64,000 bases of DNA from Pseudomonas oryzihabitans NBRC 102199 (GTDB taxonomy: Bacteria; Pseudomonadota; Gammaproteobacteria; Pseudomonadales; Pseudomonadaceae). Location: positions 558,001-622,000 of the forward strand of contig NZ_BBIT01000002.1 of NCBI RefSeq assembly GCF_000730625.1, in the 5' to 3' direction. A program made the translations under genes and the position numbers. A model generated the notes under the pieces. That model was not told the origin of the DNA and did not search any database. It saw nothing but the letters and a program-made list of their open reading frames with translations. Position 1 is the stretch's first letter; each line of letters begins with the position of its first letter. This document shows, in pieces, positions 1 through 64,000 of the stretch.

Positions 1-630
1 CTGGTCACCGTGGTGATCGTCTCCGGCACCCTGCCGGTATTCGGCGAGATGATCCACGACCCCATCGCCACCGTGGCCCGTATCGACAACACCACCGCGG
101 TGCTGCTGGGCGCTTTCACCTTCGTGACCGCCACCATCGGCATCAACATCGTCGCCAACTTCGTCTCGCCGGCCTTCGACTTCGCCAACGTGGCGCCGAG
201 CAAGATCAGCTGGCGCGCTGGCGGCATGATCGCGGCCGTGGCCTCGATCTTCATCACCCCCTGGAACCTGTTCAACAACCCCGAGGTGATCCATTACACC
301 CTGGATGTCCTGGCCGCCTGCATCGGCCCGCTGTTCGGCATCCTGCTGGTGGACTACTACCTGCTGCGCAAGGGCCGGATCGACGTCGATGCCCTGTTCG
401 ACGATTCCCCGCAGGGCGCCTACTGGTATAGCGGTGGCGTCAACTGGGTCGCGGTCCAGGCGCTGGTGGCCGCGGCGCTGATCGGGTTGTGCTTCACCTT
501 CGTGCCCTGGTTCAAGCCGATCGCCAACTTCGCCTGGTTCACCGGCTGCTTCCTCGGCGGGCTGTTCTTCTATGCCCTGAGCCGGCGCAGCGCCAGCCCG
601 CTGCCGAGCCGCGGCGTCGCCGCGGTGTGA
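1..630 (+). CDS. NCS1 family nucleobase:cation symporter, C-terminal part (5' end outside window)
   Basis: The frame is open from the first base, so the start lies upstream of the window. The 209 visible residues hold several hydrophobic helices and the phrases FVSPAFDFANVAPSKISW and ITPWNLFNNPEVIHYTLD, typical of the C-terminal half of NCS1 (Fur/cytosine-allantoin type) inner-membrane symporters, followed by DYYLLRKGRIDVDALF. The family imports purines, pyrimidines, hydantoins or allantoin with Na+ or H+. The substrate cannot be told from this half, and the genes it belongs with are outside the window. Confidence 0.85.
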   Translation: MVTVVIVSGTLPVFGEMIHDPIATVARIDNTTAVLLGAFTFVTATIGINIVANFVSPAFDFANVAPSKISWRAGGMIAAVASIFITPWNLFNNPEVIHYTLDVLAACIGPLFGILLVDYYLLRKGRIDVDALFDDSPQGAYWYSGGVNWVAVQALVAAALIGLCFTFVPWFKPIANFAWFTGCFLGGLFFYALSRRSASPLPSRGVAAV

Positions 631-726
631 TTTGACCTGAGGTTCTGCACGACCGGCGCGGGCCACCCGCGCCGGTCGTTGCCGTTTCCGGCTAGACTAG
701 GCGTTTTGCTCCAAGGCTTGCCGCCC

Positions 727-1203
727 ATGCCCGCTCCTGTCATCAAGACGCCCTGCGTCGGCCTGTGCTCGACGATGTTCGGCGACCACGTCTGCCGTGG
801 TTGCAAGAGATTCCACCACGAGGTGGTGAACTGGAATCTCTACGGCGAAGAGGAGCGTCGCGCCGTCTGGGCGCGCCTGGAGCTGCTGCTGGTGCAGGTG
901 GTGTCGGCCAAGGTCGATGTCTTCGATGCTGCGCTGTTGCGCCAGCAGTTGCAGCAGCGCAGCATCCGCTTCCGGCCGGATCAGTCCGAGTATTGCTGGG
1001 CCTATCAGTTGCTGGCCCGCGGTGCGCGCCATATCCAGCAGCTGGACGCCTATGGGGTGCGCCTCTTGCCGGAATTTCGCGAGCGCCCGCTGGCCGAGTT
1101 GCGCGACGCCATCGATCGGGAATTCTTTCTGCTCTCCGAAGCCCACTACGACCGTTACATAGCCCCGCGCTTCCTGCTCGAAGGAGTCGACAGCCGCGTC
1201 TGA
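727..1203 (+). CDS. DUF1289 domain-containing protein
   Basis: 158 residues. The N-terminus carries the four-cysteine pattern of DUF1289 (TPCVGLCSTMFGDHVCRGCKRF, Cys near residues 10, 14, 22 and 25), which suggests a small metal site, followed by the typical 'EVVNWN' segment. The ATG at 727 was chosen because the conserved motif begins just after it and the earlier in-frame TTG adds an unconserved leader. The remaining ~110 residues are not recognised. The cellular role of the family is unknown. It lies 76 bp before miaE on the same strand. Confidence 0.75.
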   Translation: MPAPVIKTPCVGLCSTMFGDHVCRGCKRFHHEVVNWNLYGEEERRAVWARLELLLVQVVSAKVDVFDAALLRQQLQQRSIRFRPDQSEYCWAYQLLARGARHIQQLDAYGVRLLPEFRERPLAELRDAIDREFFLLSEAHYDRYIAPRFLLEGVDSRV

Positions 1204-1246
1204 GCGTCAGCAGGCGAGCGGCGCTGCCCAGGCGCGCGCCTTTCTC

Positions 1247-1252
1247 TATAAT
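1247..1252 (+). promoter_or_regulatory. Probable sigma70 -10 box for miaE
   Basis: A perfect TATAAT lies 27 bp upstream of the miaE ATG, with a weak CTGCCC at -35 distance (1224-1229, 17-bp spacing). This suggests miaE is transcribed from its own promoter as well as by readthrough from the DUF1289 gene. Confidence 0.5.
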
Positions 1253-1279
1253 GCGCGGCTTTTGCACGGGATTACACTG

Positions 1280-1888
1280 ATGTCCTTGCCCGAGATGAAC
1301 GAATTCCTCGGTTGCCGTACGCCGGATGCCTGGGTCGAGGCCGCGCTGCAGGATCTGCCGACGCTGCTGCAGGACCACGCCAACAACGAGAAGAAAGCCG
1401 CCGGCGCCGCCTTCCACTATCTGTTCACCTATTCCAATCGCGCCGAACTGTCCTGGAAGATGTCGCGCATCGCCCGTGAAGAGTTGCGCCACTTCGAACA
1501 GGTGCTGCAGATCATGAAGCGCCGCGGCATCGAGCATCGCAACGTCAGCTCGGCGCGCTATGCCGGCGCCCTACGCAAGCTCTGCCGCAACCATGAGCCG
1601 CTGAAGCTGACCGACAGCCTGGTGATCGGTGCCTTCATCGAATGCCGCTCCTGCGAGCGCTTCGGTGCGGTGGCGCCCCATCTGGACGCGGAGCTGGGCA
1701 AGTTCTACAGCGGCCTGCTGGCCTCCGAGGCCCGGCATTTCCAGGACTATCTCAAGCTCGCCTATCTCTATGGCGAGCGCGACGACGTCGACGCCAAGAT
1801 CGCCGAGGTTCGCGCCCTGGAGGTGGAACTGATCACCTCAAGCGATAGCGAGCTGAGATTCCACAGCGGTATTCCAACCGCTGCCTGA
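1280..1888 (+). CDS. miaE: tRNA-(ms2io6A37) hydroxylase MiaE
   Basis: 202 residues, the normal length of this non-haem di-iron ferritin-like oxygenase, which hydroxylates the isopentenyl group of ms2i6A at position 37 of tRNA. Both di-iron ExxH motifs are visible: EELRHFEQV near residue 74 and SEARHFQDYL near residue 153, with conserved Glu residues in NNEKKAA and FIECRSCERF. The ATG at 1280 is preferred over an upstream TTG. It converges on endA with only 6 bp between the two stop codons. Confidence 0.93.
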   Translation: MSLPEMNEFLGCRTPDAWVEAALQDLPTLLQDHANNEKKAAGAAFHYLFTYSNRAELSWKMSRIAREELRHFEQVLQIMKRRGIEHRNVSSARYAGALRKLCRNHEPLKLTDSLVIGAFIECRSCERFGAVAPHLDAELGKFYSGLLASEARHFQDYLKLAYLYGERDDVDAKIAEVRALEVELITSSDSELRFHSGIPTAA

Positions 1889-1894
1889 GTCGCG

Positions 1895-2587
1895 CTACTT
1901 GCAGGCCTTGGTCTGGCCCACGTAGGGATTGCCATGGCCCATGATGCAGGCCAGGCGCTGATTGCGCTGGCGCTCCCAGGCCTCGGGCGGGTACTGCTTG
2001 GTCCAGGCGGTGTACAGCTGGCTGTCCTGCTTGGACAGCCGCAGGCCGTAGCGATCGCTCATGTAGAAGTAGGTGCGGGCGACCATGCCGCGGATCTCCG
2101 GACGCGGCATGGCGGTCTTGGCCTTGAAGTCCACCACCATCTGGCAGGCGCCGTACTGGCTGGGTTTCTGCGGCAGCCAGCCAAAGGCGAAGTTGCTGCG
2201 ATCGCCATTGACCTCGCCGACTACCGGCACCAGGTTGAAGAGATCGGCCTCGGCCTTCTGGTACACCGGATCGCTGGCCGTGCAGTTCTTGCGACCGCCT
2301 TTCTGCCAGCACTGACGCTGGTGACCGATCACCCACGCCGGCACGATGTGCTCCCACTCGATGCGGCTGGCGCGCTGGGCGCTCTTGCGCGGGACGTAGC
2401 CGCAGCTCTTCAGATCCACGGTCTTGCCGCTGTAGTGGCAGCCGCAATAGAAGTCCACGCCCTGCTTGGCATAGACCTTGGTCGCGACCACCTTGGCTTC
2501 GCTGAAGGTGCGGGGTGGCTGGGGTGTCGCCAGGGCGCTCAGGGAAGCCAGGCTCAGGCAGAACAGCAGGGCGGGGCGCAACGACAT
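1895..2587 (-). CDS. endA: Endonuclease I (EndA family), periplasmic or secreted
   Basis: 230 residues with a Sec signal peptide (MSLRPALLFCLSLASLSALA, cleavage near residue 20). The endonuclease I core follows: EWEHIVPAWVIG holds the catalytic HNH-like His, and DLFNLVPVVGEVNGDRSNF and YGACQMVVDFK complete the fold. Several cysteines fit a disulfide-stabilised exported nuclease. The family degrades double-stranded DNA outside the cytoplasm. It is transcribed away from the earP gene. Confidence 0.92.
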   Translation of the reverse strand: MSLRPALLFCLSLASLSALATPQPPRTFSEAKVVATKVYAKQGVDFYCGCHYSGKTVDLKSCGYVPRKSAQRASRIEWEHIVPAWVIGHQRQCWQKGGRKNCTASDPVYQKAEADLFNLVPVVGEVNGDRSNFAFGWLPQKPSQYGACQMVVDFKAKTAMPRPEIRGMVARTYFYMSDRYGLRLSKQDSQLYTAWTKQYPPEAWERQRNQRLACIMGHGNPYVGQTKACK

Positions 2588-2725
2588 GGAGAATCCGTCC
2601 GAAAAAGCGCGGATACTACCGACCCGCCTGGGGGCGCGGTGTGACTGGGTTCACTGGAATCTGCCGCGCATCACCCGCTGGCTGAAGCGAAACACGATTC
2701 GATATCAATGACTTAGAGGTATGGC

Positions 2726-4468
2726 ATGGCAGCCTGGGACATCTTCTGCACAGTGGTGGACAACTATGGGGACGCGGGTATCACCTGGCGTCTGGCCCAT
2801 CAGCTGGTCGCCGAGCATGGACAGCAGGTCCGCCTCTGGATCGACGACCTCTATCCCCTGGCGCGGATCCAGCCGGGGGTCGATGGCACGGCCGAGCAGC
2901 AGTGGCATCGCGGGGTCGAGGTACGCCTCTGGCATGCCGACTGGACGCCGGCCGAGCCGGGCGACGTGGTGGTGGAGGCCTTCGCCTGCCAGTTGCCGGA
3001 AGGCTTCATCACCGCCATGGCGGGGCGCGCCGAGCGACCGCTCTGGCTCAATCTGGAATACCTGAGCGCCGAGGAGTGGATCGAAGGCTGTCACGCCCTG
3101 CCGTCGCTGCAGCCCACCGGGCTGAACAAGTACTTCTTCTTTCCGGGCTTTACCGCCAAGGTCGGCGGTTTGCTGCGCGAGCGAGACCTGCTCGAGCAGC
3201 GGAACGGCTTCCAGCAGGCGGCCGCGACGCGGGACGATTTCCTTGCCGGGCTGGGTGTCCACCGGCAACCGGGCGAGCGCCTGTTCTCGCTGTTCGCCTA
3301 CGAGAATCCGGCGCTGATCGACTGGCTCGACGCCCTGAGCGCCGGTAATCGACCGACCTGCCTGCTGGTGCCGGAGGGGCGCGTGCTGGCCAACGTCGCC
3401 GCCTGGCTGGGCGTCGACTGGCTCAAGGCCGGCGACAGCCACGGCCGTGGCGCCCTGCGGGTGCAGGTGCTGCCCTTCGTCTCCCAGCAGCAATACGACC
3501 GCCTGCTGTGGTGCTGCGACTTCAACGCCATCCGTGGCGAGGACTCCTTCGTCCGCGCGCAATGGGCCGCGCATCCCTTCGTCTGGCACATCTATCCGCA
3601 GGAAGAAGACGCCCACTTCGTCAAGCTCGAGGCCTTCCTGGCGCGCTATGTGGCGTCCGGCACCCCTGAACTGGGCGCCGCGGTCAGTGCCCTGTGGCTG
3701 GCCTGGAACGGTCGCGGCGACCTGGCTGCGGCCTGGTCGGCGCTGGATACGCAGGTCGAAAACTGGCGTCTGCTGGCGCGCGACTGGAGCGATCGGATGG
3801 CTTCTCACAGCGATCTTACCGCCAGCCTGGTGCATTTCCATACAGATTGGCTATCATATGGCGCCTCGAAATCCCGTTCTTCCATCCATACGGATAACCG
3901 CATGAAAACCGCACAAGAGTTCCGTGCCGGCCAAGTGGCCATGATCGACAACGCTCCCTGGGTCATCCAGAAAGCTGAATACAACAAGTCCGGCCGTAAC
4001 GCTGCAGTGGTCAAGATGAAGCTGAAGAGCCTGCTCTCCGGCAGCGCGACCGAGACCGTCTTCCGCGCCGACGACAAGCTCGAGCCGGTGATTCTGGATC
4101 GCAAGGAAGTAACCTATTCCTACTTCGCCGATCCCCTGTACGTCTTCGTCGACGCCGACTACAACCAGTACGAAGTGGAGAAGGACGACCTGGGCGAAGC
4201 CATCGCCTTCATCGAAGACGGCATGACCGACGTCTGCGAAGCGGTGTTCTACAACGACCGCGTCATCTCCATCGAACTGCCCACCACCATCGTGCGCCAG
4301 ATCGCCTACACCGAGCCGGCCGTTCGCGGCGACACCTCGGGCAAGGTCATGAAGACCGCTCGCCTGAACAACGGCTACGAGCTGAAGGTCTCCGAGTTCT
4401 GCGATATCGGTGACCACATCGAGATCGACACCCGTACCAACGAGTACAAGTCGCGCGCCAAGGTCTAA
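2726..4468 (+). CDS. earP: EarP (EF-P arginine rhamnosyltransferase), open in frame into EF-P
   Basis: Residues 1 to about 376 are a complete EarP/DUF2331 glycosyltransferase, which transfers rhamnose from dTDP-rhamnose to Arg32 of EF-P. It shows the N-terminal [11 protein letters not shown] motif with the two catalytic-type Asp residues (D12, D16) and the C-terminal [19 protein letters not shown] and YPQEEDAH nucleotide-sugar-binding motifs. EarP normally ends at about this length. Here no stop codon follows: the frame continues through about 16 linker codons (3851-3901) directly into the ATG of efp at 3902, giving one 580-codon frame. Either a real EarP-EF-P fusion polypeptide is made, or a stop was lost by mutation or sequencing error. 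Free EF-P is expected from the internal start. Confidence 0.88.
3902..4468 (+). CDS. efp: Translation elongation factor P (internal start in the earP frame)
   Basis: 188 residues, the full length of bacterial EF-P, which relieves ribosome stalling at polyproline. The modification loop reads KSGRNAA with Arg at residue 32, the residue that EarP rhamnosylates, so enzyme and substrate types agree. The C-terminal OB domains ([27 protein letters not shown]) are intact. The ATG at 3902 matches the family N-terminus ([11 protein letters not shown]). The Shine-Dalgarno is weak (cggat). TATCAT at 3852-3857 could be the -10 of an efp promoter inside the earP end. A strong terminator follows. Confidence 0.95.
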
Positions 4469-4487
4469 ACCAGACGTCTCGATCAGA

Positions 4488-4512
4488 AAGCCCGGCTTGC
4501 CGGGCTTTTTGC
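4488..4512 (+). terminator. Rho-independent terminator after efp
   Basis: An 8-bp perfect stem (aagcccgg / ccgggctt) with a CTTG tetraloop is followed by a T-run, 20 bp after the efp stop codon. Confidence 0.9.
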
Positions 4513-4582
4513 TGTCTGGGCTTTCGTCGCGGGCCGGTCTGGCCGGTCTCTCCAAATCCCTTTGCCGCTGGATAGAATTGCC

Positions 4583-5332
4583 GTGGAATCGCTGTTTACC
4601 TTGTTGATCGATGTCGTCCTCGGGGCGGTGCTGGGTGTGGTGGGTGGGCTGTTCGGCATCGGCGGTGGCCTCATCGCCATTCCGGTGCTGGCGCTGCTGT
4701 TCGGCCTCGACCAGCAACTGGCCCAGGGCACCGCTCTGGTGATGGTGGTGCCCAACGTGCTGCTGTCGGTCTACAAGTACAACCAGCGCAACCGCATCGA
4801 CTGGCAGCGCGCCGCCTTGCTAGCGGGCGCGGGCATGGTCTCGGCCCTGGTGGGCACGGCACTGGCGGTCTCCCTGGACGCCCGCTCCATGCGCCACGGC
4901 TTCGTCGGCTTCCTGCTGCTCCTTGTGCTCTACAACCTCTGGCAACTCTATCGCCGTGGCCAGCCACCGCTGACCACGCCGAGCCGTCCGGGCCTTGGCG
5001 TGCTGGGGCTGGTGGCGGGACTGGTCGGTGGGCTGTTCGGCGTCGGCGGGGCGGTGATCGCCACGCCCATCCTGGCGGGCGTGATGGGGCTGACCCAGGT
5101 CGCGGCCCAGGGCATGTCCCTGGCCATGGCGTTGCCCACCACGGGCGTCACCCTGGCCAGCTATGCCTGGCATGGCGAAGTGGATTGGAGCGTCGGCATT
5201 CCCCTGGCCATCGGCGGCCTGCTCAGCGTCAGCTGGGGCGTGAAGCTGGCCCACCAGTTGCCCGAACGGCTGCTGCGCCTGCTGTTCTGCGGTTTTCTGC
5301 TGCTCTGCGCGGTGCTGCTGGCGCTGCGCTGA
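4583..5332 (+). CDS. TauE/SafE family sulfite or organosulfonate exporter-like permease
   Basis: 249 residues, largely hydrophobic, with about 7-8 predicted membrane helices. It shows the internal duplication typical of TauE/SafE (DUF81): VVGGLFGIGGGLIAIPVL near the N-terminus and LVGGLFGVGGAVIATPIL in the second half. The family exports sulfur-containing anions, but the substrate is not predictable here. The GTG at 4583 gives the family-like N-terminus; a TTG at 4562 is the alternative, and neither has a clear ribosome-binding site. It converges tail-to-tail with the LysR gene with no gap. Confidence 0.83.
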   Translation: MESLFTLLIDVVLGAVLGVVGGLFGIGGGLIAIPVLALLFGLDQQLAQGTALVMVVPNVLLSVYKYNQRNRIDWQRAALLAGAGMVSALVGTALAVSLDARSMRHGFVGFLLLLVLYNLWQLYRRGQPPLTTPSRPGLGVLGLVAGLVGGLFGVGGAVIATPILAGVMGLTQVAAQGMSLAMALPTTGVTLASYAWHGEVDWSVGIPLAIGGLLSVSWGVKLAHQLPERLLRLLFCGFLLLCAVLLALR

Positions 5333-6184
5333 CTACTGCCGAAAGCCCTCGGCGATATGCTCGGCGAGGGTGTCGATGATCGGCGAGGCGCTGCGTGGAT
5401 TACGCAGCAGTTCGATGGAACAGGAGGGCAGGTCGGGCATGCCGTCGGCTTCTCCCAGCCGGCGCAATTCGCTCGGCAGCAGGCTCTCCAGCTGCGCGGT
5501 GACCGCCAGGCCTGCCTTGACGATGCCCAGCAGCGCGGCAAGGCTGGGGCTGCTGTAGGCCAGGCGATAGCCACGGTCGCGATTGTCCAGGGCGCGGCGG
5601 GCCCATTCGCTGAGAAAGCAGGAGGTATTGAACATCGCCAGCGGCAGCGGATCGCGCTGGTGAATGTCGAACCCGGGTGCCTCGGCCCAGACGAAGCGTT
5701 CCCGCCGCAACGGCAGACCGATCTCGTTGCCCGGTTCGCGGGTAACGATGGTCAGATCCAGATCCTGGCGCTGCAGCAGACCCGCGGTGGGCTCGCAGTG
5801 GACATCCACCTGCACCAGCGGGTAGGCCTTGGCGAAGCCCGCAAGGATGCCCGGAATGAACCTCATGACGTAGTCGTCAGGGGTGCCGATGCGCACCGTC
5901 CCCACCATGTGCGGCTCGCGCAGGGTGGTCATCACCTCCCCATGCAGCTTGAGGATCCGCCGAGCGAAGCCCAGCAGGACCTGGCCTTCCGCGGTCAGAC
6001 GCACCTGGCGGCCGTCACGCTCGAACAGTCGCCGCTGCAGCACGTCCTCTTCCAGCTTGCGCATCTGCATGCTCACCGCCGACTGGGTGCGGTTGACCAC
6101 CTCGGCCGCGCGGGTGAAGCCGCCCTGATCGGCGATGGCGACAAAGGTGCGCAGCAGATCGGTCTCTATGCTGGGGTAGTTCAT
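5333..6184 (-). CDS. LysR-family transcriptional regulator
   Basis: 283 residues: an N-terminal winged helix-turn-helix (LRTFVAIADQGGFTRAAEVVNRTQSAVSMQ is split around residues 8-40) and a C-terminal periplasmic-binding-protein-like effector domain. The N-terminus resembles the LrhA/HexA branch of the family. The ATG at 6184 is chosen because MNYPSIETDLL fits the family start; an upstream ATG at 6211 adds nine residues. It is divergent from the DUF1127 gene and convergent with the TauE permease, either of which may be a target. The effector is unknown. Confidence 0.87.
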   Translation of the reverse strand: MNYPSIETDLLRTFVAIADQGGFTRAAEVVNRTQSAVSMQMRKLEEDVLQRRLFERDGRQVRLTAEGQVLLGFARRILKLHGEVMTTLREPHMVGTVRIGTPDDYVMRFIPGILAGFAKAYPLVQVDVHCEPTAGLLQRQDLDLTIVTREPGNEIGLPLRRERFVWAEAPGFDIHQRDPLPLAMFNTSCFLSEWARRALDNRDRGYRLAYSSPSLAALLGIVKAGLAVTAQLESLLPSELRRLGEADGMPDLPSCSIELLRNPRSASPIIDTLAEHIAEGFRQ

Positions 6185-6285
6185 GGCATCAGCTCGGTGA
6201 ATGGATCGCATCAGAAAGATTCGTTGGATTGATGTTAAGCCGGCTTCCAGACTTGAGCCATACCCTCTGGAGAAGGAGATGCACC

Positions 6286-6537
6286 ATGGCTCAGCTCATA
6301 GCTCACCGAGATTCGTCCGGGCGTTCCCCTGGTGTTGCGGGCGTCACCTCTCGTCTGCGGCAGGCCTGGGCCTGGTTGCGGCGGGCGATGGAGCTTTCCC
6401 GCCAACGCCGAGCGCTCTATCGGCTGGATGAAAACGCGCTGCACGACCTCGGCCTGAGTCGCGCCGATGCCTGGCAGGAGGCCGACAAGCCGTTCTGGCA
6501 GCAGCCCGCGGAGGAGCGCCGCCGCCGATCCTGCTAG
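6286..6537 (+). CDS. DUF1127 domain-containing small protein
   Basis: 83 residues, basic. The C-terminal half is a DUF1127 motif (RRALYRLDENALHDLGLSRADAW), preceded by a Trp/Arg-rich amphipathic stretch. Some DUF1127 proteins act as small RNA-binding or metabolic regulators in proteobacteria, but no function can be assigned here. The ATG at 6286 has an excellent ribosome-binding site (agaaggagat), unlike the earlier in-frame start. It is divergently transcribed from the LysR gene, sharing a 101-bp intergenic region. Confidence 0.75.
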   Translation: MAQLIAHRDSSGRSPGVAGVTSRLRQAWAWLRRAMELSRQRRALYRLDENALHDLGLSRADAWQEADKPFWQQPAEERRRRSC

Positions 6538-6570
6538 GGTGAAAGATCCCTTCCTCTATCAGGAGCTCGG

Positions 6571-7770
6571 ATGGACAGCCTTTCCCTGCGCGAGGCCCGG
6601 CGTCTGGCCTTGCGCGCCCAGGGTTTCGGTAATCAACCCAAGGGTGGCGCGGGTCCGGCCGCCCTGTATCGCCAGGCCGCACGCCTGAACGTGCTGCAGA
6701 TCGATTCGGTCAATGCGCTGGTGCGCTCCCACTACCTGCCGCTGTTCAGCCGTCTCGGCCACTATGCCTTCGCCGATTTCGATGCCCTGGCCTGGGGGCA
6801 GGGGCGCAAGCGCCAGCTCTATGAATGCTGGGCCCACGAGGCTTCGCTGGTGCCGGCCGAGGTCTGGGCCGAGCTGCGCTGGCGGCGCGATCAGGCGCGC
6901 CAGGGCATCGGCATCTATCGGCAGCTGGCGCGTTTCGCCGTCGAACAGCCGCAGGTCGTCGCCCAGACCCTGGAGGCGGTGGTGCAGCGCGGTGCCCTGG
7001 GCGCCGGCAGCCTGGCCAAGCGGGTCGAGCAGGCCGGTCCCTGGTGGGACTGGAGTCCGGGCAAACTGGCGCTGGAGTGGCTGTTCGCCGCCGGCGAGGT
7101 GACGGTGGCCGGGCGGCGCGGCTTCGAGCGTCTCTATGACCTGCCCGAGCGGGTGCTTCCGGCGGAGATCCTTGCGGCGCCGGCCGTTGCGCCCGAAGCC
7201 GCCCGCCGCGCCTTGCTGCTGCGCAGCGCCCGTGCCCTGGGCGTGGCGAGCGAGGTCCAGCTGCGTGACTATTTTCGTCTCAGTCCGGCCGAAGCCCACC
7301 AGGGCCTCGCCGAATTGCTGGAGGAGGGCAGTCTGCAGCCCCTCCAGGTGCAGGGCTGGTCGAAGCCGGCCTATGTCGCCGAGACGCGCAATCCCGGGCG
7401 CCCGGTGCGCGCCGCGGCGCTGCTGTCGCCCTTCGATTCGCTGGTCTGGGAGCGCGAGCGCACCGAGCAGCTGTTCGGCTTTCGCTATCGACTGGAGATA
7501 TACACGCCGGCGGCCAAGCGGGTCTATGGCTACTATGTGCTGCCCTTTCTCTACCGGGAGCGGCTGGCGGCGCGGGTGGATCTGCGCGCCGAGCGGGCGC
7601 AGTCGCGGCTGGCGGTGCATGCCGTGCATCTGGAGGCGGCGGGGCTGGATGACGAGGGGCTGGACGCCCTGGCGGGGCAGTTGCGTGCCCTGGCCGACTG
7701 GCTCGGTCTCGCCGACCTGCAGTTGCACGGGCCGGCGGACGTCTTGCGCGAGGCGGTGGCGCGGCACTAG
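6571..7770 (+). CDS. YcaQ-like DNA glycosylase (winged-helix crosslink-repair family)
   Basis: 399 residues, the usual length of the YcaQ/AlkZ (DUF1006) family of DNA glycosylases that unhook interstrand crosslinks and bulky N-alkyl adducts. The catalytic loop reads LQIDSVN near residue 44. That is a QxD motif, as in E. coli YcaQ, rather than the QxQ of Streptomyces AlkZ. LLSPFDSLVWERERTEQLFGF and YGYYVLPFLYRERLAAR are the conserved C-terminal family blocks. The start has an aggagct ribosome-binding site. It ends 18 bp before the convergent DAHP synthase stop. Confidence 0.88.
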   Translation: MDSLSLREARRLALRAQGFGNQPKGGAGPAALYRQAARLNVLQIDSVNALVRSHYLPLFSRLGHYAFADFDALAWGQGRKRQLYECWAHEASLVPAEVWAELRWRRDQARQGIGIYRQLARFAVEQPQVVAQTLEAVVQRGALGAGSLAKRVEQAGPWWDWSPGKLALEWLFAAGEVTVAGRRGFERLYDLPERVLPAEILAAPAVAPEAARRALLLRSARALGVASEVQLRDYFRLSPAEAHQGLAELLEEGSLQPLQVQGWSKPAYVAETRNPGRPVRAAALLSPFDSLVWERERTEQLFGFRYRLEIYTPAAKRVYGYYVLPFLYRERLAARVDLRAERAQSRLAVHAVHLEAAGLDDEGLDALAGQLRALADWLGLADLQLHGPADVLREAVARH

Positions 7771-7788
7771 AGCGCGCCGCGCCCTTCC

Positions 7789-9135
7789 TTAGCGGCGAAT
7801 GCCCTTGAGCGTCTCGGCGATCATGAAGGCCAGTTCCAGGGACTGGTCGGCATTCAGGCGCGGGTCGCAATGGGTGTGGTAGCGATCGGACAGGGCGTCT
7901 TCGGTGACCGGGCGGGCGCCGCCGATGCACTCGGTGACGTTCTGGCCGGTCATCTCGATATGGATGCCGCCCGCGTAGGTGCCCTCGGCCTGGTGCACGC
8001 CGAAGAATTCCTTGACCTCGCCCAGCACGCTGGCGAAATCCCGGGTCTTGTAGCCGGTGGACGCCTTGATGGTGTTGCCGTGCATGGGGTCGGAGCTCCA
8101 CAGCACCTGGCGACCCTCGCGCTCGACGGTCTGGATCAGGCGCGGCAGGTGATCGCCGACCTTGCCCACGCCCATCCGCACGATGAGGTTGAGGCGACCC
8201 GGATCGTTCTCGGGGTTGAGGGTGTCGATCAGGCGGATCAGGTCTTCGCTGGTAGTGGAAGGACCGACCTTGACGCCGATGGGGTTGTTCACGCCGCGCA
8301 GGAATTCCACGTGGGCACCGTCCGGCTGGCGGGTGCGGTCGCCGATCCAGAGCATGTGCGCCGAGCAGTCGTACCAGTCGCCGGTCAGGCTGTCGCGGCG
8401 GACGAAGGCTTCTTCGTAATTGAGCAGCAGCGCCTCGTGGGCGGTGAAGAAGTTGGTTTCCTTGACCTGGGGCGCGGTGTCCAGGCCGCAGGCGCGCATG
8501 AAGGCCAGGGTCTCGTCGATGCGGTCCGCCAGCTGGTGGTAGCGGTCGGCCAGCGCCGAGTTGGCGATGAAGTCCAGATTCCAGCGATGCACCTGGTGCA
8601 GGTCGGCGAAACCGCCCTGGGCAAAGGCGCGCAGCAGGTTGAGGGTCGCGGTGGACTGGTTGTAGGCCTGGATCAGGCGCTGCGGGTCGGGGATGCGGCT
8701 GCCTTCGGTGAAGTCTATGCCGTTGACGATGTCGCCACGGTAGGCCGGCAGGGAGACGCCGTCCTGGACCTCGTCGCCGGAGGAGCGCGGCTTGGCGAAC
8801 TGGCCGGCCATACGGCCGACCTTGACCACCGGGCAGCCGGCGGCGAAGGTCATGACCACCGCCATCTGCAGGAGCACCTTGAAGGTGTCGCGAATCTTGC
8901 CGGCGGAAAATTCGAAGAAGCTTTCCGCGCAATCGCCGCCCTGCAGCAGGAAGGCCCGGCCCTGGGTGACCTCGGCGAACTGCCGGCGCAATTCGCGGGC
9001 TTCGCCGGCGAACACCAGTGGCGGATAGCCGGCCAGGGTGCGCTCGACATCGGCGAGACGGGCTTTGTCGGGGTATTCGGGCTGTTGCTGGATGGGCAGG
9101 CCTCTCCAGCTGGTGGGGCTCCAGGGCGCGGACAT
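7789..9135 (-). CDS. Class II 3-deoxy-7-phosphoheptulonate synthase
   Basis: 448 residues, the typical length for class II (plant/AroAII-type) DAHP synthase, which condenses phosphoenolpyruvate and erythrose 4-phosphate at the head of the aromatic pathway. Family blocks include the N-terminal [71 protein letters not shown] and [15 protein letters not shown]. The ATG at 9135 ([11 protein letters not shown]) matches the family; the frame is open further upstream but not conserved. In pseudomonads, class II enzymes often serve phenazine or other secondary aromatic routes besides the type I isozymes. No other aromatic-pathway gene is adjacent. Confidence 0.92.
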
Positions 9136-9158
9136 GATTCTCTCTGAGGGTGCGATGA

Positions 9159-9230
9159 AGCCGTCCATGGTAACCGATAGCGGCGGCATGGCTCGATAGA
9201 CAGTGCCCATCGCGGCTACCATGGACGGCT
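9159..9230. repeat. Perfect 14-bp inverted repeat in a divergent promoter region
   Basis: AGCCGTCCATGGTA (9159-9172) is repeated in perfect inverted orientation at 9217-9230, with 44 bp between the arms. It occupies the gap between the divergent DAHP synthase and spermidine-synthase-like genes, and the right arm ends just before the latter's ribosome-binding site. It could be a paired operator or a leader hairpin; nothing more can be said. Confidence 0.7.
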
Positions 9231-9246
9231 ATAGAGGAGGGTGGTG

Positions 9247-9996
9247 ATGGTCGAGACGGAAGTGTTGCTGGAAGAGGTCGTCGATGACCATGGCCGGATC
9301 CGGGTGGTGGAGGTGGGGCCTTATCGCTTCCTGGAGTTTGGCGAGGAGGTGGAGCAGAGCTGCGTCTTTACGGCGGACCCCGCCTGGCTGGAATACGACT
9401 ACAACCGCGCCATGCTGCTGGGCGCGCTCTGCCACCCGCAGCCGCGGCGAGCGCTCTTTCTCGGCCTGGGCGCCGGCACCCTGACCCAGGCCTGCCTCAA
9501 GTGGTTGCCCCTGGAGGCGGTGGAAGCCCTGGAACTGCGCCCCGCGGTACCGCGCCTGGCGCGCCAGCATCTGGGCCTCGACGAGGACCCGCGCCTGGCC
9601 ATCCGCATCGGCGATGCCCTGGACCTGCTCGACAGCGCGGCGCCTGCCGATCTGATCTTCGTCGACCTCTATACCGATGTCGGCCCCTCCAGTGCCCACT
9701 TGGCCTGGCGCTTCCTGGAAAATTGCCAGGCCAAGCTCAACCCTGGCGGCTGGCTGATGATCAACCAGTGGAGCGCCACCGACGGCAAGCCCCTGGGCGC
9801 CGCACTGCTGCGCGGCCTGTTCCGCCATCATTACTGGGAGTGCCCGGTGGTCGAGGGCAATGTCATCCTGCTGGTGCCGGCCAGTCGGGAGCAGGAGCTG
9901 GACGTGGCGGGCACGCGGCAGCGCGCCCGGGAGTTGACCCCGCGGATAGGGTTCGATGTGGAGGCCTATCTGGACAACCTGCGTGCGGCAACCTGA
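9247..9996 (+). CDS. Spermidine synthase-like (Rossmann-fold) protein
   Basis: 249 residues with the spermidine/spermine synthase fold: the S-adenosyl nucleotide-binding motif LFLGLGAGTLTQ near residue 75, an acidic residue at the end of the next strand (VEALELRPAV), and GDALDLL with DLIFVDLYTDVG. Lengths and motifs match the short spermidine-synthase-like proteins common in pseudomonads, whose activity is mostly unverified. The ATG at 9247 lies 6 nt after a perfect aggagg, so it is preferred over the GTG at 9241. Confidence 0.78.
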   Translation: MVETEVLLEEVVDDHGRIRVVEVGPYRFLEFGEEVEQSCVFTADPAWLEYDYNRAMLLGALCHPQPRRALFLGLGAGTLTQACLKWLPLEAVEALELRPAVPRLARQHLGLDEDPRLAIRIGDALDLLDSAAPADLIFVDLYTDVGPSSAHLAWRFLENCQAKLNPGGWLMINQWSATDGKPLGAALLRGLFRHHYWECPVVEGNVILLVPASREQELDVAGTRQRARELTPRIGFDVEAYLDNLRAAT

Positions 9997-10278
9997 CCAC
10001 AAAAGTAGACCAAGGTTCTCTGGAGAAATGTCCAGGGTTCGGGTATCATTCGCCCCGGTCTTTTTGACCTTCCGTTCAGGAACTGCATTTTCCCGGTCCG
10101 CCGCCATGGCCACACCGGTCGTGCGTTCGCCCGACGGCGAACAATCCTAGACGCTTCACCCCTTTTTCATCCGCTATTTCGCAAAAAGCTCACACCTTGG
10201 CTGCCTGGGCGACTTCGGTCATTCGGATAAGCGCAGCTCTTGGCTTTGGGGTCTTTGCGAAGCACACGAGGCAAGACA
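9997..10278 (+). promoter_or_regulatory. Long leader region upstream of deaD
   Basis: 282 bp without a gene. A TATCAT (about 10043-10048) could be a -10 box, which would give deaD a 5' untranslated leader of over 200 nt. Long structured leaders are common for cold-shock-type helicase mRNAs. I see no recognised riboswitch. This is an inference from spacing only. Confidence 0.35.
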
Positions 10279-11973
10279 ATGACCCAGGACACCAGCGGTT
10301 TCGCTGCGCTCAATCTCAATCCCGCCATCCTCGCCGCCATCAAGGCCGTCGGCTACGAAGAGCCGTCGCCCATCCAGTCGCAGTCCATCCCGGTGATTCT
10401 CTCCGGCCACGACATGATCGGCCAGGCCCAGACCGGTACCGGCAAGACCGCAGCCTTCGCTCTGCCGCTGCTCTCCAAGCTCGACCCGTCCCGCCGCGAA
10501 CCCCAGATTCTGGTGCTGGTTCCCACCCGTGAACTGGCCCTGCAGGTGGCTACCGCCTGCGAAACCTATTCCACCGAGATGCCCGGCGTGAAGGTCGTGG
10601 CCCTCTACGGCGGCGCGCCCATGGGCCCGCAGCTGAAGTCCCTGCGCATGGGCGCCCAGGTTCTGGTCGCCACCCCCGGTCGTCTGTGCGACCACCTGCG
10701 TCGCGACGACAACCTGCTGGCCACCGTCCAGCACCTGGTGCTCGACGAAGCCGACGAGATGCTCAAGCTGGGCTTCATGGATGACCTCGAATTCATCTTC
10801 GAAGCCATGCCGGAATCCCGCCAGACCGTGCTGTTCTCGGCGACCCTGCCGCCGTCGATCCGCGCCATCGCCGAGCGTCACCTCAAGGAGCCGCAACACG
10901 TCCGCATCGCGGCCAAGACCCAGACCGTCGCCCGCATCGAGCAGGCGCACCTGATGGTCCACGCCGACCAGAAGCCGGCCTCGGTGCTGCGCCTGCTGGA
11001 AGTGGAGAACTTCGACGCCCTGATCGCCTTCGTGCGCACCAAGCAGGCGACCCTGGACCTGGCCGAGCTGCTGGAACGCCAGGGCTATCGCGTCAGCGCC
11101 CTGAACGGCGATATGCCCCAGGCCCAGCGCGAGAAGACCATCGAGTCGCTGAAGGATGGTTCGCTGGACATCGTGGTCGCCACCGACGTCGCCGCTCGCG
11201 GCCTGGACGTGGCGCGCATCACCCACGTCCTGAACGTGGACATGCCCTACGATCCGGAATCCTACGTGCACCGTATCGGTCGTACCGGCCGTGCCGGTCG
11301 TGAAGGTCGCGCGCTGCTGCTGGTCACCCCGCGCGAGCGCCGCATGCTGCAGGTCATCGAGCGCGTCACCGGTCAGCGCGTCGGCGAGATCCGCCTGCCC
11401 GACGCCGAAGCCGTGCTGGAAGCCCGTATCTCCCGCCTGGCCGATGGCGTGGGTTCGCTGCTGGCCGATGCCGACACCACCCATGGCGCCCTGCGTCAGG
11501 AGCTGTGCGAGCGTCTGCAGTGCGATCCCTCGACCCTGGCCGCGGCCCTGCTGGCCAAGCTGACCAGCGGCCGCGCCCTGGACATCGAGTCGGTCCGTCG
11601 CGAGCAGCCGCTCACCCCCGGCGCCGGCCGTGGCGAGCGTCCCCGTGGCGAGCGCAGCGAACGGGGCGATCGTCCCGAGCGTGGTGAGCGTCCGGACCGT
11701 GGCGAGCGTCGTCCGATGCAGCCGTTGCCGGAAGGCCGCGTGCGCTGCCGCACCGCCCTGGGCGCCCGTGATGGCGTCGCCGCCAAGAACCTGCTGGGTG
11801 CCATCATCAACGAAGGTGGCATGGATCGCGAGGCCATCGGCCGCATCCAGATCCGTGACTCGTTCAGCCTGGTGGAGCTGCCCGAGGAAGGCCTGGAGCG
11901 TCTGCTGACCAAGCTCAAGGACACCCGTGTAGCCGGCAAGGCCCTGCGCCTGCGTCGCTATCGCGAGGATTGA
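10279..11973 (+). CDS. deaD: ATP-dependent DEAD-box RNA helicase DeaD/CsdA
   Basis: 564 residues. All helicase motifs are visible: the Q motif (EEPSPIQSQSIP), motif I AQTGTGKT, Ia PTRELALQ, II DEAD (LVLDEADEML), III SAT, V ATDVAARGLD and VI HRIGRTGRAGR. A DbpA-type RNA-binding domain follows near the C-terminus, separated from the core by an Arg/Gly/Glu-rich linker with GER(P/S) repeats (about residues 450-480). DeaD remodels RNA during ribosome assembly and cold adaptation. ATG 10279 (MTQDTSGF) is the family start. A terminator follows. Confidence 0.93.
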   Translation: MTQDTSGFAALNLNPAILAAIKAVGYEEPSPIQSQSIPVILSGHDMIGQAQTGTGKTAAFALPLLSKLDPSRREPQILVLVPTRELALQVATACETYSTEMPGVKVVALYGGAPMGPQLKSLRMGAQVLVATPGRLCDHLRRDDNLLATVQHLVLDEADEMLKLGFMDDLEFIFEAMPESRQTVLFSATLPPSIRAIAERHLKEPQHVRIAAKTQTVARIEQAHLMVHADQKPASVLRLLEVENFDALIAFVRTKQATLDLAELLERQGYRVSALNGDMPQAQREKTIESLKDGSLDIVVATDVAARGLDVARITHVLNVDMPYDPESYVHRIGRTGRAGREGRALLLVTPRERRMLQVIERVTGQRVGEIRLPDAEAVLEARISRLADGVGSLLADADTTHGALRQELCERLQCDPSTLAAALLAKLTSGRALDIESVRREQPLTPGAGRGERPRGERSERGDRPERGERPDRGERRPMQPLPEGRVRCRTALGARDGVAAKNLLGAIINEGGMDREAIGRIQIRDSFSLVELPEEGLERLLTKLKDTRVAGKALRLRRYRED

Positions 11974-11999
11974 TCCCCAGGCTTTTGCTTGGCGATAAG

Positions 12000-12034
12000 A
12001 GGCCCCGGCGCTGTAAGGCGTCGGGGCCTTTTTG
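12000..12034 (+). terminator. Rho-independent terminator after deaD
   Basis: An inverted repeat (aggccccg(g)cgc ... gcgtcggggcct) is followed by a TTTTTG tract, 27 bp after the deaD stop codon. Confidence 0.9.
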
Positions 12035-12193
12035 TTGCGCAGGACGTCTGGTACGACCAACCTGTGCTCACGCGCGTATACGCTACGGGTCGCCGTTTTC
12101 CCCCTTGCGAAGGGACTGGTAGGCCGCGAAATCCACGGGAACGGTCTCAGGCAAGAACCGTGGGAGGAGTGGGATTGCGAGCGCTGCTAAGGG

Positions 12194-13438
12194 CTAGCTG
12201 CCTCTGACAGCGAGATGTACCTGGTAATGTTCCAGAACGTACTGGACGTCTTCGGCGACTCTTTGCCGCTCCCCACAGAATACGAAAGTACCCAGGCCAT
12301 CCTTGTGGCAGAAAAAGGCGCCCGACGCTATGTCTCCCGGACGCGGTAGGGTCTTCATGCTCAATGTCGAAAGGCTTTCGATCGCTGCGAGCGTCACGTG
12401 GGAGACATGGAGCGTTTCGCGGGACAGGTGCTTTTTCGGAAACATCATATAGGCCCAGGCTTCGCAGCGGCGGCTGGTCTGCAGGGATTCACAGAGGCCG
12501 AGTTGCAGGGCGAGGTGAAGCAGGCGCAGGTCCAGGCCATGAGCGAACGCTATCATCTCGGTCGTATGTCCGCCGCCCGGGCGGAAGGCGATTTCCAGCA
12601 ATTCCAAACCAGCGCCTGCGTCGCCGAAGGCTTCGATGTGATAGACCCCGTCAGGGCAATCGAACGCAGCTATCACCTGTTCGGCGAAGGGACGCCAGAG
12701 CGCCTCGAGATCCTCCTGGGGAACTGAGAGATACCCCAGTGGTTGCTCGGCAAGGTAGTCGATGGGTTTCCCCAGGTATTCACCGGCACTGAGGAACGCC
12801 AGTTGCTTGCCGAGAACGATGGCATCGAGTTGATACAGAGGCTGGCTGTTATAGGTTTCGATGATGTACTGGTGTTCGCTCATGTCCTGGTAGCTGTCAC
12901 CCGTATCGCGGGGGAGGCCGGAGAGCTCGCGGGCATCGGTGATGATCCTGACCCCCACGGCGCCCGCCAGCGATCGGGGTTTCAGAATGACCGGAAGGGT
13001 CGCCGCGCCGCTTTTCAGCTCGTCGAAGGTGACTTCCTTGGCGGTGGGTATGTTGAACAACTGGGCGATCTGTTTCATCCGCTTCTTGTCGCGAAAGCGC
13101 ACAGCCATATCGAGCGTAAGCCCTGGCAAGCCCCAGCGATCGTTGGCCCACGCCGCGACGTGCACCGCGAATTCGTCATTGGGAAGGACTGCGGTAATGG
13201 CGTAGGTGTCGGCGATTCGACCAAGGACGCTGTCAATTTCGCCATGGACGGCGAAATCCCGGACCAGGAAGGTGTCGCTCCGCATCAATTCCGCTCCAGC
13301 CTGGCCCAACAGGTCCTCCAGGAGGTAGACGAATGTCCATCGCGCTAGCTCATAGGTGTCTCTGAGTCTGGCGACCACCTCATCGACATCCAGTTCGGAG
13401 GAAATGATCAATAGGGTGTTGGGCTGGTCAATTCTCAT
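12194..13438 (-). CDS. ATP-grasp ligase B of an amidinotransferase cluster
   Basis: 414 residues, an ATP-grasp carboxylate-amine ligase. The N-terminal region (NTLLIISSELDVDEVV) is a Rossmann-like preATP-grasp domain. The ATP-binding core shows FRDKKRMKQIA, LPVILKPRSLAGAVGV (nucleotide-binding Lys) and GLELLEIAFRPGGG (metal-binding Glu and Arg). It is clearly paralogous over its whole length to the upstream ligase (13499-14722), so the pair arose by tandem duplication. Such enzymes activate a carboxylate as an acyl-phosphate and join it to an amine. Substrates are unknown; a guanidino amino acid from the neighbouring amidinotransferase is a reasonable inference. It is the last gene of the three-gene operon. 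Confidence 0.82.
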   Translation of the reverse strand: MRIDQPNTLLIISSELDVDEVVARLRDTYELARWTFVYLLEDLLGQAGAELMRSDTFLVRDFAVHGEIDSVLGRIADTYAITAVLPNDEFAVHVAAWANDRWGLPGLTLDMAVRFRDKKRMKQIAQLFNIPTAKEVTFDELKSGAATLPVILKPRSLAGAVGVRIITDARELSGLPRDTGDSYQDMSEHQYIIETYNSQPLYQLDAIVLGKQLAFLSAGEYLGKPIDYLAEQPLGYLSVPQEDLEALWRPFAEQVIAAFDCPDGVYHIEAFGDAGAGLELLEIAFRPGGGHTTEMIAFAHGLDLRLLHLALQLGLCESLQTSRRCEAWAYMMFPKKHLSRETLHVSHVTLAAIESLSTLSMKTLPRPGDIASGAFFCHKDGLGTFVFCGERQRVAEDVQYVLEHYQVHLAVRGS

Positions 13439-13498
13439 GATGAACGGGGCCTTTGGTCGTGACGGATATCTGTGGGAGCAGCGGTCCCAGGCCGCTAT

Positions 13499-14722
13499 CT
13501 ACGGTTCAGCGGCCACAGCGACGCTGTAATGCCTGTTCAGGTAGTCGATGTCCTGAAGCACGAGATCGCGATCGCCGCAAAAGACGAATGAGCCCAGCGA
13601 GTCCTTGTAGCAGTAGAATTCTCCCGAAGCGACGTCGCCGGCCTTGGGTATCGAATGGGTGCTAAGCGTTGGCAGATTTTCCAGGGGTGGTAAGGACACC
13701 TGGGTGACGTAAAGCGGTGTGAGGGAAAGGTGCTTTTTAGGAAAGGTCATATAGCCAAAGGCTTGGGCCTTCCGCTGGATATCTAGTGAAGGTTCCAAGC
13801 CCAGTTGTGCCGCGAGATGGATTAGCTTCAGGTCCAGTCCGTAGACCATCTCTATCATCTCGACAATGGCCGCGCCGCCAGGTCGATAGGCGATTTCCAG
13901 CAGTTCTGCGCCAGCAAAGGCCTCTATGTGATAGACCCCGTCAGGCGCATCGAAGGCGGCTATCACGGCTTCGGTAAAATGGCGCCAGATATTCTCGATC
14001 ATCTCCTCGGGAACCGCTATCACGCCGACCGGTTTTTCCTGCAGGAAATCCATGGGTTTGCCTAGATATTCGCCGACCGATAGGAAGGCCAGTGTTCCTT
14101 TACGGACGATACAATCAATATGGTAGATGCAGGCTGGATTATAGGTTTCGATAAGATACTGATGTTTGCTCATATCCTGATATTCAGGGTTCGAATCGAT
14201 ATCGATGGACGACATTTCGTCTGCTTCGTTAATGATCCGGACGCCTTGAGCGCCCGCTAGTGAGCGCGGTTTGACGATGATGGGAAACTGCACCTGCCCA
14301 AGCTTGATTTCATCGAGCGTTATTTCTCTGGCGGTCCTGATTCCTGCGCGCTGAGCGATCTCTTTCATTTTCTTCTTGTCGCGAAACCTTTGCGCCTCTT
14401 CTCGGGTGATGCCTGGAAGTTGCCAGCGCTCATTTGCTGAAGCGGCTACGTAGAGCGAAAATTCGTCGAAAGCCACCGCGGTAGAAATGCTGTAGTGGCG
14501 AGCTATCTTATCAAGGGCTGCCTCTACCTCGGTGGCGATGGCGAAGTCAGAGACGAGAAAGTTTTCCGGGCGTTTCAATTCCTCTCGCGCCTCGCCCAGA
14601 TAATCCTCCAGCAGGAAGACGAACCTCCAGGTCTGCAGGTCATACTTCGCCTTGAGCGCCGCTACGTTCAAGGCGACATCCAGGTCGGAAGAAACGATCA
14701 GTACCGTATGTTCGAGCTGCAT
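13499..14722 (-). CDS. ATP-grasp ligase A of an amidinotransferase cluster
   Basis: 407 residues, ATP-grasp fold, paralogous to ligase B downstream: HTVLIVSSDLDV, RFRDKKKMKEIA, FPIIVKPRSLAGAQGV, HQYLIETYNPA and AELLEIAYRPGG align block for block. The ATG at 14722 is used because it has an AGGA ribosome-binding sequence, while the TTG at 14728 does not. The base composition is visibly less GC-rich than flanking housekeeping genes, with A/T-ending codons, suggesting acquisition. Two different ligases beside one amidinotransferase suggest two successive amide bonds in the product. It is 60 bp upstream of ligase B and 99 bp downstream of the amidinotransferase. Confidence 0.82.
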   Translation of the reverse strand: MQLEHTVLIVSSDLDVALNVAALKAKYDLQTWRFVFLLEDYLGEAREELKRPENFLVSDFAIATEVEAALDKIARHYSISTAVAFDEFSLYVAASANERWQLPGITREEAQRFRDKKKMKEIAQRAGIRTAREITLDEIKLGQVQFPIIVKPRSLAGAQGVRIINEADEMSSIDIDSNPEYQDMSKHQYLIETYNPACIYHIDCIVRKGTLAFLSVGEYLGKPMDFLQEKPVGVIAVPEEMIENIWRHFTEAVIAAFDAPDGVYHIEAFAGAELLEIAYRPGGAAIVEMIEMVYGLDLKLIHLAAQLGLEPSLDIQRKAQAFGYMTFPKKHLSLTPLYVTQVSLPPLENLPTLSTHSIPKAGDVASGEFYCYKDSLGSFVFCGDRDLVLQDIDYLNRHYSVAVAAEP

Positions 14723-14754
14723 TTCCAAATCCTGTCATGCTTGCGGCTATTGGT

Positions 14755-14781
14755 GCGCGCAGGGCCTCGGGCCCTGCGCGC
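14755..14781 (-). terminator. Perfect 12-bp hairpin between amidinotransferase and ligase genes
   Basis: GCGCGCAGGGCC and its exact complement are separated by 3 nt. There is no T-run on the transcribed side, so it looks more like an attenuating or mRNA-stabilising hairpin than a full terminator. It lies in the 99-bp gap within the operon. Confidence 0.5.
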
Positions 14782-14821
14782 CTAGAGCGCCCCACTATTT
14801 CCAGATGGGCGCCGGAAGTCT

Positions 14822-15922
14822 TCAGATATAACTTTTCAGGCTTCCGCGCCGTTTGACATCCAGCGTGGCACAGTGGAAGGAACCACCGAAGGTCTGAAAG
14901 TGCTTGAAGGGACAGAGGATGGTCTTGAAACCCCACTGGCGGAAGGCGTTGATCAGAGCCTCCTCGTCCTGCTCGACGACCACCGTTCTTTCGTCCAGCA
15001 TCAGCACATTGATGTGAATCCACTTGGAAGTGATGTAAAGAGGATGGTCGTCGGGCAGGTTGGACGGCGGCGGAGTCAGGATTTCCCAATCTTTGAAGAT
15101 GTCAGGAATTTGCGGTACCCAGCCCTTGTTGACGAGTACGCGGCCTGGCGCCAGCGGCAGTATCGTCGTGTCGATGTGCATGGGTCCTGGCTCTTCGAAC
15201 TCATAGATATGGATGCGATAATCCGATCCGAGGGTTCTGCGCAGCCATTCGATGCCCTTGTTATTCGTTACATGGCTACGCTGGCCGATGATGTCGCGGC
15301 CCATCTTCATGAAGTCGGCCGCGTCAAATAGCGGTTCCACCTCGGTGATTATGGAGTTGAATGGAATCTCCTGGTCGAAGTCATAATCCCTTTTCCAGAT
15401 GTTGTCTTTCAGCATCGGCTTGGGGGCTGAGATCCAGTCAGCACCTCTGCTGAAGTAATCGTTCAGGATGTCACGAAAAGCGAAGGTCTCGAAGTAACGG
15501 CTGCGCCAGGCCATGGGCACTTCAATGATCTTTTTGCCGATTGCGAAAAGGCAGTCCCTTGGCATGGCGGAGTAGAAGGTGCCACCTGTAGTGAAATGGG
15601 GAGTCACTATGGGCTGATGGTGATTGAACTCGTTTGGCCGTTTTACTCTTATGCCCTCGGCTTCCAGGATCCTGGCCAGCGTATTGACTTCCTGCCTGGC
15701 CTTGATGACCAGCTCTTCCGGAAATCGCTGTCCAGAGTATGTCTGGAAAAAGTCGCTCGACTCTCTGGGTATGATGGCTCTCAGACCGGTATCCCATTCA
15801 GGTACGCGGATGTCATCCATTATGCCAACTATGACCTCCTCCAGGGGATCCCACTCCGTATAGACTTCTACGGGGCTTTCCAGGTTGGAAAAGGATGACG
15901 GCTCTTCTGTTTGGAATTCCAT
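14822..15922 (-). CDS. L-arginine:glycine-type amidinotransferase
   Basis: 366 residues, homologous to arginine:glycine amidinotransferase (AGAT) and its relatives in toxin pathways (phaseolotoxin AmtA, CyrA, SxtG). The catalytic triad is conserved with near-AGAT spacing: D200 in LFDAADFMKMGRD, H249 in GPMHIDTT and nucleophile C351 in GGSFHCATLDVKRRG. QRSHVTNNKGIEWLRR, PDDHPLYITSKW and NVLMLDERTV also match AGAT. The enzyme should move the amidino group of arginine onto an amine acceptor (glycine, lysine or another amino compound), releasing ornithine. It is first in a three-gene operon with two ATP-grasp ligases; no transporter or regulator adjoins. The acceptor is not predictable from sequence alone. 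Confidence 0.9.
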   Translation of the reverse strand: MEFQTEEPSSFSNLESPVEVYTEWDPLEEVIVGIMDDIRVPEWDTGLRAIIPRESSDFFQTYSGQRFPEELVIKARQEVNTLARILEAEGIRVKRPNEFNHHQPIVTPHFTTGGTFYSAMPRDCLFAIGKKIIEVPMAWRSRYFETFAFRDILNDYFSRGADWISAPKPMLKDNIWKRDYDFDQEIPFNSIITEVEPLFDAADFMKMGRDIIGQRSHVTNNKGIEWLRRTLGSDYRIHIYEFEEPGPMHIDTTILPLAPGRVLVNKGWVPQIPDIFKDWEILTPPPSNLPDDHPLYITSKWIHINVLMLDERTVVVEQDEEALINAFRQWGFKTILCPFKHFQTFGGSFHCATLDVKRRGSLKSYI

Positions 15923-16887
15923 GATAAATGGCCTTCGGCAGTAAATGAAGAGTATATGTTTGGCGAAAAAATAGTGGGTGGCAAGAGAGGCGGTTAGGAA
16001 GTTATATATTGTCGGATTATAAGATGACGGTATTCGTATGTGGTGGTCGGGTGCCGGTGCTAAGGGTGCGGGTGAGTGTACGCGCCTTCTGCTTAATTGA
16101 TAGTTCTTGCTTGGGTGGTGATTTGTAGTGGATGTTCCTGATTACTGCTGCGTTTTTCTGAAATACCTGTGGTTGGCGGCTTGGCCTGGTTAGGCTAGTT
16201 CATATAACGAAGATGCGCCGGTCCGCGCGATAGGTATTGGCATGCATGTAATAAGCAGGCCGAAAATTGATATGCTGATAGTATTTCTTTGGAAATCATG
16301 CTGCTGGCATGTTCATGGCTTATTAAAGTCGCTTCGCGAGATTCCACGTTGCGGGGAGGGGCTACGGGGCGCTATCGAAGGCCCACTGTGGAAGTTGCTC
16401 AGGAGGTTGGGCTGCACCTTGCCAGCATCGGTACCCTGTGACGCGAAGATACGCTGGTCAAGGCTGATCGCCGCCCGGCTGTGCCTTTCCTGCAAATCGG
16501 GATAGGCCGGTTCGCCAGCGGCACAAAGGGAGATGCCTAATCACTGGAGTGCTCGTCCTGGAGTCACAGATAAGTCTTCGGCGTCGAATGCTCCTGGAAG
16601 GGGCAGGGCAGCCTGGGTATCGAAGGCCTGGGCCTTTCCAGCGGGGCCGCAGCAGCACGTTCGCTTCAGCTCAGACCGCTGTCTCTTTGCCGAGCCAAGA
16701 TGCGATCTGGTGGGCGGCAATGAGTATTGCCAAGGGAGGGCGGGCTTGGCTGTGCTTCGTGGCTGTCAGCGATATATCAGCATCCTACCGGGCAGCGGTC
16801 CGGATGCCGCCTGCGCTAGCGGTCTGATTGCGCCCAGCCAAGGGCGCCGAGGTACGTCCAGATTCGGCCGCAGGGTCTGTGGTCGCT
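15923..16887. other. Gene-poor region, AT-rich in its first half
   Basis: 965 bp with no frame that looks coding. Bases 15940-16300 are clearly more AT-rich than the rest of the window and probably hold the promoter of the amidinotransferase operon. Bases 16300-16890 return to high GC, and short open frames on both strands there (for example 16533-16910 plus, 16458-16658 minus) lack family signatures and good ribosome-binding sites. A decayed gene is possible but unproven. Confidence 0.5.
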
Positions 16888-18270
16888 TTAAAGAATTACC
16901 TTGTCCTTGAGCTTTTCCGCCGCCAGCTGCAGCGCCTGGATGACCCGCTCCTTGTCGTAGTTCTGGATATTGTTGGTGTCCAGGTACATGGAGAAGCCCG
17001 GCAGTTCGTGCTCGACATAGCTGGGAGAGGCGCCCAGGTCGCGACGGAAGTCCACCACCTGATAGATCTGCACCGGCTTGCTGAAGCCCTTGACGGTGAT
17101 CCAGCTCTTGTCGCGGCACATGATGGTTTCCTTGACCAGCGAGTAGGTCTCGTGGCTGATCAGGATCTCGCCGGCATCGGCGGCATTCTCCAGGCGGCTG
17201 GCCAGGTTCACTTCGCGACCGATGATGGTGTAGTCCATGCGCGTGCTGGAGCCGAAGTTGCCGACCGTGCAGTAACCGGTGTTCAGGCCCATGCGGATCT
17301 CCAGCGGCTTGTTGATGCCCTGGCTGCGCCACTGCTGGCGCAGGACCTTCATGTGCTTGCGCATGGCGATGGCCATGGAGACCGCGGCCACGGCGTCCTT
17401 CTTGGCGCCCTGGCTGTTGGCGTCGCCAAAGAACACCATGACGCAGTCGCCGACGAACTTGTCGATGGTGCCACCGTATTTGACGGCGATCTTCGACATC
17501 TCGTTGAGGTAGTTGTTGAGCATGTCGGTGAGGGCTTCGGCCTCGAGTTCTTCGGACAGCTCGGTGAAGCCCTTGATGTCGGAGAAGAACACCGTGATCT
17601 TCTTGCGCTGGGTACCCAGGGCGATGTGCTGCTTGCCGGTGAAGATGGACTCCCAGACCTGGGGCGAGAGGTATTTGGCCAGGTTGTGCGCGAGGATCGC
17701 CGACTTTTCCTGCTCGCGCTTGAGATCGTCGTTGATCTGGATGAGGCGCTTGCGCTGGCGATGCAGGAAGTAGCCGGTGCCCCAGAGGTGCAGCATGGTG
17801 CCCACCACGCTGGTGACCGCCACCAGCAGCGGACTGGTGAGGTCGACACCCTGGAAGAAGGTGGCGCTGCCCAGCGCCGCGGCGCTGGTGGCGAACAGCA
17901 GGCACAGGCCGAGCAGGCGCGGGCCACCGCGCAGCATGCTGGTATAGCCGAGCATGAACAGCAGCATCAGGGTGGGCATCAGCGGGAAGCGCAACACCAC
18001 CGCGGCCATGCCGACATGGATGGCGTCCAGGGCGGCGAGGATGATATCGGTCTGGGCGCCGCGATCGCGTCTGAGCTTGAGACTCAGGGTCTGGGCCACA
18101 TGGGGGTAGAGCAGGGCATAGGGGATCAGCCACAGGCCCACCGCATCGGCCTGAGTGTAGTACCCGGCGGTGACGCTGGCGGCGGCGATCAGGTAGGCGA
18201 ATACCCGGGCGTAGTAGACGCCCAGGCTGTCACCGGACGCAGCGAGGAACCGGTTGAGCGCAAACTTCAT
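16888..18270 (-). CDS. cyaB: Class III adenylate cyclase with MASE2 membrane domain (CyaB)
   Basis: 460 residues. The N-terminal ~200 residues are a MASE2-type membrane domain with about six helices; the C-terminal part is a class III cyclase domain: ITVFFSDIKGFTELSEE (metal-binding Asp), KFVGDCVMVFFGD (second metal Asp), IRMGLNTGYCTVGNFGS and DYTIIGREVNLASRLE. This is the arrangement of P. aeruginosa CyaB, which makes the cAMP that activates the virulence regulator Vfr. The start MKFALNRFLA is unambiguous. It is divergent from a nitroreductase gene. Confidence 0.92.
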   Translation of the reverse strand: MKFALNRFLAASGDSLGVYYARVFAYLIAAASVTAGYYTQADAVGLWLIPYALLYPHVAQTLSLKLRRDRGAQTDIILAALDAIHVGMAAVVLRFPLMPTLMLLFMLGYTSMLRGGPRLLGLCLLFATSAAALGSATFFQGVDLTSPLLVAVTSVVGTMLHLWGTGYFLHRQRKRLIQINDDLKREQEKSAILAHNLAKYLSPQVWESIFTGKQHIALGTQRKKITVFFSDIKGFTELSEELEAEALTDMLNNYLNEMSKIAVKYGGTIDKFVGDCVMVFFGDANSQGAKKDAVAAVSMAIAMRKHMKVLRQQWRSQGINKPLEIRMGLNTGYCTVGNFGSSTRMDYTIIGREVNLASRLENAADAGEILISHETYSLVKETIMCRDKSWITVKGFSKPVQIYQVVDFRRDLGASPSYVEHELPGFSMYLDTNNIQNYDKERVIQALQLAAEKLKDKVIL

Positions 18271-18470
18271 CTGTCGGGTCCGTTTCGAAAAAGGCGAGAG
18301 GTCGGGATAACTCCGTTCGCGACGATGAAAGCGGCCGGGTTTTCTAGCATTCGCGATCTTAGCCGACCGCCCCGGTAGCGGCCAAGAATGTCAGCCATTC
18401 CGCTGCTGTGACAGCCAAATTCGGCAGTCGTCCCTGGGGTACACTGCGGCATCTTTACAGGAGAGACGCT

Positions 18471-19037
18471 ATGGATGCCCTCGAAGCCCTTTGCAATCGC
18501 GCCTCGGTCGGTCGCCTGACCGAACCGGGCCCAACGCCCGCGCAACTCGAGACCCTGCTGCGCGCCGCGGACCGAGCGCCGGACCACAAGCTGCTGCGCC
18601 CCTGGCGGCTGATCCTGGTGAGCGGCGCCGGCCGCACGGCGCTCGGCGAGCTCTATGCCGATGCCCTGCGCCGGCGCGAGCCCGACGCCGATGCGGCGGC
18701 CCTGGACAAGGCGCGGCGCATGCCGCTGCGGGCCCCCCTGGTGATCGCCGTCGTCGCCACGCCCCAGGAACACCCCAAGGTGCCGGTCCAGGAGCAGATC
18801 ATCACCGCCGGCTGCGTCGCCCACGGCCTGGTCAACGCGGCCTTCGCCCTGGGCCTGGGTGCGGTCTGGCGTTCCGGTGAGTTCAGCTACGATCCCTGGG
18901 TGCTGCAGGGGCTGGGACTGGCCGAGGACGAACAACTGGTGGGCTACATCTACCTGGGCACGCCGGAGATGGCGCCGCGGATCCCGGCGCCGCGTGATCT
19001 GAGCGGCCAGGTCAGCCATTGGTCAGGACCGGTCTGA
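18471..19037 (+). CDS. Nitroreductase family protein (YdjA-like)
   Basis: 188 residues, a short FMN-dependent nitroreductase of the YdjA type. The N-terminal Arg/Ser FMN phosphate-binding region (CNRASVGRLTEPGPT), RAPDHKLLRPWRLILV, VQEQIITAGCVAHGLVNAAFALGLGAVWRSG and VGYIYLGTPE match the family. The ATG at 18471 follows a caggagag ribosome-binding site. The physiological substrate is unknown. The 3' end overlaps the convergent cpxA by 26 bp. Confidence 0.87.
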   Translation: MDALEALCNRASVGRLTEPGPTPAQLETLLRAADRAPDHKLLRPWRLILVSGAGRTALGELYADALRRREPDADAAALDKARRMPLRAPLVIAVVATPQEHPKVPVQEQIITAGCVAHGLVNAAFALGLGAVWRSGEFSYDPWVLQGLGLAEDEQLVGYIYLGTPEMAPRIPAPRDLSGQVSHWSGPV

Positions 19038-20385
19038 GCGGCAGGGTGACGGTGGCGAGAAAACCACCGTCCGGGTGATTGCTCAGGTGCAGCTCGCCAC
19101 CATGGCGCTGGATAGCGCGGCGGGCGATGGCCAGCCCCAGGCCATAGCCGGTGGCCTGCTGCTGATCCGAGCGGAAGAAGGGCTCACCCAGCCGGGGCAG
19201 GTCGTCGACCTTGACTCCGGGGCCATGGTCACGCACCTGGATGCGCACCTCACCCGCGGCGGCGGTCGCCGAGATGACGATCGGCAAGGCGGGCGGGTTG
19301 AAGCGCAGCGCATTGCGCAACAGATTGTCCAGGGCCCGTTCCAACACATCGGGCCAGCCGTCCAGCCGCAGGGCGGCGGGAACGTCCAGCTCCACCCGCT
19401 GCTGGGGGGCGCTAAGTTGGGCATCCTCGACCAGGCCTTCCAGCAGCGGGTGCAATTCCAGCTGCTCGGGCGGGCCGGGATCCGCTTCCTGGCGGGCCAG
19501 GGCGAGAATCTCGCCGATCAGGGTTTCCAGGCGATCGCATTCCATGGTCAGGCGCGGCCACATGTTGCCCAGGTCATGGGGGTCGGAGCGTTCGGCCAGC
19601 GCCAGGGCGATGCGCAGGCGAGCCAGCGGGGAGCGTAGCTCGTGGGACACGTCACGCAGCAGCTGCCGCTGGCTGTCGATCAGGCGCTGCAGATGGGCGC
19701 CCATGCGATTGAAGTCTTCGGCCAGCACGCCCAGTTCGTCCTTGCGGCGGGCGAGGCGGGCGAGGGTGTCTTGCTGATAGGCGGTCTGCCCGAGATCATG
19801 GACCGCACGCCTGAGATGATTGAGCGGGCGGGTCAGGCTGAGGGTCAGCAGCAGGCTGAACAGGGTCAGTACCACCGTGGCGATGGCCAGCATGCCGACC
19901 GGCCAGAACAGGCTCTGGCGGCGCCAGGCGCCCAGTTCGGGGGTGGGCAGGTGGTAGATGAACAGGTAGGTCTGGCCGCTCGGGCTGGTGTATTCGTCGG
20001 TCAGGCGTCGCCAGGGCAGCGGCCGGTTGGGGTCGCGGGCGCCAGGACCGGGGCGCTGCTGACGCTGCGGCTGGTCGAGATCCTGGTCGAAGATGCGCGG
20101 TGGCAGGGTGCCGCGCACCAGGGGCGAGCCGTTCTCGCCCAGCACCAGCACATCGATGCCGTAGCGGCCCTTGCGCTGTTCGAGCAGGCCTTGGGCGGCG
20201 GCGGGACCGTCGTTTTCATAACGTTGCACCCACTGTTCGGGGAGGTCGCGCAGGCCGGGATGCTGCGCGAGGATCCAGGAATCCTGGTCGGCCAGGTGGC
20301 CGAGCAGCATGGTCAGGCCGACCGCGGACAGGATGGCCAGCCAGAAGGTGGCGAAGATGCGCCAGAAGAGGGAACGAAAAACCAT
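19012..20385 (-). CDS. cpxA: Sensor histidine kinase, CpxA-like
   Basis: 457 residues. Layout: transmembrane helix 1 (about 7-29), a periplasmic sensor region of about 130 residues, transmembrane helix 2 (FWPVGMLAIATVVLTLFSLL), HAMP, a HisKA domain with the H-box LRDVSHELRSPLARLRIALAL, then HATPase with N box NLLRNALRF, G1 VRDHGPGV and G2 TGYGLGLAIARR. The partner regulator cpxR lies upstream, separated by an LTxxQ (Spy/CpxP-like) gene, as in the PA3204-PA3206 block of P. aeruginosa. The expected role is sensing envelope stress. Its 3' end overlaps the nitroreductase gene. Confidence 0.87.
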   Translation of the reverse strand: MVFRSLFWRIFATFWLAILSAVGLTMLLGHLADQDSWILAQHPGLRDLPEQWVQRYENDGPAAAQGLLEQRKGRYGIDVLVLGENGSPLVRGTLPPRIFDQDLDQPQRQQRPGPGARDPNRPLPWRRLTDEYTSPSGQTYLFIYHLPTPELGAWRRQSLFWPVGMLAIATVVLTLFSLLLTLSLTRPLNHLRRAVHDLGQTAYQQDTLARLARRKDELGVLAEDFNRMGAHLQRLIDSQRQLLRDVSHELRSPLARLRIALALAERSDPHDLGNMWPRLTMECDRLETLIGEILALARQEADPGPPEQLELHPLLEGLVEDAQLSAPQQRVELDVPAALRLDGWPDVLERALDNLLRNALRFNPPALPIVISATAAAGEVRIQVRDHGPGVKVDDLPRLGEPFFRSDQQQATGYGLGLAIARRAIQRHGGELHLSNHPDGGFLATVTLPLRPVLTNG

Positions 20386-20396
20386 GCAGTCGCCTT

Positions 20397-20538
20397 AGAA
20401 GCTGCTCAAAGTCTGCTGCGCGTCGGCCAAACGGCGTTGAAAATGCCTTCGGAATGCTCATTTACCACTCGTAAACTCCGCTTCCTCAGACATTTTCGCC
20501 TTGTTTGTCTCTAGCTCGCGAGATTTTGGGCAGGTTCT
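20397..20538. repeat. Palindromic MITE-like element, copy 1
   Basis: A 142-bp imperfect palindrome with ends AGAAGCTGCTCAAAGTCT and AGATTTTGGGCAGGTTCT (inverse of each other with mismatches) and the central palindrome TTTACCACTCGTAAA. The central 100 bp closely match a second copy at 26493-26632. It encodes no protein and lies between the spy-like gene and cpxA. It is probably a non-autonomous mobile or hairpin repeat family of this genome. Confidence 0.8.
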
Positions 20539-20582
20539 TGGTCAGACGCTGCGCCGAGGACCATCGGCGCAGCGATCGGGGA

Positions 20583-21017
20583 TCAGGAGGACTTGTGGTC
20601 CTGCTTCCATTGCTGGAACTCGGCCCACTCCTTGGCGCGATCCTCACGCTTCTTTTCCATTTCGTCGAAGCGCTTCTGCTGATCGGGCTTGAGCAGGGCG
20701 CGAATGGACTGACGGGTCTTGTCGCGACTGCCATCCAGCTGATCGTGCAGGGCCTTGCGCTGATCCTCGGGCAGCTTGTCGAGGTAGCTCTTGACGATCT
20801 CGCGCTGCTGCTGGCGCTCCTCGCCCATCAGCTTGCCGACCTGCTCGCGTTGCTCGGGGGTCAGCTTGAGGCCGCGCAGGGGGCCATCGCCACGCGGACC
20901 GCCATCCATCAGCTTGCCGTGGGGCGGCGGGGTGATGTCGGTGCTGTCCTGGGTAGCGGCCAGGGTCAGGGTCGGCAGCAGGGCGGCGAACAGCACGGCG
21001 GGCATGAGTTTGCGCAT
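20583..21017 (-). CDS. Spy/CpxP-like periplasmic LTxxQ-motif protein
   Basis: 144 residues with a signal peptide (MRKLMPAVLFAALLPTLTLAA). The mature part is highly charged and helical, with a clear LTxxQ motif (LKLTPEQREQVGKL) and a second partial one (LLKPDQQKRFDEM). The ATG at 21017 has a ggagat ribosome-binding site; an earlier ATG adds a 12-residue leader. Spy and CpxP are periplasmic chaperone/adaptor proteins of envelope stress systems, so its place between cpxR and cpxA suggests a feedback or chaperone role in that system. Confidence 0.82.
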   Translation of the reverse strand: MRKLMPAVLFAALLPTLTLAATQDSTDITPPPHGKLMDGGPRGDGPLRGLKLTPEQREQVGKLMGEERQQQREIVKSYLDKLPEDQRKALHDQLDGSRDKTRQSIRALLKPDQQKRFDEMEKKREDRAKEWAEFQQWKQDHKSS

Positions 21018-21128
21018 CGGGAAATCTCCTTGGGATGACCGGTGCAACACCGGATGAGCCCAGTCTAGGAGCGGGGGAGTCAGTGGCGGTCAGCGGGGGT
21101 AAAGAGGGGGTAAAGGCTGCGCGGTGGG

Positions 21129-21806
21129 CTAGACGCTGTAGTAGTAGCCGCGGCCCCGCAGCGCCAGGATGCGCGGACGACCGTCGGCATGGCTGCCGAG
21201 TTTGCGGCGCAGATTGCTGACATGCATGTCCAGGCTGCGATCGTAGAGGGTCAGCTTGCGGCCCAGGGCCGCTTGGGCTAGGGCCTGCTTTTCCAGGGGT
21301 TCGCCCGGTTGCCGCAGCAGGGCTTCGAGGATGCGGCTCTCGGTGAGGGTCAGGGTGATCTCGGTTTCGCCGATGTTGGCGACGCCGCGCGCCAGACTCA
21401 GCGACAGGTCGCCCAGCTGCAGGCGGGCCGCGGGCTGGGCCGGATGACTGCGTCTGAGGATGGCTCGGAGGCGCGCGGTGAGTTCGCGCGGATCGCAGGG
21501 CTTGGCCAGGTAGTCGTCGGCACCCAGCTCCAGGCCGAGGATCCGGTCGAGGGGTTCGCCCCGTCCCGACAGCATCAGCACGGGCAGTTGCGGATGATCG
21601 CTGCGCAGCTGCTTGAGCAATTCCAGGCCACTGCCGTCAGGCAGCATCACGTCCAGCACCACCACATCCGGTGTCGCCTCGCGCAACTGGGTGCGGGCGT
21701 CGCTGCCGGCATGACAGGCGTTGACCTCGAAGCCTTCCTGTTTCAGCCAGGCACCAAGCAGGTCGCACAGTTCTTGGTCGTCGTCGATCAGCAGTATCTG
21801 ACTCAT
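21129..21806 (-). CDS. cpxR: Response regulator, CpxR-like (OmpR family)
   Basis: 225 residues. The receiver domain shows the acidic pocket DDD near residue 8, the phospho-acceptor Asp in VVVLDVMLPDGSG (about D51) and Lys in YLAKP. The C-terminal winged helix ends in DMHVSNLRRKLG ... LALRGRGYYYSV. ATG 21806 begins 5 bp after the yciB stop; a start at 21827 would overlap yciB. It is the partner of CpxA (19012-20385) in a yciB-cpxR-spy-cpxA run on one strand. Confidence 0.88.
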   Translation of the reverse strand: MSQILLIDDDQELCDLLGAWLKQEGFEVNACHAGSDARTQLREATPDVVVLDVMLPDGSGLELLKQLRSDHPQLPVLMLSGRGEPLDRILGLELGADDYLAKPCDPRELTARLRAILRRSHPAQPAARLQLGDLSLSLARGVANIGETEITLTLTESRILEALLRQPGEPLEKQALAQAALGRKLTLYDRSLDMHVSNLRRKLGSHADGRPRILALRGRGYYYSV

Positions 21807-21810
21807 GGGA

Positions 21811-22395
21811 TCAGTCTCGCGGTTCATCCATGGGTTGCAGATGGCGCGCCAGATAGAGGCCCTGACCGAGCATGAACACCAGGGTCATTGCCAGACTGCC
21901 AAAGACCTTGAAGTCGACCCAGAAGCTTTCGTAGGTGAAGGCCACGTAGAGATTCGCGCAGCCGCAGACGATGAAGAAGACGATCCAGGCGATGTTCAGC
22001 CGCGTCCAGATAGGGGCTGGGAGGCGCACCGCGTGGCCCAGCATGCGCTGGATCAGCGGCTTGTCGCCGATGAACTGGCTGCCCAGGAAGGCCAGGGCGA
22101 ACAGCCAGTTCACCACCGGCGCCTTCCATTTCAGGAAGGTCTCGCTATGGAAGGCCAGGGTCATGCCACCAAACACCAGGCAGGCGATCAGCGTCAGCCA
22201 CTGACTCTTCTCCAGCCGGCGCTGGGTCGCGAAGATCGCGCCGTAGACCACCAGGGAAGCGATGATCAGCACCGCGGTGGCGCTGAAGATGCCGCCCAGG
22301 GTGAAGGCGTGCCCGGCGAACTCCAGCGGACGCGGATCGAGCTTGTAGACCAGGAAGAACAGGAGCAGGGGGATGAAATCGATGAATTGTTTCAT
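21811..22395 (-). CDS. yciB: Inner-membrane septation protein A (YciB/IspZ)
   Basis: 194 residues with about five membrane helices. Family blocks are [80 protein letters not shown] and WVDFKVFG. The family affects septation and envelope maintenance. The ATG at 22395 fits the known N-terminus; the frame is open far upstream but antisense to rnm. It is divergent from rnm and directly upstream of cpxR. Confidence 0.92.
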
Positions 22396-22455
22396 TAACG
22401 CAGCCGATAGCAGTGCATCGCGGCATAATACCTGATGAAGCCGGAGGAGAAAGCC

Positions 22456-23328
22456 ATGCGTATCGACCTGCACTGTCATACCACCGCGTCGGACGGCGCC
22501 TTCGCGCCCGCCGAGGTGGTCAGACGCGCCCATGAGCGCGGGGTGCAACTGCTGGCCATCACCGACCACGACACCCTGGATGGCTATGCCGAAGCCCTGG
22601 AAGCCGCGGACGGCCTGGGTCTGCGCCTGCTGCCCGGGATCGAGATGTCCTGTACCTGGGGTGGGGCGACCCTGCATGTGCTGGGCTACAACTTCGCCCC
22701 CGAGGCGCCCGAATTGAACGCTGCGCTGGAAGCCCTGCACGAGGGACGCTGGGAACGCGCCCAGGAAATCGACCGGCGGCTGGCGGCCAAGGGCATGCCC
22801 GGCACCCTGGACGGCGCCCGGGCGGTGCAGCTGGCCCTGGGCGACAGTCGCAATGCGCCGGCCCGGCCGCATTTCGCCGAATACCTGGTGCAGGCGGGCT
22901 TCGTCGAAGACCGCGGCGATGCCTTTCGCAAGTGGCTGGGCGGCGGCAAGCTCGGCGACGTCAAGCAGCACTGGCCGACCCTGGCCGAGACCCTGGCGAC
23001 CCTGAAGGGCGCCAAGGCATGGATCAGTCTGGCCCACCCGCTGGCCTATGGCTTCACCCGCACCAAGCTGCGCAAGCTGATCGGCGAATTCGTCATCGGC
23101 GGTGGCCACGCCATCGAGGTGGTCAATGGCGTGCAGCCGGCGGAGCAGGTCGGCACCCTGGCAATTCTGGCGCGGGAATTCGGTCTGATGGTCAGTGCGG
23201 GCAGCGATTTCCATGCGCCGGCCGACTGGTCGGAGCTGGGGATGTACCGCCCGTTGCCCGAAGATCTGCCGCCCCTCTGGGCGCGCTTCAGTCAACCGCT
23301 GTACCCTCAGAATCGGGAACCCCAATGA
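22456..23328 (+). CDS. rnm: PHP-domain 5'-3' exoribonuclease (RNase AM/Rnm, YciV/TrpH family)
   Basis: 290 residues, PHP phosphoesterase. Metal ligands are visible in [55 protein letters not shown] and SAGSDFHAP. The family removes the 5' ends of rRNA precursors and short RNA and hydrolyses 3',5'-bisphosphonucleotides. The ATG at 22456 has a cggaggag ribosome-binding site, unlike the ATG at 22435. It is followed by the YciO-like gene with a 4-bp ATGA overlap, and that by scpA, so all three are translationally coupled. Confidence 0.9.
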
Positions 23329-23954
23329 GCCAGTTCATCGAGATTCATCCGCAGAATCCCCAGCCGCGGCTGATTCGTCAGGCCGTGGAAATCATTCAGT
23401 CCGGCGGTGTCATCGCCTATCCCACCGATTCGTCCTATGCCCTGGGCTGCCGTATCGGTGAGAAGAGCGCGGTGGAGCGTATCCGCCGCATCCGCCAGCT
23501 CGACGACAAGCACAACTTCACCCTGGTGTGCTGCGACCTCTCCGAGCTGGGCATCTATGCCAAGGTGGATACCAGCGCCTTTCGCCTGCTCAAGGCCTAC
23601 ACACCAGGACCCTATACCTTCATCCTCAACGCCACCCGCGAGGTGCCGCGCATGCTGCTGCATCCCAAGCGGCGCACCATCGGCGTGCGGGTGCCCCAGC
23701 ATCCCATCACCCTGGCGCTGCTGGAGGCGCTGGGCGAGCCGCTGATGAGCGTGAGCCTGATCCTGCCGGGGGATGACGAAGCCCTGGGCGATGCCTGGGA
23801 GATCCGCGAGCGTCTCGAGCATTTCGTCGACCTGGTGATCGAGGGCGGTCCGGGTGGCTTGCAGCCGTCCACCGTGATCAGCCTGGCCGACGACGAACCG
23901 GAAGTGATTCGCGTCGGTGCCGGAGATCCGACGCCCTTCATGATCGAAGCATGA
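23325..23954 (+). CDS. YciO/Sua5-like L-threonylcarbamoyladenylate synthase family protein
   Basis: 209 residues, YrdC/Sua5 fold. The family motif for ATP/threonine binding is visible: [14 protein letters not shown] near residue 30, the K-R-R-Q-type segment [27 protein letters not shown] and [12 protein letters not shown]. YciO proteins are paralogues of the tRNA t6A enzyme TsaC and may have weaker or different activity, so I give no TsaC symbol. It overlaps rnm and scpA by 4 bp each. Confidence 0.88.
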
Positions 23955-24793
23955 GCGAAGCCCTGGACCCCCAGCTGCTCGAACCCGAGCAGCTGCGCCT
24001 GGCGCTGGTCTATGGCGAGGCCTTCACCGAACTGCCCCAGGACCTCTATATCCCGCCGGATGCCCTGGAGGTCTTTCTCGAAGCCTTCGAGGGGCCTCTC
24101 GACCTGCTGCTCTATCTGATCCGCAAGCAGAACATCGACATCCTCGACATTCCGGTCGCCGAGATCACCCGGCAGTACATGAGCTACGTCGAGCTGATGA
24201 AGGCGGTGCAACTGGAGCTGGCCGCCGAATACCTGCTGATGGCCGCCATGCTGGCGGAGATCAAGTCGCGCATGCTGCTGCCGCGCGCCGAAGGCCTGGA
24301 GGCCGAAGAGGAAGATCCGCGCGCCGAACTGATCCGCCGGCTGCAGGAATACGAGCGCTTCAAGAAGGCCGCCGAGGACCTCGACGACCTGCCGCGGGAG
24401 GGACGCAACTTCGTGGTGCCCAGCTTGCCGGCGCCCGAGGCGCGGGCGCGCAAGCTCCTACCCGAGGTGGAGCTGGGCGAGTTGCTGCTGGCCATGGGCG
24501 AGGTCCTGCGCCGCGCCGACCTGTTCGAGAGTCACCAGGTGACCCGCGAGGTGCTGTCCACCCGCGAGCGCATGAGTCAGGTGCTGGAGCGCCTCAAGGA
24601 TGGCGCCTTCGTACCCTTCGTGGCGCTGTTCACCCTGGATGAAGGCCGGCTCGGGGTGGTGGTGACCTTCATGGCCATCCTCGAGCTGGTCAAGGAATCC
24701 CTGGTGGAGCTGGTGCAGAACGAGCCCTTCAGCCCCATCCATGTCCGCGCCCGGGTCAGAGACACTGATGCGGAAGAGGTCGCTCAGGCGTAA
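23951..24793 (+). CDS. scpA: Segregation and condensation protein A (kleisin)
   Basis: 280 residues. The N-terminal kleisin helix region (VFLEAFEGPLDLLLYLIRKQNIDILDIPV, in two halves around residue 45) and EYLLMAAMLAEIKSRMLLP are diagnostic of ScpA; a C-terminal winged helix follows. ScpA with Smc and ScpB forms the condensin that compacts chromosomes. The usual partner gene scpB does not follow; instead the convergent cobE begins and overlaps the last 10 bp. See findings. Confidence 0.92.
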   Translation: MSEALDPQLLEPEQLRLALVYGEAFTELPQDLYIPPDALEVFLEAFEGPLDLLLYLIRKQNIDILDIPVAEITRQYMSYVELMKAVQLELAAEYLLMAAMLAEIKSRMLLPRAEGLEAEEEDPRAELIRRLQEYERFKKAAEDLDDLPREGRNFVVPSLPAPEARARKLLPEVELGELLLAMGEVLRRADLFESHQVTREVLSTRERMSQVLERLKDGAFVPFVALFTLDEGRLGVVVTFMAILELVKESLVELVQNEPFSPIHVRARVRDTDAEEVAQA

Positions 24794-25158
24794 GCCAGCG
24801 CTGCCGTCGCGGCCGCGCTCTTGCGCTTGCCGACCCGCAACCGGGCGCCTTCACCGGCCGCGGCCAGGGCCGCGGCTTCAGCCACGCTGGGACTGCCGGT
24901 GTGTTGCAAGGCGACCGCACTCGGCGCGGCGATGCCCTCCTGTTGCGCCAGACGTTCGGCGGAGAAGCCCTGCAAGGGCAGTTGCCAGCGCTGGGCCAGG
25001 TGTTGCAGTGCGTTTTCCTCCACACGGCGGTCCACCGTCGCCAGCGCCGTGAGGGCGTTGGGGTCGCAGCCGGCCTCCTGCAGCACTGCCAGGGCCAGCG
25101 CGGTCAGCTCCTCCACCGAACAGCCCCGGCGGCAACCCAGGCCCAGGACCAGCGCCAT
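24784..25158 (-). CDS. cobE: Cobalamin biosynthesis protein CobE (CbiG C-terminal-like)
   Basis: 124 residues. LVLGLGCRRGCSVEEL, ALATVDRRVEENAL and the C-terminal TGSPSVAEAAALAAAG match the CobE/CbiG-C family, whose role in aerobic B12 synthesis is poorly defined. The ATG at 25158 overlaps the TGA of cbtA by one base (TGATG), so translation is coupled. The longer open frame upstream is antisense noise over cbtA. It is the last gene of cbtB-cbtA-cobE under a cobalamin riboswitch. Confidence 0.87.
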   Translation of the reverse strand: MALVLGLGCRRGCSVEELTALALAVLQEAGCDPNALTALATVDRRVEENALQHLAQRWQLPLQGFSAERLAQQEGIAAPSAVALQHTGSPSVAEAAALAAAGEGARLRVGKRKSAAATAALAYA

Positions 25159-25835
25159 CAGGCCTGAGGCGCTTGGCGATGGAACAGCCAGCTGCAGGCG
25201 AGTCCCAGGAGCAGCCAGAACGGCAGGTTGCTGGCCAGCACGGCGATCTGGAAGTGCCGTTGCAAGGCCTCCGGTGCCAGGCTCGCCTGAGCGACGGGTT
25301 GGGGCGCACCCAGCAGATGGGGAATGAGCAGCAGCCCGAGGGCGGCGATCTTGAAGCCGGGATGGCGAGTGAACGCCAGGAGCGCGAGCGCCGCGGCAGT
25401 GGCACCGGCAGTGCCCAGCCACCAGGCTTGACGCAGGGTGAGATCCGCCGCGGCCGTGCCGGGTAGCTCCGGCGGCAGGCCGAGGCTGGGCGCCAGGCAA
25501 AAGGTGGCATAGCCGGCCAGGCTCCACAGCAGGCCCTGGTGCAGGCGGGTCGGGCCTCTTAAATTGAACAGGCCCGCCAGGATCAGGCCGAAGCCTACCG
25601 CCACCACCAGGTTACCGCCAAAGGTCGACAGGGTTCGCGGCCAGCCATCCGCCGGCGTCCAGGCTGCTTCTTCACCATGATGATGCTGTCCGGCCATGGC
25701 GGGCGCCTCGGTCTGGACCTCGTAGGTTTCCGCCTGGAGGATGAGCGGGGTCAGCCACAGGCTTTGCAGGGCACTCAGCAACAGGGCCGCAAGGAGGCCG
25801 GCCACGCCGGCACTGAAGGCAATACGCTGGAACAT
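25158..25835 (-). CDS. cbtA: Predicted cobalt transporter subunit CbtA
   Basis: 225 residues with about five membrane helices and the CbtA signature: the N-terminal MFQRIAFSAGVAGLLAALLLS, a His-containing segment (GQHHHGEEAAW) and PRTLSTFGGNLVVAVGFGL, with the family's LPPELPGT. The CbtAB family was predicted as cobalt transporters from riboswitch context; direct proof is limited. The ATG has an aaaggag ribosome-binding site. It is 12 bp downstream of cbtB. Confidence 0.9.
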   Translation of the reverse strand: MFQRIAFSAGVAGLLAALLLSALQSLWLTPLILQAETYEVQTEAPAMAGQHHHGEEAAWTPADGWPRTLSTFGGNLVVAVGFGLILAGLFNLRGPTRLHQGLLWSLAGYATFCLAPSLGLPPELPGTAAADLTLRQAWWLGTAGATAAALALLAFTRHPGFKIAALGLLLIPHLLGAPQPVAQASLAPEALQRHFQIAVLASNLPFWLLLGLACSWLFHRQAPQA

Positions 25836-25847
25836 GGCGAACTCCTT

Positions 25848-26033
25848 TTAGTGGCAGGGGAAGCCTTCGCTATGGCGGGTATCGTGAGCGCCGTTGTGCA
25901 GCGCCTCGACATGGGAGAAACCGGCCAGAAGCACCAGGCCCAGGCCGAGCAGGCAGGCGAGCAGCGTGGCGGTCAGACGCTGGGTGCGGGTACTGGTCTG
26001 GGGCAGGGCGGTGGTCGAGCGGGTAGCGGTCAT
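25848..26033 (-). CDS. cbtB: Predicted cobalt transporter subunit CbtB
   Basis: 61 residues, one transmembrane helix (LLACLLGLGLVLLAGF) followed by the diagnostic C-terminal His-rich motif HVEALHNGAHDTRHSEGFPCH. This small subunit always accompanies CbtA. The ATG at 26033 is the first gene start after the minus-strand cobalamin riboswitch. Confidence 0.9.
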   Translation of the reverse strand: MTATRSTTALPQTSTRTQRLTATLLACLLGLGLVLLAGFSHVEALHNGAHDTRHSEGFPCH

Positions 26034-26130
26034 GGCAGGCCTCGGAGTCGAAGCGGCAGGGACGCGCCGAGGCAGCGAGCCGCAGGCGGCCGCCGTCCAG
26101 CACGACCGCCCACCGCGGGTTGCTTGAAAG

Positions 26131-26306
26131 CAGCAGGCCGGTCTCCGGACTCACGAGGGTTGCAGGCTGCAACTACCAGGATCGCCTTCCCCAGACTTGC
26201 CGGCCGGGTGGCTCTGTGATCCTGCGCTCGTCTACCGTTGCGGGGGCAGTGCCGGACTCGGACCGGCTTCCCGTTTCACCGCGACCCATGGCGGAGTCGC
26301 GACACC
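26131..26306 (-). promoter_or_regulatory. Cobalamin riboswitch for cbtB-cbtA-cobE
   Basis: Read on the minus strand, the conserved AdoCbl aptamer elements appear in order: GGTG start (about 26306), ACGGGAAGCCGG, the B12 box CTGCCCCCGCAACGGTAG (26232-26249), GGGAAGGCG (26183-26191) and GAGTCCGGAGACCGGCC (26136-26152). It lies 98 bp upstream of cbtB, as expected for B12-repressed cobalt uptake. Confidence 0.88.
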
Positions 26307-26398
26307 TGAAGCAGCGGCGAGCAGACCACGCGCCTCGTCCGCCGGTCAAGTCTGGCCGATTGACACCCCGGCGGGGCGCTCGTAGCCTGTCGCGTTTC

Positions 26399-26691
26399 GA
26401 GGTGCTCTTGTCGGCAAGAGCTTGAAAGGGAACGCGGTGCGACACCGCGGCTGCCCCCGCAACTGTAAGCGGCGTTTTTAGCCTCTCCACTAGAGCCTGT
26501 TCATAATTTGCTGCGCGTCGGCCAAACTGCGTTGAAGCTGCTTTCGGAATGCTCATTTACCATTCGTAAACTCCGCTTCCTCAAGCATCTTCGCCTTGTT
26601 TGACTCTAGCTCGCGAAATTATGAACACGCTCTAAGGCCACTGCTCACGCGGGAAGGCCGGAGCCGGGCGCCGCGAGCCAGGAGACCTGCC
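26399..26691 (+). promoter_or_regulatory. Cobalamin riboswitch for cobW-cobN, interrupted by a 140-bp repeat
   Basis: On the plus strand: GGTGCTC start, GAAAGGGAACGCGGTG, B12 box GCTGCCCCCGCAACTGTAAG (26450-26469), then after the inserted element (26493-26632) GCCACTG, CGGGAAGGCC (26650-26659) and AGCCAGGAGACCTGCC (26676-26691). Removing the insert restores normal aptamer spacing. It ends 120 bp upstream of cobW. The insertion lies in a variable peripheral hairpin, so the switch may still work. Confidence 0.88.
26491..26634. mobile_element. Palindromic MITE-like element, copy 2, inside the cobalamin riboswitch
   Basis: The element starts TAGAGCCTGTTCATAATTT and ends AAATTATGAACACGCTCTA, near-perfect terminal inverted repeats flanked by TA on both sides, which fits the TA target-site duplication of Tc1/mariner (IS630-type) elements. 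The central palindrome TTTACCATTCGTAAA and about 100 bp of the interior match copy 1 at 20397-20538. There is no coding capacity. Confidence 0.82.
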
Positions 26692-26811
26692 TCGCCACGT
26701 TTCGAACACGCAACCGGGCGGGGTGATCCGGGCTGCCATTGGGGCCTCGCCGCGGCGCGAGCGCCTGGCATGCCTGCCCGTCTTCTTTCGCTTTCTCTCT
26801 AAGGGCAGCCC

Positions 26812-27864
26812 ATGAAAACCCTGGCCAAGACCCCCGTCACCATCGTCACCGGCTTCCTCGGTTCCGGCAAGACCACCCTGCTGCGACACATGCTCGACCA
26901 CGCCGAAGGCCGCCGCATCGCGGTGATCGTCAACGAATTCGGCGAGCTGGGCATCGACGGTGAAATCCTGCGCCAGTGCAGCATCGGCTGTACCGAGGAA
27001 GAGGCCCAGGGCCGCGTCTTCGAACTGGCCAACGGCTGCCTGTGCTGCACTGTGCAGGAAGAATTCTTCCCGGTGATGAAGGAGCTGGTGGCCCGCCGCG
27101 GCGACATCGATCATATCCTCATCGAGACCAGTGGCCTGGCCCTGCCCAAGCCCCTGGTGCAGGCCTTCCAGTGGCCGGAGATCCGCAACGCCTGCACGGT
27201 GGATGCGGTGATCACCGTGGTCGACAGCCCCGCGGTGGCGGCCGGCACCTTCGCCGCCCATCCCGACCAGGTGGACGTCCAGCGCCGCCAGGACCCCAAC
27301 CTCGACCATGAATCGCCGCTCCACGAGTTGTTCGAAGACCAGCTCGCCAGCGCCGATCTGGTGATCCTCAACAAGGCCGATGGCCTGGATGCCGAGGCCC
27401 TGGCGCGGGTACGTGCCGAGGTCACCGAGGAGTTGCCGCCGGCGGTCAAGGTGGTGGAAGCCAGTCGCGGCGTGCTGCCGCTGTCGGTTCTGCTGGGGCT
27501 GCAGGCCGAATCCGAGGCCCATATCGACAGCCGTCCCACCCACCATGACCTCGAAGGTCATGAAGACCACGATCACGACGAATTCGACTCCTTCGGCGTC
27601 CAGCTGCCCGAGGTGGCCGAGGCGACCCTGCTGGCGGCCCTGGCCGAGGTGGTCAAGACCCATGGTGTGCTGCGGGTGAAGGGCTTCGCGGCCATCGCCG
27701 GCAAGCCGCTGCGACTGCTGGTCCAGGGGGTCGGCACCCGCTTCGACAAGCACTTCGACCGCCCCTGGAAGACCGATGAGACTCGCAGCACCCAGCTGGT
27801 GCTGATCGGCCAGGAGTTGGACCAGGCGGCCATCACCGCCCAGTTGCGCGCCGCGGTCGCCTGA
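26812..27864 (+). CDS. cobW: CobW, metallochaperone GTPase of cobalamin biosynthesis
   Basis: 350 residues, G3E GTPase. Walker A GFLGSGKTTLL at residue 14, the family GCLCC metal-binding motif (CxCC), LIETSGLALP, the NKAD guanine-specificity motif (LVILNKADGL) and a His-rich stretch (THHDLEGHEDHDHDEF) before the C-terminal domain. CobW is believed to deliver cobalt to the CobN chelatase. It is directly upstream of cobN (6 bp gap) and under a cobalamin riboswitch. Confidence 0.92.
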   Translation: MKTLAKTPVTIVTGFLGSGKTTLLRHMLDHAEGRRIAVIVNEFGELGIDGEILRQCSIGCTEEEAQGRVFELANGCLCCTVQEEFFPVMKELVARRGDIDHILIETSGLALPKPLVQAFQWPEIRNACTVDAVITVVDSPAVAAGTFAAHPDQVDVQRRQDPNLDHESPLHELFEDQLASADLVILNKADGLDAEALARVRAEVTEELPPAVKVVEASRGVLPLSVLLGLQAESEAHIDSRPTHHDLEGHEDHDHDEFDSFGVQLPEVAEATLLAALAEVVKTHGVLRVKGFAAIAGKPLRLLVQGVGTRFDKHFDRPWKTDETRSTQLVLIGQELDQAAITAQLRAAVA

Positions 27865-27870
27865 CGCCAG

Positions 27871-30800
27871 ATGCATCTGCTGCGTACCCAGCCGGGCGGC
27901 TTCGTCCCCGACGACGGCATCGCCCACCTGGCGCAGACGCCCGGTGAGATCGTCGTGCTCTGCAGTGGCGATTCGCACCTGGCGCTGCTGGCGGAGGCGA
28001 CCCGTAGCCTGGACGAGGACTATCCGAGTCTGCGCCTGGCCAATCCCATGCAGTTGCAGAACCACGCCTCGGTGGACCTCTATGTCGAGGAGGTGCTGAG
28101 CCAGGCTCGGGTGGTGTTCATCTCCCTGCACGGCGGCCAGGGTTACTGGCGTTATGGCATGGAACGGCTGGCCGAGTTGGCCGCGCGGGGGCTGACCCTG
28201 ATCGCGGTACCCGGCTGCGATCGGCCCGATCCTGAGCTGATGGCCCTGGGTACGGTGGCCCCGGAGCTGGCCGAACGGCTGTGGCGCTATCTGCGCCAAG
28301 GAGGGCTGGGCAATGCCCAGGATTTCCTGCATTGCCTGGCGGCCGAATGCCTGGGTGCCCCGTACACCTACCAGCCGCCACGGGAATTGCCGCGGGTGGC
28401 GGTCTATCAGCCGGAAGGCCTGGGTCTGGACGGCTGGCGCCAGCACTGGCGACCGGATTGGCCGACCGCGGCGCTGCTGTTCTATCGCACCCATCTGCAG
28501 TCGGCCAACACCGCCTTCGTCGACGTCTTCTGCCAGCAGCTGGCCGCCGAAGGGCTGAATCCGTTGCCTATCGCCGTGGCCAGTCTCAAGGAGCCGGCCT
28601 GTCTGGAGGAGGTGGAGCGGCTGCTGGACGAGATCAACGCCGCGCTGATCCTCAATACCACCGGCTTCGCCCAGTCCAGTCCGGAGCGGCCGAATCTGAC
28701 GCCGTTCCGTCGCCCGGTGCCGGTGCTCCAGGCCATCTGCGCCCAGGACAATCGCGAACGCTGGATCGAGAATCCCCAGGGTCTGGGTGCCCGCGACCTG
28801 GCCATGCATATCGCCCTGCCGGAATTGGACGGGCGCATCATCACCCGGCCGATCAGCTTCAAGGGCCTGGCCTGGCGCTGCGAGCGCAGCCAGAGCGACG
28901 TGGTCAACTACCAGGCCGATGGCGAACGCATGGCCTTCGTCGCCCGTCTGGCGCGCAACTGGATCGAGCTGGCGCGGCGGCCGGCGGCGGACAAGCGCAT
29001 CGCCCTGATCCTGGCCAACTATCCGACCCGCGATGGCCGCATCGGCAATGGCGTGGGCCTGGATACCCCGGCGGCAGCGCTCGGGGTGCTGCAGGCCCTG
29101 CAGACGGCTGGCTATCCGGTGGCCAACGTGCCGGAGAGCGGCACCGCCCTGATCGAGCGCCTGCTCGGTGGGGTGACCAACGACAGCGCCCTGCGCGATC
29201 TGCGCCCGGCGTTGCAGAGTCTGGCGCTGCAGGACTACCAGGCGTTGTTCGCCGGGTTGCCGCTCAGCCTGCAGCAGGCGGTGACCGAGCGCTGGGGCGG
29301 ACCCGAGACCGATCCCATGCACCGTCGCGGTCGGCTCATGGTGGCCGGGGTGCGCTTCGGCCTGACCTTTGTCGGCATCCAGCCGGCACGTGGCTACGAC
29401 GTCGATCCGGCGGCGGTCTACCACGATCCTGCGCTGGTGCCGCCCCATGGCTACCTGGCCTTCTATTTCTGGCTGCGCGAGGCCTATGGCGCCCAGGCCG
29501 TGGTGCATCTGGGCAAGCACGGCAATCTGGAATGGCTGCCGGGCAAGGGCGTCGGGCTGTCGGCGGAGTGTTGGCCGGACGCCATTCTCGGACCGCTGCC
29601 CAACGTCTATCCCTTCATCGTCAACGACCCGGGCGAGGGCGCCCAGGCCAAGCGCCGCACCCAGGCGGTGATCATCGATCACCTGATGCCGCCGCTGACC
29701 CGAGCCGAGAGCTACGGGCCGCTGCGCGATCTGGAGCGCCTGGCCGACGAATACTATGACGCCAGCCTGCTGGATCTGCGGCGCGCCACCGAGTTGCGCG
29801 GCGAGATCCTGCAACTGGTGCGCGAGACCGCGCTGGATCGCGAGCTGGGGCTGGTGATCACCGACGATCCGGACAGCTGGCTGCCGCAACTGGACGCCTA
29901 CCTGTGCGATCTCAAGGAATCCCAGATCCGCGACGGCCTGCATGTGTTCGGTGAATCCCCGACCGGGCAATTGCGTCGCGATACCCTGGTGGCGCTCTTG
30001 CGCATCCCCCGTGGCGATGCCCAGGGCGGCAATGCCAGTCTGTTGCGGGCGCTGGCCAAGGATCTGCAGCTGGAGTTCGATCCCCTGGCCGCCGACCTGG
30101 GCGAGCCCTGGCAAGGGGCGCGCCCGGCTTGCCTGGCGGCGCTGTCCGCCGAACCCTGGCGAACCCTGGGCGATACCCGGGAGCGCCTGGAATTGCTGGC
30201 CCTGGCGCTGGTCGCCGCGATGGTCGATGCCGAGCCCTTGCCGTTGGCGCTGGACGAATTGTCGGCGACCCGTCCGGTGCTGGAACACCTGGTCACCCAG
30301 GTGGCGCCGGCACTGGACGGCTGTGGCCCCGCTGAAATCGTCGGCCTCCTGGCGGCCCTGGACGGGCGCTTCGTGCCGGCCGGTCCCAGCGGCGCGCCCA
30401 GTCGCGGGCGGCTGGATGTCCTGCCCACCGGGCGCAACTTCTTTTCCGTGGACGTGCGCAACCTGCCGAGCATGACCGCCTGGCGGCTCGGCTGGCAGTC
30501 GGCCAATCTGCTGCTGGAGCGTCATCTGCAGGAGGAGGGCGACCACCTGCGCCAGCTGGGTCTTTCGGTCTGGGGCACGGCGACCATGAGGACCGGCGGC
30601 GACGACATCGCCCAGGCCATGGCGCTGTTGGGTGTGCGCCCGGTGTGGCAGACCGGCAGCGCCCGGGTCGAAGACTTCGAGATCCTGCCGCTGTCGCTGC
30701 TGGATCGTCCGCGGGTGGACGTCACCCTGCGCATCTCGGGTTTCTTCCGCGATGCCTTCGGTGGTCTGGTACGGCTGTTCGATGCCGCGGTCCAGGCGGT

Positions 30801-31620
30801 CGCTGCCCTGGACGAGCCGGAAGATCTCAACCCCCTGGCCGCCCAGGTTCGCCACGAGCGCGCTGCCCTGGAAGCGGCCGGTACCGCTGCTGACCTCGCC
30901 CGGCGTCAGGCCGGCTGGCGCATCTTCGGCGCCCAGCCCGGTGCCTATGGCGCCGGTGTTCAGGGCGCGGTGGAAGAACGCCAGTGGCAGGATCGCAGCG
31001 AACTGGCCACGGCCTACCTCAACTGGGGCGGCTACGCCTATGGCGCCGAGGATGAGGGCACCGCCGCTCGCGATGACTTCTCCCGCCGCCTCGGTCGGCT
31101 GCAGGCCGTACTGCAGAACCAGGACAACCGCGAGCACGACCTGCTCGATTCCAACGACTACTACCAGTTCCAGGGCGGCATGCTGGCCGCCGCCGAGACC
31201 CTGAGCGGCCAGCGGCGCGCCAGCTACTTCGGCGACCATGCCCAGGCCGATCTGCCGAAGATCCGCACCCTGAAGGAAGAGCTGGGCCGCGTGGTGCGCT
31301 CCCGGGCAGCCAATCCCAAGTGGATCGCCGGCATGAAGCGCCATGGCTACAAGGGGGCCTTCGAGATGGCCGCCACCGTGGACTACCTGTTCGGCTTCGG
31401 CGCCACTACCGAACTGGTGGAGGATCACCAGTACCGGCAACTGGCCGATGCCTATCTGCTCGACGCCGATACCCGTGACTTCGTCGAGCGCCATAACCCC
31501 GAGGCCCTGCGCGACATGACCGAGCGCCTGCTGGAGGCCCAGCAGCGCGGTCTCTGGCAACAGCCGGGCGACTACCGCGAAGCCCTCGAACAGCTGCTGA
31601 TGGATATGGATGAAGCCTGA
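27871..31620 (+). CDS. cobN: Cobaltochelatase large subunit CobN
   Basis: 1249 residues, full length for CobN. Family blocks include the N-terminal PGEIVVLCSGDSHLALLA, IALILANYPTRDGRIGNGVGLDTP, VVHLGKHGNLEWLPGKGVGLS, YPFIVNDPGEGAQAKRR, MRTGGDDIAQA and the C-terminal NPKWIAGMKRHGYKGAFEMAATVDYLFG (two segments around residue 1160). It inserts cobalt into hydrogenobyrinic acid a,c-diamide with two AAA+/VWA subunits, here encoded by the next gene(s). The ATG at 27871 is 6 bp after cobW. Confidence 0.95.
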   Translation: MHLLRTQPGGFVPDDGIAHLAQTPGEIVVLCSGDSHLALLAEATRSLDEDYPSLRLANPMQLQNHASVDLYVEEVLSQARVVFISLHGGQGYWRYGMERLAELAARGLTLIAVPGCDRPDPELMALGTVAPELAERLWRYLRQGGLGNAQDFLHCLAAECLGAPYTYQPPRELPRVAVYQPEGLGLDGWRQHWRPDWPTAALLFYRTHLQSANTAFVDVFCQQLAAEGLNPLPIAVASLKEPACLEEVERLLDEINAALILNTTGFAQSSPERPNLTPFRRPVPVLQAICAQDNRERWIENPQGLGARDLAMHIALPELDGRIITRPISFKGLAWRCERSQSDVVNYQADGERMAFVARLARNWIELARRPAADKRIALILANYPTRDGRIGNGVGLDTPAAALGVLQALQTAGYPVANVPESGTALIERLLGGVTNDSALRDLRPALQSLALQDYQALFAGLPLSLQQAVTERWGGPETDPMHRRGRLMVAGVRFGLTFVGIQPARGYDVDPAAVYHDPALVPPHGYLAFYFWLREAYGAQAVVHLGKHGNLEWLPGKGVGLSAECWPDAILGPLPNVYPFIVNDPGEGAQAKRRTQAVIIDHLMPPLTRAESYGPLRDLERLADEYYDASLLDLRRATELRGEILQLVRETALDRELGLVITDDPDSWLPQLDAYLCDLKESQIRDGLHVFGESPTGQLRRDTLVALLRIPRGDAQGGNASLLRALAKDLQLEFDPLAADLGEPWQGARPACLAALSAEPWRTLGDTRERLELLALALVAAMVDAEPLPLALDELSATRPVLEHLVTQVAPALDGCGPAEIVGLLAALDGRFVPAGPSGAPSRGRLDVLPTGRNFFSVDVRNLPSMTAWRLGWQSANLLLERHLQEEGDHLRQLGLSVWGTATMRTGGDDIAQAMALLGVRPVWQTGSARVEDFEILPLSLLDRPRVDVTLRISGFFRDAFGGLVRLFDAAVQAVAALDEPEDLNPLAAQVRHERAALEAAGTAADLARRQAGWRIFGAQPGAYGAGVQGAVEERQWQDRSELATAYLNWGGYAYGAEDEGTAARDDFSRRLGRLQAVLQNQDNREHDLLDSNDYYQFQGGMLAAAETLSGQRRASYFGDHAQADLPKIRTLKEELGRVVRSRAANPKWIAGMKRHGYKGAFEMAATVDYLFGFGATTELVEDHQYRQLADAYLLDADTRDFVERHNPEALRDMTERLLEAQQRGLWQQPGDYREALEQLLMDMDEA

Positions 31621-31621
31621 G

Positions 31622-32665
31622 ATGACCGCCCCCGTCTTTCCCCTGGCCGCCGTGGTCGGCGCAGACAGCCTCAAGTTGGCGCTGTGCCTGAATGCCATCG
31701 ATCCCCGTATCGGCGGTGTGCTGATCGAGGGTCCCCGGGGCATGGCCAAGTCGACCCTGGCCCGGGGCCTGGCCGATCTGCTCGGCGGCGGTCCCTTCGT
31801 CACCCTGCCTCTGGGCGCCAGCGAAGAGCGCATCGTCGGCACCCTGGATCTGGATGCGGCGCTGGGCGAAGGCCGGGCGCGCTTCGCGCCGGGCGTACTG
31901 GCGGCGGCCCATGGCGGCGTGCTCTATGTCGACGAGGTCAATCTGCTGCCGGATCACCTGGTCGACCTGCTGCTGGATGTGGCGGCCAGTGGGGTCAACC
32001 GGGTGGAGCGCGACGGCATCTCCCATGAGCACGCCGCGCGCTTTTTGCTGGTGGGCACCATGAATCCGGAGGAGGGCGAGTTGCGTCCGCAGTTGCTGGA
32101 CAGGTTCGGCTTCGCCCTGGCGCTGGACAGCCGGCCGGCCCCCCGGGAGCGGGCGGAGATCCTGCGCCGGCGGCTGGCCTTCGACAGCGATCCGTCAGCC
32201 TTCATTGCGCAGTGGGAAGCGGCGCAGGGGGAACTGCGTCAGCGCTGCGCCGTGGCCCGTACACGGCTGGCCGACATTCCCCTGGACGATGCCGCCCTGG
32301 AGGCCATCACCGCCGGCTGCCACCAGGCCGGTGTCGATGGCCTGCGCGCCGACCTGGTCTGGCTACGCGCGGCGCGCACCCATGCGGCCTGGCGCGGCGC
32401 CACGGCGATCGAAAACGCCGATATCGCCGCCGTGGCCGAATTCGCCTTGCGCCATCGGCGCCGCGAACTGGCGGATGGTCCCTCATTAATACCACCCTTA
32501 CAGGATGATTTGACTCCCACTACTCCGGAGCGAGAGCCTGGCGATCAACAGGAGCAGGGGGATGCCGAGACCGCGCAGGGCGAGGGCGATAGCTGGGGTG
32601 CCCTGGCGCCGGAGCCCACTGCAACGGGTCCCAGACGCCGATTGGGCGGGGCAAAAAAGCCCTAG
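31622..32665 (+). CDS. ChlI-type AAA+ subunit of the cobaltochelatase (0-frame product of an fs-chlD-like gene)
   Basis: 347 residues. AAA+ motor of Mg/Co chelatases: Walker A EGPRGMAKSTLARG at about residue 38, GTLDLDAALGEG, Walker B GVLYVDEVNLLPDH, LVGTMNPEEGELRPQLLDRFGF. After the AAA domain comes an acidic Pro/Glu/Gln-rich linker of the kind that joins AAA and VWA domains in ChlD. The ATG at 31622 is one base after the cobN stop. Translation stops at 32663-32665 just after an A AAA AAG slippery site; a -1 shift there would give a 569-residue ChlD-like protein with the VWA domain. The short product would serve as the ChlI/CobS-like subunit. Confidence 0.9.
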   Translation: MTAPVFPLAAVVGADSLKLALCLNAIDPRIGGVLIEGPRGMAKSTLARGLADLLGGGPFVTLPLGASEERIVGTLDLDAALGEGRARFAPGVLAAAHGGVLYVDEVNLLPDHLVDLLLDVAASGVNRVERDGISHEHAARFLLVGTMNPEEGELRPQLLDRFGFALALDSRPAPRERAEILRRRLAFDSDPSAFIAQWEAAQGELRQRCAVARTRLADIPLDDAALEAITAGCHQAGVDGLRADLVWLRAARTHAAWRGATAIENADIAAVAEFALRHRRRELADGPSLIPPLQDDLTPTTPEREPGDQQEQGDAETAQGEGDSWGALAPEPTATGPRRRLGGAKKP

Positions 32666-32700
32666 GCATCCGATCATCCGGCACCCTGGATCGCGATGCC
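32653..32700 (+). promoter_or_regulatory. Probable programmed -1 ribosomal frameshift site
   Basis: The slippery heptamer A AAA AAG (32653-32659) is in the correct phase of the chlI frame, two codons before its stop. After a 5-nt spacer comes an 11-bp stem (32665-32675 with 32689-32700, one bulge, 13-nt loop). A purine-rich gggcgggg lies just upstream. The -1 frame is the frame of the VWA domain. Confidence 0.82.
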
Positions 32701-32775
32701 CGAAGCGGGACGGGCAAGGCCGCAGGCGGTCGCCAGGGCGCGCGTTCGCCGGGTACCGAAGGCCCTGTTGCCTGG

Positions 32776-33330
32776 GTGCCGACGCTGCTCCGCGGGCGTC
32801 CCCGTCGCGCGGGTGATCTCCTCCGGCAACCACGCCGGCAGCGTCCGGCCCAGCTTTGGCTGGTGATCCTCGATCACTCCGCGTCCACCCGCCGCCACGG
32901 TGCCCTGGCCCAGGCCAAGGGGCTGCTGGCCGACTGGTTCGAGCAGGCCTATCGCCAGCGGGTCAGGGTCGCGGTCCTGCAGACGGCGGGGGCGCGACCC
33001 GAATGGTCTTTCCAGGGCCAGCGTAGCGGGCAGGCCCTTCAGGCATGGCTGGAGCAGCTGGGCGCGGGAGGCGGAACGCCTTTGCTGGCGGGACTGGCGG
33101 AAGCTCAGGCCTGGTTGACGAGCCGTCGGCGGCAACACCCCGGCGAGGAATGCCAGCTGCTGCTGGTCACCGATGGACGTCTGCGTGAGCTGGAGGGGTT
33201 GGCCGTACCGGACTGTCCCATCCGGGTGCTGGATATCGAGTTGGGACCACTGCGCCTGGGACGGGCAGGGGAACTGGCTCGGCGCCTGGGCGCGGAATAC
33301 CTTCACCTCGAGGAGGTACCGGTGGTCTAG
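32776..33330 (+). CDS. VWA-domain (ChlD-type) part of the cobaltochelatase, -1 frame extension of the ChlI-type gene
   Basis: A von Willebrand A domain: LWLVILDHSASTRRHG is the MIDAS DxSxS motif, GGTPLLAGLAEA gives the MIDAS Thr, and LLLVTDGRLRELEG the distal Asp. The first conventional start in this frame is the GTG at 32776, but coding-like sequence extends back to 32659 (residues reading AAGGRQGARSPG before the VWA domain) without any start codon. The likely product is therefore a frameshift fusion with the preceding AAA domain rather than a separate protein. ChlD-type subunits bridge the AAA ring and CobN. Confidence 0.82.
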   Translation: MPTLLRGRPRRAGDLLRQPRRQRPAQLWLVILDHSASTRRHGALAQAKGLLADWFEQAYRQRVRVAVLQTAGARPEWSFQGQRSGQALQAWLEQLGAGGGTPLLAGLAEAQAWLTSRRRQHPGEECQLLLVTDGRLRELEGLAVPDCPIRVLDIELGPLRLGRAGELARRLGAEYLHLEEVPVV

Positions 33331-33338
33331 CCACCGGT
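33318..33338 (+). terminator. Hairpin over the chlD stop codon
   Basis: ACCGGTGG (33318-33325) pairs exactly with CCACCGGT (33331-33338); the TAG stop codon sits in the 5-nt loop. No T-run follows, so termination is uncertain. Confidence 0.35.
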
Positions 33339-33343
33339 GCGGC

Positions 33344-33437
33344 GTAGGTCGGGTTGAGGCGGTCCCATCGTCGAAGCCCGACATCGGGGAACTCGAGCCT
33401 CGTTCTGTTGGGCTTCGCTGCGCTCAACCCAACCTAC
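33344..33437. repeat. Palindromic intergenic repeat (GTAGGTyGGGTTGAG type)
   Basis: GTAGGTCGGGTTGAG (33344-33358) and CTCAACCCAACCTAC (33423-33437) are inverted repeats with one mismatch, nesting a second pair CGAAGCCCGAC / GTTGGGCTTCG. This is a widespread proteobacterial intergenic repeat type. It lies between the chelatase gene and the convergent znuA-like gene. Confidence 0.75.
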
Positions 33438-33446
33438 CAGAGAGCC

Positions 33447-34367
33447 TCAATGCCCGCCCTTCATCGCCTTGACCAGGGTATCCACGTTGTAGCGGAACAT
33501 GGCGGCATAGGTGGGCGCCGGGCCGTCCGCCGGAGACAGGGCTTCGACGTACAGCTCGCCACCCGGCTGGGCGCCGCTCGCCTTGGCGATCTGCTGTACC
33601 AGGCGCGGATCGTTGGAGTTCTCGAAGAAGTAGGTGGCGACATGCTCCTGCTTGATCTGGCGGATCAGCTTGGCGACGTCCTGGGCGGACGCCTCGGCTT
33701 CGGTCGACAGACCCAGCGGCGAGATGAAGGTCACGCCATAGGCGTCGGCGAAGTAGCCGAAGGCATCATGGGAGGTCAGTACCTTGCGTTTGGCCTTGGG
33801 TATCTGGCCGATCTGCTCGCGGGCATAGCGATCCAGGGCTTCCAGTTCGGCGATGTAGCGATCGCCGTTGGCCTTGAAGGTGGCCGCGTCCGCCGGATCC
33901 ACCGCGGACAGCGCCTTCACCACGTTGCGGGTGTAGACGACCACGTTCAGCGGGTTGTTCCAGACATGGGGATCGATACCGCCATGGTCGTGATCATGGT
34001 CCGCGTTGCCATGTTCATCCTCGTCTTCCGCCATCTCGCGGGTCTTGATCCCCTCACTGAGCACCACCGGCGGGCGCGCCTGGCCGGAGGCCTTGATCAG
34101 GCGGTCCATCCAGCCTTCCAGGTGCAGGCCGCTCATGAACACCACATCGGCCTGCTTCAGCGCCTGGGCATCGGTGGGCGTCGGTTCATAGGCATGGGGA
34201 TCGCCATTGGGACCGACCAGGGAGGAGACCTGCACCTGATCGCCACCGACCTGTTTGACCACGTCGGCGATCACGGTAAAGGTGGCGACGGCCTTGACCG
34301 GTGCGGCCTGGGCCTGGCCGGCAGCCGCGAGCAGGAGGGCAGCGCCCAGGGAGAACAGGGATTTCAT
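33447..34367 (-). CDS. Metal (zinc-type) ABC transporter substrate-binding protein
   Basis: 306 residues, cluster A-I solute-binding protein. Signal peptide (MKSLFSLGAALLLAAAGQAQA), the first metal His in DPHAYEPTPTDAQ, a His/Asp-rich loop (EDEDEHGNADHDHDHGG) typical of zinc-binding ZnuA proteins, then DPHVWNNP, TSHDAFGYFADAYG and the conserved C-terminal Asp region. It captures metal in the periplasm for the permease and ATPase genes upstream in the same operon. Zinc is inferred from the His-loop and the Zur-like box; manganese is the alternative. Confidence 0.87.
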   Translation of the reverse strand: MKSLFSLGAALLLAAAGQAQAAPVKAVATFTVIADVVKQVGGDQVQVSSLVGPNGDPHAYEPTPTDAQALKQADVVFMSGLHLEGWMDRLIKASGQARPPVVLSEGIKTREMAEDEDEHGNADHDHDHGGIDPHVWNNPLNVVVYTRNVVKALSAVDPADAATFKANGDRYIAELEALDRYAREQIGQIPKAKRKVLTSHDAFGYFADAYGVTFISPLGLSTEAEASAQDVAKLIRQIKQEHVATYFFENSNDPRLVQQIAKASGAQPGGELYVEALSPADGPAPTYAAMFRYNVDTLVKAMKGGH

Positions 34368-34378
34368 GGTGACTCCTT

Positions 34379-35248
34379 TCAGTGGGTGAGGTGGGGGCGG
34401 GGGCGCAGTCGCCGGTAGAGACCCAGGCGACCGAACAGCAGGGACAGGAGGTAGCAGCCACCCGCAGTGAGGACGATGGCCGGACCCGAGGCGCAGCCAA
34501 GGTGGTAGGACAGCACCAGGCCGATCAGGCCGCTGAGGCTGGCGATCAGGCTGGCTACCGCCATCAGTCCGGGCAGGCTGTTGGCCCAGAAGCGCGCCGC
34601 GGTGGCCGGCAGCATCATCAGACCAACCGCCATCAGGGTGCCCAGGGCCTGGAAGCCGGCGACCAGGTTGAGCACCACCAGCAGCAAAAACAGCAGGTGA
34701 TAGAGCGAACCGCGACCACCCACGGCGCGCAGGAAGCCCGGATCGAAGCACTCCAGCGCCAGCGGCCGGTAGATCACCGCCAGCACCAGCAGCGACAGGG
34801 TGGCGATGCCGGCGACCAGATAGAGCGCCGTGGCGTCGATGGCCAGGATGGTGCCGAACAGCACGTGCAGCAGATCCACGCTGGAGCCGTGCAGTGACAC
34901 GATCAGCACCCCGGCGGCCAGGGACATCAGATAGAAGCTGGCGAAGCTGGCATCCTCGCGCTGGCTGGTGAAGCGGCTGACCAGGCCGGCGAGACCGGCC
35001 ACCAGCAGGCCGGCGAGCATTCCGCCGATGCCCATGGCCGGCAGCGACAGCCCGGCGACCATGAAGCCCAGGGCTGCGCCTGGCAGCACGGCATGACTCA
35101 TGGCATCGCCCACCAGACTCATGCGCCTGAGCATCAGCAGGACACCCACCGGACCGGCGCCCAGCGCCAGGGCCAGGCAGGCCACCAGGGCGCGGCGCAT
35201 GAAGCCGAATTCGACGAAGGGTTCGACGAGGAATTGATAGAGAGTCAT
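34379..35248 (-). CDS. Metal ABC transporter permease (ZnuB/MntB-like)
   Basis: 289 residues with about eight membrane helices. The ABC-3 family signature MLRRMSLVGDAMSHAVLPGAALGF near residue 40 includes the conserved metal-permease DAMSHAVLPG. It lies 11 bp upstream of the binding-protein gene and overlaps the ATPase gene by 4 bp. Confidence 0.9.
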   Translation of the reverse strand: MTLYQFLVEPFVEFGFMRRALVACLALALGAGPVGVLLMLRRMSLVGDAMSHAVLPGAALGFMVAGLSLPAMGIGGMLAGLLVAGLAGLVSRFTSQREDASFASFYLMSLAAGVLIVSLHGSSVDLLHVLFGTILAIDATALYLVAGIATLSLLVLAVIYRPLALECFDPGFLRAVGGRGSLYHLLFLLLVVLNLVAGFQALGTLMAVGLMMLPATAARFWANSLPGLMAVASLIASLSGLIGLVLSYHLGCASGPAIVLTAGGCYLLSLLFGRLGLYRRLRPRPHLTH

Positions 35249-35979
35249 GCGCGTTCACAGACCGCCGCGTTGGCGTCCCAGCGTTCGGCGAGATTGCGCG
35301 CGCGGGCCAGATGCTCGCTGACCAGCACCTGATCGGTGTCGCCCCAGGCGATGGCTTCCCGGGCCAGCAGCAGGGTCTCGGGAAAGTGCTGGCGAACCTG
35401 CTCCAGATCGTGCAGCACGGCGATCACCGTGCGGCCCTGGCCATGCCAGCGGCGGACGATGGTCAGCAGGTCTGCGGTGGTGCGCGCATCAATGGCGGTG
35501 AAAGGCTCGTCCAGCAGCAGCACGGGAGCGTCCTGCAACAGCAGGCGGGCGAACAGTACCCGCTGGAATTGCCCGGACGAGAGAGCGCCGACCAGGCGGT
35601 CCTCCAGGCCTTCGAGACCGACCGCCTGCAGCGCCCTGGCCGCTTCCTCCCGGTGGGCGGCGGTCACCCCGCGCCAGAGGCCCAGGCCGCGCCAGGCGCC
35701 CAGCACCACGGTTTCCAGCACGCTGAGGGGAAAGCTGCGGTCGATCTCGGCGGCCTGCGGCAGGTAGCCCAGACGGCGTTGCGGCACCGCGCGGTTGACC
35801 CGGCCACTCACTGGTCTCAGGGTGCCGGCGATGGCCTTGAGCAGGGTGGACTTGCCGGCGCCGTTGGGGCCGACGATCGCGGTGAGGCTGCCGGTCCGGA
35901 AGCAGCCGCTGAGATGATGGATGGCCGGATGTCGCTGATAGGCCAGGGTCAGGTCCTGGAGCTCGATGGCCGCGCTCAT
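35245..35979 (-). CDS. Metal ABC transporter ATP-binding protein (ZnuC-like)
   Basis: 244 residues. Walker A VGPNGAGKSTLLKA near residue 38, signature LSSGQFQRVLFARLL, Walker B VLLLDEPFTAID and the switch His in VLHDLEQ. The GRVNRAVPQRRLGYLPQAAEIDRSFP block is typical of zinc/manganese importers. ATG 35979 overlaps the TGA of a 38-codon gene upstream (CCATGAGC), pointing to coupled translation. Confidence 0.9.
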   Translation of the reverse strand: MSAAIELQDLTLAYQRHPAIHHLSGCFRTGSLTAIVGPNGAGKSTLLKAIAGTLRPVSGRVNRAVPQRRLGYLPQAAEIDRSFPLSVLETVVLGAWRGLGLWRGVTAAHREEAARALQAVGLEGLEDRLVGALSSGQFQRVLFARLLLQDAPVLLLDEPFTAIDARTTADLLTIVRRWHGQGRTVIAVLHDLEQVRQHFPETLLLAREAIAWGDTDQVLVSEHLARARNLAERWDANAAVCERA

Positions 35980-36092
35980 GGCAGGGCGACCGCCCAGAGC
36001 ACGGCCAGCCACAGGGCGACCAGGGGAATGCTGGCGAGCAGCAGGCGGGCGGGTACGGAGAGCAGTAGAAGGGAAGCGCGCGGGGATGCCAT
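35976..36092 (-). CDS. Small hydrophobic protein (38 aa) leading the metal ABC operon
   Basis: 38 codons: MASPRASLLLLSVPARLLLA then SIPLVALWLAVLWAVALP. One long or two short hydrophobic segments make it a likely membrane peptide. Its stop codon overlaps the ATG of the ABC ATPase, and it is the first frame after the Zur-like box. It may be a small accessory protein of the importer or just a leader coupling translation. I know of no function. Confidence 0.5.
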   Translation of the reverse strand: MASPRASLLLLSVPARLLLASIPLVALWLAVLWAVALP

Positions 36093-36112
36093 GATCGAGC
36101 CTTGGATAACGT

Positions 36113-36137
36113 GCAAAAGTTATAACATAACAAATGC
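36113..36137. promoter_or_regulatory. Zur-like operator upstream of the metal ABC operon
   Basis: A palindrome GTTATAACATAAC (36119-36131) is extended by matching GCA/TGC flanks (GCA-N3-GTTAT-N3-ATAAC-N3-TGC). It resembles the gammaproteobacterial Zur box (GTTATAnTATAAC) and lies 20 bp before the first gene of the operon. Confidence 0.6.
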
Positions 36138-36246
36138 AGTAGCGTCATCAGGGCGCGCGGGATGAATCACGCTAGGCGAGCAGGGTCGGGCTTTGCCGCA
36201 GAATGTTCCCTGCCCCAAGCAAGAGGCAGGGAAGGGCGCGACCCTG

Positions 36247-37374
36247 TCAGGCCGCCTGGGTCTCCGCCATCCGCTCTTCCAGCCGTTGCAGGAAGTTGAG
36301 CAGCAGCACCTCTTCTTCCTTCAGCCCCTTGCGCTTGCGCGGTTTGGGCAGGGTGCAGAGGTCACCGGCGAGGAAGGCATCCAGCACCCCGGGATGGATG
36401 TAGCACTTGCGGCAGACCGCCGGGGTATTGCCCAGGGTGCGGGAAACCGCCTTGACCATGTCCACCAGTTCCTTCTTGGCATCGGTCTGGGTCTCGCAGC
36501 GCAATTCGCGCAAGGCTTCCAGGGCAAGGGCGCTGCCCGCCCAGGTGCGATAGTCCTTGGCGGTGAAGTCGGCGCCGGTGAGTTCGTGCAGGTAGGCGTT
36601 GACGTCCGACGAGGTCACGGTATGGCGTTCGCCATCACCGTCCACATACTGAAAAAGGTGCTGGCCGGGCAGCTCCAGGCACTTCTTCACGGTGCGCGCC
36701 AGCCGCGGATCGCTGACCTTGATGTCGTGCTCCACCCCGCTCTTGCCGCGGAAGTGGAAGGCGATGGTATTGCCATGCACCTCGGCGTGCCGGTTGCGCA
36801 GCGTGGTAAGGCCATAGGACTTGTTGCTCTTGGCATACTGGGCGTTGCCGACCCGGATCAGGGTCGCGTCGAGCAGGCTGATGACCGTGGCCATGACCTT
36901 TTCCCGACAGAGGCCGCGGCGGGCGAGATCCTCTTCCACCCGCTGCCGCAGCTTGGGCAGGGCCTGCCCGAAGGCCAGCATCCGCTCGTACTTGTCGGTA
37001 TCACGGATCTCGCGCCAGCGCGGGTGGTAGCGATACTGCTTGCGACCGCGGGCGTCGCGTCCGGTAGCCTGCAGATGGCCGTTGGCGTCCGGACAGATCC
37101 AGACGTCGGTATAGGCCGGCGGGATGGCCAGCTTGTTGATCCGCTCGACTTCCGCCTGGTCGCGGATGCGCTCGCCAGTGGGAGTGAAGTAGGCCCATTT
37201 GCCACGCAGCTTGCGCCGGCTCAGACCCGGCTGGCTGTCGTCGACGTAGTTGAGGTCGGGCGGCAGGGGGGTGCAGAGGGCGGTACCGGTGTCGTCACGC
37301 TCATCGGCGGGGATGGGCAGGTCGGTCTGGGCGAGGCGTTGCATTACTTTCGAGGGTTTCGAGCGAGAGGTCAT
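36247..37374 (-). CDS. DNA topoisomerase IB (poxvirus-like)
   Basis: 375 residues. The N-terminal domain holds LRGKWAYFTPTGERIRD, and the catalytic domain shows the active-site Arg/Lys segments (LIRVGNAQYAKSNKSYGLTTLRNRH, KDYRTWAGS) and the nucleophilic Tyr in VCRKCYIHPGVLDAF. The family relaxes supercoiled DNA by a 3'-phosphotyrosyl intermediate. Bacterial TopIB is an accessory enzyme found patchily in pseudomonads. It is divergent from the DUF3253 gene. Confidence 0.92.
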   Translation of the reverse strand: MTSRSKPSKVMQRLAQTDLPIPADERDDTGTALCTPLPPDLNYVDDSQPGLSRRKLRGKWAYFTPTGERIRDQAEVERINKLAIPPAYTDVWICPDANGHLQATGRDARGRKQYRYHPRWREIRDTDKYERMLAFGQALPKLRQRVEEDLARRGLCREKVMATVISLLDATLIRVGNAQYAKSNKSYGLTTLRNRHAEVHGNTIAFHFRGKSGVEHDIKVSDPRLARTVKKCLELPGQHLFQYVDGDGERHTVTSSDVNAYLHELTGADFTAKDYRTWAGSALALEALRELRCETQTDAKKELVDMVKAVSRTLGNTPAVCRKCYIHPGVLDAFLAGDLCTLPKPRKRKGLKEEEVLLLNFLQRLEERMAETQAA

Positions 37375-37434
37375 GACTGCACCGACGATTTACTGGTCGA
37401 AAAGGTGGACTCCAGGAAACAGGACCCGGTTCTC

Positions 37435-37692
37435 ATGACAGCGCTCGAGCCGACCGACGCACAGTTGCGCGAAGCCTTGCTGGCCAAGGCACGGGCGCGC
37501 CGCCCAGGGACCACCTTCTGTCCTTCGGAAGTTGCGCGCGACCTTGCGGCGGACTGGCGACCACTGATGGAGCCCCTGCGCGAGGTGGCACGGGAGCTGG
37601 CTCGCGCAGGCCAACTACGGGTGACGCAGAAGGGCGAGGTCCTTGATACCGAAGCGACCTGGCGCGGTCCGATCCGATTAAGCTTGGCTTAA
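37435..37692 (+). CDS. DUF3253 domain-containing protein
   Basis: 85 residues, a winged-helix-like small protein: RARRPGTTFCPSEVARDLAADWRPLMEPLREVARELARAGQLRVTQKGE (in overlapping parts) is the DUF3253 core. These often sit near photolyase or stress genes, and the function is unknown. The stop codon overlaps the first half-site of the TTAAG box that precedes the PepSY operon. Confidence 0.83.
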   Translation: MTALEPTDAQLREALLAKARARRPGTTFCPSEVARDLAADWRPLMEPLREVARELARAGQLRVTQKGEVLDTEATWRGPIRLSLA

Positions 37693-37704
37693 GCGGCGTT
37701 TAAG
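37689..37704 (+). promoter_or_regulatory. TTAAG-N6-TTAAG response-regulator box
   Basis: Two direct TTAAG half-sites 6 nt apart, 62 bp upstream of the first PepSY gene. This spacing matches the box described for the BqsR response regulator of P. aeruginosa and resembles PmrA/ColR-type boxes. The operon it precedes encodes an OmpR-type regulator and a kinase, so autoregulation is likely. Confidence 0.6.
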
Positions 37705-37765
37705 TTTCGATTAATGGCCGATGGCTACTCTGGAAACCGTTCAGACAGCAACCAGAGGCATCACC

Positions 37766-38074
37766 ATGAAAAAGCTTACCGCCCTTGCGACCGCCACCCT
37801 CTTGCTCACCGGTATGGGCGTTGCCCAGGCCCGCGATCTCGGCCCCGACGAAGCCCTCAAGCTACGTGACAGCGGCAAGATCAAGAGCTTCGAGGTGCTC
37901 AACCAGGCCGCCATCGCCAAGCATCCGGGCTCGACCACCCACGAGACCGAACTGGAAGAAGAATACGGTCGCTACATCTATCAACTGGAACTGCGTGACC
38001 CCAAAGGTGTGAAATGGGATCTGGAACTCGACGCCACCACCGGCGAAGTCCTGAAAGATCAGCGCGACGACTGA
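37766..38074 (+). CDS. PepSY domain-containing periplasmic protein 1
   Basis: 102 residues with a signal peptide (MKKLTALATATLLLTGMGVAQA). The mature part is a PepSY fold: ARDLGPDEALKLRDSGKIKSFE, ETELEEEYGRYIYQLEL and WDLELDATTGEVLKDQRDD. Such proteins often accompany cation-responsive two-component systems and may act as periplasmic modulators. It is first in a PepSY-PepSY-regulator-kinase operon. Confidence 0.85.
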   Translation: MKKLTALATATLLLTGMGVAQARDLGPDEALKLRDSGKIKSFEVLNQAAIAKHPGSTTHETELEEEYGRYIYQLELRDPKGVKWDLELDATTGEVLKDQRDD

Positions 38075-38370
38075 CCGTTGTCCTCGCCGGACTCTTGCTG
38101 CTCGGCAGCGTCTCGCCGCTGATCCAGGCCCGCGACCTGGATCAGGACGAGGCCCTCAAGCTGCGCAAGGAGGGGGTTATCCGCCCGCTGGAGACCCTCT
38201 TGCAGCGGGTCAACGAACGCTATCCCCAGGCTCGGCTGCTGGAAGCCGAACTGGAAGAAGAAGACGGTCAGTATCGCTACGAGATCGAGATCCTCGTCGG
38301 CGATGTCGTCCGCGAACTGGAAATTGGCGCGATGGATGGCGCCATCATGAAGGACGAGGTGGACGACTAG
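38014..38370 (+). CDS. PepSY domain-containing periplasmic protein 2
   Basis: A diverged paralogue of the preceding gene: ARDLDQDEALKLRKEGVIRPLE and EAELEEEDGQYRYEIEILVGDV. The only conventional start is the ATG at 38014, which overlaps the first PepSY gene by 61 bp and gives an unusually long Arg-rich leader. The hydrophobic signal (LTVVLAGLLLLGSVSPLIQA) begins at a CTG at 38071 that overlaps the preceding stop codon, so initiation at CTG or translational coupling is plausible. It ends directly at the response-regulator ATG. Confidence 0.75.
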   Translation: MGSGTRRHHRRSPERSARRLTVVLAGLLLLGSVSPLIQARDLDQDEALKLRKEGVIRPLETLLQRVNERYPQARLLEAELEEEDGQYRYEIEILVGDVVRELEIGAMDGAIMKDEVDD

Positions 38371-39036
38371 ATGCGCCTGTTGCTGGTGGAAGACGATGTC
38401 GCCCTGGCCGACGAAATTTCGGCGTTGCTTGCCCGCCAGGGCTATGCCGTGGACTGGCTCGCCGACGGCCGCGACGCTGCCTGGCAGGGTGCTCAGGAGC
38501 CCTATGACCTCATCGTGCTCGATCTCGGCCTGCCGGGGCGGCCAGGGCTCGAGGTGCTCAGGGAGTGGCGCGCAAAGGCGCTGGCGACGCCGGTCCTGAT
38601 CCTGACCGCCCGCGACAGCTGGGCGGAGCGCATCGACGGTCTCAAGGCCGGTGCCGACGACTACCTCACCAAACCCTTTCACCCCGAAGAGCTGGGCCTG
38701 CGCATCGCCGCCTTGCTGCGGCGGGTTCGCGGCGTGGCCAACCAGCCGCTCCTGCAGGCCGCCGGACTCGCGCTGGACGAGGCGCGCCAGTGCGTGGTGC
38801 GTGGCAGCGAAACCATCTCCCTGAGCGCCGCGGAATTCCGTCTGCTGCGCTGTTTCCTGCTGCATCCCGGGCAGATCCTCTCCAAGACGCGCCTGAACGA
38901 CCACCTCTACGACGGCGAGAGCGAGCGCGACTCCAATGTCATCGAGGTGCACGTCAATCACCTGCGGCGCAAGCTGGGGCGGGAAGTCATCGAGACGCGG
39001 CGCGGCCAGGGCTATCGCCTGGGCGGTGTCGATTGA
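38371..39036 (+). CDS. OmpR-family response regulator (BqsR/PmrA/QseB-like)
   Basis: 221 residues. Receiver: acidic pocket EDD at residue 7-9, phospho-acceptor Asp in [13 protein letters not shown] (D51), Lys in [10 protein letters not shown]. Winged helix: [30 protein letters not shown] in parts, ending in [23 protein letters not shown]. It is translated straight after PepSY 2 and overlaps the kinase gene by 4 bp (TTGA). Its likely target is the TTAAG box at the head of this operon. Confidence 0.88.
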
Positions 39037-40370
39037 GGTCCATCCAGGCCCGCCTCAGAGTCGGGCTGGTGGCCATTCTGCTGGTGGCGGGCCTGGTGCT
39101 GGTCCTGGGGGGCGCCTGGCTGGTGGACCATGCCTTGCGCCGCTATCTGGAGACCGGGCTGCGCGGCGAGACGGAAAATCTGCTCGCCGCCCTGGTACGT
39201 GGGCCCCATGGCCTGCAACTGGACGAGGGCCGCCTGGGCAGCCTCTACACCCGCCCGCTGTCCGGTCGCTATTTCCTCATCGAGATCCCGGCGCTGGATA
39301 TCCGCTGGCGCTCGCGCTCCCTGTGGGACGCGCAACTGGAAGCGCCGCCCAGGAGTGGCCTGAGCGAGACCCTGGCGGACGGCCCCAGCGGCCAGCGATT
39401 GCTCACCTACCGCGCTGACTACCAGCGCTATGGCCAGACGGTACGGGTCGTGGTGGCCGAGGACTACAACCCGCTGTTGACCAACCTGACGCGCATCCTC
39501 GCGTTCGGTGCCCTGCTGGGGCTGGCGACCCTGCTACTGGTTCTGCTGCTGCAACGGCTGATCGTGCGCCGGGCACTGCGCCCGCTGGATCAGGTGCGCG
39601 AGCAGATCGCCCAGCTGCATCAGGGGCGCCGTTCGACGCTGGACGCCGGCGTGCCCATCGAGCTTGCGCCGCTGGTGGAGGAGATGAACGCCTTGCTGCG
39701 CCATACCGAGGACGGCCTGAAGCGCGCGCGGCATGGCATCGGCAACCTGGGGCATGCGCTCAAGACGCCGCTGGCGGTGCTCACCAGCCTGGCCGAGCGT
39801 CCCGAGCTCCAGGCACTGCCCGAGCAGCGCGAGGTCTTGCGCGAGCAACTGGCGCGTATCCGCCAGCGGCTGGAGCGGGAGTTGCGCCGCGCCCGGCTAG
39901 CCGGCGAGGCCCTGCCAGGCGCTCATCTGGATGCTGCCGAACTGCGCGAGCTCTGCCGGCTGCTCAATCGCCTGCATGGCGAGCACCTGCGGTTCGACTG
40001 CCATCTGCCCGAAGGACTGCGCCTGCCCTGGGACCGGGAAGACCTTCTGGAGCTGTTCGGTACCCTGCTGGACAATGCCGGAAAGTGGGCGGATCGGCAG
40101 GTTCGGCTGGAGGTGGCGCAGCGGGAAGAGGGTTATCTGATCCGGATCGAGGACGACGGACCCGGCGTGCCGGAGGCGCAGCGCGAGGCCATCCTCGAGC
40201 GGGGTTCCCGACTGGACGAGGCGGTGGCCGGTCATGGCCTGGGGCTGGGGATCGCCAAGGACATCGTCGAAGGTTGCGGTGGAACCCTCGCCCTTGAGAC
40301 TTCCCGGCTGGGTGGGCTGGCGGTGGTCATCCGCCTTCCGGCGCCGGTGCGCACAGCGTCTACGAGGTGA
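39033..40370 (+). CDS. Sensor histidine kinase of the PepSY operon
   Basis: 445 residues from a TTG start that overlaps the regulator's stop codon. Two membrane helices flank a periplasmic domain of about 130 residues. HAMP follows, then an H-box variant [21 protein letters not shown] (PhoQ-like: HALKTPL), N box [10 protein letters not shown]1 EDDGPGVPE and G2 [12 protein letters not shown]. The HALKTPLA H-box is typical of the PhoQ/BqsS/CarS-like branch. The RExxE iron-sensing motif reported for BqsS is not obvious (RGETE is seen), so the signal is unknown. Confidence 0.87.
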
Positions 40371-40437
40371 CTTCTCGGTCAAGTTCTGCAGCGCGATGCC
40401 GATAACGGCATCAGCTCTTGCGATCAAGGAGAACCTC

Positions 40438-42114
40438 GTGAGCCTCAAACTTAAAGTCACCTTACTGGCGGTCCTGCCCGTCTGCCTGTTCACGCTCGTA
40501 CTAGGTGGTCTGTCTTACTGGGTCTTGCACGAGCAGGCGCTCAAGGACGTCGCCGATGCCCGCGAGCGGCTGATGGTGCAGAGTCGCAACGGCCTGCAGA
40601 ACACCGTGGAAGCGGCCATGACCGTGGTCAAGCCGCTGTACGACAAGGCCGCCGCGGGTGATACCGAGGCGCGCCAGGAGGCCATCCGCCTGCTGTCCGC
40701 CATCAGCTACGGCAAGGATGGCTATATCTTCGGCTACGATTCCAACGTGGTCCGCCTGTTCAAGGGCAACGACCCGGCCGGGATCGGCAAGAGCTTCAAG
40801 GACAATCGCGATCCCAGCGGCGTCTACCTCAACCAGGAACTGGTCCGGGTCGGCAAGGATGGCTCGCATTTCAGTCGCTACAGCTCTTCGCTGCCGGGCA
40901 ACAAGGACGTGCTGGTGCCCAAGCTCGCCTATACCGACTACCTGCCCAAGTGGGATCTGGTGATCGGTTCCGCGGTGAACCTGGATGGCGTGGAGGCCGA
41001 GGTCGCCGCCGTGGCCGACCAGGTCGCCAAGCGTACCCAGGACCAGCTCTGGCTGATCTTCGGTACCTCCGGCGTGCTGCTGGTGGTGATCGGTTTCGCC
41101 GCGCAACTTTTTGCCGCCCGGACCCTCAGGCCCCTGGCGCAGATTCGCGAGAACCTCGATGACATCGCCGCCGGCGAGGGTGATCTGACCCGCCGCCTGC
41201 CGGTCAACGGGCGTGACGAGATCGGTGAACTCGCCGCTGCCTTCAATCGCTTCGTCGATCGCATCCAGGGCACCATCGCCCAGGTCGTCGACATCACCCA
41301 CCAGTTCACCGGTCTGCTTGACGATGTGGCCCAGCAGGCCCAGCGCACCGATCGCGACATGCAGCGTCAGCGCAGCGAAACCGATCAGGTGGCGACCGCC
41401 ATCAACCAGATGTCCGCCGCGGCACAGGAGGTGGCGAGCAGCGCCCTGCGGGCCTCCGAAGCCACCCGCCAGACCGAGGAGAAGGGCCGGCTGGCCCGGG
41501 AGACGGTGGCCACCAGCGTGGCGCGCATCCACGAGCTGGTCGAGGAGGTACGCCAGAGCAGCGTCTCCCTCGATGGCCTCAAGCAGGACGTCGGCGCCAT
41601 CGTCGGCGTACTGGACGTGATCCGCGCCATTGCCGAACAGACCAATCTGTTGGCACTCAACGCCGCCATCGAAGCGGCTCGGGCCGGTGAGGCCGGTCGC
41701 GGCTTCGCCGTGGTCGCCGACGAAGTACGCGCGCTGGCCAGCCGGACGCAGCAGAGCACCCAGGAAATCCAGGGCATGATCGATCGTCTGCAGCAGGCCA
41801 CTGGCCGTGCGGTGGGTGCCATGGAGCGCTCGGGAGGCATGGGCGAGGCCACTACGGCCCAGGCCGAGCAGGCGGGGACAGCCCTGGCTGCCATCAGCGA
41901 ATTGATCGCCACCATCAATGCCATGAACACCCAGATCGCCAGTGCGGCGGAAGAGCAGACAGCGGTGGCGGAGGAGATCAATCGCAGCGTCCATACCATC
42001 GCCGGTGCCGTGGACAGCATGGCCCAGGGGGCTCAACAGGGTGCCCAGAGTACTGCCGGCATGGTCGGTCTGGGCGAGCGGCTGGACGGATTGGTTCGCC
42101 AGTTCCGTGTATGA
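40438..42114 (+). CDS. Methyl-accepting chemotaxis protein with single Cache domain
   Basis: 558 residues from a GTG start with an aaggag ribosome-binding site (the longer upstream frame overlaps the kinase gene). Transmembrane helix 1, a periplasmic Cache_2-type sensor ([37 protein letters not shown]), transmembrane helix 2 near residue 205, HAMP, and a signalling domain with the conserved hairpin tip [32 protein letters not shown] (in halves). It senses a small ligand and controls CheA; cytoplasmic Cache MCPs of this type often detect organic acids, but the ligand is unknown. Confidence 0.9.
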
Positions 42115-42237
42115 TCGCCGGCGCGTCGGGTTCTCCGGCGCGCCTCTTCAGGTCGAGTTGGGGGTGCTCACGGGAACCCCACGGCTTCCGAGGCTCTAAG
42201 CAAGGCCTGTCATCCTTGTTTGGAATCGCGAAAGCCA

Positions 42238-43287
42238 ATGAAAAGTGCTCGGCTGGAAAACAAGACGTTCCTGATCCTGCTGGTGGTGGTCTCACTGGCC
42301 TTCGTCTGGATCCTCACCCCGTTCCTGGGGGCGGTGTTCTGGGGCGCCATCCTCGCCATCCTGTTCGCCCCGCTGCAGCGCTGGTTCGTCCGCCGCTTCA
42401 ACAACAGGCGCAACCTTGGGGCGCTCTGCACCCTGTTCGTAATCCTGCTCATCGTCATCCTGCCGGTGGTGTTCATCGCCATTTCCCTGGTCCAGGAAGG
42501 CTCGCTGCTCTATCAGCAGATCAGCAGCGGTCAGCTCAACTTCGGCCAGTACTACCAACAGATCTGGGGCGCCTTGCCGGATTCGGTACGCAGCGTCCTG
42601 CAGCGCTTTGGTGCCGGTGACCTGGACGGCATCCGCCAGAAGCTCTCCGCTGGTGCCATGCAGGGCAGCCAGTGGGTCGCCACCCAGGCCTTCAGCTTCG
42701 GGCAGGGCACCTTCCAGTTCCTGATCGGCTTCGGCGTGATGCTCTATCTGCTGTTCTTCCTGCTGCGCGACGGTTCGCAGCTGGTGGCGCTGATCCGCAA
42801 GGCCATTCCGCTGAGCGACATGCACAAGCGCAGCCTGATGGCCAAGTTCACCGCCGTGGTGCGCGCCACGGTCAAGGGCAACATCATCGTGGCCGTGGTG
42901 CAGGGCGCCTTGGGCGGCTTCATCCTCGGCGTACTGGGTGTGCAGGGCGCGGTGCTCTGGGGCACCCTGATGGCCTTCCTCTCGCTGCTGCCCGCGGTCG
43001 GCTCGGCGCTGATCTGGGTGCCGGTGGCCATCTACTTCCTGGCCACGGGAGCGGTGATCAAGGGCGTGATCCTGATCGTCTTCGCCGTGGTGGTGATCGG
43101 CCTGGTGGACAACCTGCTGCGCCCCATCCTGGTCGGCAAGGACACCAAGATGCCCGACTACGTGGTGCTGATCTCCACCATCGGCGGCATGTCGCTGTTC
43201 GGCCTCAACGGCTTCGTCATCGGCCCGCTGATCGCCGCGCTGTTCATGTCGACCTGGGACCTGTTCAGCCACCGCGACGATATTTGA
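42238..43287 (+). CDS. AI-2E family (PerM/YdiK-like) membrane transporter
   Basis: 349 residues, about eight membrane helices with the AI-2E family blocks FWGAILAILFAPLQRWFVRR, FFLLRDGSQLVALIRKAIPLS, VPVAIYFLATG, VDNLLRPILVGKDTKMPDYVVLIS and GFVIGPLIAALF. The ATG at 42238 is the family start. The family exports small molecules; only some members move autoinducer-2. It is convergent with hexR. Confidence 0.88.
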   Translation: MKSARLENKTFLILLVVVSLAFVWILTPFLGAVFWGAILAILFAPLQRWFVRRFNNRRNLGALCTLFVILLIVILPVVFIAISLVQEGSLLYQQISSGQLNFGQYYQQIWGALPDSVRSVLQRFGAGDLDGIRQKLSAGAMQGSQWVATQAFSFGQGTFQFLIGFGVMLYLLFFLLRDGSQLVALIRKAIPLSDMHKRSLMAKFTAVVRATVKGNIIVAVVQGALGGFILGVLGVQGAVLWGTLMAFLSLLPAVGSALIWVPVAIYFLATGAVIKGVILIVFAVVVIGLVDNLLRPILVGKDTKMPDYVVLISTIGGMSLFGLNGFVIGPLIAALFMSTWDLFSHRDDI

Positions 43288-43295
43288 TGAGCGAC

Positions 43296-43317
43296 GTGCT
43301 CCAGGGGACTGGAGCAC
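43296..43317. terminator. Hairpin between convergent AI-2E transporter gene and hexR
   Basis: GTGCTCCAG and CTGGAGCAC form a perfect 9-bp stem with a GGGA loop. No T-run on either strand; it may slow transcription from both sides. Confidence 0.4.
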
Positions 43318-43335
43318 ACGAACGGGCAGGGCGCG

Positions 43336-44205
43336 TCAGCCTTGGTCGGGCTCCGAGGGATAGCGGGTCGCGACCAGACTTTCCTTTACCTTGCGCAGGT
43401 GCGGCTGGAAGTCCACGCCGCGCTTGAGCGTGACCCCGGTAGCCAGGATGTCCAGCACGGTGAGCTGGATGATCCGCGAGGTCATGGGCATGTAGATGTC
43501 GGTGTCTTCCGGCAGCGGAATGTCCAGGCTGTGGGTGCAGACCTTGGCCAGCGGGGTGTTGCTGGCGGTGAGGCCGAGCACCGAGGCGCCGTTGTCGCGG
43601 GCCAGCTTGGCCACGTCCACCAGTTCGCGGGTGCGGCCGGTGTAGGAGATGATCACGAAGAGATCGCCGGTCCTGGCGATGGAGGCGAGCATCCGCTGCA
43701 TCAGCACGTCCGAATGCGCCGACACCGCCATGTTGAAGCGAAAGAACTTGTGCTGGGCGTCGAGGGCCACGGGCGCCGAGGCACCCAGGCCGAAGAAGTG
43801 GATCTGCCGCGCCTGGATCATCAGGTCGACCGCGCGATCCACGGTGCGGGCGTCCAGCCGCTGGCGGGCGCTGTCCAGCGAGGCGATGGTGCTGCTGAAG
43901 ATCTTTTCCGCGTAGGCCTCGGGTTCGTCGTTGGCTTCCACCGCCTGGCTGACATAGACCGCGCCACTGGCGATGCTTTGCGCCAGCTGGATCTTCATTT
44001 CCGGATAGCCGCTCACGCCCAGGGAACGGCAGAAGCGGTTGACGGTGGGCTCGCTGACCTGGGCCGCCTGGGCCAGGGCGGCGATGGTGTAGCGGGTGGC
44101 CTGCCGGGGATTCTGCAGAATGACCTCGGCGACCTTGCGTTCTGCGCGGTTGAGTTCGCCGATACGGGTCTGGATGGTTTGCAGCAGGGTGCTGGCACGA
44201 TCCAT
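43336..44205 (-). CDS. hexR: HexR, RpiR-family regulator of glucose metabolism
   Basis: 289 residues: an N-terminal HTH_6 domain ([39 protein letters not shown] in parts) and a SIS sugar-phosphate domain ([40 protein letters not shown]). HexR represses Entner-Doudoroff genes and is released by KDPG. Divergence from zwf-pgl-eda is the classic Pseudomonas arrangement. I could not pick out its operator with confidence in the 164-bp intergenic region. Confidence 0.93.
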
Positions 44206-44369
44206 GAGAACTCCTAGTGGTTGTTGTGCCTCTATCCTAAGGCTATAAAAGGTGTGGGCCGGGCTTACCCTTGCGCCGTATTTTTTAATATAAAGACTAC
44301 GCGAATCGCCCCGGCTCCCCTATGATGGTGCTGGAATATCTCAAACTTTAAGTAAAAGAACGAATATTT

Positions 44370-45839
44370 ATGGCTGGCGTCCGAGTTCTACCCTGTACCC
44401 TGGCAATCTTCGGCGCATTGGGCGATCTGGCCCTGCGCAAACTTTTCCCTGCCCTGTATCAGCTGGATCGTGAAGGTCTGCTGCACGAGGATACCCGCAT
44501 CATGGCGCTGGCGCGTGACCAGGGCGATGGGGTCAAGCAGCTGGAACACATCGAGGAGCGCCTGCGCCACTATGTGCCCAAGGCCGATTGGGACGAACCG
44601 GTATGGACCCGGATGCGTGGTCGTCTCGGCTATCGCGCCATCGATTTCCGCAATCGCGAAGACTATACGGGACTTGCCGAGGATGTGGGTGAGACGTCGC
44701 CGCTGATCGCCTATTTCGCCACCCCGGCGCTGGTCTACAGCGCCATCTGCGAGAACCTCGCCGCCGTCGGCCTGTGCGAGCGTACCCGGGTGGTGATGGA
44801 AAAGCCCATCGGCTACGACTTGGAATCCTCCAAGGTGGTCAACGATGCCGTGGCGCGTTTCTTTCCCGAAGACCGCGTCTATCGCATCGACCACTACCTG
44901 GGCAAGGAAACCGTCCAGAACCTCATCGCCCTGCGTTTCGCCAACAGCCTGTTCGAGACCCAGTGGAACCAGAACTACATCTCCCACGTGGAGATCACCG
45001 TGGCCGAGAAGGTCGGCATCGAGGGTCGCTGGGGCTACTTCGACCAGGCCGGCCAGCTGCGCGACATGGTGCAGAACCACCTGCTGCAACTGCTCTGCCT
45101 GACCGCCATGGATCCGCCGGCGGATCTTTCTGCCGACAGCATCCGCGACGAGAAGGTCAAGGTGCTCAAGGCGCTGGAGCCCATCACCGCCGACCAGCTC
45201 GCCAGCCGGGTGGTCTTGGGGCAGTACACCGCCGGCTACAGTGACGGCAAGCCGGTGCCGGGCTATCTGGAAGAGCCCAATTCCAACACCGAGAGCCGCA
45301 CCGAGACCTTTGTCGCCATCCGCGCCGACATCCGCAACTGGCGCTGGTCCGGTGTGCCTTTCTATCTGCGCACCGGCAAGCGCATGCCGCAGAAGCTGTC
45401 GCAGATCGTCATCCATTTCAAGGAACCACCACACTACATCTTCGCCCCCGAGCAGCGCAGCCTGATCAGCAACCGTCTGATCATCCGCATCCAGCCGGAC
45501 GAAGGCATCTCGCTGCAGGTAATGAGCAAGGATCAGGGCCTGCGCAAGGGCATGCAGCTGCGCAGCGGGCCGCTGCAGCTCAACTTCTCCGAGACCTTCA
45601 AGCACCTGCGCACGCCGGATGCCTATGAGCGACTGCTGCTGGAAGTCATGCAGGGCAACCAGTCGCTGTTCGTCCGCAAGGACGAGATCGAGGCGGCCTG
45701 GAAATGGTGCGACCAGCTGATGGATGGCTGGTCGAAGATGGGCGATTCGCCCAAGTCCTATGCCGCCGGCAGCTGGGGTCCGCTGACCTCCATCGCACTG
45801 ATCGCACGAGACGGGAGATCCTGGTATGGCGACGTCTGA
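44370..45839 (+). CDS. zwf: Glucose-6-phosphate 1-dehydrogenase
   Basis: 489 residues. NADP-binding [19 protein letters not shown] at the N-terminus, catalytic [13 protein letters not shown] near residue 180, and [14 protein letters not shown]. The usual G-x-S/T-G-D-L-A pattern appears as GALGDLA. It oxidises glucose 6-phosphate to 6-phosphogluconolactone at the entry of the Entner-Doudoroff route. It overlaps pgl by 14 bp. Confidence 0.95.
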
Positions 45840-46536
45840 TCTGGGGCAGGGCGTGACCCTGCGCGAACTGCCTGACCGCGACGCCCACGCCGCGGCGCTG
45901 GCCGAGACCGTTACCACCGCGCTGCGCGAAGCCCTGGCGGCCCGCGGCGAGGCGCTGCTGATCGTCTCCGGCGGTCGCAGTCCGGTGCCCTTTCTGGAGC
46001 GCCTGGCCCAGGCCGAGCTGGACTGGTCCAGGGTGTTGGTGACCCTGGCGGACGAGCGCTGGGTACCCGCTGACCATCCGGACAGCAATGCCGGTCTGCT
46101 GCGCAAGCACCTGTTCCAGGGGCCTGCCGCCGCGGCCGGCTTCGTCGACCTCTACAGCCCGGCCAGCTCCACGGAAGAGGGCATGGCCCTGACCGAAGCC
46201 CGGTTGCGCGACGCCCTGGCGACGCCCGATGTGCTGGTGCTGGGCATGGGTGACGACGCCCATACCGCCTCGCTGTTCCCCGGCAGTCCCGGCCTGGAAG
46301 AGGCCCTGGACCCGGCCAGCGAGCGCCTCAGCTTTCCCGGCGTGGCACCGTCCGCGCCCCAGACCCGCATCACTCTGAGCCGTGCCTACCTGAGCCGCGC
46401 GCGGCAACAGATCCTCGCCATCCAGGGCGCAGGCAAGCGACAGGTGCTGGAAACCGCTCTGGCCGAGGGCGACGAGCTGGCCACTCCGATCAAGGCGTTC
46501 CTGCGCGAACCCCTGGTCGTCTTTTGGTGCCCCTGA
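45826..46536 (+). CDS. pgl: 6-phosphogluconolactonase
   Basis: 236 residues, DevB-type Pgl: [43 protein letters not shown] and [19 protein letters not shown] are the family motifs. It hydrolyses the product of Zwf to 6-phosphogluconate. Overlapping zwf and 14 bp before eda, it is part of one operon controlled by HexR. Confidence 0.94.
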
Positions 46537-46550
46537 CGAGGAGTTGAGTT

Positions 46551-47195
46551 TTGGACATGCAGAACAAGATCGCGACCCTAGATGCCCTGTGCGCCCGCGC
46601 GCGGATCCTCCCGGTGATCGTGATCAACGATCCCGCTGACGTGCTGCCGTTCGCCGACGCCATGGCTGCGGGGGGACTGACCGCCTTGGAAATCACCCTG
46701 AGATCGGCCCACGGGCTGGACGCGGTGCGCCTGCTGCGCCAGGAACGTCCCGAGCTGGATGTCGGTGTGGGCACCGTGCTGGACGTGCGGATGTTCGACG
46801 CCGCGGTCGAGGCCGGCGCCCAGTTCATCGTCACCCCGGGCACCACCGAGGAGATCCTCCAGGCCGGGGTATCGGCGCCCATCCCGCTGCTGCCCGGCAT
46901 CGCCACGCCCTCGGAGATCATGCAGGCTTACCGCCTGGGTTATCGCCGCTTCAAGCTGTTTCCTGCCAACGTCTATGGCGGCGTGGATGCGCTCAAGGCC
47001 TTTGCCGGTCCCTTCGCCGAACTCAAGTTCTGCCCCACCGGCGGCGTCAACCCGGGCAACGTGAAGAACTACTTCCAGCAGCCCAACCTGCTGTGCGTCG
47101 GCGGCAGCTGGATGCTGCCCGGCGACGTGGTGAAGGCCAAGGACTGGAACCGCGTCGAGCAGCTGTGCCGCGACGCCCTGGCCACACTGGACTGA
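46551..47195 (+). CDS. eda: 2-keto-3-deoxy-6-phosphogluconate aldolase
   Basis: 214 residues, class I aldolase: ARILPVIVINDPADVLPFADAMAAGG in parts, catalytic Glu in GLTALEITLRS, Schiff-base Lys in GYRRFKLFPANV, and KFCPTGGVNPGN. It splits KDPG into pyruvate and glyceraldehyde 3-phosphate. The TTG at 46551 is 7 nt after a gaggag sequence; the ATG at 46557 is the alternative start. It is the last gene of zwf-pgl-eda. Confidence 0.93.
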   Translation: MDMQNKIATLDALCARARILPVIVINDPADVLPFADAMAAGGLTALEITLRSAHGLDAVRLLRQERPELDVGVGTVLDVRMFDAAVEAGAQFIVTPGTTEEILQAGVSAPIPLLPGIATPSEIMQAYRLGYRRFKLFPANVYGGVDALKAFAGPFAELKFCPTGGVNPGNVKNYFQQPNLLCVGGSWMLPGDVVKAKDWNRVEQLCRDALATLD

Positions 47196-47222
47196 CACTG
47201 CGGCCATCCGTCACCCGCCAGG

Positions 47223-47393
47223 CTAGTGCGGTGTCTCTGAAGTTCGCGCAAGAATTGGCGAGTGATTTTTTGGCTATGGCTAGGCGCCGGTACGAGTCAT
47301 AGCAGGGCTATGGCGAGGAGTGGCAACGCCGCCATAGCCGAAAAAGCGCCGCCAAAATTGTGCAGTCAACTTCTGAGACACCACACTCGCTAG
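47223..47393. mobile_element. Long inverted-repeat MITE-like element upstream of rluB
   Basis: A 171-bp element with outer arms CTAGTGCGGTGTCTC and GAGACACCACACTCGCTAG and inner arms in which AATTGGCGAGTGATTTTTTGG (first 20 nt) and GGCTATGGC mirror GCCATAGCCGAAAAAGC. The two arms of about 60 nt are similar throughout and enclose a 50-nt core. No coding capacity. It occupies almost the whole gap between eda and the rluB promoter. Confidence 0.75.
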
Positions 47394-47413
47394 GCTGGCG
47401 CGAGCAGGGGCGC

Positions 47414-47419
47414 TATCAT
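47414..47419 (+). promoter_or_regulatory. Possible -10 box for rluB
   Basis: TATCAT, 70 bp upstream of the rluB ATG, just outside the inverted-repeat element. It is set within a GGGGCGC/GCGCCCC inverted repeat. No clear -35 hexamer is seen. Confidence 0.35.
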
Positions 47420-47488
47420 GCGCCCCTGTCTTTTTCCTGGCGCCCGTTCCGTGGCGCCTTTGTCGTCCACTACACCGGGAGGTGCCTG

Positions 47489-48550
47489 ATGACCCTCGAC
47501 AAGAATCCCCCAAACGAAATCCTCGAAGAAAGCGCACCCGCGCCGGCTGGCGAAAAGCTGCAGAAGGTGCTGTCGCGCCTGGGCGTCGGCTCTCGTCGCG
47601 ACGTCGAGGCCTGGATCGGCGAAGGCCGCATCAAGGTCAACGGCGTGGTCGCGCCCCTGGGCCTGCGCGTCATGCCCAAGGACGCCATCGCGGTGGACGG
47701 TCGCCTGCTCAAGCGCGACCAGGCCGAGGAAGTGGTACGCCGCGTGCTGATCTATAACAAGCCCGAAGGCGAGATCTGCACCCGTGACGATCCCGAAGGC
47801 CGACCCACCGTCTTCGACCGCCTGCCCAAGCCCAAGCAGGGCCGCTGGATCAATGTCGGTCGCCTGGATATCAATACCACCGGCCTGCTGCTGTTCACCA
47901 CCGATGGCGAACTGGCCAACCGGCTGATGCACCCGTCCTACCAGATGGACCGCGAGTACGCGGTACGGGTACGGGGCGAGGTGACCGAAGAGATGCTGCT
48001 GCGCCTGAAGAACGGGGTGATCCTCGAAGACGGCCCGGCGCGCTTCACCGATGTCCAGCAGGCGCCGGAAGGCGACGGCTTCAACCACTGGTTCCATTGC
48101 GTGGTGATGGAAGGCCGCAACCGCGAAGTCCGCAGGCTGTGGGAATCCCAGGGCCTGGTGGTGAGCCGGTTGAAGCGCGTACGTTTCGGTCCGGTGTTCA
48201 TGACCAGCGATCTGCCGGTCGGGCGCTGGCGCGAGATGACCCAGGGGGAGATCGACATCCTCGCGGGCGAAGTCGGCCTGCCGCCGGTGGCGCTGCCGTC
48301 CATGGGCGGCAAGACTAAGGAAAAGCTCGAGCGTCAGCAGCGCAAGACGGCGCGGCCGATCGATGCCGGTCGGGGTTCGCGCAACAAGCTCAACAAGACG
48401 GGCAAGACCGGCAAGCCCCAGGGGTCGGCCGTGGCCGAGCGTCCCAGCGAAATGGGCCGCAAGCCGGTCAGCAAGGGCCGTACCTCGCCGGGCATCGCCC
48501 CGCGTCGTGGTCCCAGTGGCGGCGGTACCGGCAAGGGCGGTCGCCGCTAA
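47489..48550 (+). CDS. rluB: 23S rRNA pseudouridine2605 synthase RluB
   Basis: 353 residues: an N-terminal S4 RNA-binding domain ([22 protein letters not shown]), the RsuA-type catalytic motif with Asp in [21 protein letters not shown], and [18 protein letters not shown] long basic Lys/Arg/Gly-rich C-terminal tail (about 75 residues) is common in pseudomonad RluB. The ATG at 47489 has a gggagg ribosome-binding site; the frame is open further up but enters the repeat element. Confidence 0.93.
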
Positions 48551-48557
48551 GCAGAGA

Positions 48558-48579
48558 GGTCGCCTGGTCCCAGGCGACC
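48558..48579. terminator. Hairpin between convergent rluB and GGDEF genes
   Basis: A perfect 10-bp stem GGTCGCCTGG / CCAGGCGACC with a 2-nt apparent loop, directly between the two stop codons. No T-run, so it is probably a weak bidirectional terminator. Confidence 0.5.
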
Positions 48580-48580
48580 G

Positions 48581-49504
48581 CTAGGCCAGGCTGCAGAATC
48601 GATTGCGGCCTTCGGCCTTGGCCTGATAGAGGGCGCGATCCGCGCGCAGCAGCAGGCAGCGCGGAGACTCGACGTCGCGCAGGGTCGCCAGGCCCAGGCT
48701 CAGGGTGACCGGTAACGGGATGGCACCGGCGGTCTCCGACTGGGCCTCCACCGCCGCTCTCAGGCGTTCCGCCACGATATGCGCCGCTTCATGGCCAGTG
48801 GCCGACAGCAGTACACAGAATTCCTCGCCGCCAAAGCGAAAGACCATGTCCATGCTTCTCAGGCTGTTGCCGAGGGTGCGGGCGGTCTGGCGCAGCACGT
48901 CGTCACCGACGCTGTGGCCGAATCTGTCGTTGATGCGCTTGAAGTGATCCAGGTCCAGCATCAGCAGCGACAGCGGCTGCTGGGTGCGGCGGGCGAGTTC
49001 CAGTTCCCGCACCAGGGCACGATCCAAGGCGCTGCGATTGCCGACACCGGTCAAGGCATCGCGCAGGGCGTTGTTCTGGGCCTCGCGGTAGAGCAGGGCG
49101 TTGCGCAGGGGAAACAGCAGGCTGCCGAGCAGGTATTCCAGCGCCCCGAGTTCGCTGTCCTGGAAGCGCTCCTGACGGTAGAAGGTCAGATCGCCCAGAC
49201 GCAGGTCCCCCTGGCTCAGGTGATAGTGCACCTGATGACCCTGTTCTTCGCCCAGGCCGATGGCCACGTCTTCCGCGGCATGTCGGTAGGTGAGGCCGGG
49301 CAGGTCCACCAGGGTATCAACCTCCTGCCGGAAGAGTTGCAGGACCCGTTCGAGCTCCAGCGAGGTCTGCAGGACGCTGAGCAGCCGCTGACGCAGTGCG
49401 CCCAGCACAGCCGGATCGCTGTCGCGGGCGGGGGCGGCCAGGTTGGCGTTGCGCTGCTGGCGAGCGCGATCGAGATTGATGGTGTTGGACGAGGGCGGGA
49501 CCAT
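48581..49504 (-). CDS. Diguanylate cyclase (GGDEF domain)
   Basis: 307 residues. The N-terminal ~150 residues resemble a GAF-like sensor without membrane segments; the C-terminal domain has DALTGVGNRSALDRALV, DLDHFKRINDRFGHSVGDDVLR and an intact active site RFGGEEF. An RxxD inhibitory site (RSMD) lies five residues before GGEEF, so product inhibition by c-di-GMP is expected. The protein should be cytoplasmic; its input signal is unknown. Confidence 0.9.
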   Translation of the reverse strand: MVPPSSNTINLDRARQQRNANLAAPARDSDPAVLGALRQRLLSVLQTSLELERVLQLFRQEVDTLVDLPGLTYRHAAEDVAIGLGEEQGHQVHYHLSQGDLRLGDLTFYRQERFQDSELGALEYLLGSLLFPLRNALLYREAQNNALRDALTGVGNRSALDRALVRELELARRTQQPLSLLMLDLDHFKRINDRFGHSVGDDVLRQTARTLGNSLRSMDMVFRFGGEEFCVLLSATGHEAAHIVAERLRAAVEAQSETAGAIPLPVTLSLGLATLRDVESPRCLLLRADRALYQAKAEGRNRFCSLA

Positions 49505-49677
49505 GCCTGTTCTCCTTGGCGGATAGTCCCTCTACAGCGAGAAGCGTGCCAGTCTTTCAGCGCCATTAAAATCAATGACTTAGGCGTATGGTGGCGATTG
49601 GCCGTCTGTAAGTTGACGCCTGAAGGCCAGGCGGGTCGCTTTCGCGACCCGCTCGTGACGACTTTCCGACGCGGGGC

Positions 49678-50679
49678 CTACACCTTGAGCACCAGCTTGC
49701 CGAAGTTCTCGCCGGAGAACAGCTTCATCAGGGTCTCGGGGAAGGTATCCAGACCTTCCACCACATGCTCGCGGGATTTGAGCTGGCCGTCGGCCAGCCA
49801 GATCGCCAACTGCTTCTGCGCCTCGGCATAGCGAGCGGCGTGATCGAGCACGATGAAGCCTTCCATGCGCGCGCGGTTGCTGAGCAGCGCCAGATAGTTC
49901 TGCGGGCCCTGCACCTTGTCGCTGTTGTACTGACTGATGGCGCCGCAGAGCACCACCCGTGCGCGGAAATTGATCTGCGCCAGCACCGCGTCGAGGGTCG
50001 GACCGCCGACGTTGTCGAAATAGACGTCGATACCGTTGGGGCACTCGCGCTGCAGGGCGGCCGCGAGGTCCGGTTCTGCCTTGTAGTCGATGGCGGCATC
50101 GAAGCCGAGCTCCTCGATCAGATAGCGGCATTTCTCCGCGCCACCGGCGATGCCCACCACATGGCAGGCCTTGAGCTTGCCGATCTGGCCGACCATGCTG
50201 CCCACCGCGCCGGCGGCGCCGGAGACCACGATGGTCTGGCCGGCCTTGGGCTCGCCGACCTCCAGCAGGCCGAAGTAGGCGGTCAGGCCGGTCATGCCGA
50301 GCACGGAAAGGTACTGGGGCAGGCTGGCCTTGCTGGGGTCCACCTTGTAGAAGCCCTGGGGCTCGCCCAGGTAATAGTCCTGGATGCCGAGCATGCCATT
50401 GACGGTATCGCCCACCTTGAAGTCCGGGTGGTTGGACGCCACCACCTCGCCGACGCCCAGGGCGCGAATGACCTCGCCGATGCCGATGGGCTTGATATAG
50501 GACTTGCCCTCGTTCATCCAGCCGCGCATGGCCGGGTCGAGGGACAGGTACAGATTCTTGATCAGCACCTGACCGGCGCCGGGTTCGCCGATCGGCTGCT
50601 CGACGCGCTCGAAGGTGTCGGCGGTGGGTTCGCCGGATGGGCGTTTGGCGAGCAGGAATTGGCGATTGGTACGGGACAT
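49678..50679 (-). CDS. NADP-dependent oxidoreductase (MDR superfamily, CurA/prostaglandin-reductase-like)
   Basis: 333 residues, zinc-independent medium-chain reductase. LYLSLDPAMRGWMNEGKSYI near residue 45, MTGLTAYFGLLEVGEP, NADPH-binding VVSGAAGAVGSMVGQIGKL, and DVYFDNVGGPTLDAVL are typical of the leukotriene B4 12-hydroxydehydrogenase/CurA group that reduces alpha,beta-unsaturated ketones or aldehydes. A role in detoxifying reactive carbonyls is likely. Confidence 0.88.
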   Translation of the reverse strand: MSRTNRQFLLAKRPSGEPTADTFERVEQPIGEPGAGQVLIKNLYLSLDPAMRGWMNEGKSYIKPIGIGEVIRALGVGEVVASNHPDFKVGDTVNGMLGIQDYYLGEPQGFYKVDPSKASLPQYLSVLGMTGLTAYFGLLEVGEPKAGQTIVVSGAAGAVGSMVGQIGKLKACHVVGIAGGAEKCRYLIEELGFDAAIDYKAEPDLAAALQRECPNGIDVYFDNVGGPTLDAVLAQINFRARVVLCGAISQYNSDKVQGPQNYLALLSNRARMEGFIVLDHAARYAEAQKQLAIWLADGQLKSREHVVEGLDTFPETLMKLFSGENFGKLVLKV

Positions 50680-50734
50680 GGTGTTCTCCTGACGGGAAGG
50701 ATCCAGTTCCGACCCGTCAGGAGGGGCGCGGGTT

Positions 50735-51922
50735 CTAACGGCGGCGTGCGGTCAGTAGCAAACTGGCCAAAAGACCGGCGACCAGGCCCCAGAAGGCCGA
50801 GCCGATCCCGCCCAGGGTCAGGCCCGAGGCGGTGACCAGAAAGGTGATGAGTGCCGGTTCGCGCTGGCCGGGGTCGGCGAGGGCGCCGTGCAGGCCGTTC
50901 ATGATGGAGCCGAGCAGCGCCAGGGCGGCTACCGAGATCACCAGTTCGCCTGGCAGCGAGGCGAACAGCGCTGCCAGGGTGGCGCCGAACAGCCCGGCGA
51001 TGCCATAGAAGAGTCCGCACCAGACCGCCGCGGTATAGCGCTTGCTGGCGTCCTCATGGGCCTGGGGACCGGTGCAGATCGCCGCGCTGATGGCCGCCAG
51101 GTTGATGCCATGGGAGCCGAAGGGTGCCAGCAGCAGCGAGGCGAGGCCGGTGGTGGCGATCAGCGGCGAGGCCGGGACCGCGTAGCCATCGGTGCGCAGC
51201 ACGGCGATACCGGGCATGTTCTGCGAAGCCATGGCCACCACGAACAGCGGGATGGCGATGCCGATGGTAGCGGCCAGGGAAAAGGTCGGGGTGGTCCATA
51301 CCGGCACCGCCAGCTCCAGGCGCAGGCTGTGGAAGTCCAGCAGGCCCAGCCCGGCGGCCAGCAGCAGGCCAGCCACCAGGGCGACCAGCACGCAATAGCG
51401 CGGCCACAACCGCTTGGCCACCAGGTAGGCCAGGGCCATGCCCAGCACCAGCGCGGTCTGGTTCTGGACCGCGGTGCAGATCTCGATGCCGATGCGAAAG
51501 AGGATGCCGGCCAGCAGGGCGGCGGCCAGCGCCGGCGGGACCCGGCGCAGCAGGCGGTCGACGCTGCCGGTGATGCCGCAGAGGGCGAGCAGCACGGCGC
51601 ACAGCACAAAGGCGCCGATGGCATCGCTGTAGGGCACCGATGGCAGGCTGGTGACCAGCAGCGCGGCGCCCGGGGTCGACCAGGCGATGACGATGGGGGT
51701 GCGGTACTTCAGCGACAGGCCGATGGTGGTCAGCGCCATGCCGATGGACAGTGCCCAGATCCAGGAGGAGATCTGTCCGCTGCTCAGGCCGGCATTCTGG
51801 CCGGCCTGGAACATCAGCACCAGGGAACTGGTGTAGCCCACCAGCATGGCGACGAAGCCGGCGACCACGGCGGCAGGCGAGGTATCGGCCAGCGGGGAAA
51901 GGCGTTGCGGAGCCGCGTGCAT
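50735..51922 (-). CDS. benE: Benzoate/H+ symporter family transporter BenE
   Basis: 395 residues with about 11-12 membrane helices and the BenE signatures WSTPGAALL, NMPGIAVLRTDGY, FGSHGINLAAISAAICTGPQAHEDASKRY (in parts) and LALLGSIMNGLHGAL. No ben catabolic genes are adjacent, so benzoate as substrate rests on homology only. It lies 9 bp downstream of the lysE-like gene on the same strand. Confidence 0.9.
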   Translation of the reverse strand: MHAAPQRLSPLADTSPAAVVAGFVAMLVGYTSSLVLMFQAGQNAGLSSGQISSWIWALSIGMALTTIGLSLKYRTPIVIAWSTPGAALLVTSLPSVPYSDAIGAFVLCAVLLALCGITGSVDRLLRRVPPALAAALLAGILFRIGIEICTAVQNQTALVLGMALAYLVAKRLWPRYCVLVALVAGLLLAAGLGLLDFHSLRLELAVPVWTTPTFSLAATIGIAIPLFVVAMASQNMPGIAVLRTDGYAVPASPLIATTGLASLLLAPFGSHGINLAAISAAICTGPQAHEDASKRYTAAVWCGLFYGIAGLFGATLAALFASLPGELVISVAALALLGSIMNGLHGALADPGQREPALITFLVTASGLTLGGIGSAFWGLVAGLLASLLLTARRR

Positions 51923-51931
51923 CGATAAACC

Positions 51932-52537
51932 TCAGTGATGGCCGAACAGGATGGGGTAGAGGGACAGCACCAGCAGCAGGGCCATGCTCCAGTTGAACAG
52001 CCGTAGCCGTGCCGGACTGCTGAGCAGACGGCGCAGGCCCATGCCGAACAGCGTCCAGAGGCTGACGCTGGGCAGGTTGATCAGGGCGAAGAGCAGGGCG
52101 ACCAGCAGCAGGTTGGCGGTGAAGTTCTCGGCCGGAATATAGGCGGTGACCGCGCCGATGGCCATCACCCAGGCCTTGGGGTTCACCCACTGGAAGGCCG
52201 CCGCCTGGAAGAAGCCGAAGGGTTTGCCGCTGCCCGACTCCCGCGGTGTGGGGGCAGAAGCGGTAGCCAGCTTCCAGGCCAGATACAGCAGGTAGGCGCC
52301 GCCAATGACCCGCAAGGCGATCTGCAGCGGCGGATAGAGCACGAACAGCTGACCCAGGCCGAGGCCGGTGCAGATGACCAGCAGCATGTGGCCCAGGCTG
52401 ATGCCGAACATGTGCGGCAGGGTCCGCCGAAAGCCGAAATTCACTCCCGACGCCAGCAGCATCATGTTGTTGGGGCCGGGCGTGGCGGAGGAGACGAAGG
52501 CGAAGAGCATGAAGGCGGAGAGCAGTTCGACGGTCAT
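51932..52537 (-). CDS. LysE family amino-acid exporter
   Basis: 201 residues, six membrane helices, with the family N-terminal motif FAFVSSATPGPNNMMLLASGVNFGFRRTLPHMFGISLGH (in parts) and QWVNPKAWVMAIGA. ATG 52537 begins the conserved MTVELLSAF; an ATG nine bases upstream is possible. LysE/RhtB proteins export amino acids or related metabolites. The neighbouring MarR regulator and aminotransferase suggest a linked amino-acid stress response. Confidence 0.9.
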   Translation of the reverse strand: MTVELLSAFMLFAFVSSATPGPNNMMLLASGVNFGFRRTLPHMFGISLGHMLLVICTGLGLGQLFVLYPPLQIALRVIGGAYLLYLAWKLATASAPTPRESGSGKPFGFFQAAAFQWVNPKAWVMAIGAVTAYIPAENFTANLLLVALLFALINLPSVSLWTLFGMGLRRLLSSPARLRLFNWSMALLLVLSLYPILFGHH

Positions 52538-52625
52538 GAGAGGCATCTCTGGGCTTTGCGCCAGCTTAGCCAGGCCGCTCGGGCCGGTATCCGTACACCG
52601 AGGCCGCGAACCAGCGGTACAGTTT

Positions 52626-53108
52626 TCAGGAGTCGACCGAAGGGCTCGAACTGTCCTGGCTTTCGGTTTCGCTCTCCTGGCGACCGGCCAGGGCCTGATT
52701 GAACGCCAGCCAGCCCTCGGCCGCGTCCGCTCCCGCCGAAGCCAGCGCCGCCTGCACCAGGCGCATCTGTTCACGTCTCAGGGTCTGCTCCAGGGCGGCG
52801 CCACCCCGGGTCAGGGATAGCCGTCGCTTGCGCTTGTCCGCGGCATCCGTCTCCATGGCCACCAGTTGCATTTCCAGCAACTGCCGCAGCGGAATGTTCA
52901 ACGCCTGCTTGCTGACGTTGAGCACCTCCAGCAGCGCCTTGTTGCTCAGGCCCGGCTCGCGCGCGATGAAGAACAGGATGCGCTGGTGGACCCGGCTCAG
53001 GCCGCGCCGCGCCAGCATGTCGTCGGCCTTGGCGGTGAACGCCTGGTACCCGAAGAAGAAGGTCTCCATGACCAGGCGCTGCTGGGAGGTCTGATTTAGG
53101 TCAAGCAT
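52626..53108 (-). CDS. MarR-family transcriptional regulator
   Basis: 160 residues with a MarR winged helix: GLSRVHQRILFFIAREPGLSNKALLEVLNVSKQALNIPLRQL (in parts) and the wing KRKRRLSLTRGGAAL. It is divergent from the aminotransferase gene with an 80-bp shared region and is upstream of lysE, so it probably controls one or both. The ligand is unknown. Confidence 0.9.
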   Translation of the reverse strand: MLDLNQTSQQRLVMETFFFGYQAFTAKADDMLARRGLSRVHQRILFFIAREPGLSNKALLEVLNVSKQALNIPLRQLLEMQLVAMETDAADKRKRRLSLTRGGAALEQTLRREQMRLVQAALASAGADAAEGWLAFNQALAGRQESETESQDSSSPSVDS

Positions 53109-53188
53109 ATTGACTTGTCTTTCCGGAGTGGATTAGGGTCGGTCAAGTAGTTTGACTCATTACCAGGCCACGGGCCACAGGAGGGCAG

Positions 53189-54358
53189 ATGGCATTTTCC
53201 GAACGGGTGACCCGACTCAAGAGCAGCCTGATCCGCGACATCCTGGCGGCGGCGCAGCGCCCGGAGGTGATGTCCTTCGCCGGAGGGCTGCCGGCCGAGC
53301 GCTGTCTGCCAGCGGTGGACTGGAGCACGATGCCGGCCGGCCTGGGTCAGTACGGCATGAGCGAGGGCGAGCCGGCGCTGCGCGAGGCCATCGCCGCCCA
53401 GGCCCGCGCCTATGGCCTGGACTGCACGGCGGACCAGGTGCTGGTGACCACGGGTTCGCAGCAGGCCCTGGATCTGATCGCCAAGCTCTATCTCGACGTC
53501 GGCACCCCGGTGCTGGTGGAGGGCCCGACCTACCTGGCGGCGCTGCAGAGCTTCCAGTTCTTTGGCGCCGAGTGCCTGGAGGTCAGTCTGACGCCGGAGG
53601 GCCTGGATCTGGAGGCCTTGCGCCTGCGCCTGGAAGAGCAACGCCCGGCCTTCGCCTATCTGATCCCGACCTTCCAGAATCCTTCCGGGGTGCGCTATTC
53701 CGCAGCCAACCGTGCGGCGGTGGCAGCCCTGCTGGACGAGTATGGCGTGACCCTGGTCGAGGACGAGCCCTATCGCGAACTCAGCTATGACGGCGCGCCG
53801 GCGCGACCGCTGTGCGGCCAACTCCGGCGCAGCGCCTGGATTCACACCGGCAGCCTGTCCAAGACGCTGCTGCCCGGCCTGCGCGTGGGCTACCTGATCG
53901 CCTCGCCTGAATTGCTCAAGCCCCTGCGCGCGCTCAAGCAGGCGGCCGATCTGCACACCTGCCGCATGAGCCAGTGGCAGGTGCTGCAATGGCTGGGTAG
54001 TGAGCGCTATGCCCAGCACCTGGAGGAGGTAAGGACCTTCTACCGTGAGCGTCGCGATGGCTTCGCGCGGGCGCTGACGCGACACTTCAGCGACATCGCC
54101 GACTGGCAGATTCCCCAGGGTGGACTGTTCTTCTGGTTACGGCTGAAAACGCCCCTGGATACCCGTACGCTGCTGGACGCTGCCCTGGCGCAGGACGTCG
54201 CCTTCATGCCGGGCGAGCCATTCTTCGCCGAACCGGATCGTCACCGCGGTCTGCTGCGGCTCAATTTCAGCCATGTGCTGCCCGAACGGCTGGATACGGG
54301 CCTTGCGCGCCTGGCCAGCGTGATCCGGGAAGCCACCCCCCATGACAAGGAGCTGTGA
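53189..54358 (+). CDS. PLP-dependent aminotransferase, class I (2-aminoadipate/MocR-domain-like)
   Basis: 389 residues, fold type I aminotransferase of the LysN/ARO8 group: MSFAGGLPAERCLP, QYGMSEGEPALREAIA, TTGSQQALDLIAKLYLDVG, NPSGVRYS, DEPYRELSYDG and PLP Lys in HTGSLSKTLLPGLRVGYL. No N-terminal GntR domain, so it is a stand-alone enzyme. The substrate may be a branched, aromatic or 2-aminoadipate-type amino acid. It overlaps no gene and is followed 1 bp later by a GST gene. Confidence 0.9.
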   Translation: MAFSERVTRLKSSLIRDILAAAQRPEVMSFAGGLPAERCLPAVDWSTMPAGLGQYGMSEGEPALREAIAAQARAYGLDCTADQVLVTTGSQQALDLIAKLYLDVGTPVLVEGPTYLAALQSFQFFGAECLEVSLTPEGLDLEALRLRLEEQRPAFAYLIPTFQNPSGVRYSAANRAAVAALLDEYGVTLVEDEPYRELSYDGAPARPLCGQLRRSAWIHTGSLSKTLLPGLRVGYLIASPELLKPLRALKQAADLHTCRMSQWQVLQWLGSERYAQHLEEVRTFYRERRDGFARALTRHFSDIADWQIPQGGLFFWLRLKTPLDTRTLLDAALAQDVAFMPGEPFFAEPDRHRGLLRLNFSHVLPERLDTGLARLASVIREATPHDKEL

Positions 54359-54359
54359 G

Positions 54360-54959
54360 ATGTATCAGGTCTATGGCGATCGTCGTTCCGGCAACTGCTA
54401 CAAGGTGGTGCTGATGCTGCACCTGCTCGGCCTGGAGTATCGCTGGCACGAGGTCGATATCCTCGCTGGCGAGACGCAGAGCGAAGCCTTTTTGGCGAAG
54501 AATCCCAATGGCAAGATTCCGGTGCTGGAGCTGGAAGACGGCACCTGCCTGTGGGAATCCAATGCCATCCTCAACTTCCTCGCCGACGGCACGCGCTTCT
54601 TGCCCAGCGAGCCGCGGCTGCGGACCCAGGTGCTGCAGTGGCAATTCTTCGAGCAGTACAGTCACGAACCCTATGTGGCGGTGGCGCGTTTCATCCAGTT
54701 CTACCAGGGGCTGCCGGCGGAGCGCCGGGAGGAGTACGAGGTCTGCCTGGTGCGCGGCTACAAGGCCTTGCGGGTGATGGAGCAGCAGTTGCAGCGCACG
54801 CCCTTCCTAGTCGGCGAGGACTACTCGATCGCCGATATCGCGCTCTATGCCTACACCCACGTCGCCCACGAAGGCGGCTTCAGCCTGGACGACTATCCGG
54901 CCATCCAGGCCTGGCTGGCGCGGGTAGCGGCGCAGCCGGGGCATATCGCCATCGGCTGA
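54360..54959 (+). CDS. Glutathione S-transferase
   Basis: 199 residues. Thioredoxin-like N-terminal domain with YGDRRSGNCYKVVLMLHLLG (Ser near residue 10 as probable catalytic residue), cis-Pro motif GKIPVLE and the gamma-Glu-binding WESNAIL; all-helical C-terminal domain with VGEDYSIADIALYAY. It follows the aminotransferase by 1 bp, so both are one transcript. The substrate is unknown. Confidence 0.92.
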   Translation: MYQVYGDRRSGNCYKVVLMLHLLGLEYRWHEVDILAGETQSEAFLAKNPNGKIPVLELEDGTCLWESNAILNFLADGTRFLPSEPRLRTQVLQWQFFEQYSHEPYVAVARFIQFYQGLPAERREEYEVCLVRGYKALRVMEQQLQRTPFLVGEDYSIADIALYAYTHVAHEGGFSLDDYPAIQAWLARVAAQPGHIAIG

Positions 54960-54966
54960 AACGCGA

Positions 54967-54988
54967 GCGGGGAGCCAAGGCTCCCCGC
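54967..54988 (+). terminator. Hairpin after the GST gene
   Basis: GCGGGGAGCC and GGCTCCCCGC form a perfect 10-bp stem with a 2-nt apparent loop, 7 bp after the stop codon. No T-run; it also serves the convergent gene at 55006. Confidence 0.5.
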
Positions 54989-55005
54989 GGGACGCCCGGG
55001 CGTGA

Positions 55006-55428
55006 TCAGCGAGCGCTGACCACGAATTGCCAGTACTGGTTGAGGCGGCGCTCGCCACCGTTGGCGGTCAGCAGCACGGAGGACGGCGGCTTGGTCTGCA
55101 GCTCCGGCAGGGATTTCATCAGCGTCAGCCAGTTGCTGTAGTAGGTCTGCAGGCAGCGGCGGGCGGTGCCGTTGTTCTGCAGGGAGGTGAGGGCCTTCTG
55201 GTAGGCCGGCTCGATCTGCGACAGTGCCTGGACGACACAGCTGTCGGTATCGGAGAAGCGAGCCGTATCGCCGATGCGGGTTCCGGCGATCACCGCCTTG
55301 TTCGCGCAGCTCTTGAAGGCGACCATGCTGGCCTGCTCGAACTGCAGGGCATCCTGGTCCATGGCGAAAACGGGTGCGCTGCAGACAGCGGCTGCAACAA
55401 GGGCTAAGGCGTAAGCGTGGCGTTTCAT
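55006..55428 (-). CDS. Hypothetical exported protein
   Basis: 140 residues with a signal peptide (MKRHAYALALVAAAVCSAPVFA). The mature part (~118 residues) is helical, with Cys in FKSCANKA, SDTDSCVVQAL and ARRCLQTYYSNWL. I do not recognise the family. ATG 55428 fits the signal peptide; an earlier in-frame start adds nine residues. It stands alone and converges on the GST gene. Confidence 0.6.
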   Translation of the reverse strand: MKRHAYALALVAAAVCSAPVFAMDQDALQFEQASMVAFKSCANKAVIAGTRIGDTARFSDTDSCVVQALSQIEPAYQKALTSLQNNGTARRCLQTYYSNWLTLMKSLPELQTKPPSSVLLTANGGERRLNQYWQFVVSAR

Positions 55429-55529
55429 GGTGGCGTCCCTGGCTACGTCATACAACGTGATGGCATCAATGCACAGCGGCAGACTGCACCGCCGGGCAAA
55501 TGTTCAGCGCGAAAGGCGGCAAAGCGCCA

Positions 55530-55619
55530 TCAGGTGAATTCCACCAGACCGACGGTAGTGAGACCTATGAACAGGGCGGTCAGGGCGACCATGGCGAACG
55601 CCAGGAGATAATCTTCCAT
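55530..55619 (-). CDS. Possible 29-residue single-helix membrane peptide
   Basis: MEDYLLAFAMVALTALFIGL followed by TTVGLVEFT: one strongly hydrophobic helix with an acidic N-terminus, like many bacterial small membrane proteins. The region is otherwise empty. The ribosome-binding site is weak (agggaaag). It could be chance. Confidence 0.35.
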   Translation of the reverse strand: MEDYLLAFAMVALTALFIGLTTVGLVEFT

Positions 55620-55732
55620 CAGGGCTTTCCCTACTACGATGACGGCAGTAGGACCGATGGCAATTGGCCAGGTTCGTGCGGAAGCGCAGCGCGCGCAAGC
55701 GGGCCGACGAAAGGTCATCGGGCCGAGGGGAG

Positions 55733-55761
55733 GGCGACGACGCCCGATGGGCGCCGTCGCC
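55733..55761 (-). terminator. Hairpin after the manganese catalase gene
   Basis: GGCGACG-A-CGCCC and GGGCG-C-CGTCGCC form a long stem with a 3-nt loop just past the catalase stop codon. No clear T-run follows. Confidence 0.4.
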
Positions 55762-55767
55762 TAGACA

Positions 55768-56667
55768 TCACTCTTCCAGACGGTTCTTGTCGAGTTGCTT
55801 GGCCAGGCCGGCGCCCAGATCGGCACCCGTTACCGGTGCAGCATTCGGATCCGACATGGTGCGGGTCGCGAGCTGTTCGACCGCCTTGGCCTGCATCGGC
55901 GGCAGCTTGACGCTGGCCAGGCCGTCGCCGCCGTCCACGGCGGGGCTGGGCTGTTCCACGAACTCCCAGTCCTGACCCTGATTCCAGGGACCGCGCATAT
56001 CGCCTTCGCCTTGCGACATGTTGTAGTAGACGCTGGCGAATTCCGGCCGCGGTGGCATCTTGCCCTGGGGGAAGTTGGGCTGGATGGAGTGCAGCGCGTT
56101 CTCGAAAGACTTCTGGTGCGCGATCTCGCGGGTCATCAGAAAGCTCAGGGTGTCCTTGATGCCGGCATCGTCGGTGACGTTGATCAGGCGCTCGTAGACG
56201 ATCTTGGCCCGGGCCTCGGCGGCGATGTTGGATCGCAGGTCGATGGTCGGCTCGCCGACGGTGTCGATGTAGGCCGCGGTCCAGGGCACCCCGCCCGAGT
56301 TGATCAGTTGCGGGCCGCCACCGTAGAGGATCTGGGTGAGGTGGGAATCATTGCCGGCACCGGTCAGGGAGCGGTACATGTCCGCTTCTTCCTGGGTCTT
56401 TTCCGCCAGGTCGCCCTTGGCGCCCTTGTTCAGCATGGCGATCATCGAACCGATGACTTCCAGGTGGCTGAGTTCTTCGGTGGCGATGTCGAACAGCATG
56501 TCCTTGCGGCCCGGGTCGAGTTCGGCTATCGCCTGGGTGAAGTAGCGCATGGCGGCGGCGAGTTCGCCTTGGGGACCGCCGAATTGCTCCAGCATCAGGT
56601 TGGCGAGACCGGGATTGGGTTCGGACACGCGCACGGTGTATTGCAGTCGCTTGTTATGGACGAACAT
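55768..56667 (-). CDS. Manganese (non-haem) catalase
   Basis: 299 residues. The di-manganese ligands are visible: MLEQFGGPQGELAAAMRYFTQA (Glu), IATEELSHLEVIG (ExxH), SNIAAEARAKIVYERL (Glu) and REIAHQKSFENAL (His). The enzyme disproportionates hydrogen peroxide. It lies 39 bp downstream of a DUF892 ferritin-like gene on the same strand, a common pairing in stress-induced loci. Confidence 0.93.
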   Translation of the reverse strand: MFVHNKRLQYTVRVSEPNPGLANLMLEQFGGPQGELAAAMRYFTQAIAELDPGRKDMLFDIATEELSHLEVIGSMIAMLNKGAKGDLAEKTQEEADMYRSLTGAGNDSHLTQILYGGGPQLINSGGVPWTAAYIDTVGEPTIDLRSNIAAEARAKIVYERLINVTDDAGIKDTLSFLMTREIAHQKSFENALHSIQPNFPQGKMPPRPEFASVYYNMSQGEGDMRGPWNQGQDWEFVEQPSPAVDGGDGLASVKLPPMQAKAVEQLATRTMSDPNAAPVTGADLGAGLAKQLDKNRLEE

Positions 56668-56706
56668 GTAACCTCCAGGGGCTAGTCACGGTATAACTCG
56701 GGCGTT

Positions 56707-57219
56707 TCAGCGCTTCGCGGTCAGATCGGGGTCGGCGGAGCGTTCCAGGAAGGCGCGGGTGGTGGCGGGCAGGTCTTCCAGCAGCCAGGCCGCCATGGCC
56801 TTCTCCTGTTCGAGGATGCGTTCGCAGGCCTGCTGCGTTTCGCTGTCGCCGATCTCGGCAGCGGCCGCGATCAGCGTGGTGTAGGTGGCGATTTCGATGT
56901 TCTCGAAGACATAGCCGGCGATGGCCCCCTTGATGACCTCATCGCTCATGGGTGCGCCGCCGATGGCCTGGCCCAGCGCCATCAACTTGCCGCCCATGTC
57001 CTTGAGGGTCGAGGGGCTGCTGCCGTGACGGCTCAGGCAGCCTTCGATCACCTGCCGCTGTTCCTGGGTCTCGCGGATGTGCTGCTCGATACGCTGGCGC
57101 AACTGCGGATAGTGCTCCAGGCGCGCGGCCTGGGCGGAGAGCATCTTCTCGGCCTGTTCCTCCATGGCATGGGCATCGCGCAGCCAATCGATGAGGTTGT
57201 CTTGCTTGGAAGCGGTCAT
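56707..57219 (-). CDS. DUF892 ferritin-like protein (YciE/YciF family)
   Basis: 170 residues, four-helix ferritin-like: DWLRDAHAMEEQAEKML, HIRETQEQRQVIEGCLSRHGSSPS, KGAIAGYVFENIEIATYTTLIAAA and QEKAMAAWLLEDLP. Glu/His residues fit a di-metal site. Family members are induced by stress in enterobacteria. It is upstream of, and probably co-transcribed with, the Mn-catalase. Confidence 0.9.
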   Translation of the reverse strand: MTASKQDNLIDWLRDAHAMEEQAEKMLSAQAARLEHYPQLRQRIEQHIRETQEQRQVIEGCLSRHGSSPSTLKDMGGKLMALGQAIGGAPMSDEVIKGAIAGYVFENIEIATYTTLIAAAAEIGDSETQQACERILEQEKAMAAWLLEDLPATTRAFLERSADPDLTAKR

Positions 57220-57368
57220 GGAAAACTCCTGCTCGTGGAGAGTGGCGACAACGGGCTGCAGCGCCCCGCCAGATTGCGTTCTGTCTGCTTATTAGTGGCC
57301 CTGGCCTAGCCAGAGATTCGGCTCATGGTGGCCTTTCGGATCGATGGGGAAGCCCTGGGCTTTTTGTT

Positions 57369-57557
57369 TTACAAGCCCAGCGGCAGAGGATTGTCTGGAA
57401 CGCCGAGTTGTTGGACAGGCGCCTGTCGGCTGTACAACTCTTGTATTAGCCAAATAGCGTCTTTAGTCATATCTTTGCCGTTCACCCCCTCGAGCAAACC
57501 GTTCATTCCGTACTTGCCGAAGCCAGGGACATCTGTGTCAGGATCCGGCGAATGCAT
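57369..57557 (-). CDS. Doubtful 62-codon frame, possible gene remnant
   Basis: The reading MHSPDPDTDVPGFGKYGMNG ... KDAIWLIQELYSRQAPVQQL has a protein-like residue balance and low-GC codons unlike the neighbours. It lacks a ribosome-binding site, is bounded by a TGA four codons upstream, and overlaps the probable promoter of the GGDEF-EAL gene. It may be the tail of a lost, horizontally acquired gene. I do not recognise it. Confidence 0.25.
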   Translation of the reverse strand: MHSPDPDTDVPGFGKYGMNGLLEGVNGKDMTKDAIWLIQELYSRQAPVQQLGVPDNPLPLGL

Positions 57558-57571
57558 GGGAAGGAGTCAGC

Positions 57572-60436
57572 ATGAAAGGGGCTGAGGAACAGCTGCCAGG
57601 CGTAGGCCCGGTCAGGCCGCCGGAGGCACGCTGGCCGGATCCGAATGTGCCGGGGCTGGAGCCGGACGAGATCATCGCGCAACTGCGGGCGTCGGCTGCG
57701 GGCGCTGACTGGGCCTGGTACCAGCGCCGTGGCCACTGGTCTTGCATGGCCACCGGAAATGACGCCGGTGGCTGGCCGGAATTGCTCGACGACGAGGAAC
57801 TGGCGCTACTGTCCGCCCAGACCTCGCTCCGCTGCTATCCCACCGGCAGTGGCCCGACCCCGCTGGGCTGGTTGCTCGCCCGTCCCGATGGCCGTACCGA
57901 TTTCGCCGCCCTGGCCCTGAGATTCGGCTTCGTACTGCAGCGCCTGCAGTTGCAGCGGGCCCAGGCCATCCAGCAGGTGCTCTACGACATCACTTACCTG
58001 GCCAGTTCGACCCTGGATCGCCAGCTGTTCATGCAGCGCACGCACGAACTGCTGGTCTCGCTGATCGATGCCGAAAATTTTTTCCTGGCGCTGCAGGATG
58101 CCGATTCGGACCAGATCCACTATCCCTATTATTTCGACCAGCGCGACGAGAGTCCCCCCGAGCCCGGCTCCTTCGAGCTGCTGGATCGCGAGCGGCCCTG
58201 CCTGACCGCCTATGTGCTCATGCACGGGACACCGCTGCTGCTGCCCAAGGAAGCCATTGAAGCGGCGCAGGTGTCAGGGCCCTACTATTGCCAGGGCTCG
58301 GTCCCCGAGTTCTGGATGGGCATCCCGCTCAAGGATGGCGCCGACCGGACCTTCGGGGTACTCAGCCTGCAGGTCTATGATCGCGAGCGCCGCTACGGAC
58401 CCGAGGACCAGGCGCTGTTCCAGGTCATCGCCCGTGACGTGGCCATGGCCCTGGATCGCATCCTCCGGCGCGAATCGCTGGAGGCCACCGTGGGCCAGCG
58501 CACCCAGGAGCTGTCGGAGGTCAATGCCCGGCTGCGCGAGCAGATCGCCGAGCGCGAACGCGCCGAGCAGTTGCAGGCGGCGCTGTTCCGCATCGCCGAG
58601 CTGTCCAGCGCCAGCACCGACATGCCGGAATTACTGGGGGGGCTGCACCGCGTCGTCGGCGAGTTGCTCTATGCCCACAACTTCTACATCGCCCTCTACG
58701 ACGACGCCTCGGGCGAGGTGAGCTTTCCCTATTTCGCCGATGAGCGCCGTGCCGCGGCCCCCGTCGCCCGGCGCGGCAGCCGCGGCTATACCGAATACAC
58801 CATCCGGCAACGGCGGCCCTGCATCATCGATCGGCACAAGGCCCGCCTGCTCATCGAGCGCGGCGAGATCACCCCGGTCGAGGGCACCCCGGAAGCCTGT
58901 TCCTGGCTGGGCATCCCGCTCTATGACGGCAAGCAGGTGCGCGGCGTACTGGCGGTGCAGAGCTATCGCGAAGACGTCCGTTACAGCCAGCGCGACCAGG
59001 AGCTGCTGACCTTCGTCTCGCGCCACATCGATACCGCCTTGTCCCGGCGCAGCGCTGCGGAAGCCATCCAGCAGTCGCGCCAGGCCCTGGAGGTCAGGGT
59101 GCAGGAGCGCACCCGGGCCCTGGATGCGGCCAATGCCCGACTGCTGTACGAGAACAATCACGATGCCCTGACCCGGCTGCCCAATCGCAGCTTCTTGCAG
59201 CAGCGCCTGGGCGAACTCTGGACGGCGCTGGAGCGCGACGGCGCCGGCCTGGCGGTGATGTTTCTCGACCTGGACAGGTTCAAGCGCATCAACGACCAGT
59301 TCGGCCATCCCTTCGGCGATCTGCTGCTGGTGGCGGCGGGGGAGCGGCTGTCCGGCTGCCTGCGGGAGACCGACCTGCTGGCGCGGCTGGGGGGCGACGA
59401 ATTCGCCATCCTGGTGCCCGGTGGCGGCCTGGATTCGCCGGTGGCCATCGCCCAGCGCATCATCGACGCCTTCGATCGCCCGCTGGTGATCGACGACCAC
59501 AGTCTGTTCGCCTCCTGCAGCATCGGCATCGTGGTGGCCGATCCCAGTCTGCATCGCCAGCCGGATGACCTGCTGCGCGATGCCGACACGGCCATGTACC
59601 GGGTCAAGCAGGGCGGCCGCGACAACTTCGCGGTGTTCAACCAGGAACTGCGCCAGGTGGTGTCCGACCAGGTGGTGCGCGAAGGCGCGCTGCGCAAGGC
59701 GCTGAAGAACGGCAACGAACTGGAGCCCTTCTTCCAGCCGATCATCGAGGTCGGCACCGGTCGCGTGGCGGCGCTGGAGGCGCTGATCCGCTGGCGACAG
59801 CCCGATGGCAGCGTGCTGGCGCCGGGGGCCTTTCTCCCCGAGCTGGAAGGCCTGCGCCTGATCGGGCGGCTGGATACCTACATGCTGACGCGCATCGCCG
59901 CCACCCTGGCCGAGCCCGCCCAGGCCCACTGGCCGGTGGTGCACGTCAATTGCTCCAGCTACAGCATCGTGCAGCCGGAATTCGCCGACGAGGTGCTGAG
60001 CATCCTCGCCGCGTACGGCGTGGCGCCGTCACGGATCTGCCTGGAATTGACCGAAGGGGCCCTGGTCGCCGAGCCCGAGCGTGCCAAGGCGGCCATGGAG
60101 GCCCTGGATCGCCACGGGGTCTCGGTGGTGCTGGACGATTTCGGCGCGGGCTTCTCGTCGCTGGGCTATGTCCACGAATACCGCTTTCGCGGCCTCAAGA
60201 TCGACAAGTCCTTTGTGCTGCGCCTGGGCGACAGCACGCGCAGTGTCGCCATCGTCCGCGCCATCGTGCGCATGGCCGAGTCGCTGGGCCTGGATGTGGT
60301 CGCCGAGGGCGTCGAGGACGCCCAGGCACTGCAACTGCTCAAGGACATGGGCGCCCGCCATGCCCAGGGCTATCTGTTCGCCCGGCCGCTGGACCTGCAG
60401 GCGACCCGGCAGCTGCTGGGCAGGGCCGCCGGCTAG
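57572..60436 (+). CDS. Two-GAF sensor diguanylate cyclase/phosphodiesterase (GGDEF-EAL)
   Basis: 954 residues, no membrane helices. Order: an N-terminal region of about 130, GAF 1 (about 135-290), a coiled-coil linker ([20 protein letters not shown]), GAF 2 (about 335-490), a second coiled coil, GGDEF ([12 protein letters not shown], with RxxD inhibitory site RETD five residues upstream) and EAL ([54 protein letters not shown]). Both catalytic domains have intact motifs, so it may make and degrade c-di-GMP. The ATG has a aaggag ribosome-binding site. The gene shares its stop region with rbsD. Confidence 0.92.
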
Positions 60437-60837
60437 AAGGTGACGCCGGCCACCAGGATCAGGTTGGTGTAGGGCTGGCACTCGCCGGTACGGATCTGCA
60501 CCCGCGCCTGGCGACACAGCGTCTTCATCTCGTCATGGGAAACCAGGCGGCGGCTGCCCAGGGCGCCGTCGGCGTTGAGACGCTCCAGTTCGGCCAGGGC
60601 CGGGGGCTGGACCTCGAGGGTTTCCTCGGCGAGCAGGTGACTTTCCACCTGCATCTCGCTGAGCAGCGCCTGCACCACACTGAGGAAATCCGGGACGCCC
60701 GGGGTCACGGCCAGATCGACCAGGGGCGTGCCCGGCGGCACCGGCATGCCGGCGTCACCGATGACCACCAGGTCGCCGTGGCCGAGACTGGCGACGGCCT
60801 GGGACAGGGCGATGTTGAGCAGAGCGGTCTTCTTCAC
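60433..60837 (-). CDS. rbsD: D-ribose pyranase
   Basis: 134 residues: [35 protein letters not shown] (in parts, catalytic His in LGHGD), [18 protein letters not shown] at the C-terminus. It interconverts pyran and furan forms of ribose. The start is a GTG at 60837 overlapping the rbsK stop codon (GTGA). It is the last gene of rbsACRKD and overlaps the end of the convergent GGDEF-EAL gene by 4 bp. Confidence 0.92.
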
Positions 60838-61742
60838 CGGGCGAGCTCCTGGCGGGTGGGGATGGAGGGCTGGGCGCCCGGACGGGTGACGGCGATGGCG
60901 GCGGCCTGCTGGCCGAGGGCGATGGCCGCCGAGACGCTCAGACCCTCCGCCAGGCCGGCGGCGAAGCCACCCAGGAAGGTGTCTCCGGCTGCCGTGGTAT
61001 CCACCGGCTTGACCGGGGTGGCCGGATGGTGCTGGCAGCCGTCGGCGGAGACCTGCAACAGGCCCTGCCCGCCCAGGGTCAGCAGTACCTGACGGGCGCC
61101 GGCGGCGACCAGTTGGCGCGCAGCGGCTTCGGCCTGCTCCAGATTTTCCACCGGCAGGCCGGTCAGCAGGCTGGCTTCGCTTTCGTTGGGCACCAGGTAG
61201 TCGATATGGGCGTACCACTCGGCCGGCAGCGGACCGGTGGCCGGCGCCGGATTGAGGATCACCGTCTTGCCCAGTGCATGGGCGCGGGCGAGGGCGTCGC
61301 CCACGGTGGCCAGCGGCACTTCCAGCTGGGCGATCACCAGCTTGGCCTGGTCGAGCACGCGTTCCTGGGCCTGCAGATGAGCGGCGGACAGTTCGCCGTT
61401 GCCTCCGGCGACGATGACGATGGCGTTCTGGCCCTGGTCGTCCACCAGGATGGAGGCGATGCCGGTGGGCACCTCGGCCGCCACCGAGACGCCCTGGCAG
61501 TCGATGCCCTCCTGGAGCAGGCTGCGGGTGAGGAAGTCGCCATAGGGATCGGCGCCGACGCAGCCGATCATGGCGACCCGGGCGCCCAGGCGCGCGGCCG
61601 CCACGGCCTGGTTGGCGCCCTTGCCGCCGGGTGCGGTGGTGAAGGTATGGCCGGCGAGGGTCTCGCCGCCCTTGGGCAGGCGCGGGGTGCGCACCACCAG
61701 GTCCATGTTCAGGCTGCCGATGACGACGACGTCAGGGTGCAT
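60834..61742 (-). CDS. rbsK: Ribokinase
   Basis: 302 residues, PfkB family. Sugar-binding [39 protein letters not shown] and catalytic [17 protein letters not shown] are all present. It phosphorylates ribose at O5. It overlaps rbsR upstream by 11 bp and rbsD downstream by 4 bp. Confidence 0.94.
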
Positions 61743-62751
61743 GGGAGGTCTCCAGAGCAGAGGGCGCCGCGGTGGATTCGCGCAGCACCAGCCGGGGTAC
61801 GGCGATGTCGTGGGTGGAAGGGCTGCCGACCGTCTCGCGGCGCGCCAGCAGCAGCTGGGCGGCGCGTTCGCCGAGGTCACGGATCGACTGGCCGATGGTG
61901 GTCAGGGCCGGGTAGAGATAGCGGCTGAGTTCGATGTCGTCGAAGCCCACTACGGACAGCTGGCCGGGGACGCTCAGGCCCCGTTCGGCGGCGGCGCGCA
62001 GCACGCCCAGGGCGATGGTGTCATTGCCGGCGAAGATCGCGGTGGGGCGCTCCGTCCGGGCCAGCAATTCGCGGGCCGCAGCATGGCCGGCGGCGGCGGT
62101 GAAGGGGCAGCGCTGGATGGCGCCAGGGGCGATACCGGCCTCCGCCAGGGCCTGCTGGTAGCCGGTGATGCGCTCGCTGGCGACGGGAGAGTCGGCCGGG
62201 CCGCCGATGCAGGCGATGCGCCGATGACCGAGGTCCAGCAGGTGGCGGGTGGCGAGCAGGCCGCCCTGGTGGTGATCGATGCGGATATGCGCGGCCTGGA
62301 CGCCATCCAGCGGGCGGTCGGCCAGCACCAGCGGGATGCGCAGGCCGGCGAGGGCGCGGGCGAAGCGCGGATCACCGTCCACGGTGGCGACCACCAGACC
62401 GTCGATCCGGCGCTCCTTGAGCACCCGCAGATAGCGCAGCTGCTTGTCGGCGTCGTCATCGGAATTGCAGAGGATGACGCTGTAGCCCTGGCGTTCGCAG
62501 TGATCCTCGATCCCCCGCGCCAGCTCGGCGAAGTAGGGGTTGACCGCATTGGGCACCAGCACGCCGAAGGTGCCGGTGGCGCGACTGCGCAGGGAGCGCG
62601 CCACGCCGCTGGGCACGTAGCCCAGTTCGGCGATGGCCGCCTCGACCTTTTCCCGCACGCCCGGACTGACCGGGCGGCTGTTGTTCACCACATGGGAGAC
62701 GGTGGTGTAGGAGATGCCGGCGCGGGCGGCGACATCCTTGATGGTCGCCAT
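61732..62751 (-). CDS. rbsR: LacI-family ribose operon repressor RbsR
   Basis: 339 residues: N-terminal LacI helix-turn-helix MATIKDVAARAGISYTTVSHVVN with hinge helix GVARSLRSR, then a periplasmic-binding-like sugar domain (FGVLVPNAVNPYFAELARGIE, GFDDIELSRYLYPALTTI). Its place between rbsC and rbsK identifies it as RbsR. It starts on the last base of rbsC. Its operator would be upstream of the operon, outside the window. Confidence 0.92.
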   Translation of the reverse strand: MATIKDVAARAGISYTTVSHVVNNSRPVSPGVREKVEAAIAELGYVPSGVARSLRSRATGTFGVLVPNAVNPYFAELARGIEDHCERQGYSVILCNSDDDADKQLRYLRVLKERRIDGLVVATVDGDPRFARALAGLRIPLVLADRPLDGVQAAHIRIDHHQGGLLATRHLLDLGHRRIACIGGPADSPVASERITGYQQALAEAGIAPGAIQRCPFTAAAGHAAARELLARTERPTAIFAGNDTIALGVLRAAAERGLSVPGQLSVVGFDDIELSRYLYPALTTIGQSIRDLGERAAQLLLARRETVGSPSTHDIAVPRLVLRESTAAPSALETSHAP

Positions 62752-63728
62752 CAGCCCTTGCTCTTGGCGCGCTGGCTACGGTAGGTGTCGAGGATCACGG
62801 CGACCACGATGACCGCGCCGGTGATGATGCGCTTGGTCGGCTCGCTGGCGCCGATCTGGGCCAGGCCCGCGGCCAGCACCGAGATGATCAGTACGCCGAA
62901 GAAGGTGCTGATGACCGAGCCGCGACCGCCCATGAGGCTGGTCCCGCCGATCACCACGGCGGCGATCACCTGCAGCTCCAGGCCGACGCCGGCATTGGGA
63001 TCGGCGGCTTCCAGGCGGGATATCTGGAACAGCGCGGCGAGGCCCGCCAGCAGGCCCATGATGGCGAAGACGATGACCTTGTAGGGCTTGGGATTGATCC
63101 CGGCCAGGCGCACCGCTTCCTCGTTGGTGCCGATGGCGATCAGGTAGCGCCCGAGCACCGAGCGGGTCAGCAGCAACTGGGCGACCACGATCACCAGCAG
63201 GGCGATGACGAAGGAGGGCGAGATGCCGAAGGCGAAGGGCGTCGACAGCCAGGCATAGGCATCGCCGATGTAGGCGGTGCGCGAATCGGTCAACTGGTAG
63301 GCCGCGCCGCGGGCCATTTCCAGCACGCCCAGGGAGACGATGAAGGAAGGGATGCGCCAGGCCACGGTCACGCTGCCGGTGAGGGTGCCGGTCAGGGCCG
63401 CGCAGAGCATGCCCAGGGCGGCGGCGGGCAGAATGCCCCAGCCCCATTCCAGGGTGGCGACGCTTACCACGGCGGCGGCCAGGGCCACTACCGAACCCAC
63501 CGAGAGGTCGATGCCGCCGATGATCAGGATGAAGGTCATCCCGGTCGCCAGCACCATCAGATCGGGGATCTGGTTGGCCAGGGTGGTGAAGGTGGCATAG
63601 GAGAGAAAGTGACTGCTCATCAGGGAGAACAGCACGATCATGGCCAGCAGGGCGGCGGCCAGGCCGACGTAGGTGCCCAGGCCCAGGCCGAAGGCGCGCC
63701 GGGAGGAGGTGACGGGAAGACTGCTCAT
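62751..63728 (-). CDS. rbsC: Ribose ABC transporter permease
   Basis: 325 residues with about eight to ten membrane helices and the RbsC family blocks FILIIGGIDLSVGSVVALAA, RYLIAIGTNEEAVRLAGINPK and VVIGGTSLMGGRGS. It overlaps rbsA upstream by 4 bp (ATGA) and rbsR downstream. Confidence 0.93.
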   Translation of the reverse strand: MSSLPVTSSRRAFGLGLGTYVGLAAALLAMIVLFSLMSSHFLSYATFTTLANQIPDLMVLATGMTFILIIGGIDLSVGSVVALAAAVVSVATLEWGWGILPAAALGMLCAALTGTLTGSVTVAWRIPSFIVSLGVLEMARGAAYQLTDSRTAYIGDAYAWLSTPFAFGISPSFVIALLVIVVAQLLLTRSVLGRYLIAIGTNEEAVRLAGINPKPYKVIVFAIMGLLAGLAALFQISRLEAADPNAGVGLELQVIAAVVIGGTSLMGGRGSVISTFFGVLIISVLAAGLAQIGASEPTKRIITGAVIVVAVILDTYRSQRAKSKG

Positions 63729-64000
63729 CGAATGGCTTCCTGAGAAAGGGGTTGCGGCGGGACAGGTTCTTCCAGCAGGGCTTCGCGGGAGCGATAGCCG
63801 GCGAAGGCGGCGGCCAGCAGCCGCTCCTGATCCCAGTCATGGCGTTCGAAGGTGGCTTCCAGGCGGCCGGCGGAGATCACGCCGATGCGATCGCAGATCA
63901 GCATCAGCTCGCGCAGATCGCTGGAGACCACGACCAGGGCCTTGCCCTGGCGGGTGAGTTCGGCCAGCAGGCCATAGATCTCGAACTTGGCGCCGACGTC
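63725..64000 (-). CDS. rbsA: Ribose ABC transporter ATP-binding protein, C-terminal fragment (window edge)
   Basis: The last 91 codons of an RbsA-type sugar ATPase: DVGAKFEIYGLLAELTRQGK, VVVSSDLRELMLICDRIGV (switch region of the second ATPase domain) and ISAGRLEATF. The frame stays open to the window edge, so the gene continues beyond 64000. It overlaps rbsC by 4 bp. Confidence 0.9.
   Translation of the reverse strand, partial: DVGAKFEIYGLLAELTRQGKALVVVSSDLRELMLICDRIGVISAGRLEATFERHDWDQERLLAAAFAGYRSREALLEEPVPPQPLSQEAIR

Follow-up and report, generated by a model that had tools for sequence, protein, structure and literature searches.

Three genes on the minus strand lie between a DEAD-box helicase gene and a cyclase gene within the window, by which we mean the whole 64-kb stretch of Pseudomonas oryzihabitans DNA that was analysed (Table 1). 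They are predicted to encode an amidinotransferase and two ATP-grasp ligases, and we refer to them as hsvA, hsvB and hsvC after their published homologues. Judging by those homologues, the likely start of hsvB is an ATG at 14722, which would give a protein of 407 residues, in preference to the upstream TTG. Two features recorded in a preliminary description of this DNA are plain from the locus: GC content drops to 0.50-0.61 over positions 12000-16800 compared with about 0.61-0.72 in the flanks (600-base windows), and no exporter or regulator adjoins the operon. Within the segment holding the three genes, Rfam gave no match, promoter- and terminator-like sites were rarer than in shuffled sequence, and a repeat scan found no long flanking repeat by which a mobile element could be identified.

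Table 1. The putative hsvABC operon and its flanks (window coordinates).
Feature	Position	Strand	Description
hsvA	15922-14822	minus	366 aa; first gene of operon; predicted polyamine-type amidinotransferase
hsvB	14728-13499	minus	409 aa from TTG; predicted ATP-grasp amino-acid ligase
hsvC	13438-12194	minus	414 aa; predicted ATP-grasp amino-acid ligase, hsvB paralogue
Upstream AT-richer stretch	15923..16887	minus	presumed hsvA leader and promoter region; common to P. oryzihabitans KNF2016
deaD-cyaB intergenic segment, stop codon to stop codon	11974..16887	none	4914 bp; taken as insertion
deaD	10240-11973		DEAD-box/DbpA helicase; flank of operon
cyaB	16888-18270		MASE2 + adenylate/guanylate cyclase; flank of operon

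The product of the first gene matches the solved structure of HsvA from Erwinia amylovora (PDB 5WPI) across residues 1-366 (E 1.7e-227, 758 bits). AGAT, SxtG and StrB-type (1bwd) amidinotransferases belong to the same enzyme family, and its Asp-His-Cys triad is present in HsvA, but their matches are far weaker, at 348 bits or less (SxtG, 348 bits, ~1e-102; AGAT, 341 bits, ~1e-100). Pfam assigned no family to HsvA. The triad residues D200, H249 and C351, on which the preliminary description based its assignment of an AGAT-type enzyme, are indeed intact, and they are invariant in all 11 sequences of the HsvA alignment (L016 left out); the AGAT-family match agrees with that assignment as well.

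HsvB and HsvC are 54.8% identical to each other, as the duplication proposed earlier would have it. Pfam returned ATP-grasp matches for both only below its cut-off, and the structure models (mean pLDDT 89.7 and 88.5) found the L-amino acid ligase RizA (4wd3) as their nearest structure, with E 6.2e-25 for HsvB and 2.4e-26 for HsvC. RizA, BL00235 (3vot) and BacD/YwfE (3vmm) have the ATP-grasp fold and the aligned catalytic residues in common with the two proteins; they differ in overall sequence and geometry (15-18% identity, rmsd about 5-6 in the structure alignments) and also in acting on a free amino-acid acceptor, whereas the acceptor of HsvB and HsvC is predicted to be an amidino-polyamine. 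All 20 aligned ligases have E269, E278 and R282 (HsvB numbering); when aligned with RizA and BacD, these residues would correspond to the Glu/Glu/Arg set that binds metal and phosphate in ATP-grasp enzymes. In a tree of these 20 ligases HsvB and HsvC form two clades with one of each per genome, which argues that the duplication predates the spread of the operon. Alignments A1 and A2 were made without L016, and A3, with 14 ligases, leaves out the HsvC of L011, the HsvB of L008, L010, L011 and L012, and the ligases of L013 and L016.

A search of genome contigs, which yields close relatives only, located HsvA at 74-96% identity at 11 loci. On the Pseudomonas side these are P. tremae, P. caricapapayae, P. 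californiensis, P. avellanae, P. amygdali and P. oryzihabitans KNF2016, and the remainder are E. mallotivora, P. stewartii and three Photorhabdus. E. amylovora and P. syringae DC3000, in which function has been studied, are not among them, and the link to those strains is made by the 5WPI match and by published papers. All three genes stand in the order A-B-C at 8 of the 11 loci (the P. syringae-group species, E. mallotivora, P. stewartii and KNF2016), where HsvB is 63-77% identical to the gene directly after hsvA and HsvC 57-75% identical to the third. Because the match to the solved HsvA runs end to end and the gene order is kept in other genera, we regard the three-gene observation as beyond chance. 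The preliminary description proposed looking for co-occurrence of the genes elsewhere and took independent scattering as a refutation: the eight conserved loci speak for a unit that travels together, but the three Photorhabdus loci keep hsvA with one such ligase only, in another cluster, and an Erwinia strain without hsvC is reported in PMC5663808. In the Photorhabdus form, hsvA is joined to genes for an aminopropyltransferase, an AMP ligase and an ABC transporter.

Wider sampling gave a sparser picture. Among 390 genomes sampled across the order, HsvA had a match in 10 and HsvB in 75 and, the genome's own proteins aside, identity never rose above 47% for HsvA or 37% for HsvB; KNF2016 evidently lay outside this sample, since it would have matched. 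Of 72,556 plasmid records, 45 match HsvA, and identity exceeds 60% in only three, from Pantoea (87.4%), by which the first gene of the operon evidently lies on plasmids also. Literature searches returned no paper linking phevamine with oryzihabitans or with Photorhabdus, and none linking 'Pseudomonas oryzihabitans' with amidinotransferase.

Within the genus, hsvA is carried by 2 of 13 genomes, this one and KNF2016, and in both the operon occupies the same slot between deaD and cyaB. The stop-codon gap there is 61-105 bp in 7 of the 11 non-carriers and 780-804 bp in 3; in the last (G010) it is 2548 bp and occupied by other genes. Set against a gap of 61-105 bp, the 4914 bp found here bear out the suggestion that a three-enzyme route was inserted at this site. 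The stretch upstream of hsvA aligns over its full length between the two carriers, at 75-84% identity per 300-base bin, which suggests one insertion common to both. Another genome of the genus (G006) has a distant ATP-grasp ligase (27%) without hsvA.

The two carriers differ in an uneven manner. HsvA is 95.9% identical between them, HsvB 77.1% and HsvC 74.9%, while the flanking proteins range from 99% (cyclase) and 97% (sensor kinase) down to 92%. The dN/dS ratio is 0.03 for hsvA and 0.19 for each of hsvB and hsvC, and the ligase value reflects purifying selection. Synonymous difference (pS) within hsvA is 0.16-0.34 over codons 1-180, close to the values in four flanking genes (0.18-0.30), and 0.53-0.62 over codons 181-360; it is 0.46-0.49 overall in hsvB and hsvC. 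The simplest reading of this pattern would be one insertion, followed by a swap of the ligase end for a diverged allele. The deaD gene of KNF2016 appears as two ORFs; its row in the comparison (dN/dS 0.80, 4 stops) is for that reason a coordinate artefact, and deaD was left out.

Phevamine A is a small amino-acid/polyamine conjugate from plant pathogens that dampens plant immunity. Homologous operons have been published as hsvABC and as PSPTO_0873-0875 and linked to the virulence of E. amylovora and P. syringae, according to PMC13123061, PMC7343908 and PMC3879358; the first of these gives phevamine A as the product of the hsv operon, and the second describes it as a modified spermidine carrying L-Phe and L-Val. 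The locus can therefore no longer be called uncharacterised, as the preliminary description had it. Our operon contains the three genes in that published order, with orthologous HsvA, HsvB and HsvC, and it is very probably an hsvABC operon whose product is phevamine A or a close analogue. We infer the substrates, the product and the biological effect from the published homologues. By the usual Cys-His-Asp amidinotransferase chemistry, HsvA would transfer the amidino group of arginine to a polyamine, most likely spermidine, which should be at hand since the spermidine-synthase and AdoMet-decarboxylase families are present in the genome. HsvB and HsvC would each consume ATP to convert the carboxylate of an amino acid into an acyl phosphate and then form one amide bond, together attaching two amino acids to amidino-spermidine (Phe and Val in P. 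syringae). The finished conjugate would act extracellularly, with plant immune signalling as its target. The guanidino di- or tripeptide predicted earlier was close in logic, in that a small guanidino product is still expected, but the published route uses a polyamine as acceptor, which would make the product an amidino-polyamine amide and not a plain guanidino peptide. What sets this copy apart is its host, from the P. oryzihabitans group, and the divergence of the ligases; the pathway itself was already known.

The studied hsvABC cases are associated with a type III system and an upstream hrp-box, which we take to accompany the pathway and not to define it. The type III export families PF01313 and PF00771 have one match each in this genome and in KNF2016, compared with three each in the plant pathogens P. 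tremae and E. mallotivora. We infer that the single copies are flagellar, and on these counts a type III injection system was not detected in either carrier genome. The exact hrp-box pattern is absent from the window, and no hrp-box was found in the 900 bp upstream of hsvA here, in KNF2016 or in the three Photorhabdus loci. One with 0-1 mismatch is present at 4 of 7 plant-pathogen loci (in one case 896 bp upstream), and 36 of 500 shuffles contain one at up to one mismatch; since the other three plant-pathogen loci also show none, the absence weighs little. The present case differs from E. amylovora and P. syringae in its host, where neither type III export duplicates nor a hrp-box were detected, in its position between deaD and cyaB, and in ligases that are 57-71% identical to the counterparts in the plant-pathogen operons compared. 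The missing export duplicates and hrp-box suggest that regulation, and perhaps role, may differ from the studied cases.

Other readings of the locus have been considered. An AGAT-family enzyme accompanied by ATP-grasp ligases might instead start from ornithine, lysine or glycine and build a guanidino di- or tripeptide, phaseolotoxin-like or otherwise. The phaseolotoxin route (AmtA plus ligases) is alike in general plan, with amidinotransfer followed by ATP-dependent ligation. That route is named in PMC13123061, and a similar guess was made for PSPTO_0873-0875 in PMC3879358 (2014). However, the later papers (PMC13123061 and PMC7343908) give the homologous operon phevamine A as its product, and the nearest solved relative is HsvA, termed a polyamine amidinotransferase in a title cited in the reference list of PMC12833800. 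We therefore rejected a phaseolotoxin-like guanidino peptide, which we consider extremely improbable. It is also very improbable that the operon is a silent or decaying remnant of horizontal acquisition: its patchy occurrence in the genus, its lower GC and the failure to detect a hrp-box or an injection system would suit such a fate, but both carriers keep all three reading frames open, dN/dS is 0.03-0.19 and the catalytic residues are invariant. Primary creatine-type metabolism was rejected as well, given a distribution of 2 in 13 genus genomes.

A further reading concerns the amino acids that are attached. The same pathway might operate with another product, in which amidino-spermidine is made as proposed and the diverged HsvB and HsvC add amino acids other than Phe and Val. 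The near-identity of HsvA between the carriers, set against the divergence of both ligases and their higher dN/dS, is what suggests a possible change in which amino acids are attached, and the modest identity of these ligases to those of plant pathogens points the same way. In HsvC, both carriers depart from the residue fixed in seven other operons at 25 positions; 290, 293 and 298, which immediately follow the conserved RPGG, belong to this set. The analogous list for HsvB runs to 18 entries, of which two are gaps. 'Fixed in seven' is, however, an overstatement, given that four of those seven operons are near-identical copies from the syringae group. The changed residues may line the substrate pocket, but this is read from the motif. 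Furthermore, a dN/dS of 0.19 denotes purifying selection, and the ligases vary among plant pathogens too (HsvB of P. tremae is 69-70% identical to that of other syringae-group members). A product with other amino acids is therefore possible but somewhat doubtful, as a sub-case of the preferred hsvABC reading. More speculative, and on balance rather unlikely, is a broader proposal: that the operon of the P. oryzihabitans group is free-standing, away from HrpL and type III control, and that its product, an analogue built with different amino acids, is an immune-dampening metabolite useful alone, with the Photorhabdus form widening the amidino-polyamine family to bacteria of animals. Under the hsvABC reading, the locus offers a natural case in which to ask whether phevamine-type molecules still function when type III effectors are absent, and the carrier pair, with HsvA near-identical and the ligases diverged, should be handy for mapping the determinants of ligase specificity.

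An HsvA homologue was found in three Photorhabdus loci (L013, L014 and L016) by a scan of genome contigs, at 74-77% identity, and it lies there within a larger cluster (see the table). This L014-type cluster may represent an undescribed amidino-polyamine conjugate cluster; a literature search pairing Photorhabdus with phevamine found nothing. In the Photorhabdus australis locus (L016:8001-9097), hsvA is split by a frame change at around codon 257.

Features of the Photorhabdus cluster, the G010 gap and the window flank
Feature	Location	Remark
Larger Photorhabdus cluster	L014:7116-16482	same ORFs common to L013 and L016; annotation made on L014
Spermidine-synthase-family protein	L014 cluster	
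HsvA homologue	L014 cluster	
PaaK-like AMP ligase	L014 cluster	
Single HsvB/C-like ATP-grasp ligase	L014 cluster	
ABC ATPase and two ABC-2 permeases	L014 cluster	
Fatty-acid-desaturase-family protein	L014 cluster	top NCBIfam match, under cut-off, is guanitoxin arginine hydroxylase GntB
429-aa protein	L014 cluster	zero matches over a cut-off
LysR regulator	deaD-cyaB gap of G010 (L066)	
208-aa protein	deaD-cyaB gap of G010 (L066)	without Pfam match
Metallo-beta-lactamase-superfamily protein	deaD-cyaB gap of G010 (L066)	
Second spermidine-synthase-family protein, 251 aa	9241-9996	weak (PF01564, 6.3e-07); beyond deaD

Synonymous divergence between the two carriers, the window's genome and P. oryzihabitans KNF2016, climbs abruptly within hsvA from approximately codon 180 onward (window position ~15380 downwards), a step which resembles a recombination break. 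The deaD-cyaB gap in which the operon lies may be a favoured landing site, given that in another species of the genus (genome G010, region L066, G010:C1:533700-536700) it is filled by a different 2.5-kb stretch. The KNF2016 deaD (L015:12112-13844) appears as two ORFs, reflecting either a sequencing error or a real break. Finally, the 251-aa spermidine-synthase-family protein falls within the flank that the window has in common with KNF2016 (95.6%) and is probably unrelated.
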